Positions 1 to 64,000 of a stretch of 64,000 nt of DNA are shown piece by piece. Every line of letters starts with the position of its first letter. The stretch's first letter is position 1. The notes under the pieces were generated by a model. It did not search any database. It was not told the origin of the DNA and saw only the letters and a program-made list of their open reading frames with translations. The DNA lies in assembly GCF_006874475.1 (NCBI RefSeq), contig NZ_VIRM01000049.1, forward strand, positions 1 to 64,000. The letters run 5' to 3'. The stretch comes from Microbispora hainanensis (GTDB lineage Bacteria > Actinomycetota > Actinomycetes > Streptosporangiales > Streptosporangiaceae). Made by a program: the position numbers and the translations under genes.

Positions 1-64
1 GCGTACGGCGCCCGAACCCCGCCACGGTGCCGGGCGCGCCGCCCACGAGCCGCCGGGATCGGGG

Positions 65-208
65 TCACCCGTCGCCGACGCCTCTGGCCATGACGTATTT
101 GCGCTCGCCGTGAAAGACGCCGGGCGCGTCGGCGAGTGCCGCCAGGCGCAGCAGCCGCCAGGTGCACCAGTCCTCACCGGTGAGACGGCGTACGACAACG
201 GGGCTCAT
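65..208 (-). pseudogene. GNAT acetyltransferase N-terminal fragment
   Basis: The first 32 or so codons from MSPVVVRRLTGEDW read like the start of a GNAT N-acetyltransferase (RRLTGEDW, then WRLLRLAALADAPGVF, the usual first strand and helix). After GVF the reading diverges into an unrelated tail and stops after 47 codons, whereas the family is normally 150-170 residues. No continuation of the fold is visible in the remaining 64 bases to the window edge. It may be a decayed gene or one damaged by a frameshift. The start could also lie further upstream. Confidence 0.45.
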
Positions 209-321
209 GCTCGCGCTCCCTCGCTCTTCCGCGGAAGATACTCCTGCTGCCATGGTCGGGATCCGGCCAGGACCGGACAACCGGGCCCGGCCGTGACCGA
301 TCCGTACGCCGAGAGGAAGCC

Positions 322-645
322 ATGAGCATTCGCCTGGGTGGCGTGGTCATCGACGCCAACGACCTCGACGGGCTCGCCGCGTTCTGGAGCCGCCTGCTGG
401 AGCGGGACATCACCCGCCGTGAGGACGACTGGATCAGTCTGGGTCCCGGCCTGGCCCTGCAACGCGTCCGCGAACCCAAGACCGCGAAGAACCGCGTCCA
501 CCTGGATCTGGTCGCCGACGACTTCGCCGCCGCGGCCGCCCGTGCCGCCGCGCTCGGGGCCACCCCGGTGGGGGAGATGCACGAGGATCTCTGGCAGGTC
601 TGGCGGGATCCCGAAGGCAACGAGTTCTGCCTCTGCGTGTCCTGA
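322..645 (+). CDS. VOC-fold (glyoxalase-like) protein
   Basis: A 107-residue protein with the single beta-alpha-beta-beta-beta module pair of glyoxalase-like proteins. It opens with a strand (RLGGVVIDANDLDGLAAFWSR), has a central DDWISLGPG segment, and ends with the family signature WRDPEGNEFCLC. Members bind small metabolites or divalent metal, and this subfamily has no defined substrate. The start is supported by GAGAGG 5 nt upstream of the ATG. It is monocistronic, with its end facing the SDR gene on the other strand. Family confident, substrate unknown. Confidence 0.85.
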   Translation: MSIRLGGVVIDANDLDGLAAFWSRLLERDITRREDDWISLGPGLALQRVREPKTAKNRVHLDLVADDFAAAAARAAALGATPVGEMHEDLWQVWRDPEGNEFCLCVS

Positions 646-666
646 CGTGCGGGACCGCCCGGGGGC

Positions 667-1428
667 CTACTGACGGCCCGGGAGCGACGCGAGCGCCTGC
701 GACCGCTGGGCGACCAGATCGGCGTAGGTGCCGTCGCGCTCGGCCCACCGGTGCATCAGCACGCCCTTGACGAGGATCTCGTGGGGAGTTGGGTCGGCCC
801 GGAGCAGGTCCATCACCTCGGTGGCGAACTCGGCGAGGTCGAGCGCGCGGGGGTTGAGCCGCGCCTGCTCGGGCGTGGTGGCGACAGCCGGAGGGACGAG
901 CTCGGCCACCTCGACGCCCGTGCCGTCCAGTTGCGCGCGCAACGCCTCGGTGTAGGCGTGCACGCCGGCCTTCGACGCCGCGTACGTCGGCATGAGCGGG
1001 AACGGCAGGAACCCGATGCCCGAGCTGACCGTGATGACGGCACCGGCGCCGCGCCCGACCAGGTGCGGGGTGAACGCGTCGATGACGCGGATGGTGCCGA
1101 GCAGGTTGCTGTCGATCGTCTGCTGCGCGGCGCTGAAATGCGCGGGATCGCGCAGGTCCTCGGGGATCATGATCCCCGACATCGTCACGATCGTGTCGAG
1201 GTCCGGGTGGCTGCGCAGGATCGTGTCGCGGGCACGGCCGACGCTGTCCTGGTCGGTCACGTCGATGGGAACGGTGCCGAACCCCTCGGCCGCGAGCCGG
1301 TCGAGCAGGCCGGCTCGCCGGCCGCCGACGATCACGGAGCTGCCGGCCGCGGCGAAGCGGCGGGCGAGTTCGAGCCCGATTCCCGAGGTGGCGCCGGCGA
1401 TGAAGACGGTGCGGTTGGTGACGTCCAT
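667..1428 (-). CDS. SDR family oxidoreductase
   Basis: A 253-residue short-chain dehydrogenase/reductase predicted to carry out NAD(P)-dependent oxidoreduction in the cytoplasm. The nucleotide motif GATSGIG lies at residues 12-18, the catalytic serine in TVSSG near 135, Tyr149 and Lys153 in YAASK, and Asn108 completes the tetrad. The usual NNAG is replaced by TMSG, as in the DltE-like branch. The start chosen has AGGAG 7 nt upstream and removes an 11-residue extension. It is divergent from an XRE/MmyB regulator, a pairing common in actinomycetes where the regulator controls the SDR. Substrate unknown. Confidence 0.9.
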   Translation of the reverse strand: MDVTNRTVFIAGATSGIGLELARRFAAAGSSVIVGGRRAGLLDRLAAEGFGTVPIDVTDQDSVGRARDTILRSHPDLDTIVTMSGIMIPEDLRDPAHFSAAQQTIDSNLLGTIRVIDAFTPHLVGRGAGAVITVSSGIGFLPFPLMPTYAASKAGVHAYTEALRAQLDGTGVEVAELVPPAVATTPEQARLNPRALDLAEFATEVMDLLRADPTPHEILVKGVLMHRWAERDGTYADLVAQRSQALASLPGRQ

Positions 1429-1576
1429 GGATTTCTCCTGCTCAGGGCGGGTCGGTGGCAAGGCCGGTCGGCGCAGCGCCGGCGGCGTCTTCAGTGTCGA
1501 GCCGTGTTCCGGCCGGGGGCAGTGCCCCCGTCTACCGGGGTCCTGCCAGGGCCCCCTTGGCCGAAAAAGTCCGAAA

Positions 1577-1582
1577 TACGAT
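1577..1582 (+). promoter_or_regulatory. Probable -10 of a leaderless promoter
   Basis: TACGAT lies seven bases before the ATG at 1590 of the XRE regulator, the geometry of actinobacterial leaderless transcripts. An alternative ATG at 1581 overlaps the hexamer, so the promoter favours the downstream start. Confidence 0.5.
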
Positions 1583-1589
1583 GACGGAC

Positions 1590-2405
1590 ATGAGCGACGA
1601 CGACCGCGCCAACCTGCTCGGCGACTACCTCCGCGCCCGCCGGGCCCTGGTCACCCCGCAGCAGGCCGGGCTCGCGCCGGGTGCGAACCGGCGCGTACCC
1701 GGGCTCCGCCGGGAGGAGGTCGCCATGCTCGCGGGCATCAGCGCCGACTACTACCTGCGGCTGGAGCGTGGCCGCGACAAGAATCCCTCAACGCAGGTGC
1801 TCGAATCGCTCGCGCGGGTCCTGCACCTCGACGAGATCGAACAGGAATACCTTCTCGGCATGGCCGCCGCACGCCCGAAATCCCGGCGGCGCAGGAAGCC
1901 CGAACGCGTCCCCGCGCGGCTGCACCAGCTCCTGGCGAGCGTGCAGGTTCCCGCCTTCGTGGAGGGGCGCGCGTTCGACGTGCTCGCCTCCAACCGGCTC
2001 GCGGTCGCGCTCTCTCCGCGCCTCCAGCCTGGGTACAACCGGCTGCGGTCTCTGCTGCTCGATCCCGAGGAGCAGGCGTTCCAGCAGGACTGGACACGCT
2101 CCGCGGAAGGATTCATCGCCGCCTTCAGGAAGTACGCCGGGGACGACATCGACAACCCGCGGTTCGTGGAACTGGTGGGCGAGCTCGCCCTGTCGAGCGA
2201 GCGTTTCCGGACGCTCTGGGCGCGCCACGACATCCGCACCCTGGACGGCGGCACCACCACCGTGAACCATCCCGTCGTCGGCGAGCTGAGCCTGCACCGG
2301 GACAAGCTCCCCGTGGACGGCCTGCTCCTGGTGCTCTACTACGCCGATCAGGACAGCGAGAGCGACGAGAAGCTCCGCCTCCTCGCCTCCATGGAATGCC
2401 GTTGA
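1590..2405 (+). CDS. XRE-family regulator with MmyB-like ligand domain
   Basis: A 271-residue one-component regulator. Residues about 5-65 form an XRE helix-turn-helix (GDYLRARRALVTP, then RVPGLRREEVAMLAGISADYYLRLERGR, the typical HTH_31 signature). Residues about 100-260 form the MmyB-like ligand-binding domain (FDVLASNRLA, the conserved WARHDIR segment, then HPVVGEL). Such proteins usually control the adjacent, divergent dehydrogenase, here the SDR. The start is placed by the TANNNT-type promoter immediately upstream; an ATG nine bases earlier is the alternative. The ligand is not known. Confidence 0.88.
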   Translation: MSDDDRANLLGDYLRARRALVTPQQAGLAPGANRRVPGLRREEVAMLAGISADYYLRLERGRDKNPSTQVLESLARVLHLDEIEQEYLLGMAAARPKSRRRRKPERVPARLHQLLASVQVPAFVEGRAFDVLASNRLAVALSPRLQPGYNRLRSLLLDPEEQAFQQDWTRSAEGFIAAFRKYAGDDIDNPRFVELVGELALSSERFRTLWARHDIRTLDGGTTTVNHPVVGELSLHRDKLPVDGLLLVLYYADQDSESDEKLRLLASMECR

Positions 2406-2459
2406 CGACGAGCATCAACCGCCTGGACCGGCTCCCCGGCCCAGGTGCCGGCGATCGTG

Positions 2460-3410
2460 TCACTGGTTGTCGGTGAGGAGTTGCCGTGTGCGGGCGAGGA
2501 ATGCCTGGCGGACCTCTTCCGGGTGCAGGATCCGGAGCGGCCGGCCCAGGCTGAGCAGGTAGCGGGCCAGGCTGTCGGCGTCCGGCCCGCCGATGTCGAC
2601 GATCGTGGCGTCATCGCCGTCCGGGCGGTGGACGCCGACCGTCGCCGGCACCAGCCTGCGGGCCTCATCGGCCGGTACGGCCAGGCGGACGGTCACCCGC
2701 ATCGGGTAGGGCCTCAGCGCGATGCCCGTGCCGACCGCCTGTGCGGGATCCGGCGGGTCGGGCAGGGCGGCGGCCTGCCCGGTGGCCGTGGCGTCGACGA
2801 TGCGATCGGTACGGAAGGTGCGCCAGTCCTGCCGCGTCAGGTCGTAGGCGAGCAGATACCAGCGGCGGCCTGTGTAGATGAGCCGGTAGGGGTCTGCTTG
2901 CCGGGTGGACGTCGTCCCGGCGCCGTCGCGGTAGGTCAACCGGGTGCGTTCGCCTCGCCGGCACGCGGTGGCCAGGTCGAGCAGCAGCGCGGGGGAGATC
3001 TGGCCGTCGCCGGGGTGCGCGGTGTGGGCGAACGCGGCGTCCAGTTCGCCGAGCCGGGCCGCGATCCTGGACGGCAGCACCTGGCGGAGTTTCAGCAGCG
3101 CCGACAGGGCCGCCTGGTCGCTGCCGGAGACTCCGCTGAAGGCGGCGGTGCGCAGCCCGACGGCGACCGCGAGGGCCTCCTCCTCGTCGAGGATCAGCGG
3201 CGGAATGCCGGCCCCGGGCCCGAGGCGGTAGCCGCCCCACGGGCCCATCTCCGATTCGATGCCGTAGCCGAGTTCACGCAGCCGGGCGATGTCCCGGCGC
3301 ACCGTCCGTTCGGTGATCTCCAGCTGGGCGGCGAGATCCGCGCACGTCCAGGACTGCCGCGCCGACAGCAAAGACAGCAGCCGCAGCAGCCGTGCCGAGG
3401 TGTTGACCAC
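2460..3410 (-). CDS. WYL-domain transcriptional regulator (YafY type)
   Basis: A 316-residue DeoR/YafY-type regulator. The N-terminal winged helix covers residues 4-58 (LLSLLSARQSW, then ERTVRRDIARLRELGYGIES), with the GGYRLGPG wing. A WYL domain follows at about 140-230 (YRLIYTGRRWYLLAYDLTRQDWRTFRTDRI); here the WYL signature reads WYLLAYD. A C-terminal extension runs to the end. WYL domains are ligand sensors controlling neighbouring genes. It starts with GTG and is divergent from an AhpD-like gene and a YdeI-like gene, its likely targets. A second paralogous regulator lies about 1.3 kb downstream. Confidence 0.9.
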   Translation of the reverse strand: MVNTSARLLRLLSLLSARQSWTCADLAAQLEITERTVRRDIARLRELGYGIESEMGPWGGYRLGPGAGIPPLILDEEEALAVAVGLRTAAFSGVSGSDQAALSALLKLRQVLPSRIAARLGELDAAFAHTAHPGDGQISPALLLDLATACRRGERTRLTYRDGAGTTSTRQADPYRLIYTGRRWYLLAYDLTRQDWRTFRTDRIVDATATGQAAALPDPPDPAQAVGTGIALRPYPMRVTVRLAVPADEARRLVPATVGVHRPDGDDATIVDIGGPDADSLARYLLSLGRPLRILHPEEVRQAFLARTRQLLTDNQ

Positions 3411-3583
3411 GGCTCACAGTCTGCTCGATAACCAGGACCGTTTCTGACCGGGTCATACCGTAACGTCGCCGGCACGGCCGAGAACGTCTCGGCCGGGAAG
3501 TCCATGACGACGATGACCGCCGCCAGGGTGCGTCAGATGACGGGCCCGGGCGGGGTGCACGTAAGCGATAAGGGGCAGGACCC

Positions 3584-4033
3584 ATGGAAGCGCGTATGAA
3601 GAGCGTGGCGACTCCCGACCTGATCACCGGGATCCAGCATCTGCAGAAGGCGATCCACGCCGGCGGCGTCGACCCGCTCGTGCTCGAACTGGTCCATCTG
3701 CGGGCCAGCCAGATCAACGGCTGCAGCCCGTGTGTGTTCGCCGGCGTGCAGTCGGCCAAGAAGCACGGGGAGACCGACGAGCGGCTGCACAGCGTGGTGG
3801 CGTGGCGTGAGGCTCCGTTCTTCACCGAGGAGGAGCGGGCGGCGCTCGCGCTGAGCGAGGCCGCGACCCGGATCCAGGACGGCGCGCCGGGCGTGACCGA
3901 CGAGATCTGGGACGACGCTACCGCCCACTTCGACGACAGGCAGCTGTCCGCGATCATCCTGAACATCGCGCTCACCAACCTCTTCAACCGTCTCAACCAC
4001 ACGATCCGGGAGCCGGCCGGCAAGGCCTGGTGA
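3584..4033 (+). CDS. AhpD/carboxymuconolactone decarboxylase-family protein
   Basis: A 149-residue AhpD-core protein. The conserved helix LVLELVHLRASQINGCSPC places the redox pair at Cys47 and Cys50. In AhpD proteins the next conserved residue is a histidine four positions after the second Cys (CxxCxxxH), which acts as proton relay; here that position is Gly54. The CxxC could still act in thiol peroxidase chemistry, but activity may be altered. The RBS GGGGCAGGA supports the start. It is followed 25 nt later by a YdeI-like gene and divergent from a WYL regulator. Confidence 0.85.
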   Translation: MEARMKSVATPDLITGIQHLQKAIHAGGVDPLVLELVHLRASQINGCSPCVFAGVQSAKKHGETDERLHSVVAWREAPFFTEEERAALALSEAATRIQDGAPGVTDEIWDDATAHFDDRQLSAIILNIALTNLFNRLNHTIREPAGKAW

Positions 4034-4058
4034 CGGCGGGCGGATCATCAGGGGGCAC

Positions 4059-4664
4059 ATGACGATGAGCGACGAACTACCGGAACTGACCGTCACCGAT
4101 GCCCGGGCCTGGCGGCAGTGGCTCGGCGAGCACCACGACGGCTCGGCAGGGGTGTGGCTGGTCCTCGCCAAGCAGGACACAACCCGGCCCACCAGCCTGA
4201 CCTATGACCAGGCGCTCGACGAGGCCCTGTGCCACGGCTGGATCGACGGCCGGCTACGACGGCGGGACGAGACCACCTTCTTCCGGCGCTTCACCCCTCG
4301 AGGACGGCAGAGTGCCTGGTCGGCGCGGAACGTTTCCATCGTCACCCGGCTGACGGGCGAGGGCCGGATGCACCCGGCCGGGATGACCGAGGTCGAACGC
4401 GCCAAGGCCGACGGCCGCTGGGAGGCGGCCTACGCGGGACAGGCCGGCATCGAGGCGCCGGCCGACCTGGCCGCGGCGTTGGCCGCGAATTCCCGGGCAC
4501 AGGCGATGTTCGACATCCTCACCGCCCAGAACCGCTACGCCATCCTCTATCGGGTCGCGAACGCCAAACGCGCCGAGACCCGAGCCCGCCGAATCGCCCA
4601 GTTCGTGGACATGCTCGCCCGTGGCGAGGCCATCCACCCGCAAAGGCGCACGCTCGGCGGCTGA
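4059..4664 (+). CDS. YdeI/OmpD-associated family protein
   Basis: A 201-residue member of the YdeI (bacteriocin-protection, OmpD-associated) family. It has the diagnostic early segment WRQWLGEHHDGSAGVWLVL, the motif DEALCHGWIDG, then RFTPRGRQSAWSARN, and a C-terminal helical region ending in RIAQFVDMLARGE. The biochemical function of the family is not established. E. coli members affect peptide-antibiotic sensitivity, but this should not be transferred directly. It is probably co-transcribed with the AhpD-like gene 25 nt upstream. Confidence 0.85.
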   Translation: MTMSDELPELTVTDARAWRQWLGEHHDGSAGVWLVLAKQDTTRPTSLTYDQALDEALCHGWIDGRLRRRDETTFFRRFTPRGRQSAWSARNVSIVTRLTGEGRMHPAGMTEVERAKADGRWEAAYAGQAGIEAPADLAAALAANSRAQAMFDILTAQNRYAILYRVANAKRAETRARRIAQFVDMLARGEAIHPQRRTLGG

Positions 4665-4741
4665 ACGCCGGCCACTCCTCCGCCCGCCTCGCTCCGCCAC
4701 GCCCACCCAGGGGCGGCCCGGCGTCCGGCCCGACCGGAACA

Positions 4742-5779
4742 CTACGACGCCGGGGGCGGATCGAGGCGGCCGGCCAGTGGGATGCCGCCCGCGGCCCTGG
4801 CACAGCGGCGGGCCAGATGCGCGAACGCCTCCCTGAGCTCGGCCGGGCCGACGACCTCGATCTCGGCGTCGAACCTGCCGATGGCGGCGGCCAGGCCGGG
4901 CCACGACCACGAGCCCAGGACGAGCCGGCAACGATCCGGGCCGAGCTCCTCCACGACGCCGTCGCGGACGTACGGGGACACGACGGCGGCGGGCAGGTCG
5001 AGGATCACCTCACCGCGGCAGAGCCAGTCGCCCGACCCGTCGAAGCCCCGGAACCTCTCGGCCACGAAGGCGGCCACATCGCCTCCGGGCACCTCGCGCG
5101 GGGCGAAACGCGGCCCCGTGGGGGAGCGCGGCGTGATCCGGTCGGCACGGAAGGTCCGCCAGTCCTCCCGGTCGAGATCCCAGGCGACCAGATACCAGCG
5201 CCCGCCCCAGGTGACCAGGTGATGAGGCTCCACCCGGCGCGGCGGCGCCGGCACCCCGCCGTCGCCTGCTCCCGAAGGGGAAGCGGCCGCGTAGTCGAAG
5301 CGCAGCACCTCACCGGCATGAACCGCCGCGCTGAGCGCCACGAGCACACGGCCGTCGACCCGTACGTCCGGCCGCGCCGCCGGCCGCTCGACGGCGGTGA
5401 CCTGGAGGGTGTCGATCCGGTGGCGCAGCCGTGCGGGCATGACCTGCCGGACGGTGTTCAGCGCACGCGCCGCCGCTTCCCCGACGCCGGCGCCGGTCGT
5501 GGTGACCGTCTGGAGCGCCACGGCGAGGGCGACGGCCTGGTCGTCGTCGAACAGCAGCGGGGGCAGCCGCGAACCGGCGTCCAGCCGATATCCGCCGTCG
5601 GGCCCCTTGAACGTCGTGATCGGATAACCGAGCTCACGCAGACGATCGACGTCACGGCGGACCGTACGGGTGCTTACGCCCAACCGCCCGGCCAGGTCCT
5701 CACCCGGCCAGGTGCGCCGGGCCTGCAGCAGCGACAAAAGCGCGAGCAGCCGCGCGGACGTCTTCGGCATGAGACCCAT
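4742..5779 (-). CDS. WYL-domain transcriptional regulator (YafY type)
   Basis: A 345-residue paralogue of the WYL regulator at 2460-3410. The winged helix is at residues about 5-60 (ARLLALLSLLQARRTW; TRTVRRDVDRLRELGYPI; GGYRLDAGSRLPPLLFDDD). The WYL region is near 185-225 (HHLVTWGGRWYLVAWDLDREDWRTFR). ATG at 5779 has GGAG four bases upstream, and an in-frame ATG three codons later is equally plausible. It is divergent from the glyoxalase-like gene at 5906, and the gap holds a CTGTCCG operator-like motif also found upstream of the glyoxalase-like gene near 20 kb. Confidence 0.9.
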   Translation of the reverse strand: MGLMPKTSARLLALLSLLQARRTWPGEDLAGRLGVSTRTVRRDVDRLRELGYPITTFKGPDGGYRLDAGSRLPPLLFDDDQAVALAVALQTVTTTGAGVGEAAARALNTVRQVMPARLRHRIDTLQVTAVERPAARPDVRVDGRVLVALSAAVHAGEVLRFDYAAASPSGAGDGGVPAPPRRVEPHHLVTWGGRWYLVAWDLDREDWRTFRADRITPRSPTGPRFAPREVPGGDVAAFVAERFRGFDGSGDWLCRGEVILDLPAAVVSPYVRDGVVEELGPDRCRLVLGSWSWPGLAAAIGRFDAEIEVVGPAELREAFAHLARRCARAAGGIPLAGRLDPPPAS

Positions 5780-5797
5780 CCTGCTCCAGAAGAGGAC

Positions 5798-5812
5798 GAA
5801 TCCTGTCCGCTA
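5798..5812. promoter_or_regulatory. Candidate WYL-regulator operator
   Basis: GAATCCTGTCCGCTA lies between the WYL regulator and the glyoxalase-like gene. Thirteen of its fifteen bases recur at 20526-20540 upstream of another glyoxalase-fold gene. The overlapping GGAC/GTCC halves make a short dyad. Assignment to the WYL protein is inference from position. Confidence 0.4.
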
Positions 5813-5905
5813 CCCATGGAAACGTGACGGTCATCGACGCCGGCCGCGACGCATGCGCGGCCGCTTCCGGCGTCTGTACGAGAGATCGCAAGGCGAGGAG
5901 CCACC

Positions 5906-6328
5906 ATGTCCGTCACCACCACGACCCACCTGAACTTCCGCGGCGACGCCCGCGCGGCGCTCGGCTTCTACCACTCCGTCTTCGGCGGGAACGTCGTCGC
6001 CGTCACCTACAAGGACGCGGACATCACCCAGAATCCCGACGAAGCGGACTGGGTGATGTGGGGTCAGGTGACCGCGGACAACGGCTTCCACGTCATGGCC
6101 TACGACGTGCCCTCCCACACGCCGTGGCACCCGGGCGAGAACGCCGTCTTCGTCTCCGTACGCGGCGACGACACCGACGAGATCACCACCTTGTGGGACA
6201 GGCTGACCGCCGGCTCGACCGTCGTGCGGCCGCTCGAGCCCGTGCAGTGGGCCCCGCTCTACGGCATGCTCAAGGACCCCTTCGGCGTCGTCTGGGTCCT
6301 CGACGTCGCGGCCCCCCACAACGGCTGA
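5906..6328 (+). CDS. PhnB-like VOC-fold protein
   Basis: A 140-residue glyoxalase-superfamily protein of the PhnB / 3-demethylubiquinone-methyltransferase-like branch. It has the opening LNFRGDARAALGFYHSVFGG, the central WVMWGQVTADNGFHVMAYD, and the terminal MLKDPFGVVWVLDV. These proteins are cytoplasmic and mostly uncharacterised. GAGGAG six bases before the ATG fixes the start. It is divergent from a WYL regulator that probably controls it, and followed 21 nt downstream by the broken AlkZ-type gene in the same orientation. Confidence 0.85.
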   Translation: MSVTTTTHLNFRGDARAALGFYHSVFGGNVVAVTYKDADITQNPDEADWVMWGQVTADNGFHVMAYDVPSHTPWHPGENAVFVSVRGDDTDEITTLWDRLTAGSTVVRPLEPVQWAPLYGMLKDPFGVVWVLDVAAPHNG

Positions 6329-6349
6329 ACGCAGCGGCGGACGGACGCC

Positions 6350-7499
6350 ATGACGGTCCTCGACAACCGCGCGCTCAACCGCGCCACGCTCGCCCGGCAG
6401 TTCCTGCTCGACCGCACCGGCACACCGGCACTCGACGTCGTCGCGCACCTGTGCGGCATGCAGGCACAGGAACCGCAGGAGCCGTTCGCCGGGCTGTGGT
6501 CGCGGGTGCGCGACTTCCGCCCCGCGGCCCTGGACGGTCTGCTGACCGGGCGGCACGTGGTGCGCACCCACCTGATGCGCCGCACCGTCCACCTCGTCAC
6601 CGCCGGCGACGCGCTGGCCTGGCGCGCCCGGCACGACACCATGCTCCGCCGGCGGGTGCTGACCACCTACCGCCGGGAGCTGGCCGGGCTCGACCCGGAC
6701 GAGGTGGCGGCGGCCGGCCGGGAGGTCATGGCCGACGGACGGCCCCGCACGATGGCCGAACTCGTCGACGCGCTCACCGGCCGCTGGCCCGCCCCGCCAC
6801 GCCGGGCCCTGGGCGAGCTGCTCGTCGCCGCGCTCATCCCCATGGCCCAGCTGCCCCCGCGCGGGCTGTGGCGCACCAAGGCGGGGGTACGCAACGTCCC
6901 CCTCGCCACCTGGCTGGGACGCGACATCGCCCCGCTGTCCCCGGACGGGTCCGACCCGGCCGGCCAGGCGCTGGTCCGCCGCTATCTGGCCGCCTTCGGG
7001 CCCGCCGCGTCCGCCGACCTGCGCGCCCGCCGCGTCCGCCGACCTGCGCGCCTGGTGCGGCCTGGCCGGGCTGCCCGCCGCGGTCGACGCCGTACGCGGG
7101 GAACTCGTCGCCTTCCGCGACGAACGGGGCCGGCAACTGCTGGACCTGCCCGACGCGCCGCGTCCGGATCCCGGCACCCCCGCGCCCGTGCGTTTCCTGC
7201 CGGCGTTCGACAACGCGATCCTCGGCTACCACGACCGCAGCCGCATCGTCGACGACGCCCACCGCGGCCTGTCGGTCGCCGGCGCCCGCGTCGTCCTGGT
7301 GGACGGCCGGGTCTCCGCGACCTGGGACGCCGCGGCCGGCACCCCGACCGGCAGCGAGACCGTCACCGTGACCGTCACTCCGCTGCGCCGCCTGTCGCGA
7401 TCCGAACATGCCGCCGTCACCGAGGAGGGGAGGTCACTGGCGGCGTTCCTGTCGGACGGCGACAGCGACCGCGTACGGATCGGCCCGTCCGCCGCCTGA
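6350..7499 (+). pseudogene. Winged-helix AlkZ-type DNA-binding protein, frameshifted
   Basis: The frame from 6350 reads as the winged-helix DNA-binding protein family that includes the AlkZ-type glycosylases: LARQFLLDRTGTPALDVVAHLCGMQAQEP, then RTHLMRRTVHLV, and LPPRGLWRTKAGVR. At 7001-7050 a 25-bp sequence occurs twice in perfect tandem, which shifts the frame by one base. Removing one copy joins the first part to AWCGLAGLPAAVDAVRGEL and RFLPAFDNAILGYHDRSR, the usual C-terminal half, ending at 7499 with a total of about 374 codons. The rest is intact, so the lesion looks recent, phase-variable, or an assembly error. Unshifted, the first frame runs on nonsensically into the opposite-strand ABC genes. 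Confidence 0.85.
7001..7050 (+). repeat. Perfect 25-bp tandem duplication inside a gene
   Basis: Bases 7001-7025 and 7026-7050 are identical. Because 25 is not a multiple of three, the second copy destroys the reading frame of the AlkZ-type gene. This is consistent with slipped-strand replication. Confidence 0.95.
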
Positions 7500-7513
7500 G
7501 CTCCGGAACGTCG

Positions 7514-8314
7514 TCAGTCGCACAGCACCCGCGTCAGGCGCCGGGAGGCGAACCAGACACCCGCCCCGGCCAGCGCGGCCAGGTAGACCGCGTGCCCCAG
7601 CAGCCCCCACTCCAGCACGCCCATGCACAGGCCCCGCACCAGCTCCACCGCGTGATAGAGCGGCGTGATCTGGATCAGCACCTCGACCCCGACCGGATAA
7701 TCCTGCACGGGGGAGAACGTCCCGGAGAACAGGAACAACGCGAACTGCCCGGTGCCCATCAGGTCGAAGTCCTGCCAGCCGCGCATCAGCGTGCTGACGG
7801 CCATCCCCAGCCCGCCGAAGGCCAGCCCCACCAGCACGGTCGCCGGAAACGCCGCCACCGCCCAGCCGGGCTCGGCCAGCCCCATCGCCACCATCACGAC
7901 CAGGAAGATCGCGGTGTAGAGCGAACCCCGGACGATCGCCCACACCAGCTCGCCCACCGCGATCTCGATGGGCCGCACCGGCGTCGCCAGCACCGCCTCG
8001 AACGTCTTCATGTATTTCAACTTGAAAAAAAAGTTGAACGTCGTCTCGGCCAGCGCCCCCGACATCGCCGACACCGCCAGCATCGCCGGCGCGACGAACG
8101 ACGCGTACGACATCGTCCGCCCGTCCACCGTCAGGTCACCGACCAGCGCGCCGACGCCGACACCGATCGACAGCAGATACAGCAGCGGCTCGAAGAAACC
8201 CGACAGCAGCACGATCCAGTACGACGGCCCGGAACGCAGCGCCCCCACGTTGCGGCCGATGACGGCGCCCACCCGGCCGGGGGAGACCCGGGACGCCACC
8301 AGCGTCGTCACCAT
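7514..8314 (-). CDS. ABC-2 type exporter permease
   Basis: A 266-residue integral membrane protein with six predicted helices and the ABC-2 (DrrB/NodJ-like) pattern. A first segment YWIVLLSGFFEPLLYLLSIGVGVG is followed by the cytoplasmic FKLKYMKTFEAVLATPVRPIEI and a C-terminal PLYHAVELVRGL loop. The start ATG shares its A with the TGA stop of the preceding permease gene, which shows translational coupling. The long upstream extension of the frame is an artefact. With the other permease and the ATPase it forms a heterodimeric drug- or lipid-type exporter; the substrate is unknown. Confidence 0.88.
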   Translation of the reverse strand: MVTTLVASRVSPGRVGAVIGRNVGALRSGPSYWIVLLSGFFEPLLYLLSIGVGVGALVGDLTVDGRTMSYASFVAPAMLAVSAMSGALAETTFNFFFKLKYMKTFEAVLATPVRPIEIAVGELVWAIVRGSLYTAIFLVVMVAMGLAEPGWAVAAFPATVLVGLAFGGLGMAVSTLMRGWQDFDLMGTGQFALFLFSGTFSPVQDYPVGVEVLIQITPLYHAVELVRGLCMGVLEWGLLGHAVYLAALAGAGVWFASRRLTRVLCD

Positions 8315-9087
8315 CAGTCCTCCAGCTTCCGGCGGAACGCCCGCACCGCCAGGAAAAGGCCCGCCGCCGCCCACAGCAGCAGACAACCGACATGCACCAA
8401 AGCCGGCCAAGCAGGAGCCCTGCCCAGCGTCGCCGCCCGGCACAGCTCCACCGCATGCCACAACGGCGAGGCGTACGCCAGCGGGCGCAACACCGCGGTG
8501 AGCTGCTCGACCGGGAAGAACACCCCCGCGAACAACGTCGAAGGCAGCGCCACGAGCCGGAACAGCAACGAGAAGTAACTGTCATGGTCGATCGTCGCGG
8601 CGAACGCCATCACCGGCGCCGCCACCGACACCGTCAGGAACGCGCACACCAGGGGAGTGACCAGCGCCCACGGCGAATGCAGCCCGCCGAAGAACACCAC
8701 CACGACCAGGAAGGCCACCACCGCGATCGTCACCCGGAACACCAGGTAGAGCAGATGCCCCCGGACCATGTCCGCCGGACCCACCGGCGTGGCCCGCATC
8801 GCGTGATAGGCCCTGACCCACTTGAAGTCACCCAGCACCGAATAGGTCGACTCACCCACCGCGATCTGGAAGGCCGTCGAGGCGAGCACCCCCGGCACGA
8901 TCCACGACAGGTAATCGACCCCCTGCACCCTGCCGATATAACCCCCCACGCCGATGCCGATGCTCAGCAGGAACAGCACCGGCAGCACGAACGAGGAGAA
9001 AACCGACGCCTGCCACAGCCGCCGGTAGAGGGTCAGGTGCCGCTCAAGCACCGCGATCGTCGGATGCACCCCACGCGTCACGGCCAT
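8314..9087 (-). CDS. ABC-2 type exporter permease
   Basis: A 257-residue membrane protein, a paralogue of the downstream permease. It has N-terminal LERHLTLYRRLWQASVFSSFVLPVLFLLSIGIGVG, the coupling-helix region KWVRAYHAMRATPVGPADMV, four further hydrophobic helices, and PLWHAVELCRA near the end. It starts one base after the stop of the ATPase gene and overlaps the next permease by one base. It is the middle gene of a three-gene exporter operon. Confidence 0.88.
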   Translation of the reverse strand: MAVTRGVHPTIAVLERHLTLYRRLWQASVFSSFVLPVLFLLSIGIGVGGYIGRVQGVDYLSWIVPGVLASTAFQIAVGESTYSVLGDFKWVRAYHAMRATPVGPADMVRGHLLYLVFRVTIAVVAFLVVVVFFGGLHSPWALVTPLVCAFLTVSVAAPVMAFAATIDHDSYFSLLFRLVALPSTLFAGVFFPVEQLTAVLRPLAYASPLWHAVELCRAATLGRAPAWPALVHVGCLLLWAAAGLFLAVRAFRRKLED

Positions 9088-9088
9088 C

Positions 9089-10024
9089 TCAGTCCACCAG
9101 CGTCCGGCCCGTCAGATGGAGGAACACATCCTCCAGCGTCGACCGCCGCACCAGCACACTCGACGGCTCCAGCCCACGCCGGTGGATCTCGGCGAGCGCG
9201 GCGTCACCGTCGTCCACGTAGACCAGCACCCGGTCGGGCAGCGGATCGACCCGCTTGCCCACCCCCTCCAGCGCCGCCGCGAATCGCGGCCCCGCCTCGG
9301 GCATGCCGGGGAACCGCACCTCGACCACCTCGGCCGTGGAGTAGGTCTCGATCAGCGACCTCGGCGACCCCTCCGCCACGATCCTGCCGCCGTCCATCAC
9401 GACCAGCCGGTCGCACAACTGCTCGGCCTCGTCCATGTAGTGCGTCGTCAGCACCAGCGTGGTGCCCCGCTGCTTGAGCCGGAACAACCGCTCCCACAAC
9501 AGGTGACGGGCCTGCGGGTCCAGCCCCGTCGTGGGCTCGTCGAGCAGCACGAGATCGGGGTCGTTCACCATCGCCCGCGCGATCGTCAGCCGCCGCTTCA
9601 TGCCTCCCGACAGCGGCTCCACCTTCCCGCCCGCGCGGTCGCCGAGCTGCACGAACTCCAGCAACTCGTCGGCCCGCCTGCGGCTCTCCGCCCGCGACAG
9701 CCCGAAATAGCGGGCGTAGGTCACCAGGTTCTCCCGCACCGTCAGGTCGGGATCGAGATTGTCGAGCTGCGGGCACACCCCCAGGCGTGCGCGGATCCTC
9801 GGCCCGTCGTGCACCGCGTCCATGCCCAGGATCCGCAGCTCACCGGTGGTCGGCGTGGACACGCACCCGATCATCCGCATGGTCGAAGACTTGCCGGCCC
9901 CGTTGGGCCCGAGGAAACCGAACGCCTCTCCCGGCGCAACGTCGAGATCGATCCCGTCGACAGCGGTGAACTCCCCGAAGCGTTTGACCAGGCCGCGCGC
10001 GTAGATCAAAGGTTGATCGGCCAC
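9089..10024 (-). CDS. ABC exporter ATP-binding protein (DrrA/NodI type)
   Basis: A 311-residue nucleotide-binding subunit. Walker A GPNGAGKSS is at 39-47, signature LSGGM at 138-142, Walker B VLLDEP at 159-164, and the switch histidine in TTHYMDEAEQL. The C-terminal extension ends in LEDVFLHLTGRTL, the regulatory tail typical of daunorubicin-resistance DrrA and NodI proteins. GTG at 10024 was preferred over an upstream start that would add 48 Arg/Gly-rich residues unlike the family. It is the first gene of the exporter operon with the two permeases. Confidence 0.92.
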   Translation of the reverse strand: MADQPLIYARGLVKRFGEFTAVDGIDLDVAPGEAFGFLGPNGAGKSSTMRMIGCVSTPTTGELRILGMDAVHDGPRIRARLGVCPQLDNLDPDLTVRENLVTYARYFGLSRAESRRRADELLEFVQLGDRAGGKVEPLSGGMKRRLTIARAMVNDPDLVLLDEPTTGLDPQARHLLWERLFRLKQRGTTLVLTTHYMDEAEQLCDRLVVMDGGRIVAEGSPRSLIETYSTAEVVEVRFPGMPEAGPRFAAALEGVGKRVDPLPDRVLVYVDDGDAALAEIHRRGLEPSSVLVRRSTLEDVFLHLTGRTLVD

Positions 10025-10208
10025 GATCCGAGACCCTAACCAACGGCCCCGACATTTCCGCAACAGGTTATCCGCGCCGCCCGGCCCGGCCCCGCCCCGC
10101 CTCCCCGGCGGCCACGCGGAAACCGCCGCGCCGCCACGGGATCCACCCGAGATCCACCGGTCCCGCACCCGAGGCTCGGGCCCGGATGCGTCCGCCCCCG
10201 GCGAGCCG

Positions 10209-10214
10209 TACCCT
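10209..10214 (+). promoter_or_regulatory. Probable -10 of a leaderless promoter
   Basis: TACCCT lies seven bases before the GTG at 10222 of the universal stress protein gene. No ribosome-binding site is visible in between. Confidence 0.45.
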
Positions 10215-10221
10215 GACTTGC

Positions 10222-10671
10222 GTGAACACGTTCGAGCTGGGCACCGACGGCCCGCGAGTGATCCTCGTCGGCATCGACGGCTCGGAGACCTCCCTGCGCG
10301 CCGCCGCCTACGCCTGGGGCCTCGCCCGCCGCCAGGGTTCGCACGTCGTCCTCGTCTACGTCGCCAATCCCGGAGCGATCAGCACGATGGTGCCGGCCGC
10401 GTCGGCCTCGGTGATCGAGGCGGGGGAGGAGATCGCCGCAGACCTGCGCGCACAGGTGGAGCACTTCGCCAAGACCGCCCACTCCCGTGTCGACTACACC
10501 TTCCGCACCGAGCACGGCGACGCCGCCGGCGTCCTCGCCAGGATCGCCGACGAGATCCGGGCGGACGCGGTCGTGGTGGGAGCCTCCACGCAGGCCGGCC
10601 ACCGCTTCATCGGCTCGGTCGCGCTCCGCCTGGTCCGCACCGGCCGCTGGCCGGTCACCGTCGTCCCCTGA
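10222..10671 (+). CDS. Universal stress protein (UspA family)
   Basis: A 149-residue single Usp domain. It starts VILVGIDGSETSLRAAAYAWGLARRQG (strand 1 and the Asp of the ATP site). The ATP-binding signature GAxxxxGHRFxxGSVALRLVRTGRWPVTVVP has the G-2x-G-9x-G(S/T) pattern slightly altered at the first position (GASTQAGHRFIGSVA). Such proteins are soluble stress-response ATP-binding proteins. The GTG start follows a TACCCT hexamer at leaderless spacing; an earlier ATG would add 12 atypical residues. Its end faces the HATPase gene. Confidence 0.85.
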   Translation: MNTFELGTDGPRVILVGIDGSETSLRAAAYAWGLARRQGSHVVLVYVANPGAISTMVPAASASVIEAGEEIAADLRAQVEHFAKTAHSRVDYTFRTEHGDAAGVLARIADEIRADAVVVGASTQAGHRFIGSVALRLVRTGRWPVTVVP

Positions 10672-10716
10672 ACGCGCCGCGCGACCACCGGAGGACAAGC
10701 GCAACCGGCTGGAGGG

Positions 10717-11511
10717 TCAGCGGCGCTCGGGCGGCCCGGACACGTCCAGCGCCCGCAGGCCCTCGAGCACCCGGAGCAACGTCGCCTCGTCAGGGCCGTC
10801 ATCCCGCACGCCCACCGGATGCCGCCGCACCCGCCGCGGCAGCATCCCCGGCGACGTCTCCGCAGGCACCCCCACAGGCACCCCCGCAGACGCTGGCGTC
10901 TCCTCGGCGGCGTCCGCGACAGCCGTACCCTGCAGACCCTGACCCCGCAGACCCTGACCCCGCAGACCCGGACGCTGCTGGCCCGGACTCTGCCGACCCG
11001 CCGCCGGAGCACCCGCCACCCCTGGCGAACGCGTCCCCTCCGGCGGCGCGATGGCCAGCTCACACCACACGATCTTGCCGCGATCCGGCGCCGAATAATG
11101 ACCCCAGCGCCGGGCCAGGCTGCCGACCAGCACGAGCCCCCGGCCGCTTTCGCCCAGCTCGCCGTCCACCTCGCCATTCGGCACCGGCTCGCGGTCGCTG
11201 ACGTCCCACACCTCGATGAACAGGCTGCGCCGCCCCGGCGCCACCCGCACCCGCAACGCCACCGTACGCAGGGCCACCGGGAACATCGACGAGGCCATCG
11301 GCGGGCTGACCACGGCGTCCGTCGCCCGCACCGCGTTCGTCACCAGCTCGGACACGACCAGCTCCGCCGTCTCGGCCAGGTCCCCGAGCTCCCACCCCCG
11401 CAACTGGCACCGGACGAACGCGCGCGCCCGGCGCGGGGCCGTCGCGGCCGACCCGAACACCTTGTACGCGATCCTGCGGCCCTCCTGGGACGGGAAAGGC
11501 GAGATCAGCAT
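10717..11511 (-). CDS. HATPase-domain anti-sigma/serine-kinase-like protein
   Basis: A 264-residue protein with an N-terminal HATPase_c_2 domain of the RsbW/SpoIIAB type. The N box is ELVVSELVTNAVRA, the G1 box EVWDVSDREP, and the G2 box GESGRGLVLVGSLARRWG. About 110 residues follow that are not conserved: a Gly/Gln-rich stretch with repeated LRGQG units, then a helical tail. In actinomycetes these are ATP-dependent anti-sigma regulators or orphan kinases. The start is uncertain because in-frame ATGs exist upstream and none has a clear RBS; the one chosen gives a compact domain. No partner sigma or anti-anti-sigma gene is adjacent. Confidence 0.78.
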   Translation of the reverse strand: MLISPFPSQEGRRIAYKVFGSAATAPRRARAFVRCQLRGWELGDLAETAELVVSELVTNAVRATDAVVSPPMASSMFPVALRTVALRVRVAPGRRSLFIEVWDVSDREPVPNGEVDGELGESGRGLVLVGSLARRWGHYSAPDRGKIVWCELAIAPPEGTRSPGVAGAPAAGRQSPGQQRPGLRGQGLRGQGLQGTAVADAAEETPASAGVPVGVPAETSPGMLPRRVRRHPVGVRDDGPDEATLLRVLEGLRALDVSGPPERR

Positions 11512-11711
11512 CGTGACAGCAGGCCCTGGACGGACCGGCCGGCGAGGACCGGGACGGCCGGTCGGGGAAAACCCATGCCTCCGATCATCTGTCATGAACG
11601 CCGGCAAAGTGGCGGGCTTCACGGCATTCGCCTAACTTTCTCCTCCCGCTCACTCCTTGGACGCCGCCCTACCTGACAGAAGATGACAGGAACACGCGGC
11701 ACCCTGGACCC

Positions 11712-12110
11712 ATGAACGGACACGCCACCGGCACCTTCGACATCACCAACTGGACCGAACTGGCCACCGAGGACAAGGAAGGCGCCACCTTCGGCCGCAA
11801 CGCCATCGCCAAGACCTTCCACGGCGACATCGTCGGCACCAGCACCACCGAGATCCTCACCGTCGTCACCCCCGAAGGCCCCGCCGCCTACGTCGGTGTC
11901 GAACACGTCGACGGCACCCTCCACGGCCGCAAGGGCACCTTCGCGCTGCAGCACAGCGCCGGCAGCCACAACGGCGAACAGTGGCTGAAATGGCAGATCG
12001 TCCCCACCAGCGGCACCGGCGAACTGACCGGCCTCACCGGCGAGGGCACCATCCGCGTGGACGACGACGGCCACCACTACCTCCTCGACTACACCCTCCC
12101 CGAGGACTGA
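11712..12110 (+). CDS. DUF3224 domain protein
   Basis: A 132-residue beta-rich protein. The DUF3224 pattern is visible throughout: GTFDITNWTELATEDKEG, then FHGDIVGTSTTEIL, GVEHVDGTLHGRKGTFALQHSA, and GTGELTGLTGEGTIRVDDDGHHYLLDYTL. The fold resembles allene-oxide-cyclase/dirigent-like barrels, but no activity has been assigned. There is no signal peptide. It is followed 29 nt later by the lipid-kinase-like gene in the same direction. Confidence 0.85.
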   Translation: MNGHATGTFDITNWTELATEDKEGATFGRNAIAKTFHGDIVGTSTTEILTVVTPEGPAAYVGVEHVDGTLHGRKGTFALQHSAGSHNGEQWLKWQIVPTSGTGELTGLTGEGTIRVDDDGHHYLLDYTLPED

Positions 12111-12139
12111 CCACCCCCCATCCGGGTAGCCGCCGATGC

Positions 12140-13093
12140 ATGGTGAAACCCGCTGACCGGCAGCCCGCGGACGACCACGCCGCCGCGCCCGCCACCCCCC
12201 GCACCCCGGCACCCCGCGTCGCCGTCATCGCACACCGCAAGAAGACCCTCGGCGGCGGCCTCGACGAGCTCCGCAAGCTCATCACCGGCTACGACGTCGA
12301 CGACCTGCTCTGGTATGAGGTCCCCAAGAGCAAGAAGGCCCCCAAGAAGGTCCGCCGGGCACTCAAGGACGGCGCCGAGCTGTTCTTCCTCTGGGGCGGC
12401 GACGGCACCGTGCAACGCTGCGTCGACGCCCTCGCCGGCAGCGACGCCACCATCGCCGTCGTCCCCGCCGGGACCGCCAACCTCCTCGCCCGCAACCTCG
12501 GCATCCCCGAAGACCTCGCCGAGGCCGTGCGCATCGGCTTCGAGGGCCGCCGCGCCAAACTCGACCTCGGCAAGATCAACGGGGAGCACTTCGCCGTCAT
12601 GGCGGGCGTCGGCCTCGACGCCGAGATGATCGCCGACGCCGACCGCGGGCTCAAGGACCGCCTCGGCCGCCTCGCCTACATCTGGACCGGCCTGCGCCAC
12701 GTCGGCGGCGCCGTCACCCCCATGAAGATCAAAGTCGACGGCGACGACTGGTTCGAGGGCGACGCCAGTTGCGTCCTCGTCGGCAACGTCGGCACCGTCA
12801 CCGGCGGTATCGACGTCTTCGAAGACGTCCGCCACGACGACGGCCGGCTCGACGTCGGCGTCTCCACCGCGCAAGGCCCCATCCAATGGGCCCGCACCCT
12901 CGGCCGCATGAGCGCCGGCCACGCCGAAAAGTCCCCCTTCGTCCGCATCACCCGTGCCAGGAAGGTGACGGTCAAGCTCCGCACCCCCATGGCGTACGAA
13001 CTCGACGGGGGAGTGCGCGACCGGGTCACCCGCATCACGATCAAAGCCGTGCCCCACGCCGTCACCGTCTGCCTGCCCGACACCACCACCTGA
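12140..13093 (+). CDS. Diacylglycerol kinase-family lipid kinase
   Basis: A 317-residue member of the DAGK catalytic family (DgkB/YegS/sphingosine-kinase-like). The ATP-binding motif GGDGTVQRCVDAL and the motif AGTANLLARNLGIP are both intact. Further conserved elements are VMAGVGLDAEMIADADR, GNVGTVTGGIDVFEDV and HDDGRLDVG. It is predicted to phosphorylate a lipid or lipid-like alcohol at the membrane surface; the substrate is not predictable. A proline-rich N-terminal lead of about 25 residues precedes the domain. The large upstream frame extension lies over DUF3224 and is rejected. Confidence 0.88.
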   Translation: MVKPADRQPADDHAAAPATPRTPAPRVAVIAHRKKTLGGGLDELRKLITGYDVDDLLWYEVPKSKKAPKKVRRALKDGAELFFLWGGDGTVQRCVDALAGSDATIAVVPAGTANLLARNLGIPEDLAEAVRIGFEGRRAKLDLGKINGEHFAVMAGVGLDAEMIADADRGLKDRLGRLAYIWTGLRHVGGAVTPMKIKVDGDDWFEGDASCVLVGNVGTVTGGIDVFEDVRHDDGRLDVGVSTAQGPIQWARTLGRMSAGHAEKSPFVRITRARKVTVKLRTPMAYELDGGVRDRVTRITIKAVPHAVTVCLPDTTT

Positions 13094-13108
13094 CCACAAC
13101 CGCACGGC

Positions 13109-14449
13109 CTACCGAGGCCGCACGTTGTGGTTGCGGGCGAACAGGTTGCCGGGGTCCCACTGACGCTTGACCGCCGACAGCCGCTCGTAGGTCCGCGGCG
13201 GATAGACCGCCGCCACATCCTCCTCACCCGCCGACGCGAGGAAGTTCACGTACGCACCGCCGACGTGGGGCGCGAGCCTGCCCCAGATCGCCTCCAGGCC
13301 CGGCAACGCAGCCTCCACGACCGGCGCCGGCCCCGCGACCGTGGTCCCGATCATCAACTCCGCCCGGCGATGCGCATACGCCGTGGCGTCGCCGGGCACC
13401 CGGGCCACCGCGCCGCCCACACTGCGTACGGAGATGAACGGCGCCCCCTCCGCCGCCCCGGCCGCAGCGAGAATCCGCACGACCTCGGTCACCGACTCCC
13501 TCTCGACGAACCCGCTCCGGGTGAACAGGCGAATCCCCGGCGGCGCGACGGCACCGTCCACGAGCGTGTCGGCATACGGCCGCAGCGCGACATCGTCGGC
13601 GATCACCGTGCCGAGCCGGCGGATCGGATCGATCGCCCGAGCAGCGAGGTGCGGGTCGTCCCCGTCGAAAGCGACCTGCACCTCCATCGGCGCCCGAGGA
13701 CCACCGGCCAGAGGATTGGCGAGATTCGCAATGGACGTCAGCTCCTCCGGCGCCCCGCGCAGCCAGTCCGCCCACCCCTGGAGCACGGCGGCGGCCTCCT
13801 CCGCGGGAAACGCGATCTTCCCGAAGAAGACGTCCGTCGTCGGATGCGCCGCGAACTCGAACGCGGTCACGATCCCGAAATTGCCACCGCCACCCCGAAG
13901 GGCCCAGAACAACTCGGCGTTCTCTTCCACACCGGCCCGCACGACCTCCCCGCCAGCGGTCACCACCTCAGCGGCGACCAGGCTGTCCAACGCCAGACCG
14001 TGCTTCCTGACCTTCCAGCCGATGCCGCCGCCCAACGTCAGCCCGCCGACGCCGACGCTCCTGGTGTCACCCGAGGAGATCGCCAGCCCATGCGGGGCCA
14101 GAGCGGCCGCGACCCGACCCCAGGTGGCGCCACCGCCGACCCGCACGATGTGCCGCTCCTTGTCGACGACCTCGACCGCCGCGAGCCCGCTCAGGTCGAT
14201 CACCACACCGCCGTCGTTCGTGCCGAAGCCCGCGAAGCCGTGACCGCCGCCCCGCACCGACAGCACAAGCCCCGCATCCGCGGCGAATCTCACCCCCGCC
14301 CGCACATCCCCGACACTCCTGGGCCGCAGGACACAGGCCGGACTGCCCTGCACCAGCGCGGTCCGCGCGGCCGACGCGTACTCCGCCGCTCCCGGTTCGA
14401 TGACCTCGCCACCGAAGTCACGGCGAAGGGTCTCAAGCGCTGCGTTCAT
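13109..14449 (-). CDS. FAD-linked oxidoreductase (berberine-bridge-enzyme type)
   Basis: A 446-residue flavoprotein with an N-terminal FAD-binding domain (VRGGGHGFAGFG, where the His is the usual 8-alpha covalent attachment site, then GVGGLTLGGGIGW). The C-terminal BBE segment is AYVNFLASAG followed by KRQWDPGNLFARNHNV. The second, cysteinyl FAD attachment seen in bicovalent enzymes is absent: the position reads SGDTRSVGVGG. It is predicted to oxidise alcohols or secondary metabolites using oxygen. It is divergent from an ECF41 sigma factor, and oxidoreductases are typical ECF41 targets. Confidence 0.9.
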   Translation of the reverse strand: MNAALETLRRDFGGEVIEPGAAEYASAARTALVQGSPACVLRPRSVGDVRAGVRFAADAGLVLSVRGGGHGFAGFGTNDGGVVIDLSGLAAVEVVDKERHIVRVGGGATWGRVAAALAPHGLAISSGDTRSVGVGGLTLGGGIGWKVRKHGLALDSLVAAEVVTAGGEVVRAGVEENAELFWALRGGGGNFGIVTAFEFAAHPTTDVFFGKIAFPAEEAAAVLQGWADWLRGAPEELTSIANLANPLAGGPRAPMEVQVAFDGDDPHLAARAIDPIRRLGTVIADDVALRPYADTLVDGAVAPPGIRLFTRSGFVERESVTEVVRILAAAGAAEGAPFISVRSVGGAVARVPGDATAYAHRRAELMIGTTVAGPAPVVEAALPGLEAIWGRLAPHVGGAYVNFLASAGEEDVAAVYPPRTYERLSAVKRQWDPGNLFARNHNVRPR

Positions 14450-14528
14450 GACGTGTGCTCCTCACTCGTGCCGCGCCGCGCACCGGCGCGGCGTCCTGAC
14501 GAGCAAGAGATCCCGGCCACCCGAGCCC

Positions 14529-14535
14529 TGTGACA
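14529..14535 (-). promoter_or_regulatory. ECF41-type -35 motif facing the FAD oxidoreductase gene
   Basis: On the minus strand these bases read TGTCACA, the -35 element reported for ECF41 sigma factors. A CGTC -10 element at the expected spacing is not seen (the nearest is about 27 nt away), so activity is uncertain. Confidence 0.35.
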
Positions 14536-14544
14536 GCACGGCTG

Positions 14545-14560
14545 TGTGACGTGCGTCACC
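14545..14560. promoter_or_regulatory. CRP-like dyad between oxidoreductase and sigJ
   Basis: TGTGA-N6-TCACC closely matches the CRP/FNR-family dyad TGTGA-N6-TCACA, and the inner fourteen bases pair as GTGACG/CGTCAC. A related GTGA-N6-TCACA box stands before the next sigma gene. The binding protein is not encoded here. Confidence 0.5.
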
Positions 14561-14569
14561 GGCCCCACG

Positions 14570-14576
14570 TGTCACA
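14570..14576 (+). promoter_or_regulatory. ECF41-type -35 motif upstream of sigJ
   Basis: TGTCACA matches the ECF41 -35 consensus. A CGTA occurs 19 nt later at 14596-14599, where CGTC would be the consensus -10. It suggests autoregulation of the sigma factor. Confidence 0.45.
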
Positions 14577-14640
14577 AAGCAGCGGGCACCGGGATCGTAT
14601 GGACGCAACGGCCGAGAACCACCAGACAGGAAACCCGCGA

Positions 14641-15576
14641 ATGAGCGAGAGACCGACGGACACGCCCCAGCCGCTCGGCGGCCGGACGGAGCCCGCCATG
14701 GAGCCCGCCATGGACCGGGCCACCGAGGCGTTCGTCGCCCACCGCAACCTGCTGTTCACCGTCGCCTACGAGATGCTCGGCTCGGCCGCCGACGCCGAGG
14801 ACGTCCTCCAGGAGACCTGGCTGCTGTGGGCGGGCGTCGACCTCCACGCCGTACGCGACCAGCGCGCCTACCTCGTGCGCATCACCACCCGCCAGGCCCT
14901 GAAACGACTCCGGACACTCGGCCGCCGCAGGGAGTCGTACGTCGGGCCGTGGCTGCCGGAGCCGCTGCTGACCGCGCCGGATGTGGCCGAGGACGTGGAG
15001 CTCGCCGAGAGCGTGTCGATGGCGATGCTGCTGGTGCTGGAGACGCTGTCGCCGACCGAGCGGGCGGTGTTCGTGCTGCGCGAGGTATTCGACCTGGACT
15101 ACGACGAGATCGCCGACGCCGTCGGCAAGAGCCAGGCCGCCGTCCGCCAGATCGCCCACCGCGCCCGCTCCCACGTCGCCGCCCGCCGCCCCCGCGACGC
15201 CGCCACGCCAGACCAGACCCGCCACGCCCTCCAGGCGTTCAAACGGGCGGTCGAAACCGGCGACCTGCAACACCTGCTCGACATCCTCGCCCCCGACATC
15301 GTCTTCCTGGCGGACGGCGGCGGACTCAAGCAGGCCGCCCTGACCCCCATCGTGGGCGCCGACCAGGTGGCCCACCTGCTGAGCAGGCTCACCCCCGCGG
15401 CCTCGCTGCAGCCCACACACGTCAACGGTTATCCCGCACTGATGGTCCGGGTCGGCGGCCACGTCGACACCGTCATCACCGTACGCATCGACGACGGCCG
15501 CATCACCGGCCTCTACGCCGTACGCAACCCGGAGAAACTGTCACACATGGAGCGGGAGACCACCGTGACCCGCTGA
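14641..15576 (+). CDS. sigJ: ECF41-type RNA polymerase sigma factor (SigJ-like)
   Basis: A 311-residue extracytoplasmic-function sigma factor with fused C-terminal SnoaL-like regulatory domain. Region 2 covers about residues 20-90 (AYEMLGSAADAEDVLQETWLLW), followed by the linker motif WLPEPL. Region 4 is at 130-180 (LSPTERAVFVLREVFDLDYDEIADAVGKSQAAVRQIAHRAR). The extension carries the three ECF41 hallmarks: DGGG in LADGGGLKQAAL, NGYPA, and NPEKL near the C-terminus. In ECF41 the extension replaces an anti-sigma factor. GGAAA 10 nt upstream of the ATG supports the start, with an in-frame ATG 14 codons earlier. Divergent from an FAD oxidoreductase. Confidence 0.92.
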   Translation: MSERPTDTPQPLGGRTEPAMEPAMDRATEAFVAHRNLLFTVAYEMLGSAADAEDVLQETWLLWAGVDLHAVRDQRAYLVRITTRQALKRLRTLGRRRESYVGPWLPEPLLTAPDVAEDVELAESVSMAMLLVLETLSPTERAVFVLREVFDLDYDEIADAVGKSQAAVRQIAHRARSHVAARRPRDAATPDQTRHALQAFKRAVETGDLQHLLDILAPDIVFLADGGGLKQAALTPIVGADQVAHLLSRLTPAASLQPTHVNGYPALMVRVGGHVDTVITVRIDDGRITGLYAVRNPEKLSHMERETTVTR

Positions 15577-15671
15577 CACCCGACCGGCCGGCCCGTACGG
15601 GGGAGACCCGGACCACCGGCCCATCTGCAGCACGGCCCAGCAGCGAGCCCATCCTCGCGGCCGGGCCTTTG

Positions 15672-15687
15672 CGTGAGGCGCATCACA
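15672..15687. promoter_or_regulatory. CRP-like dyad upstream of the ECF-ABC operon
   Basis: CGTGA-N6-TCACA matches the CRP/FNR-family consensus at nine of ten conserved positions. It ends 45 nt before the ATG of the second ECF sigma gene. It resembles the dyad at 14545-14560. Confidence 0.5.
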
Positions 15688-15732
15688 CCGACTCGCGCCG
15701 AACCCCGCGACCCGGCACAGTACCCACACACG

Positions 15733-16287
15733 ATGGACGACACGGACCTCCCGCTGCTGCGACTGGTCGCCGCCGGTGACGAGCACGCCTTCGAACTGCT
15801 CTACACCCGGCACGCCCACGCCCTGCTCGCCTACGCCCAAGGACTGCTACGCGACCGCGGCGCCGCAGAGGAGGCCCTCCAGGAAACCTTCATCGCCCTC
15901 TGGCGCTCGGCCCACGCCTACGAAGGCCGCTCCACCGTCCGCACCTGGCTGTACGGCATCTGCCGCCGCCAGGCACTCAAACGCATGAACGGCGACCGCC
16001 CCGCCCCCCACCCCCTGGACGAAGCCGCCCACCTGCCCTCCACAGAACCCGACCCCGAAACCGTGGCCCTCGCCCGCGCCGACACCGCCGCCGTCGCCGC
16101 CGCACTCACCACACTGCCCGCCGCCCACCGCGAAGTCCTCACCCTCGCCCTGTCCGCCGGACTGTCCCACGCCGAGATCTCCCAGATCCTGGACATCCCC
16201 GTCGGCACCGTCAAAAGCAGGCTGTTCACCGCCCGCGCCACCCTCGCCCGAGCCCTGCCCGTCGAAGCCGAGGGGAGAACACGATGA
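15733..16287 (+). CDS. ECF-family RNA polymerase sigma factor
   Basis: A 184-residue sigma-70 factor with only regions 2 and 4. Region 2 holds FELLYTRHAHALLAYAQGLLRD and AEEALQETFIALWRSA; region 4 holds LPAAHREVLTLALSAGLSHAEISQILDIPVGTVKSRLFTARATL. The ATG was chosen because upstream residues are atypical and overlap promoter-like sequence. Its stop overlaps the start of the zinc-finger membrane gene (ATGA), so the pair is translationally coupled, as usual for sigma/anti-sigma pairs. It heads a five-gene operon that includes a complete ABC-2 transporter. Confidence 0.9.
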   Translation: MDDTDLPLLRLVAAGDEHAFELLYTRHAHALLAYAQGLLRDRGAAEEALQETFIALWRSAHAYEGRSTVRTWLYGICRRQALKRMNGDRPAPHPLDEAAHLPSTEPDPETVALARADTAAVAAALTTLPAAHREVLTLALSAGLSHAEISQILDIPVGTVKSRLFTARATLARALPVEAEGRTR

Positions 16288-17201
16288 CCCACCCCACCCA
16301 CCGACTGCCCGCCTACGCCGCAGGCCACCTCACCGGCGACGCCGCCGCCGTCACCGCCCACCTGGCCGGCTGCACCTCCTGCGCCACCCAGGCCCGCGCC
16401 TGGCAGGCCACCGCCACCGCCGTACGCGACGCCACCGCACACCTCGCCCCACCGCCCCCGAGCCTCTTCACCGCCATCCGCCACCACCTGACACCCACCC
16501 CCGGCCCGGCCGCCACCCGGCCCGTCCCCACCTACCGGGGCGACATCGGCACCCGGCCACTCCACCGCGCACTCGCCATCCTCACCCGCCAGCGCACCCT
16601 CATCCGATGGCCCGTCTGGACCCTCGCCGCCGCACTCATCGCCGGAGGCGCCGTCCTGGCCGCGCTCGCCCCCACCGGCCACGCCGCACAGGTCCTCGCC
16701 ATGACCGTGCCACTCGCGGCCGCGCTCGCCGTCGCCGGAGCCTGCGGAACCGACAACGACCCGCCCGCCGAACTCGCCGCCGCCCTGCCCACCCCACCCC
16801 GCGTCGTCCTGCTCGCCCGGCTCACCCTCGTGCTCACCGCCACCGTCACCGCCGGCCTGCTGGCCACCCTCGCACTCACCGCACTCACCCCCGGCGGGGG
16901 AGCGGCCGGACTGGTCACCGCCTGGTTCGGCCCCCTCGTGCCCCTGTCGGCCACCAGCTTCGCCCTGTCCGTCCTCTGGCGGCCCTCCGCCGGCGTCACC
17001 ACCGCCCTCGCACTCTGGCTCGCCCGCGCCCTGTCGATCGGCCAGGTCACCCCGACCGGCCTCAGCCCCGCCGCACTCCGCCTCGCCGACCCCCTGTGGA
17101 CCCCCGGCCCCGCCGTACTGACCGCAGCCGCCGCCCTCGTGGCCGCCACACTCCTGCTCGGCCCACGCCTGCCCCGGCACGCCGGACACATTCCGCGATG
17201 A
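16284..17201 (+). CDS. Zinc-finger anti-sigma membrane protein
   Basis: A 305-residue protein. The first 40 residues form a zf-HC2 anti-sigma domain: LPAYAAGHLTGDAAAVTAHLAGCTSC places His26, Cys30 and Cys33 in the H-x3-C-x2-C metal motif. After a cytoplasmic linker come about six hydrophobic segments from residue 105 to the end, far more than the single helix of ordinary membrane anti-sigma factors. It is therefore both a likely cytoplasmic sigma clamp and a multi-pass membrane protein. It overlaps the sigma gene by 4 nt and lies 31 nt before the next membrane gene. Confidence 0.82.
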   Translation: MTHPTHRLPAYAAGHLTGDAAAVTAHLAGCTSCATQARAWQATATAVRDATAHLAPPPPSLFTAIRHHLTPTPGPAATRPVPTYRGDIGTRPLHRALAILTRQRTLIRWPVWTLAAALIAGGAVLAALAPTGHAAQVLAMTVPLAAALAVAGACGTDNDPPAELAAALPTPPRVVLLARLTLVLTATVTAGLLATLALTALTPGGGAAGLVTAWFGPLVPLSATSFALSVLWRPSAGVTTALALWLARALSIGQVTPTGLSPAALRLADPLWTPGPAVLTAAAALVAATLLLGPRLPRHAGHIPR

Positions 17202-17232
17202 ACCCGAACGCCCCCGCCGGTACCAACTCCCC

Positions 17233-17922
17233 GTGAAGCACCTACCCCTGTGGCGGCACGAACTGCGCCGCGCCGGCTGGACCGCGTGCGCGGCCCCCGC
17301 CGCCGCACTCGCCGTCACCCTCGCCCTCACCGCGACCGCCGCGGCCTTCGGCACCGCACGCCCCCAGCTCGAACGCTTCCTGCTCACCGGACTGGAAGCA
17401 CTCATCCCACTGGCCGCCGGCATGGCCGCCGTCGCCGTCGTCTCCCGCGACCCCAGCCGCGAACTCCAGCTCACCCTCCCCACCCCGTACACCACGACCC
17501 TCGGCCGCCGCCTGGCCGTCCTCGGCGGCCTCACCGCCACCCTGGCCATCGCCTTCTCCGCCGCACTCGCCGCCGGCGGCTGGTGGACCGGCCCCGGCCT
17601 GCCGTACGCGCCCCTCGTCTGGGCCGCCCCGCTCCTGTGGCTCACCGGGCTCGCCCTCCTGGTCGCCGCACTCGGCCGCAGCGTCGTGCTCGCCACCACC
17701 ACCGTCGCCGCCATATGGCTCGGCGAACAACTGTTCGCCGCGACCTTCGCCACCACCCCCGGGCTCCGCCCGTTCTTCCTGTTCATGACCACCCGCATCG
17801 GCGTCCCCACCGACTGGGACGCCAACCGCGCGGCCCTGGCCGCCTCCGGGGCCCTGCTCACGGCCCTCGCCCTGATGCTGCTGCGCCGCCCCGAACGCCT
17901 GCTCACCGAGGAGGAGACATGA
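17233..17922 (+). CDS. Multi-pass membrane protein, probable ABC-2 permease
   Basis: A 229-residue, GTG-initiated protein with about six hydrophobic helices. A cytoplasmic start HLPLWRHELRRAGW is followed by alternating helices, and the segment VVSRDPSRELQLTLPTPYTTTLGRRLAVL resembles the coupling region of ABC-2 permeases. It overlaps the next permease gene by four bases (ATGA). It probably pairs with that permease to form the transport channel. The family was not recognised precisely. Confidence 0.75.
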   Translation: MKHLPLWRHELRRAGWTACAAPAAALAVTLALTATAAAFGTARPQLERFLLTGLEALIPLAAGMAAVAVVSRDPSRELQLTLPTPYTTTLGRRLAVLGGLTATLAIAFSAALAAGGWWTGPGLPYAPLVWAAPLLWLTGLALLVAALGRSVVLATTTVAAIWLGEQLFAATFATTPGLRPFFLFMTTRIGVPTDWDANRAALAASGALLTALALMLLRRPERLLTEEET

Positions 17923-18719
17923 CCACCCTGCGCCAGACGTGGGCGGTGACCCGCTACGAGTTCCGCATGCAGATCCGCAAACGGTCCCTGTGGATCACCA
18001 CCGCCACCCTCGCCGTCGTCCTCACCTTCAGCCAGGGCGACCGCGGGCCACGCCACCTGCCGCCCGGCACACCACCCCGCGAGGTCATGGCGAGCTGGGC
18101 CCTGCTGATGGCCCTCCTCCTGCCGATCGGCTTCGGAATGGTGCTCGCCGACCGCCTCACCCGCGACCGCCGCCTCGGCCTGGCGTCCCTGCTCGAAAGC
18201 CTCCCGATCGGCCGGGGCGCGCTCGTCGCCGGCAAGTACCTCGGCGGGCTGACCTCCACCGCGGTCCCCGCCGCGCTGGTCCTGCTCATCGCCGCCGCCG
18301 GCGAGACCGCCCACCGGCACGATCCCGCCCTGTTCGCCTGGGCGGCCGTCGCCTTCGTCCTGGTCACCCTCCCCGGGCTGGCCTTCGTGGCCGCCTTCGC
18401 CCTCGTCTGCCCGCTGCTGACGACCGCCCCGCTGTTCCGGGCGCTGTTCGTCGGCTACTGGTTCTGGGGCAACATGCTCAACCCCGACCTGTTCCCCTCA
18501 CTGACCGGGACCCTGCTCACCCCGCTGGGCGACTACCCGGCGACCTGGCTGATGGGGGAGCGGGCCCTGTACGCGGGCGCCGACGGCTGGCTGCAGTTCC
18601 TGCGCCCCGAGCCCGGCGGCGCGGCGGCCGTCGCCGCCATCGCCCTGCTCCTCGCGCTCAGCATCCCGCCGCTCGCCCTGGCCTCACCGCTGCTGCGCCG
18701 CAGAAACCTGTCCGCCTGA
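17919..18719 (+). CDS. ABC-2 type transporter permease
   Basis: A 266-residue permease. It starts LRQTWAVTRYEFRMQIRKRSLWI, the amphipathic entry of ABC-2 subunits. Next comes the cytoplasmic RDRRLGLASLLESLPIGRGALVAGKYLGG before helix 3, then five further helices and a basic C-terminal end. The start overlaps the preceding gene by four bases and has the RBS GAGGAGA. It acts with the ATPase 20 nt downstream. The long upstream frame extension lies over the previous gene and is not real. Confidence 0.88.
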   Translation: MTTLRQTWAVTRYEFRMQIRKRSLWITTATLAVVLTFSQGDRGPRHLPPGTPPREVMASWALLMALLLPIGFGMVLADRLTRDRRLGLASLLESLPIGRGALVAGKYLGGLTSTAVPAALVLLIAAAGETAHRHDPALFAWAAVAFVLVTLPGLAFVAAFALVCPLLTTAPLFRALFVGYWFWGNMLNPDLFPSLTGTLLTPLGDYPATWLMGERALYAGADGWLQFLRPEPGGAAAVAAIALLLALSIPPLALASPLLRRRNLSA

Positions 18720-18739
18720 CCGCCAGAAAGACACCTCGC

Positions 18740-19609
18740 ATGGACATCCAGATCACCGGGCTGCGCCGCACCTTCGGCAAGGTCACCGCCCTCGACGGAC
18801 TCGACCTCACCGTCCCCGGCGGCATGTACGGCCTGCTCGGCACCAACGGCGCGGGCAAGACCACGCTCATGCGCGTACTCGCCGGAGTCCTTCCGCCGAC
18901 CGCGGGCACCGTACGCGTCGGCGGCCACGACCTGGCCACCAGGACCGGCCGCCTGGCCGTACAACGCCGGCTCGGCTACCTGCCCCAGGACCTCGGCCTC
19001 TATCCCGACCTGTCGGCCCGGGAGTTCCTCGACTACGTCGGCCTGCTCAAGGGACTCGACGACACCGCCGCCCGCCGCCGCCAGATCGGGGAGCTGCTCG
19101 ACATGGTCGGCCTGGCCGACGCCGCCCCCCGCAAGCTGCGCGGCTTCTCCGGTGGCATGCGCCGCCGTGTCGGCATCGCGCAGGCTCTGCTCGGCGACCC
19201 CGCCCTGGTCGTGGTCGACGAACCCACCGCCGGTCTCGACCCCGAGGAACGCATCCGCTTCCGCACGCTCCTGGCCACCATCGCCGCCGGCCGGACGGTG
19301 CTGCTCAGCACCCACATCGTCGAGGACGTCGCCCAGACCTGCCGCGACACGGCCGTGATGACCCGGGGCAGGGTCGTCTTCAACGGCCCGGTCGCCGACA
19401 TCGTCCAGCGGGCCGAAGGCGTCACCTGGGAACTGGTCGGCCAGGGACCGCCACCCGCCACCGGCGTCGTCGTCTCCGCCGTGAGCCGCCCCGACGGCAC
19501 CCACTACCGTCTCGTCAGCTCCGCCCGGCCCGACCCCCGCGCCGTACCGGTCCAGCCCTCGCTGGAGGAGGGGTACGTCGCGCTCATGCACGCGGGCGCC
19601 AACGGCTGA
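18740..19609 (+). CDS. ABC transporter ATP-binding protein
   Basis: A 289-residue nucleotide-binding subunit. Walker A GTNGAGKTT is at 34-42, Q-loop YLPQDLGLYPDLSAREFLDYV, signature FSGGM at 136-140, Walker B VVVDEP at 157-162, and the switch His in LSTHIVEDV. About 65 C-terminal residues follow the core, ending in EGYVALM. It energises the two permeases encoded just upstream. As the last gene of the sigma/anti-sigma operon it is followed by a strong hairpin. Substrate unknown. Confidence 0.92.
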   Translation: MDIQITGLRRTFGKVTALDGLDLTVPGGMYGLLGTNGAGKTTLMRVLAGVLPPTAGTVRVGGHDLATRTGRLAVQRRLGYLPQDLGLYPDLSAREFLDYVGLLKGLDDTAARRRQIGELLDMVGLADAAPRKLRGFSGGMRRRVGIAQALLGDPALVVVDEPTAGLDPEERIRFRTLLATIAAGRTVLLSTHIVEDVAQTCRDTAVMTRGRVVFNGPVADIVQRAEGVTWELVGQGPPPATGVVVSAVSRPDGTHYRLVSSARPDPRAVPVQPSLEEGYVALMHAGANG

Positions 19610-19637
19610 ACAGCCCGGGGGAGAGGTCACCCTACGT

Positions 19638-19681
19638 AACCGGCCGGCCGCGCCGCAGAGCGAGGGCGCGGCCGGCCGGTT
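19638..19681 (+). terminator. Strong hairpin after the ECF-ABC operon
   Basis: Seventeen-base perfect inverted arms (19638-19654 and 19665-19681) enclose a ten-base loop, 29 nt after the ATPase stop. There is no T-tract, as is usual for GC-rich actinomycete terminators. Confidence 0.8.
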
Positions 19682-19831
19682 GCCGGGCTCGCCGTACGTC
19701 CCGACGTCGTTGGCGCCGACACCCGCCGATCCCAACCCGGGCTCACGTCCGAGCACGCGAGCGTCGTGGCCGGCGAAACGCCGGCCACACGTGGGCACGG
19801 ACCGGCTGGAGGAGTGGCCGGAACAGTCAAC

Positions 19832-19850
19832 TTGACATAATGTTCATTAT
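19832..19850. promoter_or_regulatory. TTGACA overlapping an ATAATG/CATTAT dyad
   Basis: A consensus -35 TTGACA at 19832-19837 runs into the inverted repeat ATAATG-TT-CATTAT at 19837-19850, strikingly AT-rich for this genome. No clear -10 follows, and no gene starts downstream on the plus strand. It looks like a regulator-bound promoter whose gene is gone. Confidence 0.35.
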
Positions 19851-19933
19851 CGAGCAATGCCGGAAGGGGCTTCCACCTGGGGTTTTCGGAGTGCGCGACA
19901 CCGTCTTTGCGCGGTCGCCGCAACGAGGCGCCG

Positions 19934-20374
19934 TCAGCCGAGTTCCTCGGCCAGCGCGACGACGATTCCCTCGGGCCCGCGGAGGTAGCAGAGCCGGTAC
20001 GCGTCCTCGTACTGGACGACGTCGCCGACGAGTTCGGCGCCGTGGGTGCGCAGCCGCGCGATGACCTCGTCGATGTCGTCGACGGCGAACATGATGCGGC
20101 GGATGCCCAGCGTGTTCGCCGGGGCGTCCTGCGGCACGCCGCCGATCGCCGCCGGCGTGTGATACTTCGCCAGCTCGATCCGCCCGTGGCCGTCCGGGGT
20201 CCGCATCATCGCGATGTCGACGCTCTGGTCGTCGAGCCCGACGAGACGTGCCGCCCAGGGCCCTTCGATCAGCGCCTTTCCCTCCAGCTCCATGCCGAGG
20301 TCCACGAAGAACGCGATGGCGGCCTCCAGGTCGTCGACCACGATGCCGACGTTGTCCATCCGCCGAATCGTCAC
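19934..20374 (-). CDS. VOC-fold (glyoxalase/bleomycin-resistance-like) protein
   Basis: A 146-residue two-module glyoxalase-fold protein: RMDNVGIVVDDLEAAIAFFVDLGMELEG, then RIELAKYHTP, and the second module IRRIMFAVDDIDEVIARLRTHGAELVG ending in YLRGPEGIVVALAEELG. His, Glu and Glu positions typical of the metal site are only partly conserved. The GTG start has the excellent RBS AAGGAGG seven bases upstream. Upstream lie two nested CGGACA inverted repeats, one almost identical to a motif at the WYL-regulated gene near 5.8 kb. Confidence 0.88.
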   Translation of the reverse strand: MTIRRMDNVGIVVDDLEAAIAFFVDLGMELEGKALIEGPWAARLVGLDDQSVDIAMMRTPDGHGRIELAKYHTPAAIGGVPQDAPANTLGIRRIMFAVDDIDEVIARLRTHGAELVGDVVQYEDAYRLCYLRGPEGIVVALAEELG

Positions 20375-20513
20375 GGTGATCCTCCTTCGTTGCGGCTGCG
20401 GGCACACCCGGGACGGAGCCGGCGCCGCATTCTCGACACTCCTATCCCGAGATCATGCTCCCGGCCGCACACCCCTCCACGAATACGGCAAATGTCCCCG
20501 TTCATCCCTATAT

Positions 20514-20581
20514 CGGACAGAAGGTGAATTCTGTCCGGTATAGAACGCGGTGTCCGTTCTTTCGGTCGATGATCGGACACC
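20514..20581. promoter_or_regulatory. Nested CGGACA inverted repeats (operator region)
   Basis: Two dyads: CGGACAGAA (20514-20522) with TTCTGTCCG (20529-20537), and GGTGTCCG (20549-20556) with CGGACACC (20574-20581). The segment 20526-20540 matches 5798-5812 at 13 of 15 bases. It probably controls the divergent glyoxalase-like gene. Confidence 0.55.
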
Positions 20582-20608
20582 GGCTGATCAGGCTCATGGC
20601 CGCCTATA

Positions 20609-20947
20609 GTGCCCGGCAAGGTCCTGGTGGCTCCCCGAGCCCATGTCGAGCATGCCGTCCGGGACCTTGACGAAGACGCCTACCTACGGCTGATGCGGAC
20701 GGTCCGCCGGATCGCCCTGGCGGTCGAGGCGGTCGTCCCCTCCGAGCGCACCTACCTGTTGTCCTTGGGCAGCCGGCAGGGCAACGCCCACCTGCACTGG
20801 CATATCGCTCCCCTGCCTCCAGGCACCCCTTACGAGCAGCAGCAGTATCACGCGCTGATGACCGAGAACGGAGTGATTCCCTGGTCGGCGCAGCAGGCGG
20901 CCGACCTCGCCGGCCGCCTGCGCGCGGTCCTGTCCGCTCACGCGTGA
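20609..20947 (+). pseudogene. HIT-family protein, 5'-truncated
   Basis: The 112 codons from GTG read as the C-terminal two thirds of a histidine-triad protein: GKVLVAPRAHVEHAVRDLDEDAYLRLMRTVRRIA, then the triad in NAHLHWHIAPLPPG. The first 35-50 residues of the usual fold (first strands and helix before PGKVLV) are missing, because an in-frame TGA lies at 20585-20587. No other frame supplies them. It could be expressed from the GTG as a short protein, but the nucleotide-binding half-site would be incomplete. It is most likely a remnant joined to the operator region upstream. Confidence 0.6.
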
Positions 20948-20960
20948 CGCGGAGGTGGAC

Positions 20961-21692
20961 TCAGCCGAGGTGTCGTTGGAAGAAGCGTAGTGAGCTGTCG
21001 ATCTCGCACTCGGGGAGCTCGCCGTGCCTGCCCGGGTTGGCGTGCAGGGTCTTGTCGGCCGAGGCGAAGGCGTCGAACAGCGCCAGGCCCTGGGCCCTCG
21101 GCACCCGTTCGTCGTCCCACTGGAGCAGGAACCGCACCGGCACGGTGATCCTCGCGGCGGCCTCGGCCGATGCCGACGCCCCGCCCATGCCCAGCACCGC
21201 CGCACGGACCCGGGGTTCGGCGGCGACGAACGGAACGCCGAGGCCGCACCCCAAGGACACGCCCCAGTAGCCCACCGGGCCGATGCCGACGTGGTCGAGC
21301 CGCTGGAGCGCCTGGAGCGCCGTCCGCCATTCCGGGACGGTCTGGCGAGCCACGAGCGCCTGGAAGGCGGCGGTCAGCGGAGCGAGCTCCTCCCCCGCCG
21401 CCACGCGAGCCTGGTTCTCCGTCGCGATCTTGTCGTACCTGTCGTCTGTCGGACGGTCGCCGTGGCCGGGCACGTCCACCGCCGCGACGGCGAAACCGCC
21501 CCCGGTGACGTAGCGGTGCGCGCGGGCCAGGATGTCGGGGTCCTTCTTGTGCCGGCCGCCGCCATGACACATCAGGATGAGAGGACGAGCGCCGGTGGCG
21601 TTTTCCGGTGTCCAGAGCACACCGGGGAGTTCATCGAGGGTGAAGAGTTGTTCGGTGACGCCGTCGGACGACGTGTGGGAGATGAAGCGCAC
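20961..21692 (-). CDS. Alpha/beta hydrolase (dienelactone-hydrolase-like)
   Basis: A 243-residue serine hydrolase. The oxyanion region is LILMCHGGGRHKK near 38-50, the nucleophile elbow GVSLG has Ser146, the acid is in QWDDERVP near 193, and His223 is in NPGRHGELPE. A mobile cap-like insert lies between 80 and 125. It is predicted to cleave esters or C-C bonds of small molecules in the cytoplasm. The GTG start is preceded by a small hairpin GGCGT-GAA-ACGCC. The gene is convergent with the HIT remnant. Confidence 0.85.
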   Translation of the reverse strand: MRFISHTSSDGVTEQLFTLDELPGVLWTPENATGARPLILMCHGGGRHKKDPDILARAHRYVTGGGFAVAAVDVPGHGDRPTDDRYDKIATENQARVAAGEELAPLTAAFQALVARQTVPEWRTALQALQRLDHVGIGPVGYWGVSLGCGLGVPFVAAEPRVRAAVLGMGGASASAEAAARITVPVRFLLQWDDERVPRAQGLALFDAFASADKTLHANPGRHGELPECEIDSSLRFFQRHLG

Positions 21693-21842
21693 GGCGTTTC
21701 ACGCCTTTCGAAAATGCCTTCTGCGGGCACTCCCCTAGGCGATGCGAAGGAGGGAGTCCCGACCTGTCACAGCGTTGATCGGTCTCACCTCCTCGGGTCG
21801 CCGCGATGCGCGGTGACGGTGAACTTATCACGGCAGGGCGGG

Positions 21843-21875
21843 CCCGTCCCCCACCGTGTCACAAATGGGGACGGG
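21843..21875. terminator. Perfect 9-bp hairpin in intergenic region
   Basis: CCCGTCCCC (21843-21851) pairs with GGGGACGGG (21867-21875) around a 15-base loop. It may be a regulatory or insulating structure rather than a terminator, since it lies between divergent genes. Confidence 0.45.
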
Positions 21876-22173
21876 TGCGGTATTGCCGCATTCCCGAGGT
21901 GGCGATAGCGTGAGCTCCGTGACTGCCGGGTCGGCCATGGGCCACAAGCGAGTGAGGCACCCGGCCACGGCGTGAGGGCCGGGCGGGCGCGAGGCCCGCC
22001 GCATCTTCGACCTCGTGATCTGAAATTCTTCCTTCCGCGTATTCGGCGCGGCCTGCGGCGCCGGCGAAATCGCCGCCCGTCGTCCCCTTTGTGCCGTGCG
22101 CGTTTCCGCCATTCCTTCACAACCGCCTGCCCTGATGCGGCGAGGCGGTCGATTCGCCATGCCCGGAAAACGC

Positions 22174-22236
22174 CGGCATCAAGAAATCCCGGCATCAAAA
22201 AAATCCCGGCATCAAGAAAAGCCCGGAACAAGAAAG
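22174..22236 (+). repeat. 16-17 bp tandem repeat before the fusion gene
   Basis: CGGCATCA recurs at 22174, 22190 and 22207, with a degenerate copy at 22224, separated by A-rich AAGAAATC-type spacers. The array ends at the ribosome-binding region of the Ddn-esterase fusion gene and could change its translation by slippage. Confidence 0.65.
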
Positions 22237-22242
22237 CAGAGA

Positions 22243-23592
22243 ATGCCGTACGACTTCAATCAGCAGATCATCGAGGAGTTCCGCGCCAACCGTGGGAAGG
22301 TGGGCGGCCCTTTCGAGGGAGTCAGGCTGCTCCTCCTGACCACCACCGGCGCCCGTTCGGGGGTCCGTCGTACGGTCCCCCTGGGCTACCTGGATGACGA
22401 GGGAGGCCGGATGCTGGTCATCGCCTCGGCCGGCGGTGCGCCGCGCCACCCGGCCTGGTATCACAATCTGCGTGCCGATTCCCGTGTCACGGTGGAGACC
22501 GGGATCCTCACGATCGAGGCGGAGGCCACCGTTCTGGAGGGTGAGGAACGCGATCGGCTGTTCGCCCGGGCCGTGGAAGCCGATGCCGGCTGGGCCGACT
22601 ACGAGGTGAGGTCGGGCCGCGTCCTGCCGGTCGTGGCGTTGACTCCGCGTGCCGTTTCCTTCTCGGACCTGCCGGAAGGCGCCGCTTCGCCGCGTGACGG
22701 GGATCGTCTGCGCGTCACGCGGGTCCCCGCCGGCTCCGGCGACCGCCCGGCCGTGATGGCCGCGATGCAGTCCCTGGTCACCGGTGCTCCGGCGCTCGGC
22801 GCCGACGTGACGCCCGCGCTCGCGCACACCGGAGGCGTTCCGGGGCTGTGGGTCGGCGCGGCGGGAGGGCCGGCCGCCGGGGACGGCGTCACGCTGTACG
22901 TGCACGGAGGCGGTTTCGAGCGCGCCCAGCCGGCGCTGGAGCCTCTCATGGCCTGGCGGCTGTCGGAGGCCACCGGGCGTCCCGTGTTCAAGGTGGACCA
23001 GCGGCTGGCCCCCGCCCACCCGTATCCCGCGGCGTTGGACGACGTCGTGGCGGTGTATCGGAGCCTGCTGGAGCAGGGGGTGCCGGCCGATCGCGTCATC
23101 GTGTGCGGCGAGTCGTCGGGCGGGACACTCGTCCTGTCGGCGTTGCTGGCGCTCAAGCAGGCGGGCGATCCCCTGCCCGGCGCGGCCGTCGCGGTCTCCC
23201 CGCTGACCGATCTGACCCTGTCGAGCCGGTCCCTGGACGTCGACGACGGCGGAGACGTGATCGATCGCCGGGTCGCCGAGCACGTCATCGCGCAGTATCT
23301 GGCCGGAGCCCCCGCCGATCGGGCTCCCCAGTCTCCGCTCCACGGGGATCTGCGCGGCCTGCCCTCGTTGCTGCTCGTGGCCGGGACCGCTGAGGTGCTG
23401 CTGGACGACACGCGGCGCTTCGCGGCGGCCGCCGCGGCCGCCGGTGCCGACGTGACCGTGGACCTGTACGAGGGCATGCCGCATGCCTTTCACGCGAGTG
23501 TGATGGCGCAGGACCCTCCTCCCCTGGCCGTGACGTTCCTGCGCCGCCTCGCGGACTGGGTCGCCGGCACCCGGGCGGGGAGCCCGAGGTGA
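22243..23592 (+). CDS. Fusion: F420-type (Ddn-like) reductase domain + HSL-family esterase
   Basis: A 449-residue single open frame with two enzyme domains. Residues 1-140 match the deazaflavin (F420)-dependent nitroreductase/quinone-reductase Ddn family: TTGARSGVRRTVPLGYLDD, APRHPAWYHNLRAD, and the C-terminal GRVLPVVALTP. Residues 165-445 are a hormone-sensitive-lipase-type alpha/beta hydrolase with HGGG at 221-224, GESSGG containing Ser291, an acid near Asp388, and His414 in GMPHAFH. The join shows no stop or frameshift. The start is at ATG 22243, since upstream codons are a low-complexity repeat. Coupled reduction and ester hydrolysis of one substrate is plausible but unproven. Confidence 0.85.
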   Translation: MPYDFNQQIIEEFRANRGKVGGPFEGVRLLLLTTTGARSGVRRTVPLGYLDDEGGRMLVIASAGGAPRHPAWYHNLRADSRVTVETGILTIEAEATVLEGEERDRLFARAVEADAGWADYEVRSGRVLPVVALTPRAVSFSDLPEGAASPRDGDRLRVTRVPAGSGDRPAVMAAMQSLVTGAPALGADVTPALAHTGGVPGLWVGAAGGPAAGDGVTLYVHGGGFERAQPALEPLMAWRLSEATGRPVFKVDQRLAPAHPYPAALDDVVAVYRSLLEQGVPADRVIVCGESSGGTLVLSALLALKQAGDPLPGAAVAVSPLTDLTLSSRSLDVDDGGDVIDRRVAEHVIAQYLAGAPADRAPQSPLHGDLRGLPSLLLVAGTAEVLLDDTRRFAAAAAAAGADVTVDLYEGMPHAFHASVMAQDPPPLAVTFLRRLADWVAGTRAGSPR

Positions 23593-23620
23593 TGCTGACC
23601 CGCCCCTGAAGACGCCTCTG

Positions 23621-23679
23621 ACCACCCGATCGGAACGAGCCGGCGTCCCTTCTCGGAGGGTCGCGGCCGATCGGGTGGT
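23621..23679. terminator. Bidirectional 13-bp hairpin between convergent genes
   Basis: ACCACCCGATCGG (23621-23633) is perfectly complementary to 23667-23679 across a 33-base loop that itself can fold (CCCT/AGGG). It sits between the fusion gene and the convergent MarR gene. Confidence 0.7.
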
Positions 23680-23689
23680 GGGGCTCGCG

Positions 23690-24166
23690 TCAGCCTGTGG
23701 GCATGCCGATCTGGCGGCGTTCGAGCAGGGAGCGCAGCGTGGCGAGGACCTGCCGGGTGGCCTCCCCCGGGGAGCCGTCGAGGGTGTCTCCGATCAGCTC
23801 GGCCAGCGCGTCGGTCACGGTGGCCTCCGCCGCGTCGACGAGCCGCGTGCCCTCGTCGGTCAGGGCCAGCAGGGAGGAGCGGCGATCGGCCGGGTTGGGC
23901 CGGCGGACGACCCATCCGTGCTTTTCGAGGCGGTCGACGCCCTTGCTGGTCGCGCCGATGCCGACGGCGAACTCGGCGGCGAGGTCCGCCACGCGAGATC
24001 CGGGGTGGTCGCGCAGGTGGCGCAGGGCCTCGAACTGGGAGGTGACGATCCCGTGCCGTTCCCGCAGCCGGTCGTTGAGGGCGTTGTAGAGGCGCGTCTC
24101 GCATCGGACGAGATCGGCGAAGAAGCCCTGGAGGCCGGTTGGGTCCCCGTTCGATTTAGATGCCAC
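23690..24166 (-). CDS. MarR-family transcriptional regulator
   Basis: A 158-residue winged-helix regulator. The dimerisation helix is LVRCETRLYNALNDRLRERHG. The HTH is SQFEALRHLRDHPGSRVADLAAEFAVGIGATSKGVDRLEKHGWVVR, and the wing is RPNPADRRSSLLALTDEGTRL. The GTG start follows TACACT at leaderless spacing; an upstream start would extend into the operator. It is divergent from an HSL esterase, and the 41-nt gap contains a TAGATGCC inverted repeat, so it probably represses both itself and the esterase. Confidence 0.88.
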   Translation of the reverse strand: MASKSNGDPTGLQGFFADLVRCETRLYNALNDRLRERHGIVTSQFEALRHLRDHPGSRVADLAAEFAVGIGATSKGVDRLEKHGWVVRRPNPADRRSSLLALTDEGTRLVDAAEATVTDALAELIGDTLDGSPGEATRQVLATLRSLLERRQIGMPTG

Positions 24167-24189
24167 GGCATATAGTGTACGGGCATCTA
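24157..24189. promoter_or_regulatory. MarR operator and divergent promoters
   Basis: TAGATGCC (24157-24164) and GGCATCTA (24182-24189) are perfect inverted arms. Between them lies TATAGT/TACACT (-10-like on both strands); on the minus strand TACACT is seven bases before the MarR GTG. Confidence 0.6.
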
Positions 24190-24207
24190 CTTCTGGTGGG
24201 AGCACTC

Positions 24208-25155
24208 ATGAGCAAGCAACAGCGCGCCCGGATCGACGCGATACTGCGACGGCCGCGACCCGAAGGACCCCGGTCGGTCGAGGCCCTCCGCACCGGCTTC
24301 GCGGCGCTGATGGCGCAGATGATCGTGCCGGACGCCATTCGTGTCACGCGGACGACGCTCGGCGACCGGCCCGCTCTGCGTGTCGAGCCGGACGACGGGC
24401 AACGCGCCGGGACGATCCTGTACTTCCACGGCGGCGGCTGGGTTTTCGGATCCCCCGAGACCGCCCTGTCGCTGACGGGAAACCTGGTGGTCAGGACCGG
24501 CTTCGCGGCCTACTCGCTGGACTACCGGCTCGCCCCCGAGCATCCGTTCCCCGCCGCGATCGACGACGCCGTGGGCGCCTACCGCGCCCTGCTCGACAGC
24601 GGCGAAGACCCCTCGGCCGTCGCGTTCGCCGGGGACTCCGCGGGCGGCGGCCTCGCGGTCACCACCTGCCTCGCCGCGCGCGACGCGGGTCTTCCGCTGC
24701 CCGCCGCCATCGTGGCGTTCTCCCCCGGTCTCGACGCCACCCGTACGGGCGAGAGCGTGGACACCAAGGAAGGCATCGATCCGATCTTCACCCGGGAGGC
24801 TCTCGAACGCACCGGGGCCATGTACCTCGGCGGGGCCGACCCGCGCCAGCCTCTGCTCAGCCCGGCGGTCCTCGCCGATCTGACCGGGTTTCCCCCGATG
24901 CTGCTTCAGGTGGGCACCAACGAGCTCCTGCTGGACGACTCCACGCGCCTGGCCGAGCGTGCCCGGGCGGCGGGAGTGGACGTGATCCTGGACGTCACCG
25001 CGGGCGTGCCGCACGTGTTCCAGTCGTTCGCCGGTGTGCTGGACGAGGCGGACGAGGCGCTGGACCGGGCGGCCTTGTTCCTCGGCCAGCGGATCCGCGC
25101 CGGGGGCGCGCCGCGCGTTTTCTCCCCCGCCGGGAGCCGCTCGGCCGGGTCGTGA
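24208..25155 (+). CDS. HSL-family alpha/beta hydrolase (esterase)
   Basis: A 315-residue esterase of the hormone-sensitive-lipase group. The oxyanion motif HGGG is at 74-77, the nucleophile Ser144 in GDSAGG, the acid near Asp243 in NELLLDD, and His269 in GVPHVF. The segment DYRLAPEHPFPAAIDD is diagnostic. ATG 24208 with GGTGGGAG upstream was chosen over a start 16 codons earlier that runs through the operator. It probably deacylates small esters. Divergent from a MarR regulator that likely senses its substrate. Confidence 0.9.
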   Translation: MSKQQRARIDAILRRPRPEGPRSVEALRTGFAALMAQMIVPDAIRVTRTTLGDRPALRVEPDDGQRAGTILYFHGGGWVFGSPETALSLTGNLVVRTGFAAYSLDYRLAPEHPFPAAIDDAVGAYRALLDSGEDPSAVAFAGDSAGGGLAVTTCLAARDAGLPLPAAIVAFSPGLDATRTGESVDTKEGIDPIFTREALERTGAMYLGGADPRQPLLSPAVLADLTGFPPMLLQVGTNELLLDDSTRLAERARAAGVDVILDVTAGVPHVFQSFAGVLDEADEALDRAALFLGQRIRAGGAPRVFSPAGSRSAGS

Positions 25156-25166
25156 TCAGTGGGTGC

Positions 25167-26402
25167 TCATGCCCGGTCGGCCGTCTGCGCGGGGGCGGGC
25201 GCCGGTGCGTCGCCGGGGACGGGGCGGGTGGCCCTCCGGCGGGTGGCGAGGGTGAGGAGCAGCGAGGCCGCCGTCAGCGTCACGCCGAACCAGACGACGC
25301 TGGTGACGCCCAGGTGATCGGCGAACAGGCCGCCGAACAGCGCGCCGAGTGCGATGGAGGTGTTGTACGCCATGGTGTTGAGCGACATGGCGGCTTCGAA
25401 GGTGTCGGGCGCGGCGGCCTGGGTCAGGTTGACCTGGGAGAGCTGGACGACGCCGAAGGAGACGCCCCAGAGCACCAGCGTGATGACCGCTCCGGCCTGC
25501 CCGTGCGCGATCGTGAGCAGCAGCAGCAACGACGTCACGAGTCCCGCGCAGCCGGCGATGAAGCTGCCCCTGAGGCTCTTGGTCACGGTGTATCCGGCGA
25601 CGAAGTTGCCGGCGGCGCCGCCCGCGCCGTACACCATCAGCGCCGCGGTGATGAAGAAGGGCGTGGCGGACGCGCTGTCCTCCAGGTAGGGGCGGACGAA
25701 CGTGTACGCGCCGAAGTGGCCGAGCACGAAGAGGACGATGGTGAACAGCACCAGGCGCAGCGGCACGTTCTTCAGCGGGAGGCCGAAGACCTCCCGCACC
25801 GAGACCGCGTTCGTCGACGGCAGCGACGGGATGACGGTGACGACCGTGAGGAAGACCAGCGCGCTGAGGCCGGCCCAGATGAGGAACGTGGTGCGCCAGC
25901 CGGTGAGGCTTTCCAGGACCGTTCCGAGTGGTATGCCCACGACCGCGGCGATCGAGATGCCGGACATCACGATCGCGGCGGCCCGGCTCGTGTGGCGTTC
26001 CGCGACGAGGCGCATGGCCATGCTCACGCCGATGGCCCAGAACACCCCGCTGGCGAAGCCCATGACGAGCCGTGTCGTCAGGACCAGCGGATAGTCCGGG
26101 GAGATCGCGGTGATCGTGTTTCCCACGGTCAGTATCGCCAGGAGCGTGGACAGCAGGACGCGCCGGTTGACGCGCCTGGTCCACGCCACGATGAAAGGCA
26201 CGCCGAGGCCGGCGGAGACGCCGTACAGGGTGACCATCAGCCCGGCGGCGCCCACGGATATGCGCAGGCTCGTGCTCATCGGGGTGAGCAGGCCGACGGG
26301 CATCAGCTCGGTGGTGAGGAAGACGAAGAGGCTGGCGGTGATCGCCGCGACGCCGAGCCATGCTCTGGCGGCCGAGTGCGGGTGTGTGCCTTGGGTGGCC
26401 AT
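25167..26402 (-). CDS. MFS transporter (DHA1 type)
   Basis: A 411-residue, twelve-helix major facilitator. It has the inter-helix 2-3 signature region GLGVPFIVAWTRRVNRRVLL, motif C-like MSGISIAAVVGIPLG in helix 5 (antiporter motif), and a central cytoplasmic loop near 195-215. Length and order match sugar/drug efflux members of DHA1. Its C-terminal tail is Pro/Ala-rich. It is divergent from a LysR regulator about 180 nt away, which probably induces it. Substrate unknown. Confidence 0.88.
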   Translation of the reverse strand: MATQGTHPHSAARAWLGVAAITASLFVFLTTELMPVGLLTPMSTSLRISVGAAGLMVTLYGVSAGLGVPFIVAWTRRVNRRVLLSTLLAILTVGNTITAISPDYPLVLTTRLVMGFASGVFWAIGVSMAMRLVAERHTSRAAAIVMSGISIAAVVGIPLGTVLESLTGWRTTFLIWAGLSALVFLTVVTVIPSLPSTNAVSVREVFGLPLKNVPLRLVLFTIVLFVLGHFGAYTFVRPYLEDSASATPFFITAALMVYGAGGAAGNFVAGYTVTKSLRGSFIAGCAGLVTSLLLLLTIAHGQAGAVITLVLWGVSFGVVQLSQVNLTQAAAPDTFEAAMSLNTMAYNTSIALGALFGGLFADHLGVTSVVWFGVTLTAASLLLTLATRRRATRPVPGDAPAPAPAQTADRA

Positions 26403-26525
26403 TGGTGTTCTTTCTGGTTGGTCGTTCGCCTGCCGGCGGGGCGTCGTTCGGCCACGCGGCGCGGCGGAGGGGGGCGGCGGCGGAGGGCCCTGTGGCCGCC
26501 GTCATCCAGGGTGGGCGATCGCCTA

Positions 26526-26574
26526 TCGATGAGTCCAACACATAGTTTTCATCAACATCGATCGTCGTTCATCA
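26526..26574. promoter_or_regulatory. Candidate LysR binding region
   Basis: TTCATCA occurs at 26548-26554 and again 20 bases on at 26568-26574. An inverted TCGATGA lies at 26526-26532. The spacing by helical turns and the position just before the LysR start suit LysR recognition and activation half-sites. Confidence 0.4.
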
Positions 26575-26581
26575 TGGTCGG

Positions 26582-27469
26582 GTGGAGCTGCAGCAACTGA
26601 GGTATGTCGTGGCGGTCGCGGAGACCAGGAACTTCACCCGGGCGGCCGAGCGCTGCCGGGTGGTGCAGTCGGCGCTCAGTCATCAGGTCGCGGCCCTGGA
26701 GCGGGAGCTGGGCGCGCGGTTGTTCGAGCGGACGAGCCGGCGCGTGCGGCTGACGCCGGCCGGAGAGGCGTTCCTCGCGGCGGCGCGGGAGTGCCTGGAG
26801 GCCGCGGACCGCGCGCGGGCCGAGGTCGCGGCCGCCGCCGGGGAGATCCGCGGGCGGCTCGCCGTGGGCACCATCCCCACGGTGGCGGCCGTCGATCTGC
26901 CGCTCGCCCTGCGGGACTATCGCCGGCGTTATCCGCGGGTGCGCATCACGCTCACCGCGGCGGGCAGCGACGAGCTGGTCGAGCGGGTCCGGCAGGGCGC
27001 TGTCGACGTCGCGTTCCTCGGCCTGCCGCCGCGTGCGGAGCCCCGGGGCGTTCGAAGTCGCCGTCTTGGCGGCGGCGAGCTGGTCGCGGTGGTCGCACCC
27101 GACTATCACCGGGCGGAGACCGAGGCGGACCTGCGGGGCCTGGCGGACGAGCCGTTCATCGACTTCCGTGTCGGCGCGGCCGGTCGGGCGCAGTCGGACG
27201 AGGCCTTCGCGGCCGCGGGGGTGCGGCGTGAGGTGCCCTTCGAGGTGTCGTCCGCCGACCTCATGGTCGATCTTGTGCGGCAGGGCCTCGGCGTGGGGAT
27301 GCTTCCCGCCGCGTACGCGCCGCGCTTTCCCGGCCTGCGCGTCATCCGTCTTCGCGACGCTCCCACCCGGGTGGAGCACCTGATCTGGGACAACCGGCCG
27401 TCTCCGGCGGCCACGGCCTTCCTTGAGCTGATCGACGCCGGTTACCCCGCGCATGTCGCTGTTACATGA
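26582..27469 (+). CDS. LysR-family transcriptional regulator
   Basis: A 295-residue LysR protein. The N-terminal HTH runs MELQQLRYVVAVAETRNFTRAAERCRVVQSALSHQVAALERELGARLFER, followed by the linker helix and a two-lobed effector domain from about residue 90 (RLAVGTIPTVAAVDLPLALRDYRRRYP). It starts with GTG. It is divergent from the MFS exporter, the classic LysR arrangement in which an inducer bound by the C-terminal domain activates the pump gene. Confidence 0.92.
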   Translation: MELQQLRYVVAVAETRNFTRAAERCRVVQSALSHQVAALERELGARLFERTSRRVRLTPAGEAFLAAARECLEAADRARAEVAAAAGEIRGRLAVGTIPTVAAVDLPLALRDYRRRYPRVRITLTAAGSDELVERVRQGAVDVAFLGLPPRAEPRGVRSRRLGGGELVAVVAPDYHRAETEADLRGLADEPFIDFRVGAAGRAQSDEAFAAAGVRREVPFEVSSADLMVDLVRQGLGVGMLPAAYAPRFPGLRVIRLRDAPTRVEHLIWDNRPSPAATAFLELIDAGYPAHVAVT

Positions 27470-27526
27470 TTACACTGAAAGCATGATCGTATCTTTCGAC
27501 GGCGCGACCTCCGGAGTGGTGCTCAC

Positions 27527-28294
27527 ATGATCGTCGAGTACATCCGCTACCGGATCGACCGGCAGGACGCGGAAGCGTTCGAAGCCGCCTACGCACGTGC
27601 CGCGGTGCCCTTGGCGGCCGCGCCGCAGTGTGTGGACTACGAACTGTCCCGGTGCGTGGACGAGCCCGGATGGTACATCCTGCGCATCATGTGGACCTCG
27701 GCCGAGGATCACCTGAAGGGTTTCCGGGGTGGCGAGCACTTCGCGGCGTTCTTCTCCGCGATCAAGCCCTATGTGCGGCAGATCGAGGAGATGCGGCACT
27801 ACGAGCGCACCGCGGTGCGCGGCACCGGATCCTCGGTGCCGAGCCTGTACGACTGGGCGGGTGGCGCCGAGGCGTTCGAGCGGCTCACCGAGACGTTCTA
27901 CGAGCAGGTTCTCGCCGACGACCTGATCGGTCCGCTCTTCGCCCACATGGACCCGGGCCACCCGAAGTATGTCGCGATGTGGCTGGCGGAGGTGTTCGGC
28001 GGGCCGTCCCGCTACACCAACGAGCGGGGCGGCTACCACCACATGCTGGTCCAGCATCTCGGCAAGGCCATCAGCGAACCTCAGCGCCGCCGCTGGGTGG
28101 GTCTGCTCATGGACGCCGCCGACGTAGCCGGGCTGCCCGGCGATCCCGAGTTTCGCGCCGCCTTCGCGGGTTACATCGAGTGGGGCACCCGTCTCGCCCT
28201 GGCCAACTCCCAGCCCGGCGCCCGTCCTCCGCAGCAGGCTCCGGTGCCCCGATGGGGGTGGGGTGTGGCCCCGCCCTACTCCCCCACCTCCTGA
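27527..28294 (+). CDS. Fusion: ABM monooxygenase domain + truncated hemoglobin
   Basis: A 255-residue chimera. Residues 1-95 form an antibiotic-biosynthesis-monooxygenase-type ferredoxin-like domain (VEYIRYRIDRQDAEAFEAAYARA; YELSRCVDEPGWYILRIMW). Residues about 105-235 are a group II truncated globin: YDWAGGAEAFERLTETFYEQVLADDLIGPLF, then the proximal-helix region GGYHHMLVQHLGKAIS. Such ABM-globin chimeras are known from Streptomyces, where a role in oxidative modification of quinones or NO/O2 chemistry was suggested. The RBS is GGAGTGG. The 3' end lies in a 13-bp repeat. Confidence 0.88.
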   Translation: MIVEYIRYRIDRQDAEAFEAAYARAAVPLAAAPQCVDYELSRCVDEPGWYILRIMWTSAEDHLKGFRGGEHFAAFFSAIKPYVRQIEEMRHYERTAVRGTGSSVPSLYDWAGGAEAFERLTETFYEQVLADDLIGPLFAHMDPGHPKYVAMWLAEVFGGPSRYTNERGGYHHMLVQHLGKAISEPQRRRWVGLLMDAADVAGLPGDPEFRAAFAGYIEWGTRLALANSQPGARPPQQAPVPRWGWGVAPPYSPTS

Positions 28295-28321
28295 TCCCAC
28301 CTCCTGATCCCACCCCTGATC
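28284..28321 (+). repeat. 13-bp tandem repeat at a stop codon
   Basis: CCACCTCCTGATC is present twice exactly (28284-28296, 28297-28309), then once shortened by one base (28310-28321). The stop codon of the ABM-globin gene lies in the first copy. Confidence 0.8.
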
Positions 28322-28345
28322 CCACGTCGTGAAATCCTCGGCGGG

Positions 28346-28765
28346 TCACGCGGGCGGCACGCCGAGCTGGGACAGCAGTTCCAGCTGGTCGAGATAGACG
28401 CGCATGCTGACGATCAACCCGTTTTCGATCGTGCAGACGTAGCAGGCGCGGAGGTTCAGCGGGCGGCCCGTCGGCGGGATGACCTTGCCGCCCGGTCCCA
28501 CGTAGGGCCCCTTGTGGGTGCCGATGAACACGACCTCGTCGATCGTCGTGTCGCCGGCGTCGAACGACTCCAGGACCACGGTGTGCACGTCCGGGAACGC
28601 CGCCCAGAACTCCTCCAGGTAGGAGCCGAGTTCCTCGCGGCCCTCGGCGAGGCCTTCGGGGCTGAGGATGGCCGCGTCGGGGCCGACCGTGCTGAGCAGC
28701 GCGCCAATGTCATGCGCATTGAACGAGGCGTTGTATCTGTCGCGCACCCGGCGGGCTTCACCCAC
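28346..28765 (-). CDS. SnoaL-like/ester-cyclase-fold protein
   Basis: A 139-residue NTF2-like cone-fold protein with VRDRYNASFNAHDIGALLSTVGPDAAILSPEG, the hallmark LEEFWAAFPDVHTVVLESFDAGDTTIDE, and NLRACYVCTIENGLIVSMRVYLDQLELLSQLG. SnoaL relatives act as polyketide cyclases, hydrolases or isomerases, and many are uncharacterised. GTG start. It is convergent with the ABM-globin gene, and a kinase-like gene lies upstream on the same strand with a gap of about 108 nt. Confidence 0.82.
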   Translation of the reverse strand: MGEARRVRDRYNASFNAHDIGALLSTVGPDAAILSPEGLAEGREELGSYLEEFWAAFPDVHTVVLESFDAGDTTIDEVVFIGTHKGPYVGPGGKVIPPTGRPLNLRACYVCTIENGLIVSMRVYLDQLELLSQLGVPPA

Positions 28766-28873
28766 GATGTCGGCCCTCCCTTATCGGTGGATGCCCTGCG
28801 AGCGCGGCGGCGCGCCCCTCTCGCCGCAGTTTTTGCCGGGCCCTGTTCACGCCTGCCGCGCCTGCTCACCGCT

Positions 28874-29356
28874 TCAGCGCGGCCGCTCGCCGGGATCGTC
28901 CTCCTCCCGTACGGCGAAGCCGCCGCGGCCGTCGAAGGTCACAGTACGGACCGCGTCGAACCCGTCCGACAGGCGCGGGCGGCGCAGGCGTTTCACCGTC
29001 GCGTACATGCCGACCTCGGGCACCCGCGCACGGCCGGGCCGTAGCGCGTTGCGCTCCAGGGACGCCGCGAGGTCGGGAGGGAACCAGTAGGCCACGACCC
29101 GGGCGCCGTGCTCCCGTGCGGCGACGACGAGCGGGCCCCACTCCTCGGGTGAGGGATTGGTGTTGTCCACGGCCACGTCGCGCCCCTGCTCCAGGGACTC
29201 GGCGATGGTCCGGAGCTGGCGCCGCTGCCGGCGGCGGGCGTTCGGCCAGTTGTCCTTGCTGACGTGGACGTGTGTCGCCACCAGGTGCTGCCGGTAGAAG
29301 GTGGTCTTGCCGGATGCCTGCAGCCCGACGAGGACGGCGACCTCCCGCCTGGTCAT
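28874..29356 (-). CDS. P-loop small-molecule or polynucleotide kinase-like ATPase
   Basis: A 160-residue AAA_33/Zeta-toxin-like P-loop protein. It has Walker A GLQASGKTT directly at the N-terminus, a following FYRQHLVATHVHVSKDNWPNAR, and a Walker-B-like VAVDNTNPSPEEW. The last third contains the Arg-rich lid region. These proteins phosphorylate nucleotides, polynucleotides or sugars; the substrate is not predictable. The start gives the family's usual short lead; an in-frame ATG 11 codons upstream is possible. It follows the APH-family gene within about 45 nt and is likely co-transcribed. Confidence 0.75.
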   Translation of the reverse strand: MTRREVAVLVGLQASGKTTFYRQHLVATHVHVSKDNWPNARRRQRRQLRTIAESLEQGRDVAVDNTNPSPEEWGPLVVAAREHGARVVAYWFPPDLAASLERNALRPGRARVPEVGMYATVKRLRRPRLSDGFDAVRTVTFDGRGGFAVREEDDPGERPR

Positions 29357-29401
29357 CGCTCCGGGGTCCGCGCCGGGGTCATACCTCATTGTCCCGCACG
29401 G

Positions 29402-30307
29402 TCAGGCGTCGTGGTCGGCCAGGATCTCGTCGATCACGCGAAGCCGGCCGGCGGCCTGTCTCTCGTTGGTGCCGATGACCTGGGCCAGGATGATCAGGGC
29501 CTTCCACAGCGCCCATCCCCGGGCCCGCGCCCAGGTGGCGTCGTCCTGGCGTACGGCCGTGCGGAAGGCGCGCCTGCTGTCCCCGCTGAACATGGTCCAG
29601 GCGATGACCAGATCGCAGGCGGGGTCGCCGACGCCCGAGGTGCCGAAGTCGATGACGGCGGTCAGCCGTCCCTGTTCGACGAGCAGGTTTCCGGCTGCGA
29701 TGTCGCCGTGGAACCACACGGGCCTGCCCTGCCAGGTCGCCTCCAGGGCGGCGTCCCAGACGGCCCTGGCGCGCGCGGTGCCGACCCGGCCCTCGAGGGC
29801 GGCCAGGGCGCGGCGGGTCTCGTCGTCGTAGTGGGCCGGGGACGTGCCGCGGTGGAAACTGTGCGCGCCGCCCCGCGGCCCGTCGGTGGCGTCGGCGCTC
29901 TGGAGGGCGAGCAGGAACTCGGCCACCGATACGGCGAACGCGGGCAGGTCGTCGATGCCGTCGGCGGAGGCGGTCTCCCCGTCCAGCCACCTCCGGACGG
30001 ACCATTCGAACGGATATCCCGCCCCCGGGGCGCCCTTGACCAGCGGTTCGGGCACGGCGACGGGCAACAAGGGGGCGAGGATCGGCAGCCACCGGTGTTC
30101 CTTGGCGACGGCCGGTGCGTAGCCGGCCGCGGTCGGGAGCCGGGCGGTCATGGTCTCGCCGAGCCGGTAGGTGCGGTTGTCCCAGCCGTCGACCGGGACC
30201 GGTGTCACGGGCAGGTGGCGCCATTGCGGGAACTGGTCGGCGATCAGTCGTCTCACCAGTGCCGCGTCGATTCCGGCGCGCCCGTCCGGGTGCGGTTGGT
30301 CGGCCAC
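29402..30307 (-). CDS. Aminoglycoside phosphotransferase-family kinase
   Basis: A 301-residue APH/choline-kinase-fold enzyme. It has GWDNRTYRLGETMTARLPT (nucleotide-binding loop), the catalytic loop WFHGDIAAGNLLV (HGDxxxxN), and the metal-binding VIDFG followed by VGDPACDLVIAW. It phosphorylates a hydroxyl on a small molecule; the subgroup is often called macrolide- or aminoglycoside-kinase-like, but resistance cannot be claimed. GTG at 30307 is preferred to a TTG 12 codons upstream. Divergent from a second APH-family gene. Confidence 0.85.
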   Translation of the reverse strand: MADQPHPDGRAGIDAALVRRLIADQFPQWRHLPVTPVPVDGWDNRTYRLGETMTARLPTAAGYAPAVAKEHRWLPILAPLLPVAVPEPLVKGAPGAGYPFEWSVRRWLDGETASADGIDDLPAFAVSVAEFLLALQSADATDGPRGGAHSFHRGTSPAHYDDETRRALAALEGRVGTARARAVWDAALEATWQGRPVWFHGDIAAGNLLVEQGRLTAVIDFGTSGVGDPACDLVIAWTMFSGDSRRAFRTAVRQDDATWARARGWALWKALIILAQVIGTNERQAAGRLRVIDEILADHDA

Positions 30308-30369
30308 CCCGGGAGTGTCGCCGCCGCCCTCGCGGCCGTGCAACGGGTTTTCCCCCGCGCCGGTTCTCC

Positions 30370-30375
30370 TACGAT
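30370..30375 (+). promoter_or_regulatory. Probable -10 of a leaderless promoter
   Basis: TACGAT is six bases before the ATG at 30382, with no ribosome-binding site between them. Confidence 0.5.
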
Positions 30376-30381
30376 CACGGC

Positions 30382-31230
30382 ATGGCAGAGGAGGAGCTGA
30401 CCGGGGGCGGAGTCAACCGTGTCGTCCGGGTGGGAGGCACGGTGCGCCGGCCGGCCCGCCGGTGGACACCGGTGGTGCACGCCCTGCTGGGCCATCTGGC
30501 GGTGGCAGGGTTCGGCGGAGCGCCGAGAGCGTACGGGTGCGACGGCGAGGGCCGGGAGGTGCTGGACTTCGTCCCGGGCGAGGTGCCCGGCTATCCCCTG
30601 CCGGCGTACGTGATGACCGATGAGGCGCTGGCCGGGGCCGGGGTGTTGCTGCGGGGCTACCACGACGCGACGGTGGGGTTCGCGCCGCCGGAGGGCGCCG
30701 AGTGGTACTTCCCGCCGCGCGCTCCGGCGGAGGTGGTCTGCCACGGTGACGTGGCGCCGTACAACTGCGTCTTCCGGGAGGGGCGGCCGGTGGCGTTCAT
30801 CGACTTCGACACCGCGCATCCGGGGCCGCGGGTGTGGGATGTGGCCTATGCCGCCTACCGGTTCGTGCCGTTGCACGATCGCGGCCGTGACGAGAGTGCT
30901 CCCGGGGTGGAGGAGCAGGCGCGGCGGCTGCGGGTGTTCGCCGACGCTTACGGGCTCGGCGCGGCGGACCGGGAGGCGTTGCCGCGGACGGCGCGGGCGC
31001 GGCTGGCGCATCTGGTGGCCCACATGCGTGCGGAGGCGGCGGCGGGTCATGAGGCGTTCGCCGCTCATGTCGCAGAGGGGCACGACGTGCTGTATGTCAC
31101 CGACAGCGCGCACGTCGCGCGTCACGAGGCGCTGTTCGTCTCGGCGCTGTCCTCGGCACTGTCGCCGTCCCCCTCGCCGGAGCCTCCGTCCGAAGGGACG
31201 GGCGGCAGGGTGGGGATGTCGGCGGGGTAG
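30382..31230 (+). CDS. Phosphotransferase (APH family)
   Basis: A 282-residue APH-fold kinase. The N-lobe is shortened (GGGVNRVVRVGGTVRRP is the phosphate-binding start). The catalytic loop VVCHGDVAPYNCVF and metal site AFIDFDTAHPGPRVWDVAYAAYRF are intact. The C-terminus is an all-helical region followed by a Ser/Pro-rich tail. That tail is encoded over the 3' end of the convergent ArsR gene, with 109 bases of shared sequence. ATG at 30382 fits the promoter hexamer upstream; earlier codons are Arg-rich and lie over the divergent gene. Confidence 0.82.
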   Translation: MAEEELTGGGVNRVVRVGGTVRRPARRWTPVVHALLGHLAVAGFGGAPRAYGCDGEGREVLDFVPGEVPGYPLPAYVMTDEALAGAGVLLRGYHDATVGFAPPEGAEWYFPPRAPAEVVCHGDVAPYNCVFREGRPVAFIDFDTAHPGPRVWDVAYAAYRFVPLHDRGRDESAPGVEEQARRLRVFADAYGLGAADREALPRTARARLAHLVAHMRAEAAAGHEAFAAHVAEGHDVLYVTDSAHVARHEALFVSALSSALSPSPSPEPPSEGTGGRVGMSAG

Positions 31231-31757
31231 AGCGACAGCAGCAGCCCGTACGGCTCGCCGCCGGGGGGTGGGGTGCGCCCGGGAGGGGGCGGGAGGTCGC
31301 GGAGGCGGGCGATGAGCGCGTCGGCCTCCTGCCGGGTGAGCCAGAGGTGGTTGAGCTGGGTGTGCTCGGGCTGTCCCGGCCGGGCGGGGAGCATCTCGGC
31401 GAGGGCGGCCCTGACGAGGAAGCCGGGTCCGGGTTCGGCGTCCTTGTGCAGCCGGAAGCCGCGGCTGACCAGGGCGAGGGTCTGTTCGGTGCCGCCGCGT
31501 ACGTGCCGGGTGCCGGCGAGGCGGACGATGCCTGCGTCGCGCAGGACGCGGACGTGGTAGGCGACGGTGCCCTTGGCGGCGTGCAGTGCCGTGGCCAGTT
31601 CTCCCAGTGTGGCGGGGCGCTGGCGGAGCAGGTTGACGATGCGGTGACGGACGGGGTGGCCGAGGGCCTTGAACTGCTCGGGGGTGCGCAGCTCCAGGAG
31701 CTCGGGCCCGCCCGGGGGCGTGCCGGGACGCTCCCCCGTCGTCTTCTCGTCGTTCAC
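31122..31757 (-). CDS. ArsR/winged-helix transcriptional regulator
   Basis: A 211-residue regulator with HTH at about residues 25-95: LRTPEQFKALGHPVRHRIVNLLRQRPATLGELATALHAAKGTVAYHVRVLRDAGIVR, then a wing THVRGGTEQ-like segment (TRHVRGGTEQTLALV). The rest is a helical effector region with a Gly/Ser/Asp/Glu-rich low-complexity end. GTG start. It is divergent from the DUF2218-methyltransferase gene, with an ATCAA/TTGAT dyad between them. Its 3' end overlaps the convergent phosphotransferase by 109 bases. Confidence 0.85.
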   Translation of the reverse strand: MNDEKTTGERPGTPPGGPELLELRTPEQFKALGHPVRHRIVNLLRQRPATLGELATALHAAKGTVAYHVRVLRDAGIVRLAGTRHVRGGTEQTLALVSRGFRLHKDAEPGPGFLVRAALAEMLPARPGQPEHTQLNHLWLTRQEADALIARLRDLPPPPGRTPPPGGEPYGLLLSLYPADIPTLPPVPSDGGSGEGDGDSAEDSAETNSAS

Positions 31758-31842
31758 GGGAGAAAAGTGTCGAGGATGGTCGACGCTTTGACAAACCGGC
31801 GAGCCGCCCATCACAATCACCGGACCGGAAGCGTCGGAAAAT

Positions 31843-31855
31843 ATCAACGCTTGAT
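31843..31855. promoter_or_regulatory. ArsR-type operator dyad
   Basis: ATCAA-CGC-TTGAT lies 20 bases before the methyltransferase ATG. A degenerate copy, TCGACGCTTTGAC, is at 31780-31792 close to the regulator's own start. It is probably bound by the divergent ArsR protein. Confidence 0.5.
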
Positions 31856-31874
31856 GTGTCACTGGAGGAAGCCG

Positions 31875-32825
31875 ATGCCTCATTCGACGGCGCACGTCGT
31901 CACCGACAGGCCCGAGCGCTACATCAAGCAGCTCGTGTCGCACATGGGCCACAAGGCGCAGGCCGTGCTCGGCGGCGACGGCCGGGCGGTCATCGAGGTG
32001 CGGTCCGGGCGGTGCGTGCTGCGGCCGCACGACGGCGGACTGGAGATGATCGCGACCGCCGCCGACGCCGAATCGCTGCTCGGCGTGCAGGACGTCGTCG
32101 CCCGTCACCTGCTGCGGTTCGCCACCCAGGAGGAGCTCGCGGCCGACTGGTCGCCCCCGGTCGCGGGCGACGCGGCGTGGGCCGTGTCGCCGGTCGTGGA
32201 CGACTACCTGCTCACGCACTGCTCCCCTGCCGACGAGGTGCTGAACGACCTGGTGGTCAGGACGCGGGAGGAGACGGGCGGCGCGGCCGGGATGCAGGTC
32301 TCGCACGACGAGGGCGCCCTGCTGACGATGCTGGTGCGCCTGTCGGGCGCCCGCCTGGCCGTCGAGGTGGGGGTGTTCACCGGCTACTCCTCGATCTGCA
32401 TCGCCCGGGGACTGCCGCCGGACGGGCGGCTGCTGGCGTGCGACGTGAGCACGGAGTGGACGTCGATCGCCAGGAACTACTGGGAGCGCGCCGGTGTGGC
32501 CGACCGCGTCGACCTGCGGATCGGGCCGGCGCTGGAGACGCTGCGCGCGCTTCCCGCCGAGCCGTCCATCGGTTTCGCCTTCATCGACGCCGACAAGCAG
32601 GGCTACCCCGACTACTACGAGGAGGTGGTCACCCGGCTCACCCCGGGCGGGCTGGTCGTGCTCGACAACGTGTTCCAGGGCGGGCGCGTGTTCGACCCGG
32701 CCTTCCAGGGGGACGCGCAGGTGGCCGTACGCCGCCTGAACGAGACGATCGCGCGGGACAGCCGGGTCGAGTCGGTGATGCTGCCGGTGCGCGACGGGAT
32801 CACGATCGCCCGGCGGGTGGGCTGA
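31875..32825 (+). CDS. Fusion: DUF2218 domain + O-methyltransferase
   Basis: A 316-residue two-domain protein. Residues 1-92 match DUF2218 (AHVVTDRPERYIKQLVSHMGHKA; RCVLRPHDGGLEMIATAADAE; VQDVVARHLLRFATQEEL). Residues 105-316 are a family-3 SAM-dependent O-methyltransferase with EVGVFTGYSS at 164-173, ACDVSTEW for ribose binding, and FIDADK at 236-241 supplying the metal ligand. Stand-alone forms of both domains are common; the join is unusual. The start ATG has GGAGGAAGCC upstream. Probably regulated by the divergent ArsR gene. Catechol-like substrates are typical of the methyltransferase family, but the actual one is unknown. Confidence 0.85.
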   Translation: MPHSTAHVVTDRPERYIKQLVSHMGHKAQAVLGGDGRAVIEVRSGRCVLRPHDGGLEMIATAADAESLLGVQDVVARHLLRFATQEELAADWSPPVAGDAAWAVSPVVDDYLLTHCSPADEVLNDLVVRTREETGGAAGMQVSHDEGALLTMLVRLSGARLAVEVGVFTGYSSICIARGLPPDGRLLACDVSTEWTSIARNYWERAGVADRVDLRIGPALETLRALPAEPSIGFAFIDADKQGYPDYYEEVVTRLTPGGLVVLDNVFQGGRVFDPAFQGDAQVAVRRLNETIARDSRVESVMLPVRDGITIARRVG

Positions 32826-32847
32826 CCCGCGAGGGCTTGTGCGGGGG

Positions 32848-33729
32848 TCAGCCGATCACACGGGCGAGGAACTCCTCGAAGGTCGTCGGTGTCGCGGTCT
32901 CGGTGTCACGCGGCTGGGTCATGACGATCCGGCGTTCGGCGACGTCGGTCATCATGGCGGTGGTGCCGTCCGCCATGTGCGGGGAGAACCCGGCAGCGAG
33001 AAGACGCTCGCGCATCGCGGCGGCGTCGATCCGTTCGTAGCGCGCCCCAGGGCGTCCAACTGCCTGTCCGATAGCGGCGATGATCTCGTCGAGCGTGATG
33101 TCCCGGGGACCCTGCAGTTCGAGCGTGCCGGTGCCGGCCCTGCGGCGCCCGGTGAGAAGATCCGCGGCGACGGCGCCGATGTCGGCCGTGGCGATGGCCG
33201 GGAGAGGGATGTCCCCGGGGATGAGCCCGTGGGCGGTGCCGGTGGCCCGCACCTCTTCGATCATCGGCAGGGTGTTCTCCATGAACCACCCGGCCCGCAG
33301 GTGGGTCACCTCCACACCGGTCAGGGTGTCGAGCGCTTCTTCGAACGGCCGCAGCCCCCACACCGGGCCACGGGCACCGGCGTAACTCGCGGCCCAGCCG
33401 CTCAGGCCGACGACCCGGGTGAGGCCGTCGAGCGCGTCGAGCGCTTGACGATAAGCGCTGATCACGCGCCGCTGGTAGGCGGGGAAGTCGCTGCTGCCGG
33501 GGATGAGGCCGGGTGCGATCATGACGAACGCCGCGCGGGCACCGGCGAAGGCCTCCCGGAGGCCGTGGGGGTCGTCGGGACATACTTCGGCCGCTTCGGC
33601 GCCGCGCTCCACGAATCGCTGAAGCCGGCCGCGGTCGCGGCCCAGCACCCGAATCCGGTGTCCGGCGGCGAGCAATGCCTCGGCGACGGCGGAACCGGTG
33701 TCGCTGGTGGCGGATGAGACGACAATCAC
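32848..33729 (-). CDS. NmrA/NAD(P)H-binding-type epimerase-fold protein
   Basis: A 293-residue atypical SDR. The N-terminal nucleotide motif is degenerate (SSATSDTGSAVAEALLAAGHRIRVLGRD), followed by FVMIAPGL, LSGWAAS in place of the catalytic triad region, and HLRAGWFMENTLP, the classic NmrA element. Members reduce quinones or act as redox sensors. GAGGAG seven bases before the GTG fixes the start. It is the third gene in a same-strand run: metallo-hydrolase, XRE regulator, NmrA. Confidence 0.85.
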   Translation of the reverse strand: MIVVSSATSDTGSAVAEALLAAGHRIRVLGRDRGRLQRFVERGAEAAEVCPDDPHGLREAFAGARAAFVMIAPGLIPGSSDFPAYQRRVISAYRQALDALDGLTRVVGLSGWAASYAGARGPVWGLRPFEEALDTLTGVEVTHLRAGWFMENTLPMIEEVRATGTAHGLIPGDIPLPAIATADIGAVAADLLTGRRRAGTGTLELQGPRDITLDEIIAAIGQAVGRPGARYERIDAAAMRERLLAAGFSPHMADGTTAMMTDVAERRIVMTQPRDTETATPTTFEEFLARVIG

Positions 33730-33791
33730 ACGTGCTCCTCGCGTATCGGATCTTGACTGGGTTGACGACCGGCGTGCGCGCGGGCCGGCGG

Positions 33792-34649
33792 TCAGCCGGC
33801 GACGCGGACGCCGAGAAGTGCGAGCCGGTCGGCCGAGCGCGTGCCCGCCTTGGCCGCGCTCACGATCAGACGCTGCCCCGGATCGTCGGGCAGGCGGAGA
33901 ATCTCCTCGTTCAGCTCCAGCTCGCCGACGAGGGGATGCCGATAGCGGCGGACGGTGTGCAGGCAGTCGCGTACCGGGTGGTCGCGCCACAGGCGGGCGA
34001 AGTCCTCGCTGCCGGTGGCGAGCTCGGAGACGAGCCGGTGGAGGGCGAGGTCGTCGGGCCGCTCCGCCGTCGCCAGCCGCAGGTAGGACACGAGATCCTC
34101 GGCCTGGCGCTCCCAGTCGGCGAACAGATCGCGGAAACGAGGGCCGAGGAAGACCCGCCGGGCTTGATTCGGCGCGTCAGGTGTCCCGATGGCGGCGATC
34201 TCGGCGGTCGTGAGGCACCACAGCGCGTATCCGAGCGGGTTGCCCGCGAGGATGTCGGTGCGCCGTCCCACGAGCACGACCGCGCCGAGGCTGCTGCCGA
34301 CGAGGTCACGGATGGGATCGCGGACGTGGTCCTCGTTGCCGGTCCCCCGGACCGGCGGGAGGGCCCGTGCCAGGCGGTAGAGGTGCGCACGCTCGTCGGG
34401 TGACAGCTTCAGCGCCCGTGCGACGGCCTCCAGGATCGCATCCGAAACCTGATGGCTCTCGCCTCGCTCCAAGCGGGTGTAGTACGTCGTGCTGAGCCCG
34501 GCCAGCTCGGCGAGCTCCTCCCGTCTGAGCCCCGGCACCCTCCGGCGGTCGCCGTACGAGGGGGTGATGCCGAGCTCCTGTGGGGTCACTGCGGCACGAC
34601 GTGCCCGGAGAAACTCACCGAGCTCCTCCGACGACGACTTGCCGGCCAT
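33792..34649 (-). CDS. XRE-family regulator with MmyB-like ligand domain
   Basis: A 285-residue homologue of the regulator at 1590. It has HTH residues 8-65 (GEFLRARRAAVTPQELG; RVPGLRREELAELAGLSTTYYTRLERGE) and the MmyB-like domain from about 105 (LVGRRTDILAGNPLGYALW; the conserved LWRDHPVRDC; HPLVGELEL). GGAGGGG precedes the ATG. It lies between a metallo-hydrolase and an NmrA-type reductase on the same strand and probably regulates one or both. The ligand is unknown. Confidence 0.88.
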   Translation of the reverse strand: MAGKSSSEELGEFLRARRAAVTPQELGITPSYGDRRRVPGLRREELAELAGLSTTYYTRLERGESHQVSDAILEAVARALKLSPDERAHLYRLARALPPVRGTGNEDHVRDPIRDLVGSSLGAVVLVGRRTDILAGNPLGYALWCLTTAEIAAIGTPDAPNQARRVFLGPRFRDLFADWERQAEDLVSYLRLATAERPDDLALHRLVSELATGSEDFARLWRDHPVRDCLHTVRRYRHPLVGELELNEEILRLPDDPGQRLIVSAAKAGTRSADRLALLGVRVAG

Positions 34650-34795
34650 CACCCCTCCATCATGTCTCGCGCCCAGTGGCCTGGTCGCGCCGGGCATCCT
34701 GCTCTGCGGGCCCGCGCCGCTCGCGCGGGAACGCGCGCAGGCGCCGCGTGCGGCCGTCTCGGCTGAGGCAGGGGCGGCTGAGGCAGGGTCGATGG

Positions 34796-35692
34796 TCATG
34801 CGCACTCCAGCGGACGGTACGGCGCGGGCACCCACCGGGCCTCACCCTGACGGAACCGGATACGCCCGATGCCGGGGAAGGGAAGATGAGCGCCCCCGAC
34901 CACCCACCCCCGCATCCGGATCTCGTCCAAGATGCGCATGCGGGCGGCGCGGGCACCAGGCCGATCGCTGTCGATGTCCATCGCGACGTGCGGGGCCCGC
35001 AACTGAACGGTGTGACTGTGCATGGTGTCACCCCACAACAGCAGCCGCTCCCCGTCACCGCTCACCAGGTAGCCGCTGTGACCTGGGGTGTGGCCGTGGA
35101 GATCGACCGAGGTCACGCCCCGCACCGGCTGCTCACCGTAGGCGAAGGTGGAGAACCGGCCGCGGGCACGATAGGGCGTCAGCGCCTGCGCGGCCCATCG
35201 GTGGATCTGTGCGTGCACGCCCTCAGCGGCCGCGGCGTCGTTCAACCAGTGCTGAGCGTCGAGTGCCGACAGGTGGACGGTCGCGGACGGGAAGGCCGCC
35301 TCCCCGCCCGCGGTCACGAGACCGAAAGCGTGGTCGGGATGCAGGTGCGTGATGAGGACGTCGTCGACCAGTTCCGGGCTGACTCCGGCGGCGCGGAGGT
35401 TCTCCAGCAGATGACCGGTGCCTGGTCCGAGGGAGGTGCCGGCGCCCGCGTCGACCAGCACCGTGCGTCCGCCCGTCCGGAAGAGGAAGGTGTTCACGGC
35501 CGTCAGGAGGTCGCCCTCCGGTGGGAGGAATCCGTCAGCCAGGAGCTCGCTGATCCGCTCCGGCGACTCGCCGTGCATGTCGGTGGCGAGGATGGGCAGC
35601 GCCCCGTCGTAGACGGTGGTCACGGTGATTCCACCGACGCTGGTGCGCGCGAATCCCGGAGCCTGGGCTGGAGTTGTCGCGGTCGAACTCAT
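34796..35692 (-). CDS. MBL-fold metallo-hydrolase
   Basis: A 298-residue metallo-beta-lactamase-fold hydrolase. The metal motif THLHPDHAFGL (HxHxDH) is intact, followed by GHTPGHSGYLV (third His) and LLWGDTMHSHTVQL (Asp and last His region). The N-terminal strand pair is VGGITVTTVYDGALPI. Relatives include lactonases and glyoxalase II-like enzymes; the Ala after DH differs from typical lactonase spacing, so the substrate is open. The start removes 41 atypical residues. It is upstream of the XRE gene by 146 nt. Confidence 0.88.
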   Translation of the reverse strand: MSSTATTPAQAPGFARTSVGGITVTTVYDGALPILATDMHGESPERISELLADGFLPPEGDLLTAVNTFLFRTGGRTVLVDAGAGTSLGPGTGHLLENLRAAGVSPELVDDVLITHLHPDHAFGLVTAGGEAAFPSATVHLSALDAQHWLNDAAAAEGVHAQIHRWAAQALTPYRARGRFSTFAYGEQPVRGVTSVDLHGHTPGHSGYLVSGDGERLLLWGDTMHSHTVQLRAPHVAMDIDSDRPGARAARMRILDEIRMRGWVVGGAHLPFPGIGRIRFRQGEARWVPAPYRPLECA

Positions 35693-35826
35693 GACCCGAG
35701 TATTCGAGGGCTCGGCCGTCGCGTGCCTGTCCATGTCGTGGTCAGGCACGCGACGGCGGCACGGCTTCGGCACGGAGACGGGACGGCGCTCGTCCGGAAG
35801 GGCTGACTGTTGCATGGGGCGGGGCT

Positions 35827-35832
35827 TACGAT
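35827..35832 (+). promoter_or_regulatory. Probable -10 of a leaderless promoter
   Basis: TACGAT stands six bases before the ATG at 35839 of the L7/L12-like membrane protein gene, with no RBS. Confidence 0.45.
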
Positions 35833-35838
35833 GATCAC

Positions 35839-36294
35839 ATGTTCGGCTTGGGCACGGTCGAGGTGTTGGTCCTCGCCGTCATCGTGATCGCGCTTCTCGG
35901 TGTGGGTCTCGCGGCGGTGCGGGCCGGCGCACGCCCCGCCGGGCCGCTGGCCTGGCGCAGCCCCGGCCTGCTGCCGCCGGTCTCGGCCGACCTGCAGCAC
36001 CGGGTGCGGGAGCTGTACGCCGAGAACAAGAAAATCGAAGCGATCAAGCTGATCCGTGAGCAGACCGGGCTCGGCCTGAAGGAGGCCAAGGACCTGGCCG
36101 AGGCCCTGGCCGCCGGGCGGCCGCTGCCGGTGGCTCCGGACCACGCGCGGCCGGACCTGGCGTCGCGGGTGCGGGAGCTGAAGGCGGCCGGGCGCGGCGA
36201 GCAGGCGGTGTTCCTGGTGCGCGGCGAGACGGGCATGGGCCAGGCGGAGGCCGAGCGGTTCGTCGACGCGATCGACGTCGCCGGCGAGGCGTAG
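35839..36294 (+). CDS. Membrane protein with L7/L12-like C-terminal motifs
   Basis: A 151-residue protein. Residues 6-28 form one hydrophobic helix (VEVLVLAVIVIALLGVGLAAV) followed by a short linker. Residues 62-91 strongly resemble the C-terminal domain of ribosomal protein L7/L12: KKIEAIKLIREQTGLGLKEAKDLAEAL, with the conserved KxxxIKxxRxxTGLGLKEAK pattern. Residues 112-147 carry a second, degenerate copy (GEQAVFLVRGETGMGQAEAERFVDAI). It is not a ribosomal gene. A membrane-tethered factor that binds translation GTPases or other partners is conceivable but speculative. Confidence 0.75.
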   Translation: MFGLGTVEVLVLAVIVIALLGVGLAAVRAGARPAGPLAWRSPGLLPPVSADLQHRVRELYAENKKIEAIKLIREQTGLGLKEAKDLAEALAAGRPLPVAPDHARPDLASRVRELKAAGRGEQAVFLVRGETGMGQAEAERFVDAIDVAGEA

Positions 36295-36334
36295 AAGACA
36301 CGCCGCCGGGCTGTCCGCTGTCGGTGCGGGTCGG

Positions 36335-36340
36335 TACGGT
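36335..36340 (+). promoter_or_regulatory. Probable -10 of a leaderless promoter
   Basis: TACGGT is seven bases before the ATG at 36348 of the recombinase gene. This supports that start over a GTG eight codons upstream. Confidence 0.45.
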
Positions 36341-36347
36341 GTCGATC

Positions 36348-37439
36348 ATGCTGCCCGTACAGGTGAACAGGCTGACCGTGCAGGAGGCCGGGGATCGCTA
36401 TGTGGAGCTGGTCCGCGCCAAGACGGTGACCGGTGCGCTGTCGCCCTCCACGGCCGAGGTGTACGCGCGCGACGTGGCCACGTTCGTACGGCTGGCCGGG
36501 CCGGGCCGGGTGCTGGACGACCTGACCGGCGAGGACGTCGACGCGGTGCTGCTGGCCTTCGCGCGCAAGCCGGACGAGCGCAGGAAGCGCGACGGGCAGG
36601 ACAAGAGCAGCGGGGGAAACACGGGACAGAGCGCGGCGTCGCAGGCGAGGTTCCGCCGGTCGGTGTCGGCGTTGTTCCGGCACGCCACGTCGGCGGGGTG
36701 GGTGCATCTGGATCCGATGGCGGCCTCGTCGGTGCGGGCGCGCGAGCGGGGCGGGCTGCGGCCGGAGCGCCGGGCGCTGACCCGGGAGCAGGCCGAGGGC
36801 CTGATCGAGGCGGCGGCCTCGCCCGCCGCGCCGCCCGCGGAGACGGCCGGTTCGGGGGCGGGGCGGCGCAGGCGGGCCGACCAGCGGACGGAGGTGCGTG
36901 ACGCGCTGGTGGTGCTGCTGCTGACCACGCTGGGCCCGCGCGTGTCGGAGCTGGTGCGGGCCAACGTGGAGGACTTCTACACCAACGACGGGGTGCGTTA
37001 CTGGCGCATCTTCGGCAAGGGCGGGCGCACCCGGGACGTCCCGCTGCCCGATGCCGTCGCCTCCGCGCTCGACGCGTACCTGGCGGTGCGGGCGGGCGGG
37101 GACGGCGAGAAGGCGCTGCTGCTGTCGTGGCGGGGCAGGCGGCTGGCGCGGGGCGACGTGCAGGCGGTCATCGACCGGGTGCAGCGGCAGGTGGATCCCG
37201 GGCGGCGCCGGGCGGTGACGCCGCACGGGTTACGGCACACGACGGCGACGCACCTGCTGGCCGACGGCACGGACATGGACGCGGTGCGGCGGGTGCTGGG
37301 CCACAGCGACCTGTCGACGCTCGGCCGCTACCGCGACGACCTGCCCGGGGAGCTGGAGGTGGCGATGGGGTCGCACCCGCTGCTGCGCCGCCGGCGCGGC
37401 CGGGCCGTACGGGACGACCAGGCCGGGCCGGACGCCTAG
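36348..37439 (+). CDS. Tyrosine recombinase/integrase
   Basis: A 363-residue site-specific recombinase with an N-terminal SAM-like domain (residues 8-130) containing a charged Gly/Ser-rich insert near 75-98. In the C-terminal catalytic domain all six catalytic residues are visible: Arg198 in LGPRVSEL, Lys224 in GKGGRTRDVPLP, His293 and Arg296 in HGLRHTTATHLL, His319 in LGHSDLSTLGRYR, and nucleophile Tyr328. No excisionase, phage genes, tRNA attachment site or flanking repeats are seen, so it is a lone XerC-like enzyme or the residue of an element. Confidence 0.9.
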   Translation: MLPVQVNRLTVQEAGDRYVELVRAKTVTGALSPSTAEVYARDVATFVRLAGPGRVLDDLTGEDVDAVLLAFARKPDERRKRDGQDKSSGGNTGQSAASQARFRRSVSALFRHATSAGWVHLDPMAASSVRARERGGLRPERRALTREQAEGLIEAAASPAAPPAETAGSGAGRRRRADQRTEVRDALVVLLLTTLGPRVSELVRANVEDFYTNDGVRYWRIFGKGGRTRDVPLPDAVASALDAYLAVRAGGDGEKALLLSWRGRRLARGDVQAVIDRVQRQVDPGRRRAVTPHGLRHTTATHLLADGTDMDAVRRVLGHSDLSTLGRYRDDLPGELEVAMGSHPLLRRRRGRAVRDDQAGPDA

Positions 37440-37447
37440 CGGGGTGG

Positions 37448-38002
37448 TCAGGCGTCGCGCACGGGCTGGCGCAGGATGGTGCGCAGCGCCGCGGGATCGG
37501 TCTCCTGGACGCCGCTCAGGTAGATCTCGTGGTGGAGGCCGGCCGGGACGAGGCCGTGGGCGCGCATGAACTCGTCCATCAGCGCGAGCGACTTCGGTTC
37601 CTCGGCGAAGGAGCCGTGGTGGGTCATCTGGACGCACCGCCCGTCGGTGAAGGTGACGAGCTGGACGGCGTCGATGCCGGGGGCGGGGCGGGCGGCCTCG
37701 CGGGCCTGCTCGGCGAGGGCGGGGTCGAGGGTGTCGGGCAGGCGCAGGAACAGGTGCCAGTGCCATTCGTCCCTGGGCACGTCGAGGGGATGGCGGGTGG
37801 TGTCCTCGACCCACCAGCGGCCTTCGAGCACGGGCATGGGCAGTCCGGCGAGTCCGGTGAGTGGTCCCGCGACGGCGTACAGGGCGGTGATCGCGGCCAT
37901 GTGTGCGGGTCCGCCGGGCGCGCCGCGCCCGGTGACGCCGAGTCCCGTGACGGGGCCGAATTCGGCGAGTTCGGGGGTGTCGGCGGCGGAATACCAGTTC
38001 AT
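37448..38002 (-). CDS. GyrI-like small-molecule-binding protein
   Basis: A 184-residue stand-alone protein of the GyrI/SOUL-like effector-binding fold: VTGLGVTGRGAPGG opening, GRWWVEDTTRHPLDVPRDEWHWHLFLRLPD, then GIDAVQLVTFTDGRCVQMTHHGSFAEEPKSLALMDEFMRAHGLVPAGLHHEIYLSG, the diagnostic closing segment. The ATG overlaps the stop of the upstream MerR gene (ATGA). These proteins bind or hydrolyse hydrophobic cations and esters. It probably shares its ligand with the MerR regulator, which has the same type of domain. Confidence 0.85.
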   Translation of the reverse strand: MNWYSAADTPELAEFGPVTGLGVTGRGAPGGPAHMAAITALYAVAGPLTGLAGLPMPVLEGRWWVEDTTRHPLDVPRDEWHWHLFLRLPDTLDPALAEQAREAARPAPGIDAVQLVTFTDGRCVQMTHHGSFAEEPKSLALMDEFMRAHGLVPAGLHHEIYLSGVQETDPAALRTILRQPVRDA

Positions 38003-38826
38003 CGTTCGTCCTCCAGAGCGATCATCAGGTGGGTGACCAGCCGCTCGGGCGGGGTGGTCGCGGGGTCGGAGACGTAGGCCTCGCGGAGCGGGCCGGTGGG
38101 GGCGTGCCCGCGTTCGGCGCACCAGGCGAGCAGGGCGTGGGCGGTGAGCGGGATCTGGTCGTAGGGGCCGACGTGCGCGGCGACGGCGAACGTGCCGCCG
38201 GGCAGGATCTCGGGTGCGGCGCCGGGCACCTGCGGCAGGCCGGTGCCGGTGAGGGCGACCGCGACGGGGACGGACTCGCCGTAGTCGAGCGGGAACAGCC
38301 CGACGAGGGCGGGTGCGGGCGGCGCGGCGGCGAGCAGGCGGGCGACGCAGGCGGAGGTGGCGCGGCCGATGTCCTCGGGGGTGGCCGCCAGGTCGCGGAC
38401 GACGATCGCGGGGCGTGGCGGTTCGGCGACGAGGGTGACCTCGGCGCCGGGCAGGCCGGTGGCGAGGATGCGTTCGAGGCTGTTGAGGGTGCGCCTGCGG
38501 CGGGCGAGTTCGGCCTCCAGGTCGTCCCTGACCCGCGCGAGCGCGGCGGCCGCGGAGCCCCCTGCCGGGGCGTCCTGTCCCCCGTCGCCGCCGGACAACA
38601 CGTCCGCGATGACCGGCAGGGGGACGTCGAGGGAGCGCAGCAGGCCGATGACGAGCGCGTCGCGGGCCTGTGCGGTCCGGTAGTAGCGGTAGCCGCTGGC
38701 GGGGTCGATCCAGGCGGGTTCGAGCAGCCCCAGTGCGGCGTAGTGGCGCAGTTGCTTGACACTGAGCCGGGCGAGGCGGGCGAACTGCCCGATCGACAGA
38801 AGGTCGTCGTGCACGTGCCCCAGCAT
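37999..38826 (-). CDS. MerR-family regulator with GyrI-like effector domain
   Basis: A 275-residue BltR/BmrR-type regulator. It has a MerR HTH (LLSIGQFARLARLSVKQLRHYAALGLLEPAWIDPASGYRYY), the dimerisation coiled coil around 85-125 (LARVRDDLEAELARRRRTLNSLERIL), and a GyrI-like domain from about 130 (VGPYDQIPLTAHALLAWCAERGHAPTGPLREAYV). GGGAGAGG precedes the chosen ATG; an earlier in-frame ATG lies inside the operator. It is followed by a four-base overlap with the GyrI-like gene. It is divergent from the DGPF/ECF42 genes. Confidence 0.88.
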   Translation of the reverse strand: MLGHVHDDLLSIGQFARLARLSVKQLRHYAALGLLEPAWIDPASGYRYYRTAQARDALVIGLLRSLDVPLPVIADVLSGGDGGQDAPAGGSAAAALARVRDDLEAELARRRRTLNSLERILATGLPGAEVTLVAEPPRPAIVVRDLAATPEDIGRATSACVARLLAAAPPAPALVGLFPLDYGESVPVAVALTGTGLPQVPGAAPEILPGGTFAVAAHVGPYDQIPLTAHALLAWCAERGHAPTGPLREAYVSDPATTPPERLVTHLMIALEDER

Positions 38827-38829
38827 GGC

Positions 38830-38848
38830 CTCTCCCCCGGTGGGAGAG
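38830..38848. promoter_or_regulatory. MerR-type operator dyad
   Basis: CTCTCCC-CCGGT-GGGAGAG is a perfect seven-base inverted repeat lying 3-22 bases upstream of the MerR start, so the protein could block its own transcription or translation. Confidence 0.5.
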
Positions 38849-38886
38849 TCCACCACCGGATTCTTTCGAGAAATTGTCGTGCCGGG

Positions 38887-38913
38887 TGTCGAGAATGTGG
38901 TGCCGGCTCCGTC
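38887..38913 (+). promoter_or_regulatory. ECF42-type promoter
   Basis: TGTCGA (38887-38892) and CGTC (38910-38913) are separated by 17 bases, the -35/-10 arrangement described for ECF42 sigma factors. It stands about 50 bases before the DGPF gene and suggests autoregulation by the linked sigma factor. Confidence 0.65.
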
Positions 38914-38962
38914 CCAGGGATGCGAGCGGCCACGACAGGCCCCACGACACAGGAGAACGACG

Positions 38963-39370
38963 ATGAAATACCTGATCCTGAAGCACTACCGGGGCGGCCC
39001 GGCCCCCGTCGTCGACTGCGGGACGATGGACACGTGGACGCCGGAGGAGGTCGACGCGCACGTGCAGTTCATGCGTGACTTCGCGGCCCGCCTGGAGGAG
39101 ACGGGCGAGTACGTCGAGGGCCAGGGCCTGTCCCCCGAGGGCGCGTTCGTACGGTACGACGGCGAAGGGCGCCCGCCGGTGACCGACGGCCCGTTCGCCG
39201 AGACCAAGGACCTCATCGCCGGCTGGATGGTCATCGACGTGGACTCCTGGGACCGGGCGGTCCAGCTCGCCGGGGAGCTGTCGGCCGCTCCCGGGCCCGG
39301 CGGCAAGCCCATCCACGAGTGGCTGGAGGTCCGGCCGTTCCTCACCGAGCCGCCCACGGTCACCGAGTGA
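38963..39370 (+). CDS. DGPF (YCII-related) protein
   Basis: A 135-residue YCII/DGPF-domain protein: MKYLILKHYRGG opening, DFAARLEETGEYVEGQGLSPEGAFVRYDG, and the name motif VTDGPFAETKDLIAGWMVIDV. DGPF genes are the standard partners and targets of ECF42 sigma factors; their molecular activity is not known. AGGAGA six bases upstream of the ATG confirms the start. The stop overlaps the GTG of the sigma gene (GTGA), so the two are translationally coupled. Confidence 0.92.
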   Translation: MKYLILKHYRGGPAPVVDCGTMDTWTPEEVDAHVQFMRDFAARLEETGEYVEGQGLSPEGAFVRYDGEGRPPVTDGPFAETKDLIAGWMVIDVDSWDRAVQLAGELSAAPGPGGKPIHEWLEVRPFLTEPPTVTE

Positions 39371-40512
39371 ACGAGTCGCTGCTGCGGGAGCTCGTGCCCG
39401 CGGTGATCGGTGTCCTCGTCCGGCGCGGAGCCGACTTCGCCTCGGCCGAGGACGCCGTGCAGGAGGCCCTGATCCGGGCGCTGGACACCTGGCCCGCCGA
39501 TCCCCCGCGCGATCCGAAGGCCTGGCTGGTCGCGGCCGCCTGGCGCAGGTTCCTCGACGCCGCCCGCGCCGAGGCGTCGCGGCGGGGCCGGGAGCTGGCC
39601 GTGCAGGCCGAGCCTCCGCCCGGTCCCCCGCCCGCGACCGACGACACGCTGCGGCTGTACTTCCTGTGCGCGCACCCCACCCTGCCGCACAGCTCGGCCG
39701 TGGCCCTGACGCTGCGCGCGGTCGGCGGGCTGACCACGCGGCAGATCGCGGCGGCCCACCTCGTCCCCGAGGCGACCATGGCGCAGCGGATCAGCCGGGC
39801 CAAACGGCGGATCGCGGGACTGCCGCTCGACCAGCCCGGCGATCTCGGCACGGTGCTGCGCGTTCTCTATCTCGTGTTCAACGAGGGGTACGGCGGAGAC
39901 GTCGACCTGGCGGCCGAGGCGATCCGGCTGACCCGCCAGCTCGCCGCCCTGACCGGCGAGCCCGAGGCCGCCGGGCTGCTCGCGCTCATGCTGCTGCACC
40001 ACGCCCGGCGCGCGTCGCGCACCGGCCCGGGAGGCCGCCTGGTCCCCCTCGCCGAGCAGGACCGGTCGCGCTGGGACACCCGCCTGATCGCCGAGGGGGT
40101 GGCGATCCTGCAGGCCGCGCTGGCCCGCGACCGGCTGGGCGAATATCAGGCGCAGGCCGCGATCGCCGCCCTGCACGCCGACGCCCGCAGCGCCGCCGAG
40201 ACCGACTGGGTGCAGATCGTGGAGTGGTACGACGAGCTGCTGCGCCTGACCGGCAGCCCGGTGGTGCGGCTCAACCGCGCGGTGGCGGTCGGCGAGGCCG
40301 ACGGGCCGCGCGCCGGCCTGGCGGCGCTGGACGGCGTGGACCCCGGCCTGCCCCGCTACGCCGCGGTGACGGCCTACCTGCACGAACGCGCCGGCGATCT
40401 CCCGCTGGCCGCCGAGCTGTACGCCGAGGCCGCCCGCGCCGCCACCAGCGTGGCCGAGCGCGACCACCTCACCCGGCAGGCCGCGCGGGTGCGGCAACTG
40501 CTCGCGCCGTGA
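39367..40512 (+). CDS. ECF42-type sigma factor with TPR-like C-terminal extension
   Basis: A 381-residue sigma factor. Sigma regions 2 and 4 lie in the first 165 residues (ADFASAEDAVQEALIRALDTWP; LTLRAVGGLTTRQIAAAHLVPEATMAQRISRAKRRI). A long C-terminal extension with conserved VLRVLYLVFNEGY, EAIRLTRQL, PEAAGLLALMLLHHARR, then helical repeats (AAIAALHADA; YDELLRLTGSPVVRLNRAVAVGEADGP) completes the ECF42 architecture. The TPR-like tail is needed for activity in characterised members. No anti-sigma gene is present. Coupled to the DGPF gene. Confidence 0.93.
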   Translation: MNESLLRELVPAVIGVLVRRGADFASAEDAVQEALIRALDTWPADPPRDPKAWLVAAAWRRFLDAARAEASRRGRELAVQAEPPPGPPPATDDTLRLYFLCAHPTLPHSSAVALTLRAVGGLTTRQIAAAHLVPEATMAQRISRAKRRIAGLPLDQPGDLGTVLRVLYLVFNEGYGGDVDLAAEAIRLTRQLAALTGEPEAAGLLALMLLHHARRASRTGPGGRLVPLAEQDRSRWDTRLIAEGVAILQAALARDRLGEYQAQAAIAALHADARSAAETDWVQIVEWYDELLRLTGSPVVRLNRAVAVGEADGPRAGLAALDGVDPGLPRYAAVTAYLHERAGDLPLAAELYAEAARAATSVAERDHLTRQAARVRQLLAP

Positions 40513-40564
40513 ACGTGCCGAGGTGCGGCCGCTGGTGACGTCCAGGCATCGGGACGCGACCGGG

Positions 40565-40595
40565 TTGACCCTCACGTAACGAGAGGCCGCAGGCT
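40565..40595 (+). promoter_or_regulatory. MerR-type promoter with 19-bp spacer
   Basis: TTGACC and CAGGCT are separated by 19 bases holding the imperfect dyad CCTCACGT/ACGAGAGG. The over-long spacer is the hallmark of promoters untwisted by MerR proteins, here probably the TipA-like product itself. Confidence 0.55.
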
Positions 40596-40619
40596 TGGAC
40601 CCGGAAGGGAGGAGAGCCC

Positions 40620-41378
40620 GTGGGTTACTCGGTCGGCCAGGTCGCCCGCTTCGCGGGGATCACCGTGCGGACGCTGCACCACTACGACGAGATCGGGCTG
40701 CTGCGGCCCAGCGAGCGCACGGCCGCCGGATATCGGCGCTACAGCGAGCCGGACCTCGACCGGCTGCAGCAGGTGCTGTTCTACCGGGAGCTCGGGTTCT
40801 CCCTGGAGGAGATCGCCGTCATCCTCGACGAGCCGGGCTCGGACCCGGTGACCCACCTGCGCCGCCAGCACGAGTTGCTGCGACGCAGGATCGGGCGGCT
40901 GGAGGCGATGGCGGCGGCGGTCCAACATGCCATGGAGGCGAGGAAGATGGGGATTTCCCTCACGCCGGAGGAGCGGTTCGAGATGTTCGGCGACTTCGAC
41001 CCGGCGCAGTTCGCCGAGGAGGCGGAGGAACGCTGGGGCGGCACCGACGCGTTCGAGCAGACCCGCCGCCGGACGGCCCGCTACACCAGGGACGACTGGC
41101 GGGCCATCACGGCGGAGGCCGGCGAGGTGCTGCAGGCGTTCGCGGCGGCTTTCGCCGAGGGGGCGCCCGCGGACGGCGAGCGGGCGATGGACGCGGCCGA
41201 ACGGCACCGGGCGCACATCACCCGCTGGTTCTACGACTGCACCTACGAGATCCACAAGGGTCTCGGGGAGACGTACGTGGCCGACCAGCGCTTCGCGGTC
41301 AACTACGAGCGGGTCGCCGAGGGCCTGAGCCGCTGGATCCGCGACGCCATCCACGCCAACGCGGCACGGCACGCCTGA
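40620..41378 (+). CDS. TipA-like MerR regulator with TipAS domain
   Basis: A 252-residue MerR protein. It has HTH GYSVGQVARFAGITVRTLHHYDEIGLLRPSERTAAGYRRYSEPDLDRL, a coiled coil near 75-110, and a TipAS antibiotic-recognition domain in the last 120 residues (LTPEERFEMFGDFDPAQFAEEAEERWGGTDAF; HITRWFYDCTYEIHKGLGETYVADQRFAVNYE). TipAL of Streptomyces binds thiopeptides covalently through a Cys in this domain; a Cys is present in YDCTYE. GGGAGGAG eight bases before the GTG fixes the start. It probably autoregulates. Confidence 0.9.
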   Translation: MGYSVGQVARFAGITVRTLHHYDEIGLLRPSERTAAGYRRYSEPDLDRLQQVLFYRELGFSLEEIAVILDEPGSDPVTHLRRQHELLRRRIGRLEAMAAAVQHAMEARKMGISLTPEERFEMFGDFDPAQFAEEAEERWGGTDAFEQTRRRTARYTRDDWRAITAEAGEVLQAFAAAFAEGAPADGERAMDAAERHRAHITRWFYDCTYEIHKGLGETYVADQRFAVNYERVAEGLSRWIRDAIHANAARHA

Positions 41379-41397
41379 CCCCCGGGGGGGTCAGGCG
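41372..41397. terminator. Bidirectional terminator hairpin
   Basis: CGCCTGACCCCC pairs perfectly with 41386-41397 around a two-base centre. The stop codon of the TipA-like gene lies in the left arm, and the SRPBCC gene ends shortly to the right on the other strand. Confidence 0.75.
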
Positions 41398-41418
41398 CAA
41401 AGGGGACTCAGGGAGGGG

Positions 41419-41865
41419 TCACAGCACGGCGGCCAGCGAACCGGTCATCAGGCGGCGCCATCCGCCGTCCATGATGGAGCGGGCCCGCCGCTGCATCTCG
41501 CTGCCGGGGTCGAAGCCCTCGTGCGTGAGGAACAGCCGGGTGCCCCGGCCTTCGGGTTCGAGCGTCCAGGTGATCGTCCAGTCGGCGCCGGCGGGGCTGG
41601 CCGGGTCGGCGTCGCGCCAGCCCAGGCGGAGCATGCGTTCGGGCTCGAAGGCCAGCACCTCGGCCTTGACGGTGCCGGAGAACCCGGTGCCGGGCATGGC
41701 CGTCCCGCGCATGGTGTAGCGGTGGCCCACGCTGAGGCGGAAGTCGCCCGGCATGAACCATTGCGCGAGCAGGTCCGGGTCGGTTAGGGCCTGCCACACG
41801 CGGGCGGGCGGGTGCGCCAGGTATTCGTCCAGGCGCAGCACGGTCGGGTCGTCGGCGTCGTTCAT
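41419..41865 (-). CDS. SRPBCC/AHSA1-type protein
   Basis: A 148-residue START-like ligand-binding protein (activator-of-Hsp90-homologue family): LDEYLAHPPARVWQALTDPDLLAQWFMPGDF, TGTVKAEV-like strand SGTVKAEVLAFEPERMLRLGWRD, and the closing GWRRLMTGSLAAVL. These proteins bind hydrophobic small molecules. The ATG overlaps the stop of the upstream ArsR gene (ATGA). ArsR-SRPBCC pairs are frequent, with the regulator controlling the operon. Confidence 0.88.
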   Translation of the reverse strand: MNDADDPTVLRLDEYLAHPPARVWQALTDPDLLAQWFMPGDFRLSVGHRYTMRGTAMPGTGFSGTVKAEVLAFEPERMLRLGWRDADPASPAGADWTITWTLEPEGRGTRLFLTHEGFDPGSEMQRRARSIMDGGWRRLMTGSLAAVL

Positions 41866-42395
41866 GGCCTCTCCTCGTCCTGGTCCGCGCGGGGGCCGCC
41901 GCCGCTGTCGTACGGCGGACCGCCGGCGCATGTCGTGGTGTCTGTCGTTTTGCTGTCTGTCGTCGTTCCGGTGTCCGCGGTCTCGGCGTCGTCGAGCAGG
42001 TGGCGCAAAGCGGACAGCTTGTCGCGCCAGAACCGCTCGTAAGGGTCCAGCCAGTCGCGGACCCGGACGAGTGGAACGGGCTCCAGGCTGTAGAGCCGGC
42101 GCCTGCCGTCCCTGCGTTCGCTGACCAGTCCCGCCTCGCGCAGCACCCGCAGATGCTCCGAGAAGCTGGGCCGGGCCATGGAGAAGCCGGAGGCCAGCTC
42201 CTGGACGGACCGGGGCCCGCGCTCGCGGAGCAGGCGCAGCACCTCGCGCCGCACCGGGCTGGCGAGCGCGGCGAAGATCTCGTCCTCAGAAGACGACGAC
42301 GACGGCGACGGCGGCGGCGGAGTCGACGCAGCCGGCGGCCGTGACGCGGGAGGCGACGGCGACTGGGGCCCTGCGGCGGTGGGGGTGACGTCCAC
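41862..42395 (-). CDS. ArsR-family transcriptional regulator
   Basis: A 177-residue regulator. A Pro/Ser-rich lead of about 37 residues precedes an ArsR HTH (DEIFAALASPVRREVLRLLRERGPRSVQELASGFSMARPSFSEHLRVLREAGLVSERRDGRRRLYSL), the partner-gene-typical DWLDPYERFWRDKLSALRHLLDD helix, and a Thr/Gly-rich tail. GTG start, since upstream codons lie in the operator. A perfect 16-bp palindrome ends 14 bases upstream. The gene overlaps and is coupled to the SRPBCC gene. Confidence 0.88.
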   Translation of the reverse strand: MDVTPTAAGPQSPSPPASRPPAASTPPPPSPSSSSSEDEIFAALASPVRREVLRLLRERGPRSVQELASGFSMARPSFSEHLRVLREAGLVSERRDGRRRLYSLEPVPLVRVRDWLDPYERFWRDKLSALRHLLDDAETADTGTTTDSKTTDTTTCAGGPPYDSGGGPRADQDEERP

Positions 42396-42408
42396 GGCAC
42401 CATCATAC

Positions 42409-42424
42409 GTAGGAAATTTCCTAC
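42409..42424. promoter_or_regulatory. Perfect 16-bp palindromic operator
   Basis: GTAGGAAATTTCCTAC is fully self-complementary and AT-rich in a GC-rich context. It is placed between the ArsR start and the HAD-hydrolase gene, and is the likely autoregulatory ArsR site. Confidence 0.65.
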
Positions 42425-42492
42425 CTGTCATCCTCGGGGGCTTCACTGACAGGAAACGCGCCGGTAACACGACCCAGTCAAGATGGGGACTC

Positions 42493-43230
42493 GTGATCAG
42501 GGCCATTCTGTTCGACCTCGACGAGACCCTTTTCGATCATCGCCGGGCGGTCGCACACGCCGCGACCCGCTGGACCGAGTCGGTCTGCCCCGGTCATGAG
42601 CTGCTGCCGGAGGCGCCGGCGCTGTGGCTCGACCTGGAGGACAAGCACGTGCCCGCCTGGCAGGCCGGGGAGTGCTCGTTCGCCGAGCAGCGGCGCCGGC
42701 GGTTGCGTGACTTCTGCCGGCGGCTCGGGCTGCCCGCGCCGTCCGACCCGGACACGGCCTTCGCCGGCTTCCTGACCCACTACGAGTCCGCCTGGACCGC
42801 CTTCGCCGACGTGGCCGAGACGCTGGACGCGCTGACGGCCCTCGACGACGCCCCCGCGCTGGGCGTGCTCACCAACGGCGTGGCCCTGCAGCAGGAGGCC
42901 AAGCTGCGCAGCATCGGGCTGATGGACCGCATGGAAGTGGTGCTGACGCCCGACACGCTCGGCGCGTTCAAGCCCGCCTCGCAGTGCTACCACACGGCCG
43001 CGGCCAAGCTCGGCCTGCGCCCGCAGGAGGTGCTCATGGTCGGCGACAACCTCCTGCTCGACGCGGTCGCCCCCACCCTGGCCGGTATGCACGGGGTGTG
43101 GCTCGACCGCTACCGTGCCGAGCCCGGCGCCTCCTCCCCCGCCGTGACGAGAATCACCACCCTGCGCGACCTGCCCGACGTGCTGGCCGCGCTGCGCCCG
43201 CGCCTGCTCGGCCCGTCACGCGCCGCCTGA
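42493..43230 (+). CDS. HAD-family hydrolase
   Basis: A 245-residue haloacid-dehalogenase-superfamily phosphatase. The nucleophile motif I FDLDETLFDH has Asp8 and Asp10. Motif II is LGVLTNGV (Thr/Ser position), motif III the Lys in GAFKPASQCY, and motif IV the GDNLLLDAV acidic pair. Cap type C1 helices lie at residues 20-95. Similar to YjjG/L-2-haloacid-type nucleotidases; substrate unknown. GTG start with GGGGA upstream. Divergent from the ArsR/SRPBCC pair and convergent with a GNAT gene. Confidence 0.87.
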   Translation: MIRAILFDLDETLFDHRRAVAHAATRWTESVCPGHELLPEAPALWLDLEDKHVPAWQAGECSFAEQRRRRLRDFCRRLGLPAPSDPDTAFAGFLTHYESAWTAFADVAETLDALTALDDAPALGVLTNGVALQQEAKLRSIGLMDRMEVVLTPDTLGAFKPASQCYHTAAAKLGLRPQEVLMVGDNLLLDAVAPTLAGMHGVWLDRYRAEPGASSPAVTRITTLRDLPDVLAALRPRLLGPSRAA

Positions 43231-43275
43231 ACCGCGCCCTCTGACCTGCGCCCGCCTGACCCGCGCAGGGCCCGG

Positions 43276-44055
43276 TCAGGTACGCAGGCCCGCGGCGGCC
43301 ACGCGGCGGCGGGCGAAGCCGAGCCGTTCGTAGACGACGATGGCCGCCCGGTTCCAGTCGTCCACCATCAGCGCCGCGCGGCCGTGTTCCGCGATCAGCG
43401 CGGCGGCCACGAATCGGCACACCCGCTCCCCCAGCCCGCGTCCCCGCGCCGGTTCGGCGGTCGCGACGCCGGCCAGCAGGCCCACCGTCGGCGCCGACCA
43501 CGCGTCGGCCGCGACCGCCAGCAGGGCCCCCGAGCCGTCCCGGACGCCGGCCCAGCGGCGTACGCGCGGCAGGCCCGGCACGGCGTAGGAGCCGGGGCTG
43601 GCGGCGGCGAGCAGCGCCGTCACCTCCGGGGCGGCGGTGTCCGCCAGCCAGGACGCCGCCCCCTCCGGACCGGTCCCCTGCCCGCTCGTCACCTCCGGGC
43701 TCGTCACCTCCGGGCGGGGTGGGGCGAGCTTCTCGGTGCCCATCCAGGAGAAGTGCCCGGCCAGCTCCAGCTCGGGCACGGCCTCGATGAGGCGTTCGAT
43801 CAGCTCCGCGTCGCCGAGGGGCCGGTAGGACGGGCCGCACTCGGCCAGGGCGTGCCGTACGAGCGGGGCGGCCTGGGCGGCCGGGCCCCGCACCACCAGG
43901 CGGTCGCGCCGCGACGCCTCGGGGCTGGCCACCGCCACCGCCTCCCCGTACGCCCAGGCGCGTACGCCGGGCCGCATGCCCTGTGCCGCCCACACCACGA
44001 GGTCGTCGTCGCCCGAGGCGGCGACGACCTCGGCCTCGCTCACCAGTTCGCGCAC
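43276..44055 (-). CDS. GNAT family N-acetyltransferase
   Basis: A 259-residue protein whose C-terminal 110 residues are a GNAT domain: strand VGLLAGVATAEPARGRGLGERVCRFVAAAL holds the acetyl-CoA pyrophosphate loop (RGRGLG), and WNRAAIVVYERLGFARR is motif B. The N-terminal half is a degenerate partner domain containing a short PEVTSPEVTS repeat. GTG 8 bases after the purB stop with GGGA upstream is the start. It is probably transcribed with purB. The substrate is unknown. Confidence 0.82.
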   Translation of the reverse strand: MRELVSEAEVVAASGDDDLVVWAAQGMRPGVRAWAYGEAVAVASPEASRRDRLVVRGPAAQAAPLVRHALAECGPSYRPLGDAELIERLIEAVPELELAGHFSWMGTEKLAPPRPEVTSPEVTSGQGTGPEGAASWLADTAAPEVTALLAAASPGSYAVPGLPRVRRWAGVRDGSGALLAVAADAWSAPTVGLLAGVATAEPARGRGLGERVCRFVAAALIAEHGRAALMVDDWNRAAIVVYERLGFARRRVAAAGLRT

Positions 44056-44063
44056 GCGTGTCC

Positions 44064-45491
44064 CTACAGGATCGAGCCCGGGACGTAGGCGGCGTCGCCG
44101 GGATGGCGCGCGGTGATCTCGCCGATCCGCGCGGTCACGGCGGCCACCTGACCGGCGGCCGCGCCGGCGAAGGAGGCGCGGTCGGCCAGCAGCGCGTCGA
44201 GCTCGGCCCGGCCGAGGGGGAAACGCTCGTCGGCGGCCAGCCGGTCGAGCAGTTCGTTGCCGGCGCCGCGCGAGCGCATGGCCAGCGCCGAGGCGACGGC
44301 GTGCTCCTTGATGATCTCGTGGGCGGTCTCGCGGCCGACCCCGGCCCGCACGGCCGCCATGAGCATCTTGGTCGTGGCGAGAAACGGCAGATAGCGGCCC
44401 AGCTCGGCCTCGATGACCGCCGGGAACGCGCCGAACTCGTCCAGCACGGTCAGCATGGTCTCCACCAGGCCGTCGAAGGCGAAGAACGCGTCGGGCAGGG
44501 CGACCCGGCGGACGACCGAGCAGGACACGTCGCCCTCGTTCCACTGGTCGCCGGCGAGCTCCCCGGCCATCGAGGCGTACCCGCGCAGGATCACCGTCAG
44601 GCCGTTGACGCGCTCGCAGGAGCGGGTGTTCATCTTGTGCGGCATCGCCGACGAGCCGACCTGGCCTTCCTTGAAGCCCTCGGTGACCAGTTCGTGCCCG
44701 GCCATCAGGCGGATGGTCTTGGCCAGGGACGACGGGGCGGCGGCAAGCTGCACCAGCGCGGTCAGCACGTCGTAGTCGAGCGAGCGGGGGTAGACCTGGC
44801 CGACGCTGGTGAAGCGGCGGGCGAACCCCAGGTGCGCGGCGACGCGGTCCTCCAGCTCGGCCAGCCGCTCCTCGCCGCCGAGCAGGTCGAGCATGTCCTG
44901 CGCGGTGCCGACCGGGCCCTTGATCCCGCGCAGCGGGTAGCGCTCCAGCAGGTCCTCAAGGCGTTCGTAGGCCACCAGCAGCTCGTCGGCGGCGGTCGCG
45001 AAGCGCTTGCCGAGCGTGGTCGCCTGCGCGGCGACGTTGTGCGAGCGGCCCGCCATGACGGTCGCGGAGTGCTCGGCGGCCAGGCGGCCCAGGCGGGCCA
45101 GCAGCGCCACGACCCGCCCGCGCACCAGCAGCAGGCTGTCGCGGATCTGCAGCTGCTCGACGTTCTCGGTCAGGTCGCGGGAGGTCATGCCCTTGTGGAC
45201 GTGCTCGTGCCCGGCCAGGGCGCTGAACTCCTCGATGCGGGCCTTCACGTCGTGCCGCGTGACCTTCTCCCGCTCGGCGATGGAGGCCAGGTCGACCTGC
45301 TCGGCCACCTTCTCGTAGTCGGCGATCGCCTGCTCGGGCACCTCGATCCCGAGGTCGGCCTGGGCCTTCAGCACGGCGAGCCAGAGCCTGCGCTCCAGCA
45401 CCACCTTGTGCTCCGGGGACCACAGACGGGCCAGCTCGGGCGAGGCGTAACGAGCGGCCAGGACATTCGGGATACGCGGCTTGGCATTCAC
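44064..45491 (-). CDS. purB: Adenylosuccinate lyase
   Basis: A 475-residue cytosolic enzyme of purine synthesis, cleaving SAICAR and adenylosuccinate to release fumarate. It has the fumarase/ASL-superfamily signature GSSAMPHKMNTRSCERV (mobile catalytic loop with Ser), TSRDLTENVEQLQ (substrate loop), and the His of AGRSHNVAAQATT. The GTG start is eight bases after a TAGACT hexamer, consistent with leaderless transcription. The GNAT gene follows. It is the one clear core-metabolic gene in the window. Confidence 0.97.
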   Translation of the reverse strand: MNAKPRIPNVLAARYASPELARLWSPEHKVVLERRLWLAVLKAQADLGIEVPEQAIADYEKVAEQVDLASIAEREKVTRHDVKARIEEFSALAGHEHVHKGMTSRDLTENVEQLQIRDSLLLVRGRVVALLARLGRLAAEHSATVMAGRSHNVAAQATTLGKRFATAADELLVAYERLEDLLERYPLRGIKGPVGTAQDMLDLLGGEERLAELEDRVAAHLGFARRFTSVGQVYPRSLDYDVLTALVQLAAAPSSLAKTIRLMAGHELVTEGFKEGQVGSSAMPHKMNTRSCERVNGLTVILRGYASMAGELAGDQWNEGDVSCSVVRRVALPDAFFAFDGLVETMLTVLDEFGAFPAVIEAELGRYLPFLATTKMLMAAVRAGVGRETAHEIIKEHAVASALAMRSRGAGNELLDRLAADERFPLGRAELDALLADRASFAGAAAGQVAAVTARIGEITARHPGDAAYVPGSIL

Positions 45492-45499
45492 GTTGGCCC

Positions 45500-45505
45500 A
45501 GTCTA
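45500..45505 (-). promoter_or_regulatory. Probable -10 of the purB promoter (leaderless)
   Basis: On the minus strand TAGACT is eight bases before the purB GTG, with no Shine-Dalgarno sequence between them. Confidence 0.5.
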
Positions 45506-45548
45506 TTGAGGCCGTTCCCTCCGGCTGTCCGCAGGTGCCGGAAGGGCC

Positions 45549-46865
45549 TTACGTGACGGGCTCGGCCGCCGGGGACTGCTGCGCGCCCCGGCCGCGCAGG
45601 CGGTCCATCTCCCGCCACTGCGGCAGCAGCGCGGCCAGGTTGGTGGTCAGGAAGTACGCCGCGCCGGCCACCAGCAACACCGGCACGAGGCCGGTCCACG
45701 CCACCGCCGCCCCGGCGATCAGCCCGCCCAGGGGGATGCCCGCCCACGCCATCGCGTCGCCCAGCGCGTTGACCCGGCCGCGCAGGGCATGCGGCACCCG
45801 CTCGAAGGCGATCGCCCCCAGGATCGGGTTGAGGAAGCCTCCACCGGCCCCGCTCACCACGAACACCGCCAGCACCGCCCACATCGGCACGTCGGCCGCC
45901 AGCACCAGGAACCGCGGCGCCCCGGCCAGCAGGAACCCGGCGAAGAACACGACCCGGCGCGGCATCCGGTGCGCGACGGCCGCGGCGACCAGGCTTCCCG
46001 CGACCGCCGTGGCGCTCCACACGCCGTTGCTCAGCCCGATCGCGGTCGGGCCGTTGCCGGACCGCTCGGCCCACACGGGCAGCAGCACGGTGCCGAACGC
46101 CGCGTCCAGCAGGTTGGTGATCCCGACCATGACGATGATGGTGAGCAGCAGCGGCTCGCCGCGCAGGAACGCGAAGCCCTCGCCGAAACGCCGCCAGTAG
46201 CCGGACTCGGATGCGGCCGGGGCCTCGTCGGCCGGGTGGCCCATGCCGCGCGGCAGGGCGAACGCGATGATCAGCGACCCGAGGGCGAAGCACACGGCGT
46301 TGAGGACCAGGCCGGTCAGCGGTCCCAGCAGCGCCACCATGAAGCCGCCGGCCGCCGGGCCGAGGGTCGAGGCCAGCCGTTCGGTCACGCCGGACAGTCC
46401 GGTGGCGCGCTCCAGCGGCACCAGGGCGCGCTCGGCGGCCTCCGGGACCATGATCTCCTTCGCCAGGTCGCCCGGGCCGCGTACGGCGCCGATCACCGCG
46501 ACCAGGGCCAGCAGCACGGGGAAGGTCAGCAGGCCCGCGGCGTGCAGCAGGGGGATCGCGGCGGCCGCGGCCGCGCTGACCGCGTCGGTGCTCCAGGAGA
46601 CGACCCGCGGGCCGGTCCGGTCGACCAGCGGCCCGGTCAGCGCCTTGACCACCACGTACGGAGTCATCTCGCAGAACGCCACCAGCCCGGTCTGGGTGGC
46701 GCTGCCGGTCGTGACCAGCACGAACCACGGCAGCGCGACGGCCGACACCCGGGTGCCGGTCAGCGCGACCGCCATGGCCGCGAGCAGCCCGCCGAGCGGC
46801 CGCAGCCTCCGTGCGCGGGAGGGACCGCCGGGGAGCCCGTCCGTGCGCGTTTCCTGGCCCGTCAT
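45549..46865 (-). CDS. MFS transporter
   Basis: A 438-residue, twelve-helix major facilitator resembling MdfA/tetracycline-type and enterobactin-exporter-like MFS_3 proteins. It shows LGGLLAAMAVALTGTRVSAVALPWFVLVTTGSATQTGLV, the loop 2-3 region GPLVDRTGPRVVSW, and GGFLNPILGAIAFERVPHALRGRVNALGDAMAWAGIPLGGLI. The ATG overlaps the stop of the upstream ArsR gene (ATGA). It is probably an efflux pump under control of that regulator. Confidence 0.88.
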   Translation of the reverse strand: MTGQETRTDGLPGGPSRARRLRPLGGLLAAMAVALTGTRVSAVALPWFVLVTTGSATQTGLVAFCEMTPYVVVKALTGPLVDRTGPRVVSWSTDAVSAAAAAAIPLLHAAGLLTFPVLLALVAVIGAVRGPGDLAKEIMVPEAAERALVPLERATGLSGVTERLASTLGPAAGGFMVALLGPLTGLVLNAVCFALGSLIIAFALPRGMGHPADEAPAASESGYWRRFGEGFAFLRGEPLLLTIIVMVGITNLLDAAFGTVLLPVWAERSGNGPTAIGLSNGVWSATAVAGSLVAAAVAHRMPRRVVFFAGFLLAGAPRFLVLAADVPMWAVLAVFVVSGAGGGFLNPILGAIAFERVPHALRGRVNALGDAMAWAGIPLGGLIAGAAVAWTGLVPVLLVAGAAYFLTTNLAALLPQWREMDRLRGRGAQQSPAAEPVT

Positions 46866-47566
46866 CGGGGGTCGTCTTCCTGGGCGGTGTTTTCCTGAAC
46901 GGTGTTTTCCTGGGCGGTCTCTTCCGGTGCGGTGTCTTCCGGTGCGGCTTCTTCTTGAGCGGGGGGCGCGTCCAGTTCGGGCAGGATCTGCACGATGAGC
47001 GACACCCGCTCGGCGTCCGCGGGGGCGCCGGCCGCCTCCGGGCTGTCGCGGCGGTGGCGGGCGATGACCTCCCACAGCTCCTCGCGCAGGGCGACGGCCT
47101 CCTGCGGGGTCAGCCGCAGCGCCCAGTCGCTCATGTCGGCCGCGGCACGCCAATCGCGCGGCATCGTCGGCAGCTCGTTGATCGTCCGCTGGGTGCGCAT
47201 GGCGTAGGTGGCGGCGACGGACTGCAGGTAGGCCAGCGTGGCCTCGGGCTCCTGCTCGGCCAGGTCCAGGTCGTCGAGATAGGTGGACTGGTGAACCGCG
47301 CGCCACCATCGCTCCCGCGCGTTGCCGCGGGCGGTGTCCTCCTCGACGAATCCCGCGGCGGCGAGCCGGCGCAGATGGTAGCTGGCCGCGCCGGAGTTGA
47401 TGTTGAGCAGCTCGGCGAGCCGGGTGGCGGTCGACGGGCCGTGCTTGCGCAGCAGGCCCACCACCTGCACGCGCACGGGATGGGCGAGCGCGCGCAGTCC
47501 TTTGGCGTCGAGGACGACCGCGTCCTCCGCGAGCGGGTTGCGGGGGGTATCGCCGTGATCGGTCAT
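46862..47566 (-). CDS. ArsR/winged-helix regulator with repetitive acidic tail
   Basis: A 234-residue regulator with HTH at 20-85 (LRALAHPVRVQVVGLLRKHGPSTATRLAELLNINSGAASYHLRRLAAAGFVEED), a helical effector domain to about 200, and a tail of near-identical five-residue units (PEDTA, PEETA, QENTV, QENTA) encoded by 15-bp DNA repeats. It starts 12 bases from a 52-bp perfect inverted repeat. It is coupled to the MFS gene. The tail length could vary by slippage without changing frame. Confidence 0.88.
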   Translation of the reverse strand: MTDHGDTPRNPLAEDAVVLDAKGLRALAHPVRVQVVGLLRKHGPSTATRLAELLNINSGAASYHLRRLAAAGFVEEDTARGNARERWWRAVHQSTYLDDLDLAEQEPEATLAYLQSVAATYAMRTQRTINELPTMPRDWRAAADMSDWALRLTPQEAVALREELWEVIARHRRDSPEAAGAPADAERVSLIVQILPELDAPPAQEEAAPEDTAPEETAQENTVQENTAQEDDPR

Positions 47567-47578
47567 GCCGACACCATA

Positions 47579-47630
47579 AACCGCAAACAGTTCTTCGCAA
47601 AGACTTCTTCGCGAAGAACTGTTTGCGGTT
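47579..47630. repeat. 52-bp inverted repeat with perfect 20-bp arms
   Basis: Bases 47579-47598 are perfectly complementary to 47611-47630 across a 12-base centre that carries another TTCTTC copy. It is AT-richer than its surroundings and sits directly upstream of the ArsR gene. It is likely an operator, and may also terminate transcripts from the RND gene. Confidence 0.9.
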
Positions 47631-47686
47631 ACCTGGTCGTGGCGGCCCGGTTCATGAGGCGCGGTTCACGCCGCCGGGCTCGATCG

Positions 47687-47767
47687 GCCGGTTCACTGCG
47701 CCGGGTTCACTGGGCCGGGTTCACTGGGCCGGGTTCACTGGGCCGGGTTCACTGGGCCGGTTCGAGG
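47687..47767. repeat. 14-bp minisatellite across the RND gene stop
   Basis: Four exact copies of GCCGGGTTCACTGG begin at 47700, 47714, 47728 and 47742, flanked by shortened copies. The stop codon of the RND gene (47749-47751) lies in the last exact unit. Confidence 0.85.
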
Positions 47768-50700
47768 GCCTCCTTGCCGTACACGGTCAGCTCGTCCTCA
47801 CCCGAGGCGGGCGGCTTCGGCGTACGGCGCATGCGCTCCTTGAGCCGCTCCACCACCGTGTAGAGCGTCGGCACCAGCACCAGCGTCAGCAGCGTCGAGG
47901 AGATCAGGCCGCCGATCACGACGATGGCCAGCGGCTGGGAGATGAACCCACCCGAACCGGTCACGCCCAGCGCCATCGGCGTGAGCGCGCAGATCGTCGC
48001 GATCGCGGTCATCAGGATCGGGCGAAGCCGCCGCCGGCCGCCCTCCATGACCGCCTCCACCACGCCCAGCCCCTGCTCGCGATACTGGTTGATCAGGTCG
48101 ATCAGCACGATCGCGTTGGTGACGACGATGCCGATCAGCATCAGCATGCCGATCAGCGCGGGCACGCCGAGCGCCGTGTCGGTGGCCAGCAGCAGCCCGA
48201 TCGCACCGGTCGCCGCGAACGGGATCGACACCAGCAGGATCAGCGGCTGCACCAGGCTGCGGAACGTCGCCACCATGATCATGAAGACGATCGCCACCGC
48301 GAGCAGCATGGCCAGCCCCAGGTCGGCGAACGCGTCCTGCTGCTCGGAGCTCGCACCGCCGATCTTGTACGTCACCCCGGCCGGCAGCGTCAGCGTCTTC
48401 AGCGTGTCGGTGACCTTCGTGGTGATCGCACCGAGGTTGGACGCGTCGGCGGTGCCCGACACCGTCGCGGTGCGGTCGCCGTCCTGCCGGGTGATCTGGG
48501 TCGGGCCGTCGGCCTTCACCACGTCGGCGACGTCGCCGAGCTTCACCGGGCCCGTCGCCGTGGGGATCTCGAGCTTCCTGATCGCCGCCATGTCCTCGGG
48601 CGCGTCACCGCCGGCGCGCAGGATCACGTCGCTGGAGCGGCCGTCGACGTCGATCGAGCCGACCGGCGCGCCGCGGAACGCCTGCGCGACCAGCTGCCCG
48701 ATCCCGGCCTCGGTCAGGCCCCTGGCGGCGGCCTTCTCCCGGTCCACGTGCACCTCGACCCGCGGGATGCTGTCTTCGAGGTTGGAGGCCACGTCGCGCA
48801 ACCCGTCGATCTTGGCCATGGCGTCGCGCACCGCGGTGGCCGCCGTCTTCAGCGCGGCCTGGTCCGCGCCCTGCACGATGACCTGCACCTGGTCGGAGTT
48901 GAACCCGCCGCCGCTGCCGCCGACCGTGACGTCGCCGATCCCCGCCAGGCCCTTCAGCCGCTGCCGCAGCCGCTCCTCCAGCGCGGAGGTGTCCACGCCC
49001 TCCTTCAGTGTGACGGAGAACGACGCGCGATCCGCGCTGCCGCCCACCCCGCCGAGGAAGCGGTTCCCGCCGCCGACCGTCACCTGGTAGGACTTCACGC
49101 CCCCGTCGGCCTCCAGCACCGCCTCGACCTTCCTGGCCGCCGCGTCGGTGGTCGCCAGGGCGGTCCCGGCCGGCATCCGCTGGCTGATCTGCGTGGTGTC
49201 GTTGCCCGAGTTGTCGAGGAAGTTCGTCTTCAGGTTGGGCGCCAGGGCCATCGTCGCGGCGAACACCACCACCCCGATCAGCACCGTGATCAGGCGCCGC
49301 CGCGTCGCGAACCGCAGCACCGGCAGGTAGATCCGCTGCAGCGGGCTGCGCAGCTCCCTGCGCTCGGCGTCCTCGCGTGCAGCCTGCATCTCCTGCGGGG
49401 TGAGCGACGGCGCCTTGAGGAACCAGTACGCCAGCACCGGGATGACGGTCAGCGCCACCAGCAGCGACGCCAGCAGCGCCACGGTCACCGTGATGGCGAA
49501 CGGGCTGAACAGCTGCCCCACCATCCCGCCGACGAAGGCGATCGGCAGGAACACCGCGACCGTCGTGAGAGTGGAGGCGGTCACCGCGCCGGACACCTCG
49601 CGCACCGCGCCGAGGATCGCCCGCCGCTTCTCCTCGCCGTAGGCGAGATGGCGCTTGATGTTCTCCAGCACCACGATCGAGTCGTCGACCACCCGGCCCA
49701 CGGCGATCGTCAGCGCGCCCAGCGTCAGCAGGTTCAGCGAGTAGTCGCCGATCCACAGCGCGATCAGCGCGATCACCACCGACAGCGGGATCGACACGGC
49801 CGTGACCAGGGTCGAGCGGACCGACAGCAGGAACACCAGGATCACGAGCACGGCGAACGCCAGGCCCAGCAGGCCCTCGGTCGTGAGGTCCTCGATAGAC
49901 CGCTCGACGTACGGTGCCTGGTCGAACACCACGGTCAGCTCGGCCGTGTCGCCGAGTTCCCGCGTCAGGTCCGGCAGGGCGTCGTTCACCGCGTGGGAGA
50001 TCTGCACGGCGTTGCCGTCGGGCACCATCGTCACCGACACGCCCAGGGTCGGGGTGCCGTTGGTGCGGGTGAGCGTGGTCGCCACGGCGCCCTCGACCCT
50101 GATGTCGGCCACGTCGCCGAGCTTCACCGGCTTCGGCCGGGCCCCGGCGGCGCGGGCCTGCGCCGCCGCGGCGGCTGCGGCCGTCCCCTGCCCGGCCACG
50201 CCGCTCTGACCCGCGCCCCGGCCCGCGGTCTGTCCCGCGGCCTGTCCCGTGCTCGCGCCGCCGCGCTGCCCGGCCACGGCGCCCTGGCCCGCCGCGGGCG
50301 CGGCGGGGGTCAGGTAGAGGTTCTCGAGGTCCTTCACCGTACGCACCGGGTCGCCGATCTGCACGGTCAACGACTTGCCGCCCTCGGTCAGCGTGCCGGC
50401 CGGGATGGACACCCCGTTGGCCCGCAGGAGATCGGGGATGGCCGCGGCCGACAGCCCCAGCAGGGCGAGCCTCCCCTGGTCGGGGGTGATGACGACCTGC
50501 TGCTCGGCGGCGCCGCTGACGGTGACGTCGCGGACGCCCTCGATCGACTGCAGCTCCGGCACCATGATCTTCTCGATCTTGTCGGCCATGGCGTGCTGGT
50601 CGCCGCCGTCGCCCACCGCGATCGCCATCACCGGGATGTCGTCGGTGCTGCCCGCGACCACCTGCGGATCGACGTCGGCCGGAAGCTGCGCCTTGATCCG

Positions 50701-51042
50701 GCTGACGGCCTGCTGCATCTTCCCGATCATCTGGTCGATGTCGGTGCCGTACTCATACGCCACCTGCACCTGCGACATCCCTTCACGGGAGGTGGAGGTG
50801 ATGTCGGTGACGCCGGCGATACCCTGGAACGCGCTCTCGATCGGCTTGGTGACCTGCTCCTCGACGATCTCGGGAGCGGCACCCGGATAACTCGCCACCG
50901 TGAACGCCGCGGGGAACTCCAGCGACGGGAAAAGCTGTTGTTTCAGCGAGGGAATCGCGAACAAGCCGAAACCCGCGAGCACCACCGCAATCATGATCAC
51001 GAGAGTGCGGTTGCCAAGGCTCAGCCTGGCCAAGGAGGTCAT
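47749..51042 (-). CDS. RND (AcrB/SwrC-type) efflux transporter
   Basis: A 1097-residue resistance-nodulation-division pump with twelve transmembrane helices in two halves, each followed by a large extracellular porter loop. The proton-relay pair is in helix 4 (VGRVVDDSIVVLENIKRH). Other family segments: LFPSLEFPAAFTVASYPGAAPEIVEEQVTKPIE, GGMVGQLFSPFAITV, and GVVTNAIVLIDLINQYR-type helix 10 (IGIVVTNAIVL). Residues 246-304 form a Gly/Ala/Gln-rich low-complexity insertion in the first porter loop. AGGAG upstream of ATG 51042 fixes the start. Divergent from a MarR gene that probably represses it. Confidence 0.92.
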   Translation of the reverse strand: MTSLARLSLGNRTLVIMIAVVLAGFGLFAIPSLKQQLFPSLEFPAAFTVASYPGAAPEIVEEQVTKPIESAFQGIAGVTDITSTSREGMSQVQVAYEYGTDIDQMIGKMQQAVSRIKAQLPADVDPQVVAGSTDDIPVMAIAVGDGGDQHAMADKIEKIMVPELQSIEGVRDVTVSGAAEQQVVITPDQGRLALLGLSAAAIPDLLRANGVSIPAGTLTEGGKSLTVQIGDPVRTVKDLENLYLTPAAPAAGQGAVAGQRGGASTGQAAGQTAGRGAGQSGVAGQGTAAAAAAAQARAAGARPKPVKLGDVADIRVEGAVATTLTRTNGTPTLGVSVTMVPDGNAVQISHAVNDALPDLTRELGDTAELTVVFDQAPYVERSIEDLTTEGLLGLAFAVLVILVFLLSVRSTLVTAVSIPLSVVIALIALWIGDYSLNLLTLGALTIAVGRVVDDSIVVLENIKRHLAYGEEKRRAILGAVREVSGAVTASTLTTVAVFLPIAFVGGMVGQLFSPFAITVTVALLASLLVALTVIPVLAYWFLKAPSLTPQEMQAAREDAERRELRSPLQRIYLPVLRFATRRRLITVLIGVVVFAATMALAPNLKTNFLDNSGNDTTQISQRMPAGTALATTDAAARKVEAVLEADGGVKSYQVTVGGGNRFLGGVGGSADRASFSVTLKEGVDTSALEERLRQRLKGLAGIGDVTVGGSGGGFNSDQVQVIVQGADQAALKTAATAVRDAMAKIDGLRDVASNLEDSIPRVEVHVDREKAAARGLTEAGIGQLVAQAFRGAPVGSIDVDGRSSDVILRAGGDAPEDMAAIRKLEIPTATGPVKLGDVADVVKADGPTQITRQDGDRTATVSGTADASNLGAITTKVTDTLKTLTLPAGVTYKIGGASSEQQDAFADLGLAMLLAVAIVFMIMVATFRSLVQPLILLVSIPFAATGAIGLLLATDTALGVPALIGMLMLIGIVVTNAIVLIDLINQYREQGLGVVEAVMEGGRRRLRPILMTAIATICALTPMALGVTGSGGFISQPLAIVVIGGLISSTLLTLVLVPTLYTVVERLKERMRRTPKPPASGEDELTVYGKEALEPAQ

Positions 51043-51095
51043 CCGAGCTCCTGACATCGGGGGAAACTGTTTTCTCAAGCCTAACACTTCGCCTC

Positions 51096-51118
51096 ATGCG
51101 AACATTCAGCTGTCGCAT
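51096..51118. promoter_or_regulatory. MarR operator between RND pump and regulator
   Basis: ATGCGA and TCGCAT are perfect arms separated by 11 bases, centred in the gap between the two divergent genes. Confidence 0.55.
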
Positions 51119-51153
51119 TAACGGCTGGTAACCTCTTGACCCGAGAGGTGACA

Positions 51154-51723
51154 GTGAACGACAGCCCAGCCGAGCGGCGCGCCGGAACCGGCGCGGCGTC
51201 CGCCCCCCGCCCGCAGGACGACCCCGCCACCCGCGAGAAGATCGGGGAGGACGCCGAGCGCGGGTGTCTCATCACCCGCCTCGCCGAGCTGCAGCGCAGC
51301 ATGGGCCGCTTCTTCGCCCGCGACCGCTCGATGCCGCTGCTCGCCTCCACCCTCACGATGCAGCAGCTCAAGGTCGTCATGTTCCTGTCGTTCGCCGGGT
51401 CCACCTCCGGGCAGGAGCTCGCCCGCCACCTCGGCGTCGGCCTGGGCACCGTCACCGGCATCGTCGACCGCGTGGTGGCCCAGGGCCTGGCCAGCCGGCA
51501 CGAGGACCCCCACGACCGCCGCGTACGCCGCGTCGAACTCACCGATGCCGGGCGGCGGCTCACCAGCGAGATCGTCGAAGCCGGCACCGGAGGCTACATC
51601 CGCCTCCTTCGGCGCCTCGACACCGAGACCCTGCGCACCATGGAGACGGTGATGCGCAGGATCGAGGACGTGATGCGCGAGATGCACGCCGAAGACGCCG
51701 GCCCGCCCGACCCGTCCCCCTGA
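51154..51723 (+). CDS. MarR-family transcriptional regulator
   Basis: A 189-residue winged-helix regulator. A disordered lead of about 45 residues is followed by LITRLAELQRSMGRFFARDR, the HTH TMQQLKVVMFLSFAGSTSGQELARHLGVGLGTVTGIVDRVVAQGLASR, and wing HEDPHDRRVRRVELTDAGRRL. GTG at 51154 has GAGAGG five bases upstream; a TTG and a GTG lie just before it. It is divergent from the RND efflux gene with an ATGCGA dyad between them, the typical arrangement of a drug-sensing repressor. Confidence 0.88.
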   Translation: MNDSPAERRAGTGAASAPRPQDDPATREKIGEDAERGCLITRLAELQRSMGRFFARDRSMPLLASTLTMQQLKVVMFLSFAGSTSGQELARHLGVGLGTVTGIVDRVVAQGLASRHEDPHDRRVRRVELTDAGRRLTSEIVEAGTGGYIRLLRRLDTETLRTMETVMRRIEDVMREMHAEDAGPPDPSP

Positions 51724-51779
51724 CCTGCCCTTCGTTTCGTCCTTCGCCCCTGGCCGCCAGGCGCGCTCCGGCCTGCTGC

Positions 51780-51785
51780 TACCTT
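51780..51785 (+). promoter_or_regulatory. Probable -10 of a leaderless promoter
   Basis: TACCTT is eight bases before the ATG at 51794 of the SDR gene. Confidence 0.4.
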
Positions 51786-51793
51786 CCGGCGGC

Positions 51794-52567
51794 ATGCCGA
51801 CCTACATCGAGGAACTCTTCTCACTCACCGGCCGGGTCGCCCTCGTCACCGGAGGCAGCTCCGGCATCGGATACACCATCGCCGAGGCGCTCGGACGCGC
51901 CGGAGCGGCCGTGGTCGTGGTCGCCCGGAGACGGAAAGAGCTCGCCGAGGCCGTCGACAGGCTCCACGGCCACGGCGTGCGCGCCGCCGCCATCAGCGCC
52001 GACCTCGGCGACCGCGCCGACGTCGCCCGCGTGTGCGAGGAGGCGGACCGCTTCTTCGGCGAGATCGACATTCTCGTCAACGACGCCGCCAACAACATCA
52101 GAAAGCCCATGGCCGAGCTGACCGCCGACGACTACGACCAGACCGTCGCCGTCAACCTCACCGCGCCGTTCCTGCTCGGACAGCACTTCGGCCCCCGCAT
52201 GGCCGCCCGGGGCCGGGGCCGCATCATCAACATCGGCTCCCAGCAGTCCATCAGCGCCTTCGGCGACAGCGGCGTGTACGGCACGGCCAAGGCCGGCATC
52301 TGCGGCCTGACCCGCTCCCAGGCCGAGGCGTGGTCGGCGCACGGGGTCACCAGCAACACGCTCATCCCCGGCTTCATCCTGACCCCGCTGACCGAGCCCG
52401 CCCAGGCCGTGCCCGGACGGGTGGAGCAGATGGCCGCCCGGACCATGACCGGCCGCAACGGCGTCCCCGACGACTTCCGCGGCGTGGCCGTCTTCCTCGC
52501 CTCCGGCTCCTCGTCGTACGTCACCGGCCAGGCCATCTGCGTCGACGGCGGCTTCAGCGTCCACTAG
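51794..52567 (+). CDS. SDR family oxidoreductase
   Basis: A 257-residue classical short-chain dehydrogenase: TGGSSGIG nucleotide motif, NDAAN (NNAG equivalent), Ser in NIGSQQS, YGTAK catalytic pair, and the C-terminal ITGQAICVDGGF-type segment (VTGQAICVDGGFSVH). It is closest in layout to gluconate 5-dehydrogenase / 3-oxoacyl reductase-like enzymes, with an NAD(P)-dependent reaction in the cytoplasm. It lies 70 nt after the MarR gene but has its own promoter-like hexamer. Confidence 0.92.
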   Translation: MPTYIEELFSLTGRVALVTGGSSGIGYTIAEALGRAGAAVVVVARRRKELAEAVDRLHGHGVRAAAISADLGDRADVARVCEEADRFFGEIDILVNDAANNIRKPMAELTADDYDQTVAVNLTAPFLLGQHFGPRMAARGRGRIINIGSQQSISAFGDSGVYGTAKAGICGLTRSQAEAWSAHGVTSNTLIPGFILTPLTEPAQAVPGRVEQMAARTMTGRNGVPDDFRGVAVFLASGSSSYVTGQAICVDGGFSVH

Positions 52568-52739
52568 GTCCTTGCCAGGAGCCCGCCTGCGGGTTTCCGG
52601 GGCCGTGGCCGACCGCTGATCGCTACTTGGCCCCGCGCCGCAGCTACCGAGTTCCAGGCCGGGTATGAGGGTCACGTCCCGGCGCAACCGGACGAGCGAC
52701 AGCGAACGCCGGGGCAGGAACAGGAAGGCACGCACCGAG

Positions 52740-53198
52740 ATGTCCCGCTCCCGCGCGCGCGACCCGCGCGACACCAAGGTCCCCGCGGGGGGCCGTTCGA
52801 CCCGGCGGCTGGTCGTGGCCGCGCTCGTGATCGCCGCGGCGGGGGTCGTGGCCGCCCAGCCGGCGATGGCCCGCGTCGCCCCGCATCACCCCCGTGCGAA
52901 GCTCAGTGTCGCGCGCACGCCCGGTCCGGGCGGAGGCGGCGGGCAGCTGAGCAGAAGAGGGCGTACGGGCGGCGGCCAGGTCATCAAGGGCGGGCGCGCA
53001 GGCGGCGGCCAAGGGCAGTCCGGCGCGGGCCACTACAACCAGAACCTGACCGGCGTCATCAGCCCCGCCTTCGTCCGGGGCCAGGCGCAGCAGGCCATCA
53101 CCGACCACGGCAGGTTCGACGTGGAGTCCGGCTTCTGCGGAACCGATCCGGAGTTGTGCTCGATCACCCAGGACATGCCGATCCGCCACGGCTCGTGA
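52740..53198 (+). CDS. Secreted Gly-rich protein of unknown family
   Basis: A 152-residue predicted secreted protein. A basic start (RSTRRLVV, a weak twin-arginine-like pair) leads into the hydrophobic core VAALVIAAAGVVAAQ and signal-peptidase site AMA before RVAPHHP. The mature part is Gly/Arg-rich (GGGGGQLSRRGRTGGGQ) and ends in a more ordered block with two cysteines (GFCGTDPELCS). No family is recognised. The frame can extend 25 codons upstream, but those are Arg-rich and follow no RBS. Confidence 0.55.
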   Translation: MSRSRARDPRDTKVPAGGRSTRRLVVAALVIAAAGVVAAQPAMARVAPHHPRAKLSVARTPGPGGGGGQLSRRGRTGGGQVIKGGRAGGGQGQSGAGHYNQNLTGVISPAFVRGQAQQAITDHGRFDVESGFCGTDPELCSITQDMPIRHGS

Positions 53199-53322
53199 CC
53201 CGACGTGACCACCACCGGCCATACCGCTGATCCGCCGATCCTGCGAGCCGCCGGGCCGGCCGCGCCGGGGCTCAACCGCCTCAGGCGGTGAAACACCTTT
53301 CTGCGCATTCGACGGTTGGCAC

Positions 53323-53787
53323 CTATTCGGCGCGCATGCGTCCGATCTCGGACTGGAAGACCTCCTGCGTCCGGCTCAGGAAGGTGGCGATCAGTTCCAG
53401 CTCCTCGTCGGTGTAGTCGTCCATGGCTCCCCGCCACGCCTGGACGAACGGCCGGAACACCGGTGCGACGTCCTGCGCCGCCCGCTGCACCTGGAGCGTG
53501 ACCATGACCTTGCGGCGGTCGGAGCCGTCGCGCTCGCGCCGTACGTATCCGGCCGCCTCCAACCGGTCGATCACCCCGGTGACGGACGCCGTCGTGATGC
53601 CCGCGCGCCTGGCCAGTTCACTGGCCGTCATGGGGCCGTCGCTGAGCAGGTTGAGGCAGTGCAGATCCGTCGTGTTCACCCCGATCCGCTCGGCCGCGGC
53701 CTGGCTCATCGAGACCGACCACGCGCCCGTCCGGCGCAGTGCGTCGAGCAACTGGACCATGAGCTCGGCGCGCCTTGACACGACCAC
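53323..53787 (-). CDS. MarR-family transcriptional regulator
   Basis: A 154-residue regulator: LMVQLLDALRRTGAWSVSMSQAAAERIGVNTTDLHCLNLLSDGPMTASELARRAGITTASVTGVIDRLEAAGYVRR is the helix-turn-helix, and RDGSDRRKVMVTL the wing. The second half is a dimerisation helix pair. GTG start, with a second in-frame GTG two codons in. It is divergent from a SnoaL-like gene, with a TCTAGG/CCTAGA dyad in the gap, and probably controls both genes. Confidence 0.88.
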   Translation of the reverse strand: MVVSRRAELMVQLLDALRRTGAWSVSMSQAAAERIGVNTTDLHCLNLLSDGPMTASELARRAGITTASVTGVIDRLEAAGYVRRERDGSDRRKVMVTLQVQRAAQDVAPVFRPFVQAWRGAMDDYTDEELELIATFLSRTQEVFQSEIGRMRAE

Positions 53788-53811
53788 ACCAACTCCTTAG
53801 CCTTCCAGATA

Positions 53812-53826
53812 TCTAGGAAACCTAGA
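53812..53826. promoter_or_regulatory. MarR operator dyad
   Basis: TCTAGG-AAA-CCTAGA lies in an AT-rich gap between the MarR and SnoaL-like genes. Further CTAG words follow at 53838-53847. Confidence 0.55.
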
Positions 53827-53865
53827 GATATGCCTCTCTAGTGACTAGCCTACCGGGAGGATCCC

Positions 53866-54246
53866 ATGATCAAGGACGTGGTCAGGCGCTTCTACGACGA
53901 GGTGCTCAACGCCGACGACCTCGACGTCGCCGACGAGATCGTCGGCCCGGACTTCGCGCCCCGCGCCGGTTCCGTCCGCGGCCCCGAGGCGCTCAAGGAG
54001 ACCGCCCGCTACCTCCGCAGCGCGGTGCCCGACCTGCACTTCGACGTCGACGACCTGATCGCCGAAGGCGACCGGGTGGCCACCCGGTGGACGCTGCGCG
54101 GCACCCACCAGGGCGACTTCTTCGGCTTCCCCCCCACCGGCGGCCCGCTGGAGGTGCGCGCCTGCGTCGTCTTCCGGCTGGAGGACGGCAAGGTGGCCGA
54201 GATCTGGCCGGTCATCGACTCCAGTTCGCTCCCGCGCGCCGCGTGA
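53866..54246 (+). CDS. SnoaL-like ester-cyclase-family protein
   Basis: A 126-residue NTF2-fold protein: VVRRFYDEVLNADDLDVADEIVGPDFAPR, PEALKETARYLRSAVPDLHFDVDDLIAEGDRVATRWTLRGTHQGDFFGFPPTGGPLEVRACVVFRLEDGKVAEIWPV, the full ester-cyclase (SnoaL) consensus. Function may be cyclisation, hydrolysis or binding of a small aromatic compound. GGGAGGAT precedes the ATG. It is divergent from, and probably repressed by, the MarR gene. Confidence 0.9.
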   Translation: MIKDVVRRFYDEVLNADDLDVADEIVGPDFAPRAGSVRGPEALKETARYLRSAVPDLHFDVDDLIAEGDRVATRWTLRGTHQGDFFGFPPTGGPLEVRACVVFRLEDGKVAEIWPVIDSSSLPRAA

Positions 54247-54342
54247 CGCCCGCGACCCCCTGATCCCGGCGTCGAGGAGTTCCGGCCTGCCCGCCGGCGC
54301 CCCGGCGGGCACGTGACCGGGCCCGGACTCAGGGCCGGGCCC

Positions 54343-55170
54343 TCACTGCAGCCGGGGAGCGACCGATTCGGCGGAGACGGTGACCTCGACAGTGATGTAC
54401 GGATTATCCGGCTGCGGGAGCCGCAGCGCACGAGTGAACTGTTCCGTATCGTCCGGCATCACCTTCGGCTGAACGACGACCTTGACCCGCCCGGTCTCCT
54501 CATCGGCGTGCGCCGTCATCGTGGCCACCTCCGAACGCGATCGAAGCCGGGCGACGACCGCGTCCTGGGCCCGCCGGAGCTCCGCGGCCGAGAATCCCTT
54601 GCCGCCGATCAGGGTGACCTCCACGGGAAGGGTTTTGGTCAGCTCGATCGCGCGAGCCGGGATGTGACCCTTGAAGCCGACGCGCAGCCCCCGCTGGTCG
54701 TCGACGTATCGGACGCCGGAGATCTCGTCGGGGAACTCCGCGTTGAGCTCGTCGATCACCCCTTGGTTGGACAACTGCGAGCCGAAGCGGTCGAGGGCCT
54801 CCTCGTAGGAGATGCCCTCCGACCTGGCGATGGTGCCCAGGTCGACCAGCTCGGCGTACGGAATGCCGTCGATCGCCACGCCCGGCTCGGTCGCCGCCGG
54901 GTCGTATCCCTCGAAGTCCGTGGGCCTGGACGACGCGGTGGCGGCCATCCGGGTCGCATACCGCCGGACGACCTCCTCCAGAGGCCGGCCCGACTCCGCC
55001 GCCTCTCGCTTGAGCCGCTCCAGGGTGGGCCGATGCGCCGCAGGCTGGTCGGCACGCGGCAACACGATCGTCTCGGTCCCGGCCACGGTGGACGCCGGAC
55101 CGGCACCGGACCCGCCGCAGGCGCACAACGTCACGAGCGCGGCGATGACGGCCAAAAGCGATCTTGTCAT
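54343..55170 (-). CDS. Lipoprotein of unknown function
   Basis: A 275-residue predicted lipoprotein with signal sequence LLAVIAALVTLCAC and lipobox LCAC with acceptor Cys18, so it is anchored outside the membrane. The mature part has a helical region with RSEGISYEEALDRFGSQLSNQGVIDELNAEFPDE, then a beta-alpha block GLRVGFKGHIPARAIELTKTLPVEVTLIGGKGFS and AQDAVVARLRSRSEVATMTAHADEETGRVKVVV. This resembles pro-regions that precede streptogrisin-like proteases, but no protease domain follows. That similarity is an impression from motif layout. Confidence 0.7.
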   Translation of the reverse strand: MTRSLLAVIAALVTLCACGGSGAGPASTVAGTETIVLPRADQPAAHRPTLERLKREAAESGRPLEEVVRRYATRMAATASSRPTDFEGYDPAATEPGVAIDGIPYAELVDLGTIARSEGISYEEALDRFGSQLSNQGVIDELNAEFPDEISGVRYVDDQRGLRVGFKGHIPARAIELTKTLPVEVTLIGGKGFSAAELRRAQDAVVARLRSRSEVATMTAHADEETGRVKVVVQPKVMPDDTEQFTRALRLPQPDNPYITVEVTVSAESVAPRLQ

Positions 55171-55496
55171 ACCCCATGGACGCGCCGGCGGCCCGGAGGG
55201 TTCAACGGGGCCTGCCCCGCATGCAGTCCGGGATGACGTCGTAGCCGTCTCCCCTCGCGTTGAGATACGCCGGCGCCGGCGCCTCGCCGGAGGCCGCGGT
55301 GTTGATTCTCCGCGGTCCCGCGGCGGTGTCCCGCCCCACGTCCTGACCGTGACGCGCCGCGGGATTCCGGTGTGAAAGTTGCACGACCCGCCTAACTCCT
55401 CCGCAGCTCAGGGCCCAACCGGGGGCCTTCCGCTTGACCGTTTCAGTACGTCCTGATCACGATCGCACGAGCAAGATCCTCAAGAAAAGGGACGTA

Positions 55497-57572
55497 ATGA
55501 GCACCCTGCGCATCGCCAGGCCGGCCATCGCATTTCTCACGGGCGCAGCGGTGGCCGCCCAGGTCCTCACCGGCGTACCCGCCGCGACCGCCGACACCGC
55601 TCCCTCCGAGACCGCGCCCGTCACCGTCACCGTCAACACCCGCGCGGGCCTGGCCTCCGTGTCCGACACCGCCGTGGGCACCAACCACGCCATCTGGGAC
55701 GGCAACCTCGGCACGAACGAGACCGCCGACCTCCTCAAGGCCGCCGGCGTGAAGATGCTGCGCTACCCGGGCGGGTCGTACGCCGACATCTACCACTGGA
55801 AGACCCACACCGCCCCCGGCGGCTACGTCGCCCCCGGCACCGACTTCGACACCTTCATCAGCGGAGCCAGGCGCACCGGCGCCCAGCCGATCATCATCGC
55901 CAACTACGGCACCGGCACCGCGCAGGAAGCCGCCGACTGGGTCGAGTACGCCAACGTCACCAAGAAGTACGGCGTGAAGTTCTGGGAGATCGGCAACGAG
56001 AACTACGGCAACGGCCACTACGGCGCCGACTGGGAGGCCGACGACCACACCGACAAGAGCCCCGCCGAGTACGCCAGGAACCTCGTGCAGTACTCCGACG
56101 CCATGAAGGCCGTCGACCCCACCATCAAGATCGGCGCAGTGCTCACAACCCCTGCCAACTGGCCCGACGGCATCGTCGCCGAGGGCGACCAGGCCACCTG
56201 GAACGACACCGTCCTGTCGATGGCCGCCTCGAAGATCGACTTCGTCATCCTGCACTGGTATCCGCCGTACAGCAACGCCGCCGACGTCCTCACCAAGACC
56301 GCCCACATCCCCGACATGATCTATCTGGTCCGCAAGCAGATCGCCAAGCACGCCGGCGCCCGCGCCGGTGACATCGGCATCGCCGTGACCGAGATCAACA
56401 GCGGGATCGCGCCGAACACCCAGCCCGGCGCGCTGTTCGCCGCCGACGCCTACGCCGGCCTCCTGGAACAGGGCGTCTTCACCGTCGACTGGTGGAACGT
56501 CCACAACGGCATCGGCACCGTCACCACCGTCGCCGGCCAGACCGACTACGGCGACTTCGGCATGCTGTCCAGCGGCGGATGCTCCGGCGACACCTGCGAA
56601 CCCCCGCTGAACACGCCCTTCGCCCCCTACCACGCGCTCTCTATGATCAGCGCGTTCGCCCGCCCCGGCGACCGGTTCGTCCGCGCCGCCACCGACGAGC
56701 CGCTGGTCGTCGCACACGCCGTACGCCGCGCCGACGGCGACCTCGCCGTCCTGCTGATCAACCGCGACCCGGACGGCGAACACCAGGTGGAGATCGACTA
56801 CGACGGGTTCACCCCCGCCGGCGGAGCGCCCACGGTGCAGACCCTCACCAACGGCGCCACCTCCGTCAGTACCGCCCACACCGGCACCGCCACCACCCAG
56901 ACCCTCCCGCCGTACTCGCTGACCACGCTGGTGCTGCACCCGGCCACCGCCACCACCGGCGCCCCCACGGCCCCCGGGCAGCCTGCCGCGAGCGGCGTCA
57001 CCGACAAGACCGCCACGATCTCCTGGCCCGCCGCCCAGCCCGGCGCGAGCCCCATCGCCAAGTATGAGATCCACCGCCAGAACGGCGCCGTCACCGAACA
57101 GCTCGGCGAGACCTCCGGCACCTCCTTCACGGTCCGCAACCTCGTCCCGGGCACCCGCTACACGGTCAACGTCATCGCCCGCGACACCGCCGGCCGGGTC
57201 TCCTGGGCCTCCCCGCCGCTCACCTTCGCCACCGGCAGCCCCGAAAAGAGCTCCTGCTCGGTACGCCTGACCGACACCAGCGACTGGGGCAACGGGTTCG
57301 TCGCCACCGTGGACGTCACCAACACCGGCACGGCCGCCATCGACGGCTGGACGCTCCACTTCACCTGGCCCACCGCCTGGCAGAGCGTCAGCAGCGGATG
57401 GAGCGCCAACTGGACGCAGACCGGGACCTCGGTGACCGTCACCAACACCCCGGACAACGGCAAGCTCGCCCCCGGCGCGAGCACCTCCATGGGCTTCGTC
57501 GGCGCCTACAGCGGACCCAACGTGCTGCCGACCGCCTTCACCCTGAACGGCACCCTCTGCACCGCACAATGA
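55497..57572 (+). CDS. Secreted arabinofuranosidase-like glycosidase with FN3 and CBM2
   Basis: A 691-residue extracellular enzyme. Residues 1-33 form a signal peptide. Residues 40-475 are a TIM-barrel glycosidase related to alpha-L-arabinofuranosidases, with acid/base Glu168 in FWEIGNENYG and nucleophile Glu299 in VTEINSG, followed by a beta-sandwich (LAVLLINRDPDGEH). A fibronectin type III module is at 485-580 (ISWPAAQPGASPIAKYEIHR; VPGTRYTVNVIARD). A cellulose-binding CBM2 at 590-691 (CSVRLTDTSDWGNGFVATVDV; GWSANW; two bracketing Cys) ends the protein. AAGGGA precedes ATG 55497. It probably degrades plant cell-wall polysaccharide. Confidence 0.88.
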   Translation: MSTLRIARPAIAFLTGAAVAAQVLTGVPAATADTAPSETAPVTVTVNTRAGLASVSDTAVGTNHAIWDGNLGTNETADLLKAAGVKMLRYPGGSYADIYHWKTHTAPGGYVAPGTDFDTFISGARRTGAQPIIIANYGTGTAQEAADWVEYANVTKKYGVKFWEIGNENYGNGHYGADWEADDHTDKSPAEYARNLVQYSDAMKAVDPTIKIGAVLTTPANWPDGIVAEGDQATWNDTVLSMAASKIDFVILHWYPPYSNAADVLTKTAHIPDMIYLVRKQIAKHAGARAGDIGIAVTEINSGIAPNTQPGALFAADAYAGLLEQGVFTVDWWNVHNGIGTVTTVAGQTDYGDFGMLSSGGCSGDTCEPPLNTPFAPYHALSMISAFARPGDRFVRAATDEPLVVAHAVRRADGDLAVLLINRDPDGEHQVEIDYDGFTPAGGAPTVQTLTNGATSVSTAHTGTATTQTLPPYSLTTLVLHPATATTGAPTAPGQPAASGVTDKTATISWPAAQPGASPIAKYEIHRQNGAVTEQLGETSGTSFTVRNLVPGTRYTVNVIARDTAGRVSWASPPLTFATGSPEKSSCSVRLTDTSDWGNGFVATVDVTNTGTAAIDGWTLHFTWPTAWQSVSSGWSANWTQTGTSVTVTNTPDNGKLAPGASTSMGFVGAYSGPNVLPTAFTLNGTLCTAQ

Positions 57573-57594
57573 GCCGCATGCCATGATCGCGGAT

Positions 57595-57625
57595 TTGACT
57601 TAGAGCGCGCTCCAACTCCCAGACT
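57595..57625 (+). promoter_or_regulatory. MerR promoter with 19-bp spacer and palindrome
   Basis: TTGACT (57595-57600) and CAGACT (57620-57625) are 19 bases apart, enclosing the perfect dyad GAGCGCGCTC (57603-57612). The -10 is seven bases before the MerR ATG, so the transcript is probably leaderless. Confidence 0.65.
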
Positions 57626-57632
57626 GGTCCCC

Positions 57633-58006
57633 ATGGACGAGGGCATGACCATCGCGCAGGTAGCGCAGCGTACCGGCCTCACCGCTCACACGCTGCGCTA
57701 CTACGAGCGCACCGGACTCATGCTGGAGCCGCCGCCACGCGGCGGCAACGGCCACCGGCGCTACACCGAGCGGGACGCCGACTGGATCGCACTGCTCACC
57801 CGCCTGCGGGCGAGCGGCATGCCGATCGCCGCCATGCGCCGGTACGCCGAACTCGCCCGCAGGGGCAGGGACAGCTACGTGGCCCGCAAGGAGCTGCTCG
57901 AGGCCCATCGGGCCGACGTGATCGCCAAGATCGAGCAGCTCCGAAGCGATCTCGAGATCGCCGACTACAAGATCGATCTCTACAGCCGCAGAATCAGGGG
58001 AGAAGA

Positions 58007-58010
<4 letters not shown>
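57633..58010 (+). CDS. MerR-family transcriptional regulator
   Basis: A 125-residue short MerR protein: MTIAQVAQRTGLTAHTLRYYERTGLMLEPPPRGGNGHRRYTERDADWIALLTRLRASGMPIAAMRRYAELARRG is the HTH and wing, followed by a single coiled coil and no effector domain. Its stop overlaps the ATG of the aldo-keto reductase (ATGA). It probably activates this operon through the long-spacer promoter upstream. MerR-AKR pairs of this type usually respond to aldehydes or electrophiles. Confidence 0.9.
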
Positions 58011-58987
<977 letters not shown>

Positions 58988-58998
58988 CCTGCCATCGG

Positions 58999-59025
58999 AA
59001 CCCGGCACGGACCTCGTGCCGGGTT
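58999..59025 (+). terminator. Rho-independent terminator
   Basis: AACCCGGCACG and its exact complement at 59015-59025 flank a five-base loop. The right arm runs into a short T stretch, 12 bases after the aldo-keto reductase frame ends. Confidence 0.85.
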
Positions 59026-59099
59026 TCCCCGCTTTTGCGGGTTCGCATTTTGAAGTTGATCTTGGTCTTCCAACCGACCGGGCGCCTTTACAAAGTAGA

Positions 59100-59933
59100 T
59101 CAGGATTGATTGTCGGCGGCCTGCACCGCGGCGGCGAGCGGTTCGAGCCCCGCGATCAGCTCGTCGAGCTCGTCCCCACTCAGCACCTCGTACGCCGGGG
59201 CCGCCAGCTCGTCGGTGAGGGCCTCGATCCGCCGCCTGGTCTCGCGGCCGGCGTCGGTGAACCCGCCGGCGGCGTCCACGAGGCCGCGGTCGCGGAGCCC
59301 GTCGACGACGGCGGCCAGCTGCGCTTTGGGCAGGTGGTGGATCCGGCCGAAGTCCTCCGCCATCATGCCGAGGGACAGCGCCATCAGGACATGGGCCTCG
59401 GTGCCACCGATTCCGTGGGCGACGAGGGCGGCGTTGTGGCCGTCCCCGCGGTGTTCCCGCAGCAGCGTCGCCGCGTGCCACAGCCTGGCCACCGGCTCCT
59501 CGGGCACGTCGAGCGCCCGGAGCCCGGCGTACAGCGGCCGGCCCTCGGCCGGCGCGCCGACCGCCGCCCGGGTGGCGAGGTCGGCGATCCGCACCAGGCC
59601 GGGAAAGCCGGCCCACTCCCCCAGCACCTGCCGCAGCGCGGTGGCGCTGGCCTGCTCGCGTACGGCGATCGCCTCCTCCGGGGTGATCTTCCCCCACACC
59701 CAGGGGATGTGGCGCGCCGCCTCTCCCTCGGCGAAGTTGTAGAAGACCGCGTGCACCACCTCGGCCGGCGCCGTCCCCAGCGGCGCCGCCCGGCCCGCGA
59801 AATACCCGTCCCAGTAGTTGCGCATGCCGAGGGCCAGGAACGCCTCGTTCACCACCTCGGAGAAGGTGACGGTAGCGATCGGCTCGACGAGCTCGAACAT
59901 GCGGTGGACCTTGGCCGGCGGGTGAGACAGCAT
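59100..59933 (-). CDS. SCO6745/SalK-like helix-turn-helix family protein
   Basis: A 277-residue, mostly helical protein of the actinobacterial SCO6745 group: FELVEPIATVTFSEVVNEAFLALGMRNYWDGYFAGRAAPLGTAPAEVVHAVFYNFAEGEAARHIPWVW near the N-terminus, HHLPKAQLAAVVDGLRDRGLVDAAGGFTDAGRETRRRIEALTDELA resembling a winged helix in the C-terminal half. SalK was linked to salicylate metabolism, but no activity is firmly assigned. The start is tentative; ATG 11 codons later is possible. Confidence 0.75.
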   Translation of the reverse strand: MLSHPPAKVHRMFELVEPIATVTFSEVVNEAFLALGMRNYWDGYFAGRAAPLGTAPAEVVHAVFYNFAEGEAARHIPWVWGKITPEEAIAVREQASATALRQVLGEWAGFPGLVRIADLATRAAVGAPAEGRPLYAGLRALDVPEEPVARLWHAATLLREHRGDGHNAALVAHGIGGTEAHVLMALSLGMMAEDFGRIHHLPKAQLAAVVDGLRDRGLVDAAGGFTDAGRETRRRIEALTDELAAPAYEVLSGDELDELIAGLEPLAAAVQAADNQS

Positions 59934-60229
59934 CGGTCGGCATCTCCCTTGGTCGTGGCAGCACCCTCGTGGGTGACCGCTCACCCAAGCTACGAACGGC
60001 GCGGCCCGGATCCGACACCTCCGGCCGAAAACTCGGGGCATGACGTGAATCCGAACGAATAGTCACGCCTCTGAACCAAGCTCGGCCGACCTTTCCGCGT
60101 CGCACTTCCACCATCCGGCGGCGAGCAGGCGAGCCACGTTGCCGAGTTCCGGGCGCTGCAGGTGCCGCTGTCAACAACCAGGTCCCACCTAGCGGCTGTG
60201 AGGTCGCCGCCACATATTGGCGGCTGCCG

Positions 60230-60919
60230 TCATGACGCGGAGGCCGGAGCCGCGGATCGGGTTTGCGGGTGCGGCCGGCGGAACAGATGATGGAGCCGGC
60301 GCAGGGCTTGCCGGTTGCCGGAGGCGGAGGCCGCGCCGCTGCTGATGGCTTCATCGAGGGTCGACCTGCTGGCGGCGAGGTCGCGGAAAGTCTCCGTGCT
60401 GGTTGTGATGATCACGTCAGGGTGTTGGGCCGGGCCGTGCACGGTTTCGATCGTGCCGTCGTCGATGCGGACGTGGAAGACTTCCTCCTCCACTCGGAAC
60501 TCATACAGTGCCCGCAGGCCGGTGGCGGCCTCGGCGTCGAAGCATGCCTTCAGACCGAGCACCGCCCACCCGGGATGGAAGGCCTCTTGCTCGCGGGGTT
60601 CGTCCATGGCCCAGGTCAGCCCCCACCGGGCCAGGGCCATCACCACCGGTTCGAGGTCCGCCCCGGCTGGGGTGAGGGCGTAGGCGGGGGTTCGGGCCGG
60701 CGGGGGGAGGGTGACCTTGTGTGCCAGTCCTTCGCGTTCCAAGTGTTTCATCCGTGCCGCCAGCAGGCCGGTGCCCAGGCCGCGCAGGCTGTGTTGCAGG
60801 TCACTGAAGCGTTTGGGGCCGGTCAGCAGTTCACGGATCAGCAGCAGCGTCCACCGTTCGCCTACGAGGTCGAGGGTGCGCGCGGTCGCGCAGTACTGGT
60901 TGTAGTTCCGCTGTTCCAC
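60230..60919 (-). CDS. HxlR-family regulator with SCP2-like C-terminal domain
   Basis: A 229-residue regulator. The HxlR winged helix is at residues 5-105: YNQYCATARTLDLVGERWTLLLIRELLTGPKRFSDLQHSLRGLGTGLLAARMKHLEREGLAHK, with Cys10 in the position that is redox- or aldehyde-reactive in some HxlR members. The last 110 residues form an SCP2 sterol-carrier-like domain (YEFRVEEEVFHVRIDDGTIETVHGPAQHPDVIITTSTETFRDL), a ligand pocket. GTG start nine bases after the hydrolase stop. It is the last gene of a three-gene operon. Confidence 0.87.
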   Translation of the reverse strand: MEQRNYNQYCATARTLDLVGERWTLLLIRELLTGPKRFSDLQHSLRGLGTGLLAARMKHLEREGLAHKVTLPPPARTPAYALTPAGADLEPVVMALARWGLTWAMDEPREQEAFHPGWAVLGLKACFDAEAATGLRALYEFRVEEEVFHVRIDDGTIETVHGPAQHPDVIITTSTETFRDLAASRSTLDEAISSGAASASGNRQALRRLHHLFRRPHPQTRSAAPASAS

Positions 60920-60928
60920 TTCTTCATT

Positions 60929-61630
60929 CTATTCCTCAAGCTTCTTGTTATTGAACTGAACTGCGTCCAGGAGCAGCTGGGCCAGCGCTTGCGGGTGGGT
61001 GAGCATCACGTTGTGCGGGCCGTTCATAGCGATGGTCGGGTACCCGATCGCCGCGGCGAGCCGGTCGAAGGGGTAGGGCTGCGGCCGGCAGCAGATGGCG
61101 GTGCCGGGGATTTGGTCGACGGCTCCGCTCAGCCGGGTCGCTTCGGTGAACGTGCGCAGGGGTTGTGGCCGCAGACGGGGGGCGAGCCAGCGTGTGTCGT
61201 CGGGGTCGGTGATGCCGTAGCTCGCCGGGGGTGGGGCGGGGATGTGGCAGCCGTCGGTGGTGGCGTGGGCGGCGGCGCGGATCGCGTTGACGAAGGCTTG
61301 GGGCACCAGGCTGAACATGCTCGCGCCGTCGCCACCGGCCCAGCCGTCGATCAGGATGACGTGGTTCACCAGGTCGGGTTGCAGGTCGGCGGCTTGGCGG
61401 ACGATCAGGCCGGCGTAGCTGTGCCCGACCAGCACCACGTCCTCACCGGCTGTTGCGGCGATGTCCAGACAGGTGAGGACCTCATCGACGTGGGTGTCCA
61501 GGCCGGCGTCGCCTTCCAGGGTGAGGGCGGGGGTCAGGGTGCGCATCCCGGCGTTGTGCAGGAACGGGGTGAGGCGCTCCGAGGCCCAGGGGCCGTGCCA
61601 GGCGCCGTGCACGAGAATGAAGGTGGTCAT
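60929..61630 (-). CDS. Alpha/beta hydrolase
   Basis: A 233-residue serine hydrolase of the salicylate-esterase/hydroxynitrile-lyase-like group. It has FILVHGAWHGPWASERLTPFLHNAGMRTLTPALTLEG at the N-terminus, nucleophile Ser in GHSYAG, the acid in the region after strand 6, and His in NGPHNVMLTHPQAL. GAGGAA precedes ATG 61630, giving an 11-nt gap after the LLM gene. It is predicted to hydrolyse a small ester or lactone. Middle gene between the LLM and HxlR genes. Confidence 0.85.
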   Translation of the reverse strand: MTTFILVHGAWHGPWASERLTPFLHNAGMRTLTPALTLEGDAGLDTHVDEVLTCLDIAATAGEDVVLVGHSYAGLIVRQAADLQPDLVNHVILIDGWAGGDGASMFSLVPQAFVNAIRAAAHATTDGCHIPAPPPASYGITDPDDTRWLAPRLRPQPLRTFTEATRLSGAVDQIPGTAICCRPQPYPFDRLAAAIGYPTIAMNGPHNVMLTHPQALAQLLLDAVQFNNKKLEE

Positions 61631-61641
61631 GCTGTTCCTCA

Positions 61642-62571
61642 TCAGTGAAGCAGGGGCAGAACGTGACCGGCGAAGTTCTCCAGGGCCGCGTGGTGGTCGT
61701 CGGCGGCCAAGCGGATGACCACATGGCGAGCACCGGCCTCGGCGTAGGAGGCGAGCCATTCCGCAGCTCCGCGAGCCGTACCGGCGAACATGGCCTGGAC
61801 GGCCTCGACAGCCTCCAGCGGTGCGTTGTAATAGCGCTCGATGCTCACGCGCAGGCGCTGGCGTGCCCGCTCGGGGTCCTCATCCAGGCACAGCGTCGCG
61901 TACAGGGCGGCAGTGACCGCCCGGGCCGCGCTCTGCTGGATAGCCGCCCGCTCCCAGGCGTAGGTCCGCGCCTGGGGCGGGTAGGACAGCCAGCCGTCGG
62001 CCAGGCGGGCCACGCGCCGCAGCGCCGCCTCGCCGCCTCCGGCCAGCCAGATCGGCGGGCCTGCTGGACTAACGGGCACGGGAGCCGGCCTCACACCGTG
62101 GAAGTCGAAGTGCCGGCCGGCGAAGGAGACCTCCCGGCCGGTCCACAGCTGACGCATCGCCTCGATCGATTCCTCAAGGCGGCTGATGCGGCGCGCAAAG
62201 GAGACGCCGATCGCGGTGAACTGAGCTTCGGTGCCCCGGTTGGGAAATCCGCCGCCCATGCCGACGATCAGTCGCCCGTCGGCGAGCCTGTCCAGGGTGG
62301 CGAGCTGGTGCGCCAGCAGGATCGGATGACGGAGCGCGGGCAGCAGTACGGCAGTGCCGAGCGTGATGCGGCGGGTGGCGACAGCTACGGCCGACAGCAG
62401 GAGCAAGGGGTCGGCGCGGGGCCTGGTGAGGGGGCTGTCGCCGGCCCACACCGAGTCGAAACCGAGCGCTTCGGCACGTCGCGCCTGTTCGACCAGCTGC
62501 TCCAGGTCGTGATCGCCGCGTACGGCTTGATCGCGCGTTGGCAACAGGTAGCCAACCTTCAATGAGGCCAT
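61642..62571 (-). CDS. LLM-class flavin/F420-dependent oxidoreductase
   Basis: A 309-residue luciferase-like TIM barrel: LKVGYLLPTRDQAVRGDHDLEQLVEQARRAEALGFDSVWAGDSPLTRPRADPLLLLSAVAVATRRITLGTAVLLPALRHPILLAHQLATLDRLADGRLIVGMGGGF, then PPIWLAGGGEAALRRVARLADGWL. The cofactor may be FMN or F420; an actinomycete host makes F420 likely. AGAGGGA lies seven bases before the ATG. First gene of the operon with a hydrolase and an HxlR regulator. Divergent from ohr. Confidence 0.9.
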   Translation of the reverse strand: MASLKVGYLLPTRDQAVRGDHDLEQLVEQARRAEALGFDSVWAGDSPLTRPRADPLLLLSAVAVATRRITLGTAVLLPALRHPILLAHQLATLDRLADGRLIVGMGGGFPNRGTEAQFTAIGVSFARRISRLEESIEAMRQLWTGREVSFAGRHFDFHGVRPAPVPVSPAGPPIWLAGGGEAALRRVARLADGWLSYPPQARTYAWERAAIQQSAARAVTAALYATLCLDEDPERARQRLRVSIERYYNAPLEAVEAVQAMFAGTARGAAEWLASYAEAGARHVVIRLAADDHHAALENFAGHVLPLLH

Positions 62572-62611
62572 GTGATCCCTCTCGTCGCCATGGGATTCTC
62601 GATCTTAACCG

Positions 62612-62639
62612 TTGACTTCCTATTATTGAAGTCTATGAT
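62612..62639 (+). promoter_or_regulatory. Promoter of ohr with embedded dyad
   Basis: TTGACT (62612-62617), a 16-base spacer and TATGAT (62634-62639) form a near-consensus promoter. GACTTC/GAAGTC arms (62614-62633) fill the spacer, suiting repression by a thiol-sensing regulator. Confidence 0.65.
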
Positions 62640-62675
62640 TCTTTTTCAAGTAGCACACCTGCTAAGGAGATCATC

Positions 62676-63110
62676 ATGACGAACGCGCTCTACACCGCCC
62701 AGGCCCACGTCGCCGGAGGCCGGGCCGACGGCCACGGACGCACTGCCGACGGCAGGCTGGAGGTAGACCTCAGGCAGCCCAAGGAGCTGGGCGGGGACGG
62801 CGAAGGGGTCAACCCCGAGCAACTGTTCGCCATCGGCTACGCCGCCTGCTTCGCCACCTCACTTGCCCTGGTGGGCCAGCGCAAGCACCTGCGCGCCGAC
62901 AACTCGGCAATCGACTCGAAGGTCATGCTCATCCCCGCCGGCAACGGTGGCTTCAAGCTGGGCGTCGAACTGGAGATCAGCCTGCCGTCCATCGCCGACC
63001 TCACCCAGGCCACCGACCTGGTCCGGGTGGCGCACCAGGTGTGCCCCTACTCCAACGCCACCCGCGGCAACATCGAAGTTGCGCTGGTCGTCAACGGCAC
63101 GCAGCTGTGA
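62676..63110 (+). CDS. ohr: Organic hydroperoxide resistance protein (Ohr/OsmC)
   Basis: A 144-residue thiol peroxidase that reduces organic hydroperoxides using two catalytic cysteines. They appear as Cys in GYAACFATSL and Cys in VCPYSNATRGN, the defining Ohr motifs; the Arg of the N-terminal RADGHGRTADGRLEVDL region and Glu in PEQLFAIGYAACF are also present. AAGGAGATCATC before the ATG is a strong RBS. No OhrR gene is adjacent; the divergent HxlR operon is the likely regulatory neighbour. Followed by a hairpin terminator. Confidence 0.93.
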   Translation: MTNALYTAQAHVAGGRADGHGRTADGRLEVDLRQPKELGGDGEGVNPEQLFAIGYAACFATSLALVGQRKHLRADNSAIDSKVMLIPAGNGGFKLGVELEISLPSIADLTQATDLVRVAHQVCPYSNATRGNIEVALVVNGTQL

Positions 63111-63119
63111 CACCGCCGC

Positions 63120-63156
63120 GTGCCGGACACCCTCACGAGATAAGGGTGCCCGGCAC
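63120..63156 (+). terminator. Hairpin terminator after ohr
   Basis: GTGCCGGACACCCT (63120-63133) pairs with 63143-63156 with a single mismatch around a nine-base loop, ten bases after the ohr stop. Confidence 0.75.
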
Positions 63157-63310
63157 GGGGCATACACCCGCAGGGAGGCCTGCGGACTCACTCAGTAGCC
63201 CCTCCACCATGATGGCCACGCGCACAGTGCCGGCCTCACCAAATTGGTCCTCTATTCGCCCCCGAGATCGGACCTCGTCGAGGGTACCGATTCCTGCCAG
63301 GCTGAGGGGC

Positions 63311-64000
63311 ATGACGACGACGGCAACGCGCTTCGACGGCCAGGTGCTCACCCCTGGCGACACCGGCTACGACACCGCCCGCACCATCTGGAACGCCATG
63401 ATCGACCGGCGTCCGCGAATGATCGTCCGCGCGGCGAGCGTCGCCGACGTGGTCACCGCCGTACGGCTGGCCCGCGCGCAGAACCTCGAGATCGGGGTGC
63501 GCTGCGGCGGCCACAACGCCGCAGGCTTCGCCGTGCCCGACGGCGGTCTCATGATCGACCTCACGCCCATGTGCGGCGTGCGGGTCGACCCGGCCCGTCG
63601 CCGGGCACGGGTGCAGGGCGGCGCGCTGCTCGGTGCGCTGGACCGGGCGTCCCAGGCGTACGGCCTGGCCACCACCGCCGGCAACGTCTCACACACCGGA
63701 GTCGGCGGGCTCACGCTCGGCGGCGGCATGGGCTGGCTGGCCCGCCAGTATGGCCTGGCCTGCGACAACGTCGCCTCCTACACGATGGTCACCGCCGAAG
63801 GCGATGTCGTCACCGCGAGCCGCACCGAGAACCCCGACCTGTTCTGGGGCCTGCGCGGCGGTGGCGGCAACTTCGGCATCGTCACCGAGTTCGAGTTCCG
63901 CTTGCACCACACCGGCACGCGGACGCTGGCCGCCGAGTTCGACTTCCGCGCCGAGGACGCCGTCCCGGTCATCGAGCGCTGGCGCGACCTGAACGCCGTC
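63311..64000 (+). CDS. FAD-linked oxidoreductase (BBE type), 3' end beyond window
   Basis: The frame is open from ATG 63311 through the last base (230 codons), so the C-terminal half is missing here. It reads as the FAD-binding domain of a berberine-bridge-type oxidase: MIVRAASVADVVTAVRLARAQ, the attachment segment VRCGGHNAAGFAVPDGGLMIDL with the covalent-FAD His, and TAGNVSHTGVGGLTLGGGMGWLARQYGLACDNV, FWGLRGGGGNFGIVTEFEF. The Cys of bicovalent enzymes is absent. GAGGGG upstream supports the start. It is related to, but distinct from, the oxidoreductase at 13.1 kb. Confidence 0.9.
   Translation, partial: MTTTATRFDGQVLTPGDTGYDTARTIWNAMIDRRPRMIVRAASVADVVTAVRLARAQNLEIGVRCGGHNAAGFAVPDGGLMIDLTPMCGVRVDPARRRARVQGGALLGALDRASQAYGLATTAGNVSHTGVGGLTLGGGMGWLARQYGLACDNVASYTMVTAEGDVVTASRTENPDLFWGLRGGGGNFGIVTEFEFRLHHTGTRTLAAEFDFRAEDAVPVIERWRDLNAV

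Follow-up and report, generated by a model that had tools for sequence, protein, structure and literature searches.

The five-gene operon

The window analysed here, a stretch of 64,000 nt from Microbispora hainanensis, contains a five-gene unit at 15733-19609, which the initial annotation had described as five genes joined by short overlaps or gaps, a description that the coordinates of the open reading frames and the gene types assigned with Pfam confirm. The genes, the two promoter sequences and the segments of P0002 are as follows:

15700..15724, forward strand: P1, ECF-type promoter sequence GAACC-N14-AGTACC, preceding the sigma gene by 8 nt
15733..16287, forward strand: P0001, sigma gene, 184 aa, ECF sigma factor
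16284..17201, forward strand: P0002, 305 aa, putative anti-sigma factor with a fused permease-like membrane domain
16284..16457, forward strand: ZAS bundle, P0002 residues 1-58, with the motif H26-C30-C33 at 16359-16382
16446..16502, forward strand: helix-4-like segment, P0002 residues 55-73, APPPPSLFTAIRHHLTPTP, likened to helix 4 by its position
16560..17174, forward strand: membrane half, P0002 residues 93-297, paralogue of P0003 by hhalign
17200..17224, forward strand: P2, GAACC-N14-GGTACC, a site of the P1 type that overlaps the stop codon of the anti-sigma gene and precedes the P3 start by 8 nt
17233..17922, forward strand: P0003 (P3), 229 aa, GTG start, permease-like membrane protein
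17919..18719, forward strand: P0004 (P4), 266 aa, ABC-2 type permease, with ABC2 matches under cut-off
18740..19609, forward strand: P0005, 289 aa, ABC exporter-type ATPase, GldA/DrrA/NodI-like

The reading frames of P0001 and P0002 overlap by 4 bases, as do those of P0003 and P0004, and gaps of 31 and 20 bases separate P0002 from P0003 and P0004 from P0005, respectively. P0001 matches both sigma regions (Pfam Sigma70_r2, E = 4.3e-14; Sigma70_r4_2, E = 6.8e-13) and the NCBIfam sigma70-ECF model (87.5 bits, cut-off 42.9). P0005 has the ABC ATPase domain expected of an ABC-2 exporter (Pfam ABC_tran, E = 1.1e-30), and its NCBIfam matches to GldA (188.8 bits) and DrrA (186.4 bits) fall under the cut-offs of those models. 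The Pfam matches of P0004 to ABC2_membrane_4 (E = 3e-5, 24.5 bits against a 27-bit cut-off), ABC2_membrane_2 (E = 4.2e-5) and ABC2_membrane (E = 1.6e-4) are also below their cut-offs. P0003, which is conserved in place between the anti-sigma gene and P4, itself matched no Pfam family; one of 28 members of the P3 family matches ABC2_membrane_2 (E = 0.007), and the ABC-2 permease kinship of P0003 and of the P0002 membrane half is visible in Pfam only through relatives. Profile searches of the PDB with the P4 and P3 alignments gave no matches.

Gene order and promoters at related loci

Gene context was compared at 40 regions picked by score and ten from another search, with weaker matches falling outside the sample; many matches in the search for P0002 relatives cover the zinc-finger part alone. 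Genome and locus counts include the M. hainanensis window. A duplicate of L015 (L079) is kept in the 53-locus counts and removed from the 52-locus counts, a remnant in which no membrane half was found (L016) is outside all counts, and the family alignment (A4) has 49 rows, with L024, L079, L103 and L105 excluded.

The sigma gene directly precedes the P0002-type gene in 52 of 52 loci, among which only the neighbouring genes are informative, since the loci were picked by P0002 homology. The exact five-gene order is found in 25 of the 52, including the window, so that conservation of the order across actinomycetes, proposed initially as a check, extends beyond one strain; a strain-specific oddity or a chance association of neighbours is thereby ruled out. 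Two further loci have the same order with P3-P4 doubled. At 12 of the 52 loci, the first gene of a recognised family behind the anti-sigma gene encodes an ABC ATPase, an arrangement that fits a permease role for the anti-sigma factor. The transporter genes lie on the opposite strand in L116 and L117, and genes of the P3, P4 and ATPase families are absent after the anti-sigma gene in L025, L106 and L108.

With P1 only 8 nt from the start codon of the sigma gene, the transcript is expected to be leaderless or nearly so. In the 8.7 Mb genome, P1 is the sole instance of GAACC-N14/15-AGTACC (a backwards control gave four sites). A broader pattern, GAAC[AC]-N13-17-[GA][CG]TAC, which was defined after inspection of the sequences themselves, precedes the sigma gene in 45 of 53 loci and occurs in 128 of 10088 control windows, P1 being missing in the remaining 8; a second count placed ECF-type sites before the sigma gene in 42 of 52 loci (0.9% of control windows). 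P2 is present in all seven loci of the clade to which the window belongs, and an ECF-type pattern precedes P3 in 17 of 30 places, being absent from 13 (control windows, 0.9%). No such pattern was found before the anti-sigma gene (0/50, the count per gene covering only genes above a score limit and hence 50 anti-sigma genes of 52), same-strand P4 (0/38), same-strand ATPase genes (0/64) or opposite-strand ATPase genes (0/13), and one was found before opposite-strand P4 (1/9). Among seven sites in the M. hainanensis genome, P1 and P2 alone are situated 8 nt before a gene start, and P0001 would be the sigma factor that reads them. Two other sites were considered as members of a wider regulon and set aside: a third GAACC-N14-GGTACC site, which overlaps the start of an opposite-strand gene that is TetR-like by eye, and another within a long open frame. 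Of the sites other than P1 and P2, one is followed 8 nt on by a GTG triplet, but within a longer open frame.

The two halves of P0002

P0002 has the N-terminal HxxxCxxC of a class I ZAS domain over helices 2-3 (residues 26-33), and genes of its family adjoin an ECF sigma gene of their own (52/52 loci). The motif noticed initially was found as H26-x3-C30-x2-C33; in an alignment of 12 P0002 relatives H26 is invariant and C30 and C33 nearly so, and 32 of 53 loci have HxxxCxxC. Taken by itself, P0002 is only weakly assigned as an anti-sigma factor, its match to Pfam zf-HC2 (E = 0.001, 19.6 bits) being below the 22.2-bit cut-off; the assignment is firmer across the family, of which 13 of 49 members match zf-HC2 at E <= 0.01 (best, 5e-10). 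Searched against the PDB, the family profile gave six matches, of which the top four are likewise anti-sigma factors: 2q1z and 2z2s (ChrR), 5wuq (RsiW) and 3hug, which we take to be RslA (E = 0.006-0.036); the remaining two are MCM proteins with E near 1. An AlphaFold2 model of P0002, built from only three sequences (the window, L014 and L015), had a pLDDT of 37.

According to passages of PMC7406223, class I anti-sigma domains bind sigma2 with their helix 4, and by its position the segment at residues 55-73 of P0002 is a candidate for this helix; P0002 is predicted to bind the sigma factor. The zinc-finger bundle is absent from 20 of 53 loci, spread over three clades, and the helix-4-like segment is kept in 18 of these 20. 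The proteins without the zinc finger have thus either ceased to be anti-sigma factors or make do with helix 4.

After the ZAS bundle, hydropathy averaged over 49 family members gives about six membrane stretches with short loops, in agreement with the helix count proposed at the outset. Profile comparison identifies the membrane half as paralogous to P0003, the permease encoded next to it: hhalign against the P3 profile gave 97% (E = 1.1e-10; in a repeat, 96.9% and 1.8e-10), compared with 0.1-2.2% for reversed controls, 0.2% for an unrelated multi-helix cluster, 25-43% for P4, the Pfam-supported permease, and 2.7% for another ABC-2 permease cluster. Besides zf-HC2, the sole Pfam family matched by more than two family members is ABC2_membrane_3 (10/49 at E <= 1; 2/49 at E <= 0.01). 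The initial suggestion that the anti-sigma factor is integrated with the transporter gains support from this homology with the adjoining permease and from the repetition of the sigma-type promoter before the transporter genes, and P0002 may thus be part of the transporter complex.

A signalling model and related systems

The operon is somewhat better explained than not as an autoregulated module of ECF sigma factor, anti-sigma factor and ABC exporter, in which the anti-sigma factor is a permease subunit of the exporter with a sigma-binding N-terminus. At rest, P0002 would tether the sigma factor to the membrane, binding sigma4 with its zinc-finger bundle and sigma2 with helix 4, and its membrane half would lie within or next to the ABC complex of P0003, P0004 and P0005. 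An encounter of the exporter with its substrate, most likely a compound active on the cell envelope and perhaps a peptide antibiotic, would change the state of the complex and free the sigma factor, which would fire P1 (sigma and anti-sigma factors) and P2 (both permeases and the ATPase); the additional exporter would clear the signal and the additional P0002 would re-capture the sigma factor. Release of the sigma factor would then be gated by transport, in line with the initial suggestion of gating by substrate transport or binding, and gene expression may be informed directly by the exporter of the state that it is in. A bolder form of this model, tentative and short of an even chance, equates the exporter with the anti-sigma factor: the ABC complex would include a permease paralogue whose tail binds the sigma factor, and the transport cycle would set transcription. 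In three lineages, on this reading, that tail would be no more than a helix-4-like peptide on the permease, a minimal anti-sigma factor without a zinc domain.

A distinctly less probable but substantial alternative is that P0002, although descended from a permease, is a lone membrane sensor, as proposed for MibW, and that the exporter belongs only to the regulon, as an immunity or detoxification pump. In the MibX/MibW model, as given in passages of PMC4973701, MibW itself senses lantibiotic or lipid II damage; P2 would also allow the transporter to be made apart from the sigma and anti-sigma factors, and L025 and L108 retain both of these with no recognised transporter behind them. However, permease, permease and ATPase genes following directly in 25 of 52 loci, and an ATPase gene being the next of a recognised family in 12, constitute a tighter association than a regulon needs, and the membrane half of P0002 is still recognisably permease-like.

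Regulated intramembrane proteolysis is a common release route for membrane anti-sigma factors, but P0002 is very unlikely to be such a protein, with its many helices as an anchor only, because typical substrates have one helix and an extracytoplasmic domain, in contrast to its six or so permease-homologous helices with short loops. Unlikelier still is an RsrA-like sensor of thiol stress with a passive membrane half, which would account for HxxxCxxC and for weak family matches to the RsrA (3/49) and ChrR (13/49) models, but the zinc bundle is gone in three clades that nonetheless keep the sigma factor, the permease half and, in 19 of 20 loci, the promoter, and in class I domains that are membrane-bound the zinc motif may serve a structural purpose (PMC7406223, section 6, part 1).

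P0002 bears on the general question of how many-helix membrane anti-sigma factors sense their signals. Should a transporter permease be the sensor, this question becomes testable by mutation of the ATPase with the sigma factor as readout. The clades lacking zinc would, if the model holds, offer natural minimal anti-sigma factors. In rare actinomycetes, the two-promoter signature provides a simple handle for finding further exporters together with the compounds that induce them, and at least one exporter that can be found in this way adjoins lanthipeptide genes. The relative in question (L023) is next to LanB, LanC and flavoprotein genes, a class I lanthipeptide context, and relatives of these genes were found in one of 54 stretches, L023 itself. 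LanB matches are present somewhere in 19 of 27 genomes with P0002 relatives (the M. hainanensis genome counted), by reading close to them only at L023; in genome G250, one LanB match is about 25 kb from a sigma/anti-sigma pair. No relatives of the pair were found near one LanB locus each in five of the seven LanB-bearing Microbispora genomes.

The closest known systems are MibX/MibW of the microbisporicin cluster of Microbispora corallina, whose record is HM536998.1, and PspX of the planosporicin cluster. In published descriptions, mibXW is cotranscribed, the anti-sigma factor is located at the membrane, and the ABC immunity transporter mibEF is among the sigma targets; release of MibX is proposed to occur upon extracellular lantibiotic (PMC4973701), the signal to MibW being either direct binding or envelope damage. 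The MibX consensus, GAACC-N15-GCTAC, located 8-10 nt upstream of transcription starts (PMC4973701), resembles the sites of the family as a whole (GAACC-N14..16-GCTAC or AGTAC); the window sites (N14-AGTAC and N14-GGTAC) are variants of that consensus. MibX/MibW is probably a relative of the M. hainanensis pair, the two being likened by promoter and description rather than by protein sequence. The claim that the operon is an undescribed system therefore holds in part: a nearly identical promoter consensus is already known from MibX/MibW, whose kinship is only probable. MibXW lies in a lantibiotic cluster, whereas the M. hainanensis operon does not, its genome having no Lant_dehydr_N match. Most likely, the operon is an autoregulated system of the MibX/MibW kind, with an anti-sigma factor that descends from an ABC exporter and is probably located in it.

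The class I zinc anti-sigma factors ChrR, RsiW and RsrA share the N-terminal HxxxCxxC bundle with P0002, which differs from them in that its C-terminal part, of about six helices, is a permease paralogue; section 6, part 1, and further text passages of PMC7406223 mention no such C-terminus for class I anti-sigma factors. The operon also resembles, in its combination of genes, one known from Firmicutes. In Bacillus subtilis, sigY-yxlCDEFG places an ECF sigma factor, an anti-sigma factor and an ABC transporter in a single operon, but P0001 is not of the SigY type (NCBIfam SigY, 69.7 bits; cut-off, 194). A further likeness is proposed to the flux-sensing BceAB-BceRS modules of Firmicutes, in which the transporter reportedly relays the presence of an antibiotic to the regulator by which it is itself induced. 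The BceAB transporter family is different from that of P0003-P0005, a sigma/anti-sigma pair replaces the histidine kinase, and the regulator in M. hainanensis would itself be a permease paralogue; if the model is true, the operon is the equivalent, with a sigma factor, of the Bce-type modules that sense through a transporter.

Gene identities and the membrane half of the putative anti-sigma factor

The initial annotation had placed five overlapping or closely spaced genes here, and open reading frames bear out both their existence and their exact positions:

15733-16287, + strand: P0001, ECF sigma factor, unambiguous in Pfam
16284-17201, + strand: P0002, putative anti-sigma factor with HxxxCxxC; 4-base overlap with P0001
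17233-17922, + strand: P0003, permease-like, GTG start; 31 bases after P0002
17919-18719, + strand: P0004, ABC-2-like, below Pfam cut-offs; 4-base overlap with P0003
18740-19609, + strand: P0005, ABC ATPase, unambiguous in Pfam; 20 bases after P0004

The genome that carries them (8.7 Mb) has Microbispora siamensis and M. rosea as its closest named relatives. P0002 alone falls below the curated zf-HC2 cut-off of Pfam and scores 37.3 bits against an NCBIfam anti-sigma model with a cut-off of 100; the four best PDB matches of its family profile are anti-sigma structures (E 0.006-0.036), namely ChrR (2q1z, 2z2s), RsiW (5wuq) and 3hug; the deposited name of the last is "probable conserved membrane protein", and it is presumably RslA. 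P0001 and P0002 very probably constitute a sigma/anti-sigma pair.

The membrane half of P0002 resembles P0003 by eye (DPPAELAAALPTPPRVVLLARL versus DPSRELQLTLPTPYTTTLGRRL). A profile of 50 membrane halves, compared with one of 28 P0003-like sequences (P3), gave 97% probability (E 1.1e-10), against 0.1-2.2% for reversed-alignment controls and 0.2% for an unrelated multi-helix cluster; full-length alignments of the P0002 family and P3 gave 96.9% (E 1.8e-10). Judging from these sequence profiles, it is highly likely that the membrane half and P3 have a common ancestor. Because another ABC-2 permease cluster reached only 2.7%, the profile comparison alone does not establish membership of the ABC-2 superfamily, which is argued instead by Pfam (ABC2_membrane_3 matches 10 of 49 family members at E <= 1, and no family besides it and zf-HC2 occurs in more than two of the 49), by a 25-43% profile match to the P0004-like permeases (P4), by gene order, and by 12 loci in which an ATPase gene is the next one recognised as belonging to the family.

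Neighbours of the operon encode a lipid kinase, a BBE oxidase with an ECF41-type sigma factor, a glyoxalase-like protein, a HIT protein and hydrolases. Directly upstream (13109-15576), a SigJ/SigX4-type sigma gene (models over cut-off, weak SnoaL-like tail) and an adjoining divergent BBE/FAD oxidase gene look like an ordinary ECF41 pair. A single open frame at 22096-23592, combining an F420H2-dependent quinone reductase domain with an alpha/beta hydrolase domain, is a probable fusion.

Conservation of gene order and absence of the zinc finger

A search with P0002 alone (1e-5) found matches in 13 of 394 genomes from the class; a profile containing 12 relatives (1e-6) found them in 80 of 297 genomes from the family and in 23 of 396 from the phylum, the window's own genome counted, the weaker matches being partly to the zinc finger only. 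Gene surroundings were read at 52 distinct loci picked by score, the window among them. A P0002-like gene directly follows sigma in all 52, and the complete order sigma, P0002, P3, P4, ATPase, which the initial annotation had put forward for checking beyond this strain, recurs in 25, window included. Two more have the order with P3-P4 doubled; behind the P0002-like gene, an ATPase comes next among recognised genes in 12, P4 and the ATPase follow in seven, P3 and P4 without an ATPase in one, and no family gene on the same strand in five. L096 and L097, from another family of the phylum, carry the permease pair twice in tandem, then one ATPase.

Within Microbispora the distribution is patchy (6 of 15 genomes in the family-wide search), these six including a zinc-less relative (G932, locus L117) and a mere remnant (G141, same contig as L016). 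L016 (M. bryophytorum, 5490-6162), which shares its contig with L008, comprises a sigma gene in two frames and an anti-sigma fragment with no family permease genes behind it, an apparent case of operon decay within the genus.

The N-terminal HxxxCxxC is present in 32 of 53 loci and absent from 20; in the remaining one, L024, the zinc-finger part is encoded in another frame. This anti-sigma gene (7081-8029), in a single-contig genome, is broken over two frames, through either error or decay. A tree built by a quick method from sigma together with the membrane half (52 rows, midpoint root, weak support on 12 of 49 inner branches) places the 20 zinc-less loci in three clades (16, 2 and 2) and requires three changes, two of which read as zinc-finger losses provided that the drawn root is right. 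All 20 retain the sigma gene and 19 the promoter-like site P1 before it; in 18, PPPPGPEIVRAVL or a VPSYDELL-type segment stands, by eye, right before the membrane part, and the gene calls of L100 and L103 begin downstream of such a segment. According to PMC7406223, helices 1-3 of class I anti-sigma domains bind sigma4, and helix 4, past a linker, binds sigma2. The simplest reading is that helix 4 would suffice for the zinc-less proteins to hold sigma; alternatively, they may no longer be anti-sigmas.

Promoter-like sites and probable autoregulation

P1 (GAACC-N14-AGTACC) lies upstream of sigma, 8 nt before its ATG, and P2 (GAACC-N14-GGTACC, 17200-17224) 8 nt ahead of the P0003 start codon GTG, overlapping the P0002 stop codon; the window's clade, drawn from three genera, has both at all seven of its loci. 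A pattern drawn up after the sequences had been inspected, and counted within 120 nt upstream of genes at all loci, precedes 42 of 52 sigma and 17 of 30 P3 genes, against 178 of 20800 control windows. It precedes none of 50 P0002-like genes, 38 same-strand P4 genes or 64 same-strand ATPase genes (opposite strand: P4 1 of 9, ATPases 0 of 13). The pattern agrees with the consensus of MibX, the sigma factor of the microbisporicin cluster, given in PMC4973701 as GAACC-N15-GCTAC and situated 8-10 nt before transcription starts. It is highly likely that the module regulates itself through P1 and P2.

In the window's own genome, a slightly wider pattern (GAACC-N14..16-RSTACC) has seven sites, against 43 in a backwards control. 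Only the operon's two sit 8 nt before a gene start; one other has a GTG triplet 8 nt on, but this triplet lies within a longer open frame whose composition is that of coding sequence. Since only the operon's two are so placed, the module most likely has few targets beyond its own genes, within what this strict pattern can show. At L017, L018, L082, L101 and L118 a P2-like site falls within the final codons of the anti-sigma gene, whose C-terminus may be constrained there by promoter and protein together.

Proposed mechanism and relation to known systems

The overall explanation toward which we lean, by a modest degree, is an autoregulated module of sigma factor, permease-derived anti-sigma and exporter, gated by the exporter. 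That the state of the exporter gates sigma is the more tentative part; its main rival has the permease-derived protein sense by itself and the exporter serve as its output. Titles and abstract openings of the open-access literature yielded no case in which an ABC permease had been fused to an anti-sigma factor or had given rise to one; the ECF reclassification paper and the first reports of mib and psp lie outside this scope, so the result is no proof of novelty.

One branch of the family includes a member, L023, that has the sigma/anti-sigma pair beside LanB, LanC and a flavoprotein (LanC, the N-terminal part of LanB and the flavoprotein at 11999-15343) and is a candidate self-regulating lantibiotic cluster; relatives of these three were absent from the stretches of the other loci. 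The window operon, unlike MibX and its anti-sigma MibW, lies outside any lanthipeptide cluster, and Lant_dehydr_N has no match in its genome. MibX/MibW is the best functional match among known systems: its promoter is nearly identical to that of the window family, and in its description a membrane anti-sigma is cotranscribed with sigma, an immunity transporter is under sigma control, and release of sigma is proposed to occur upon extracellular lantibiotic.
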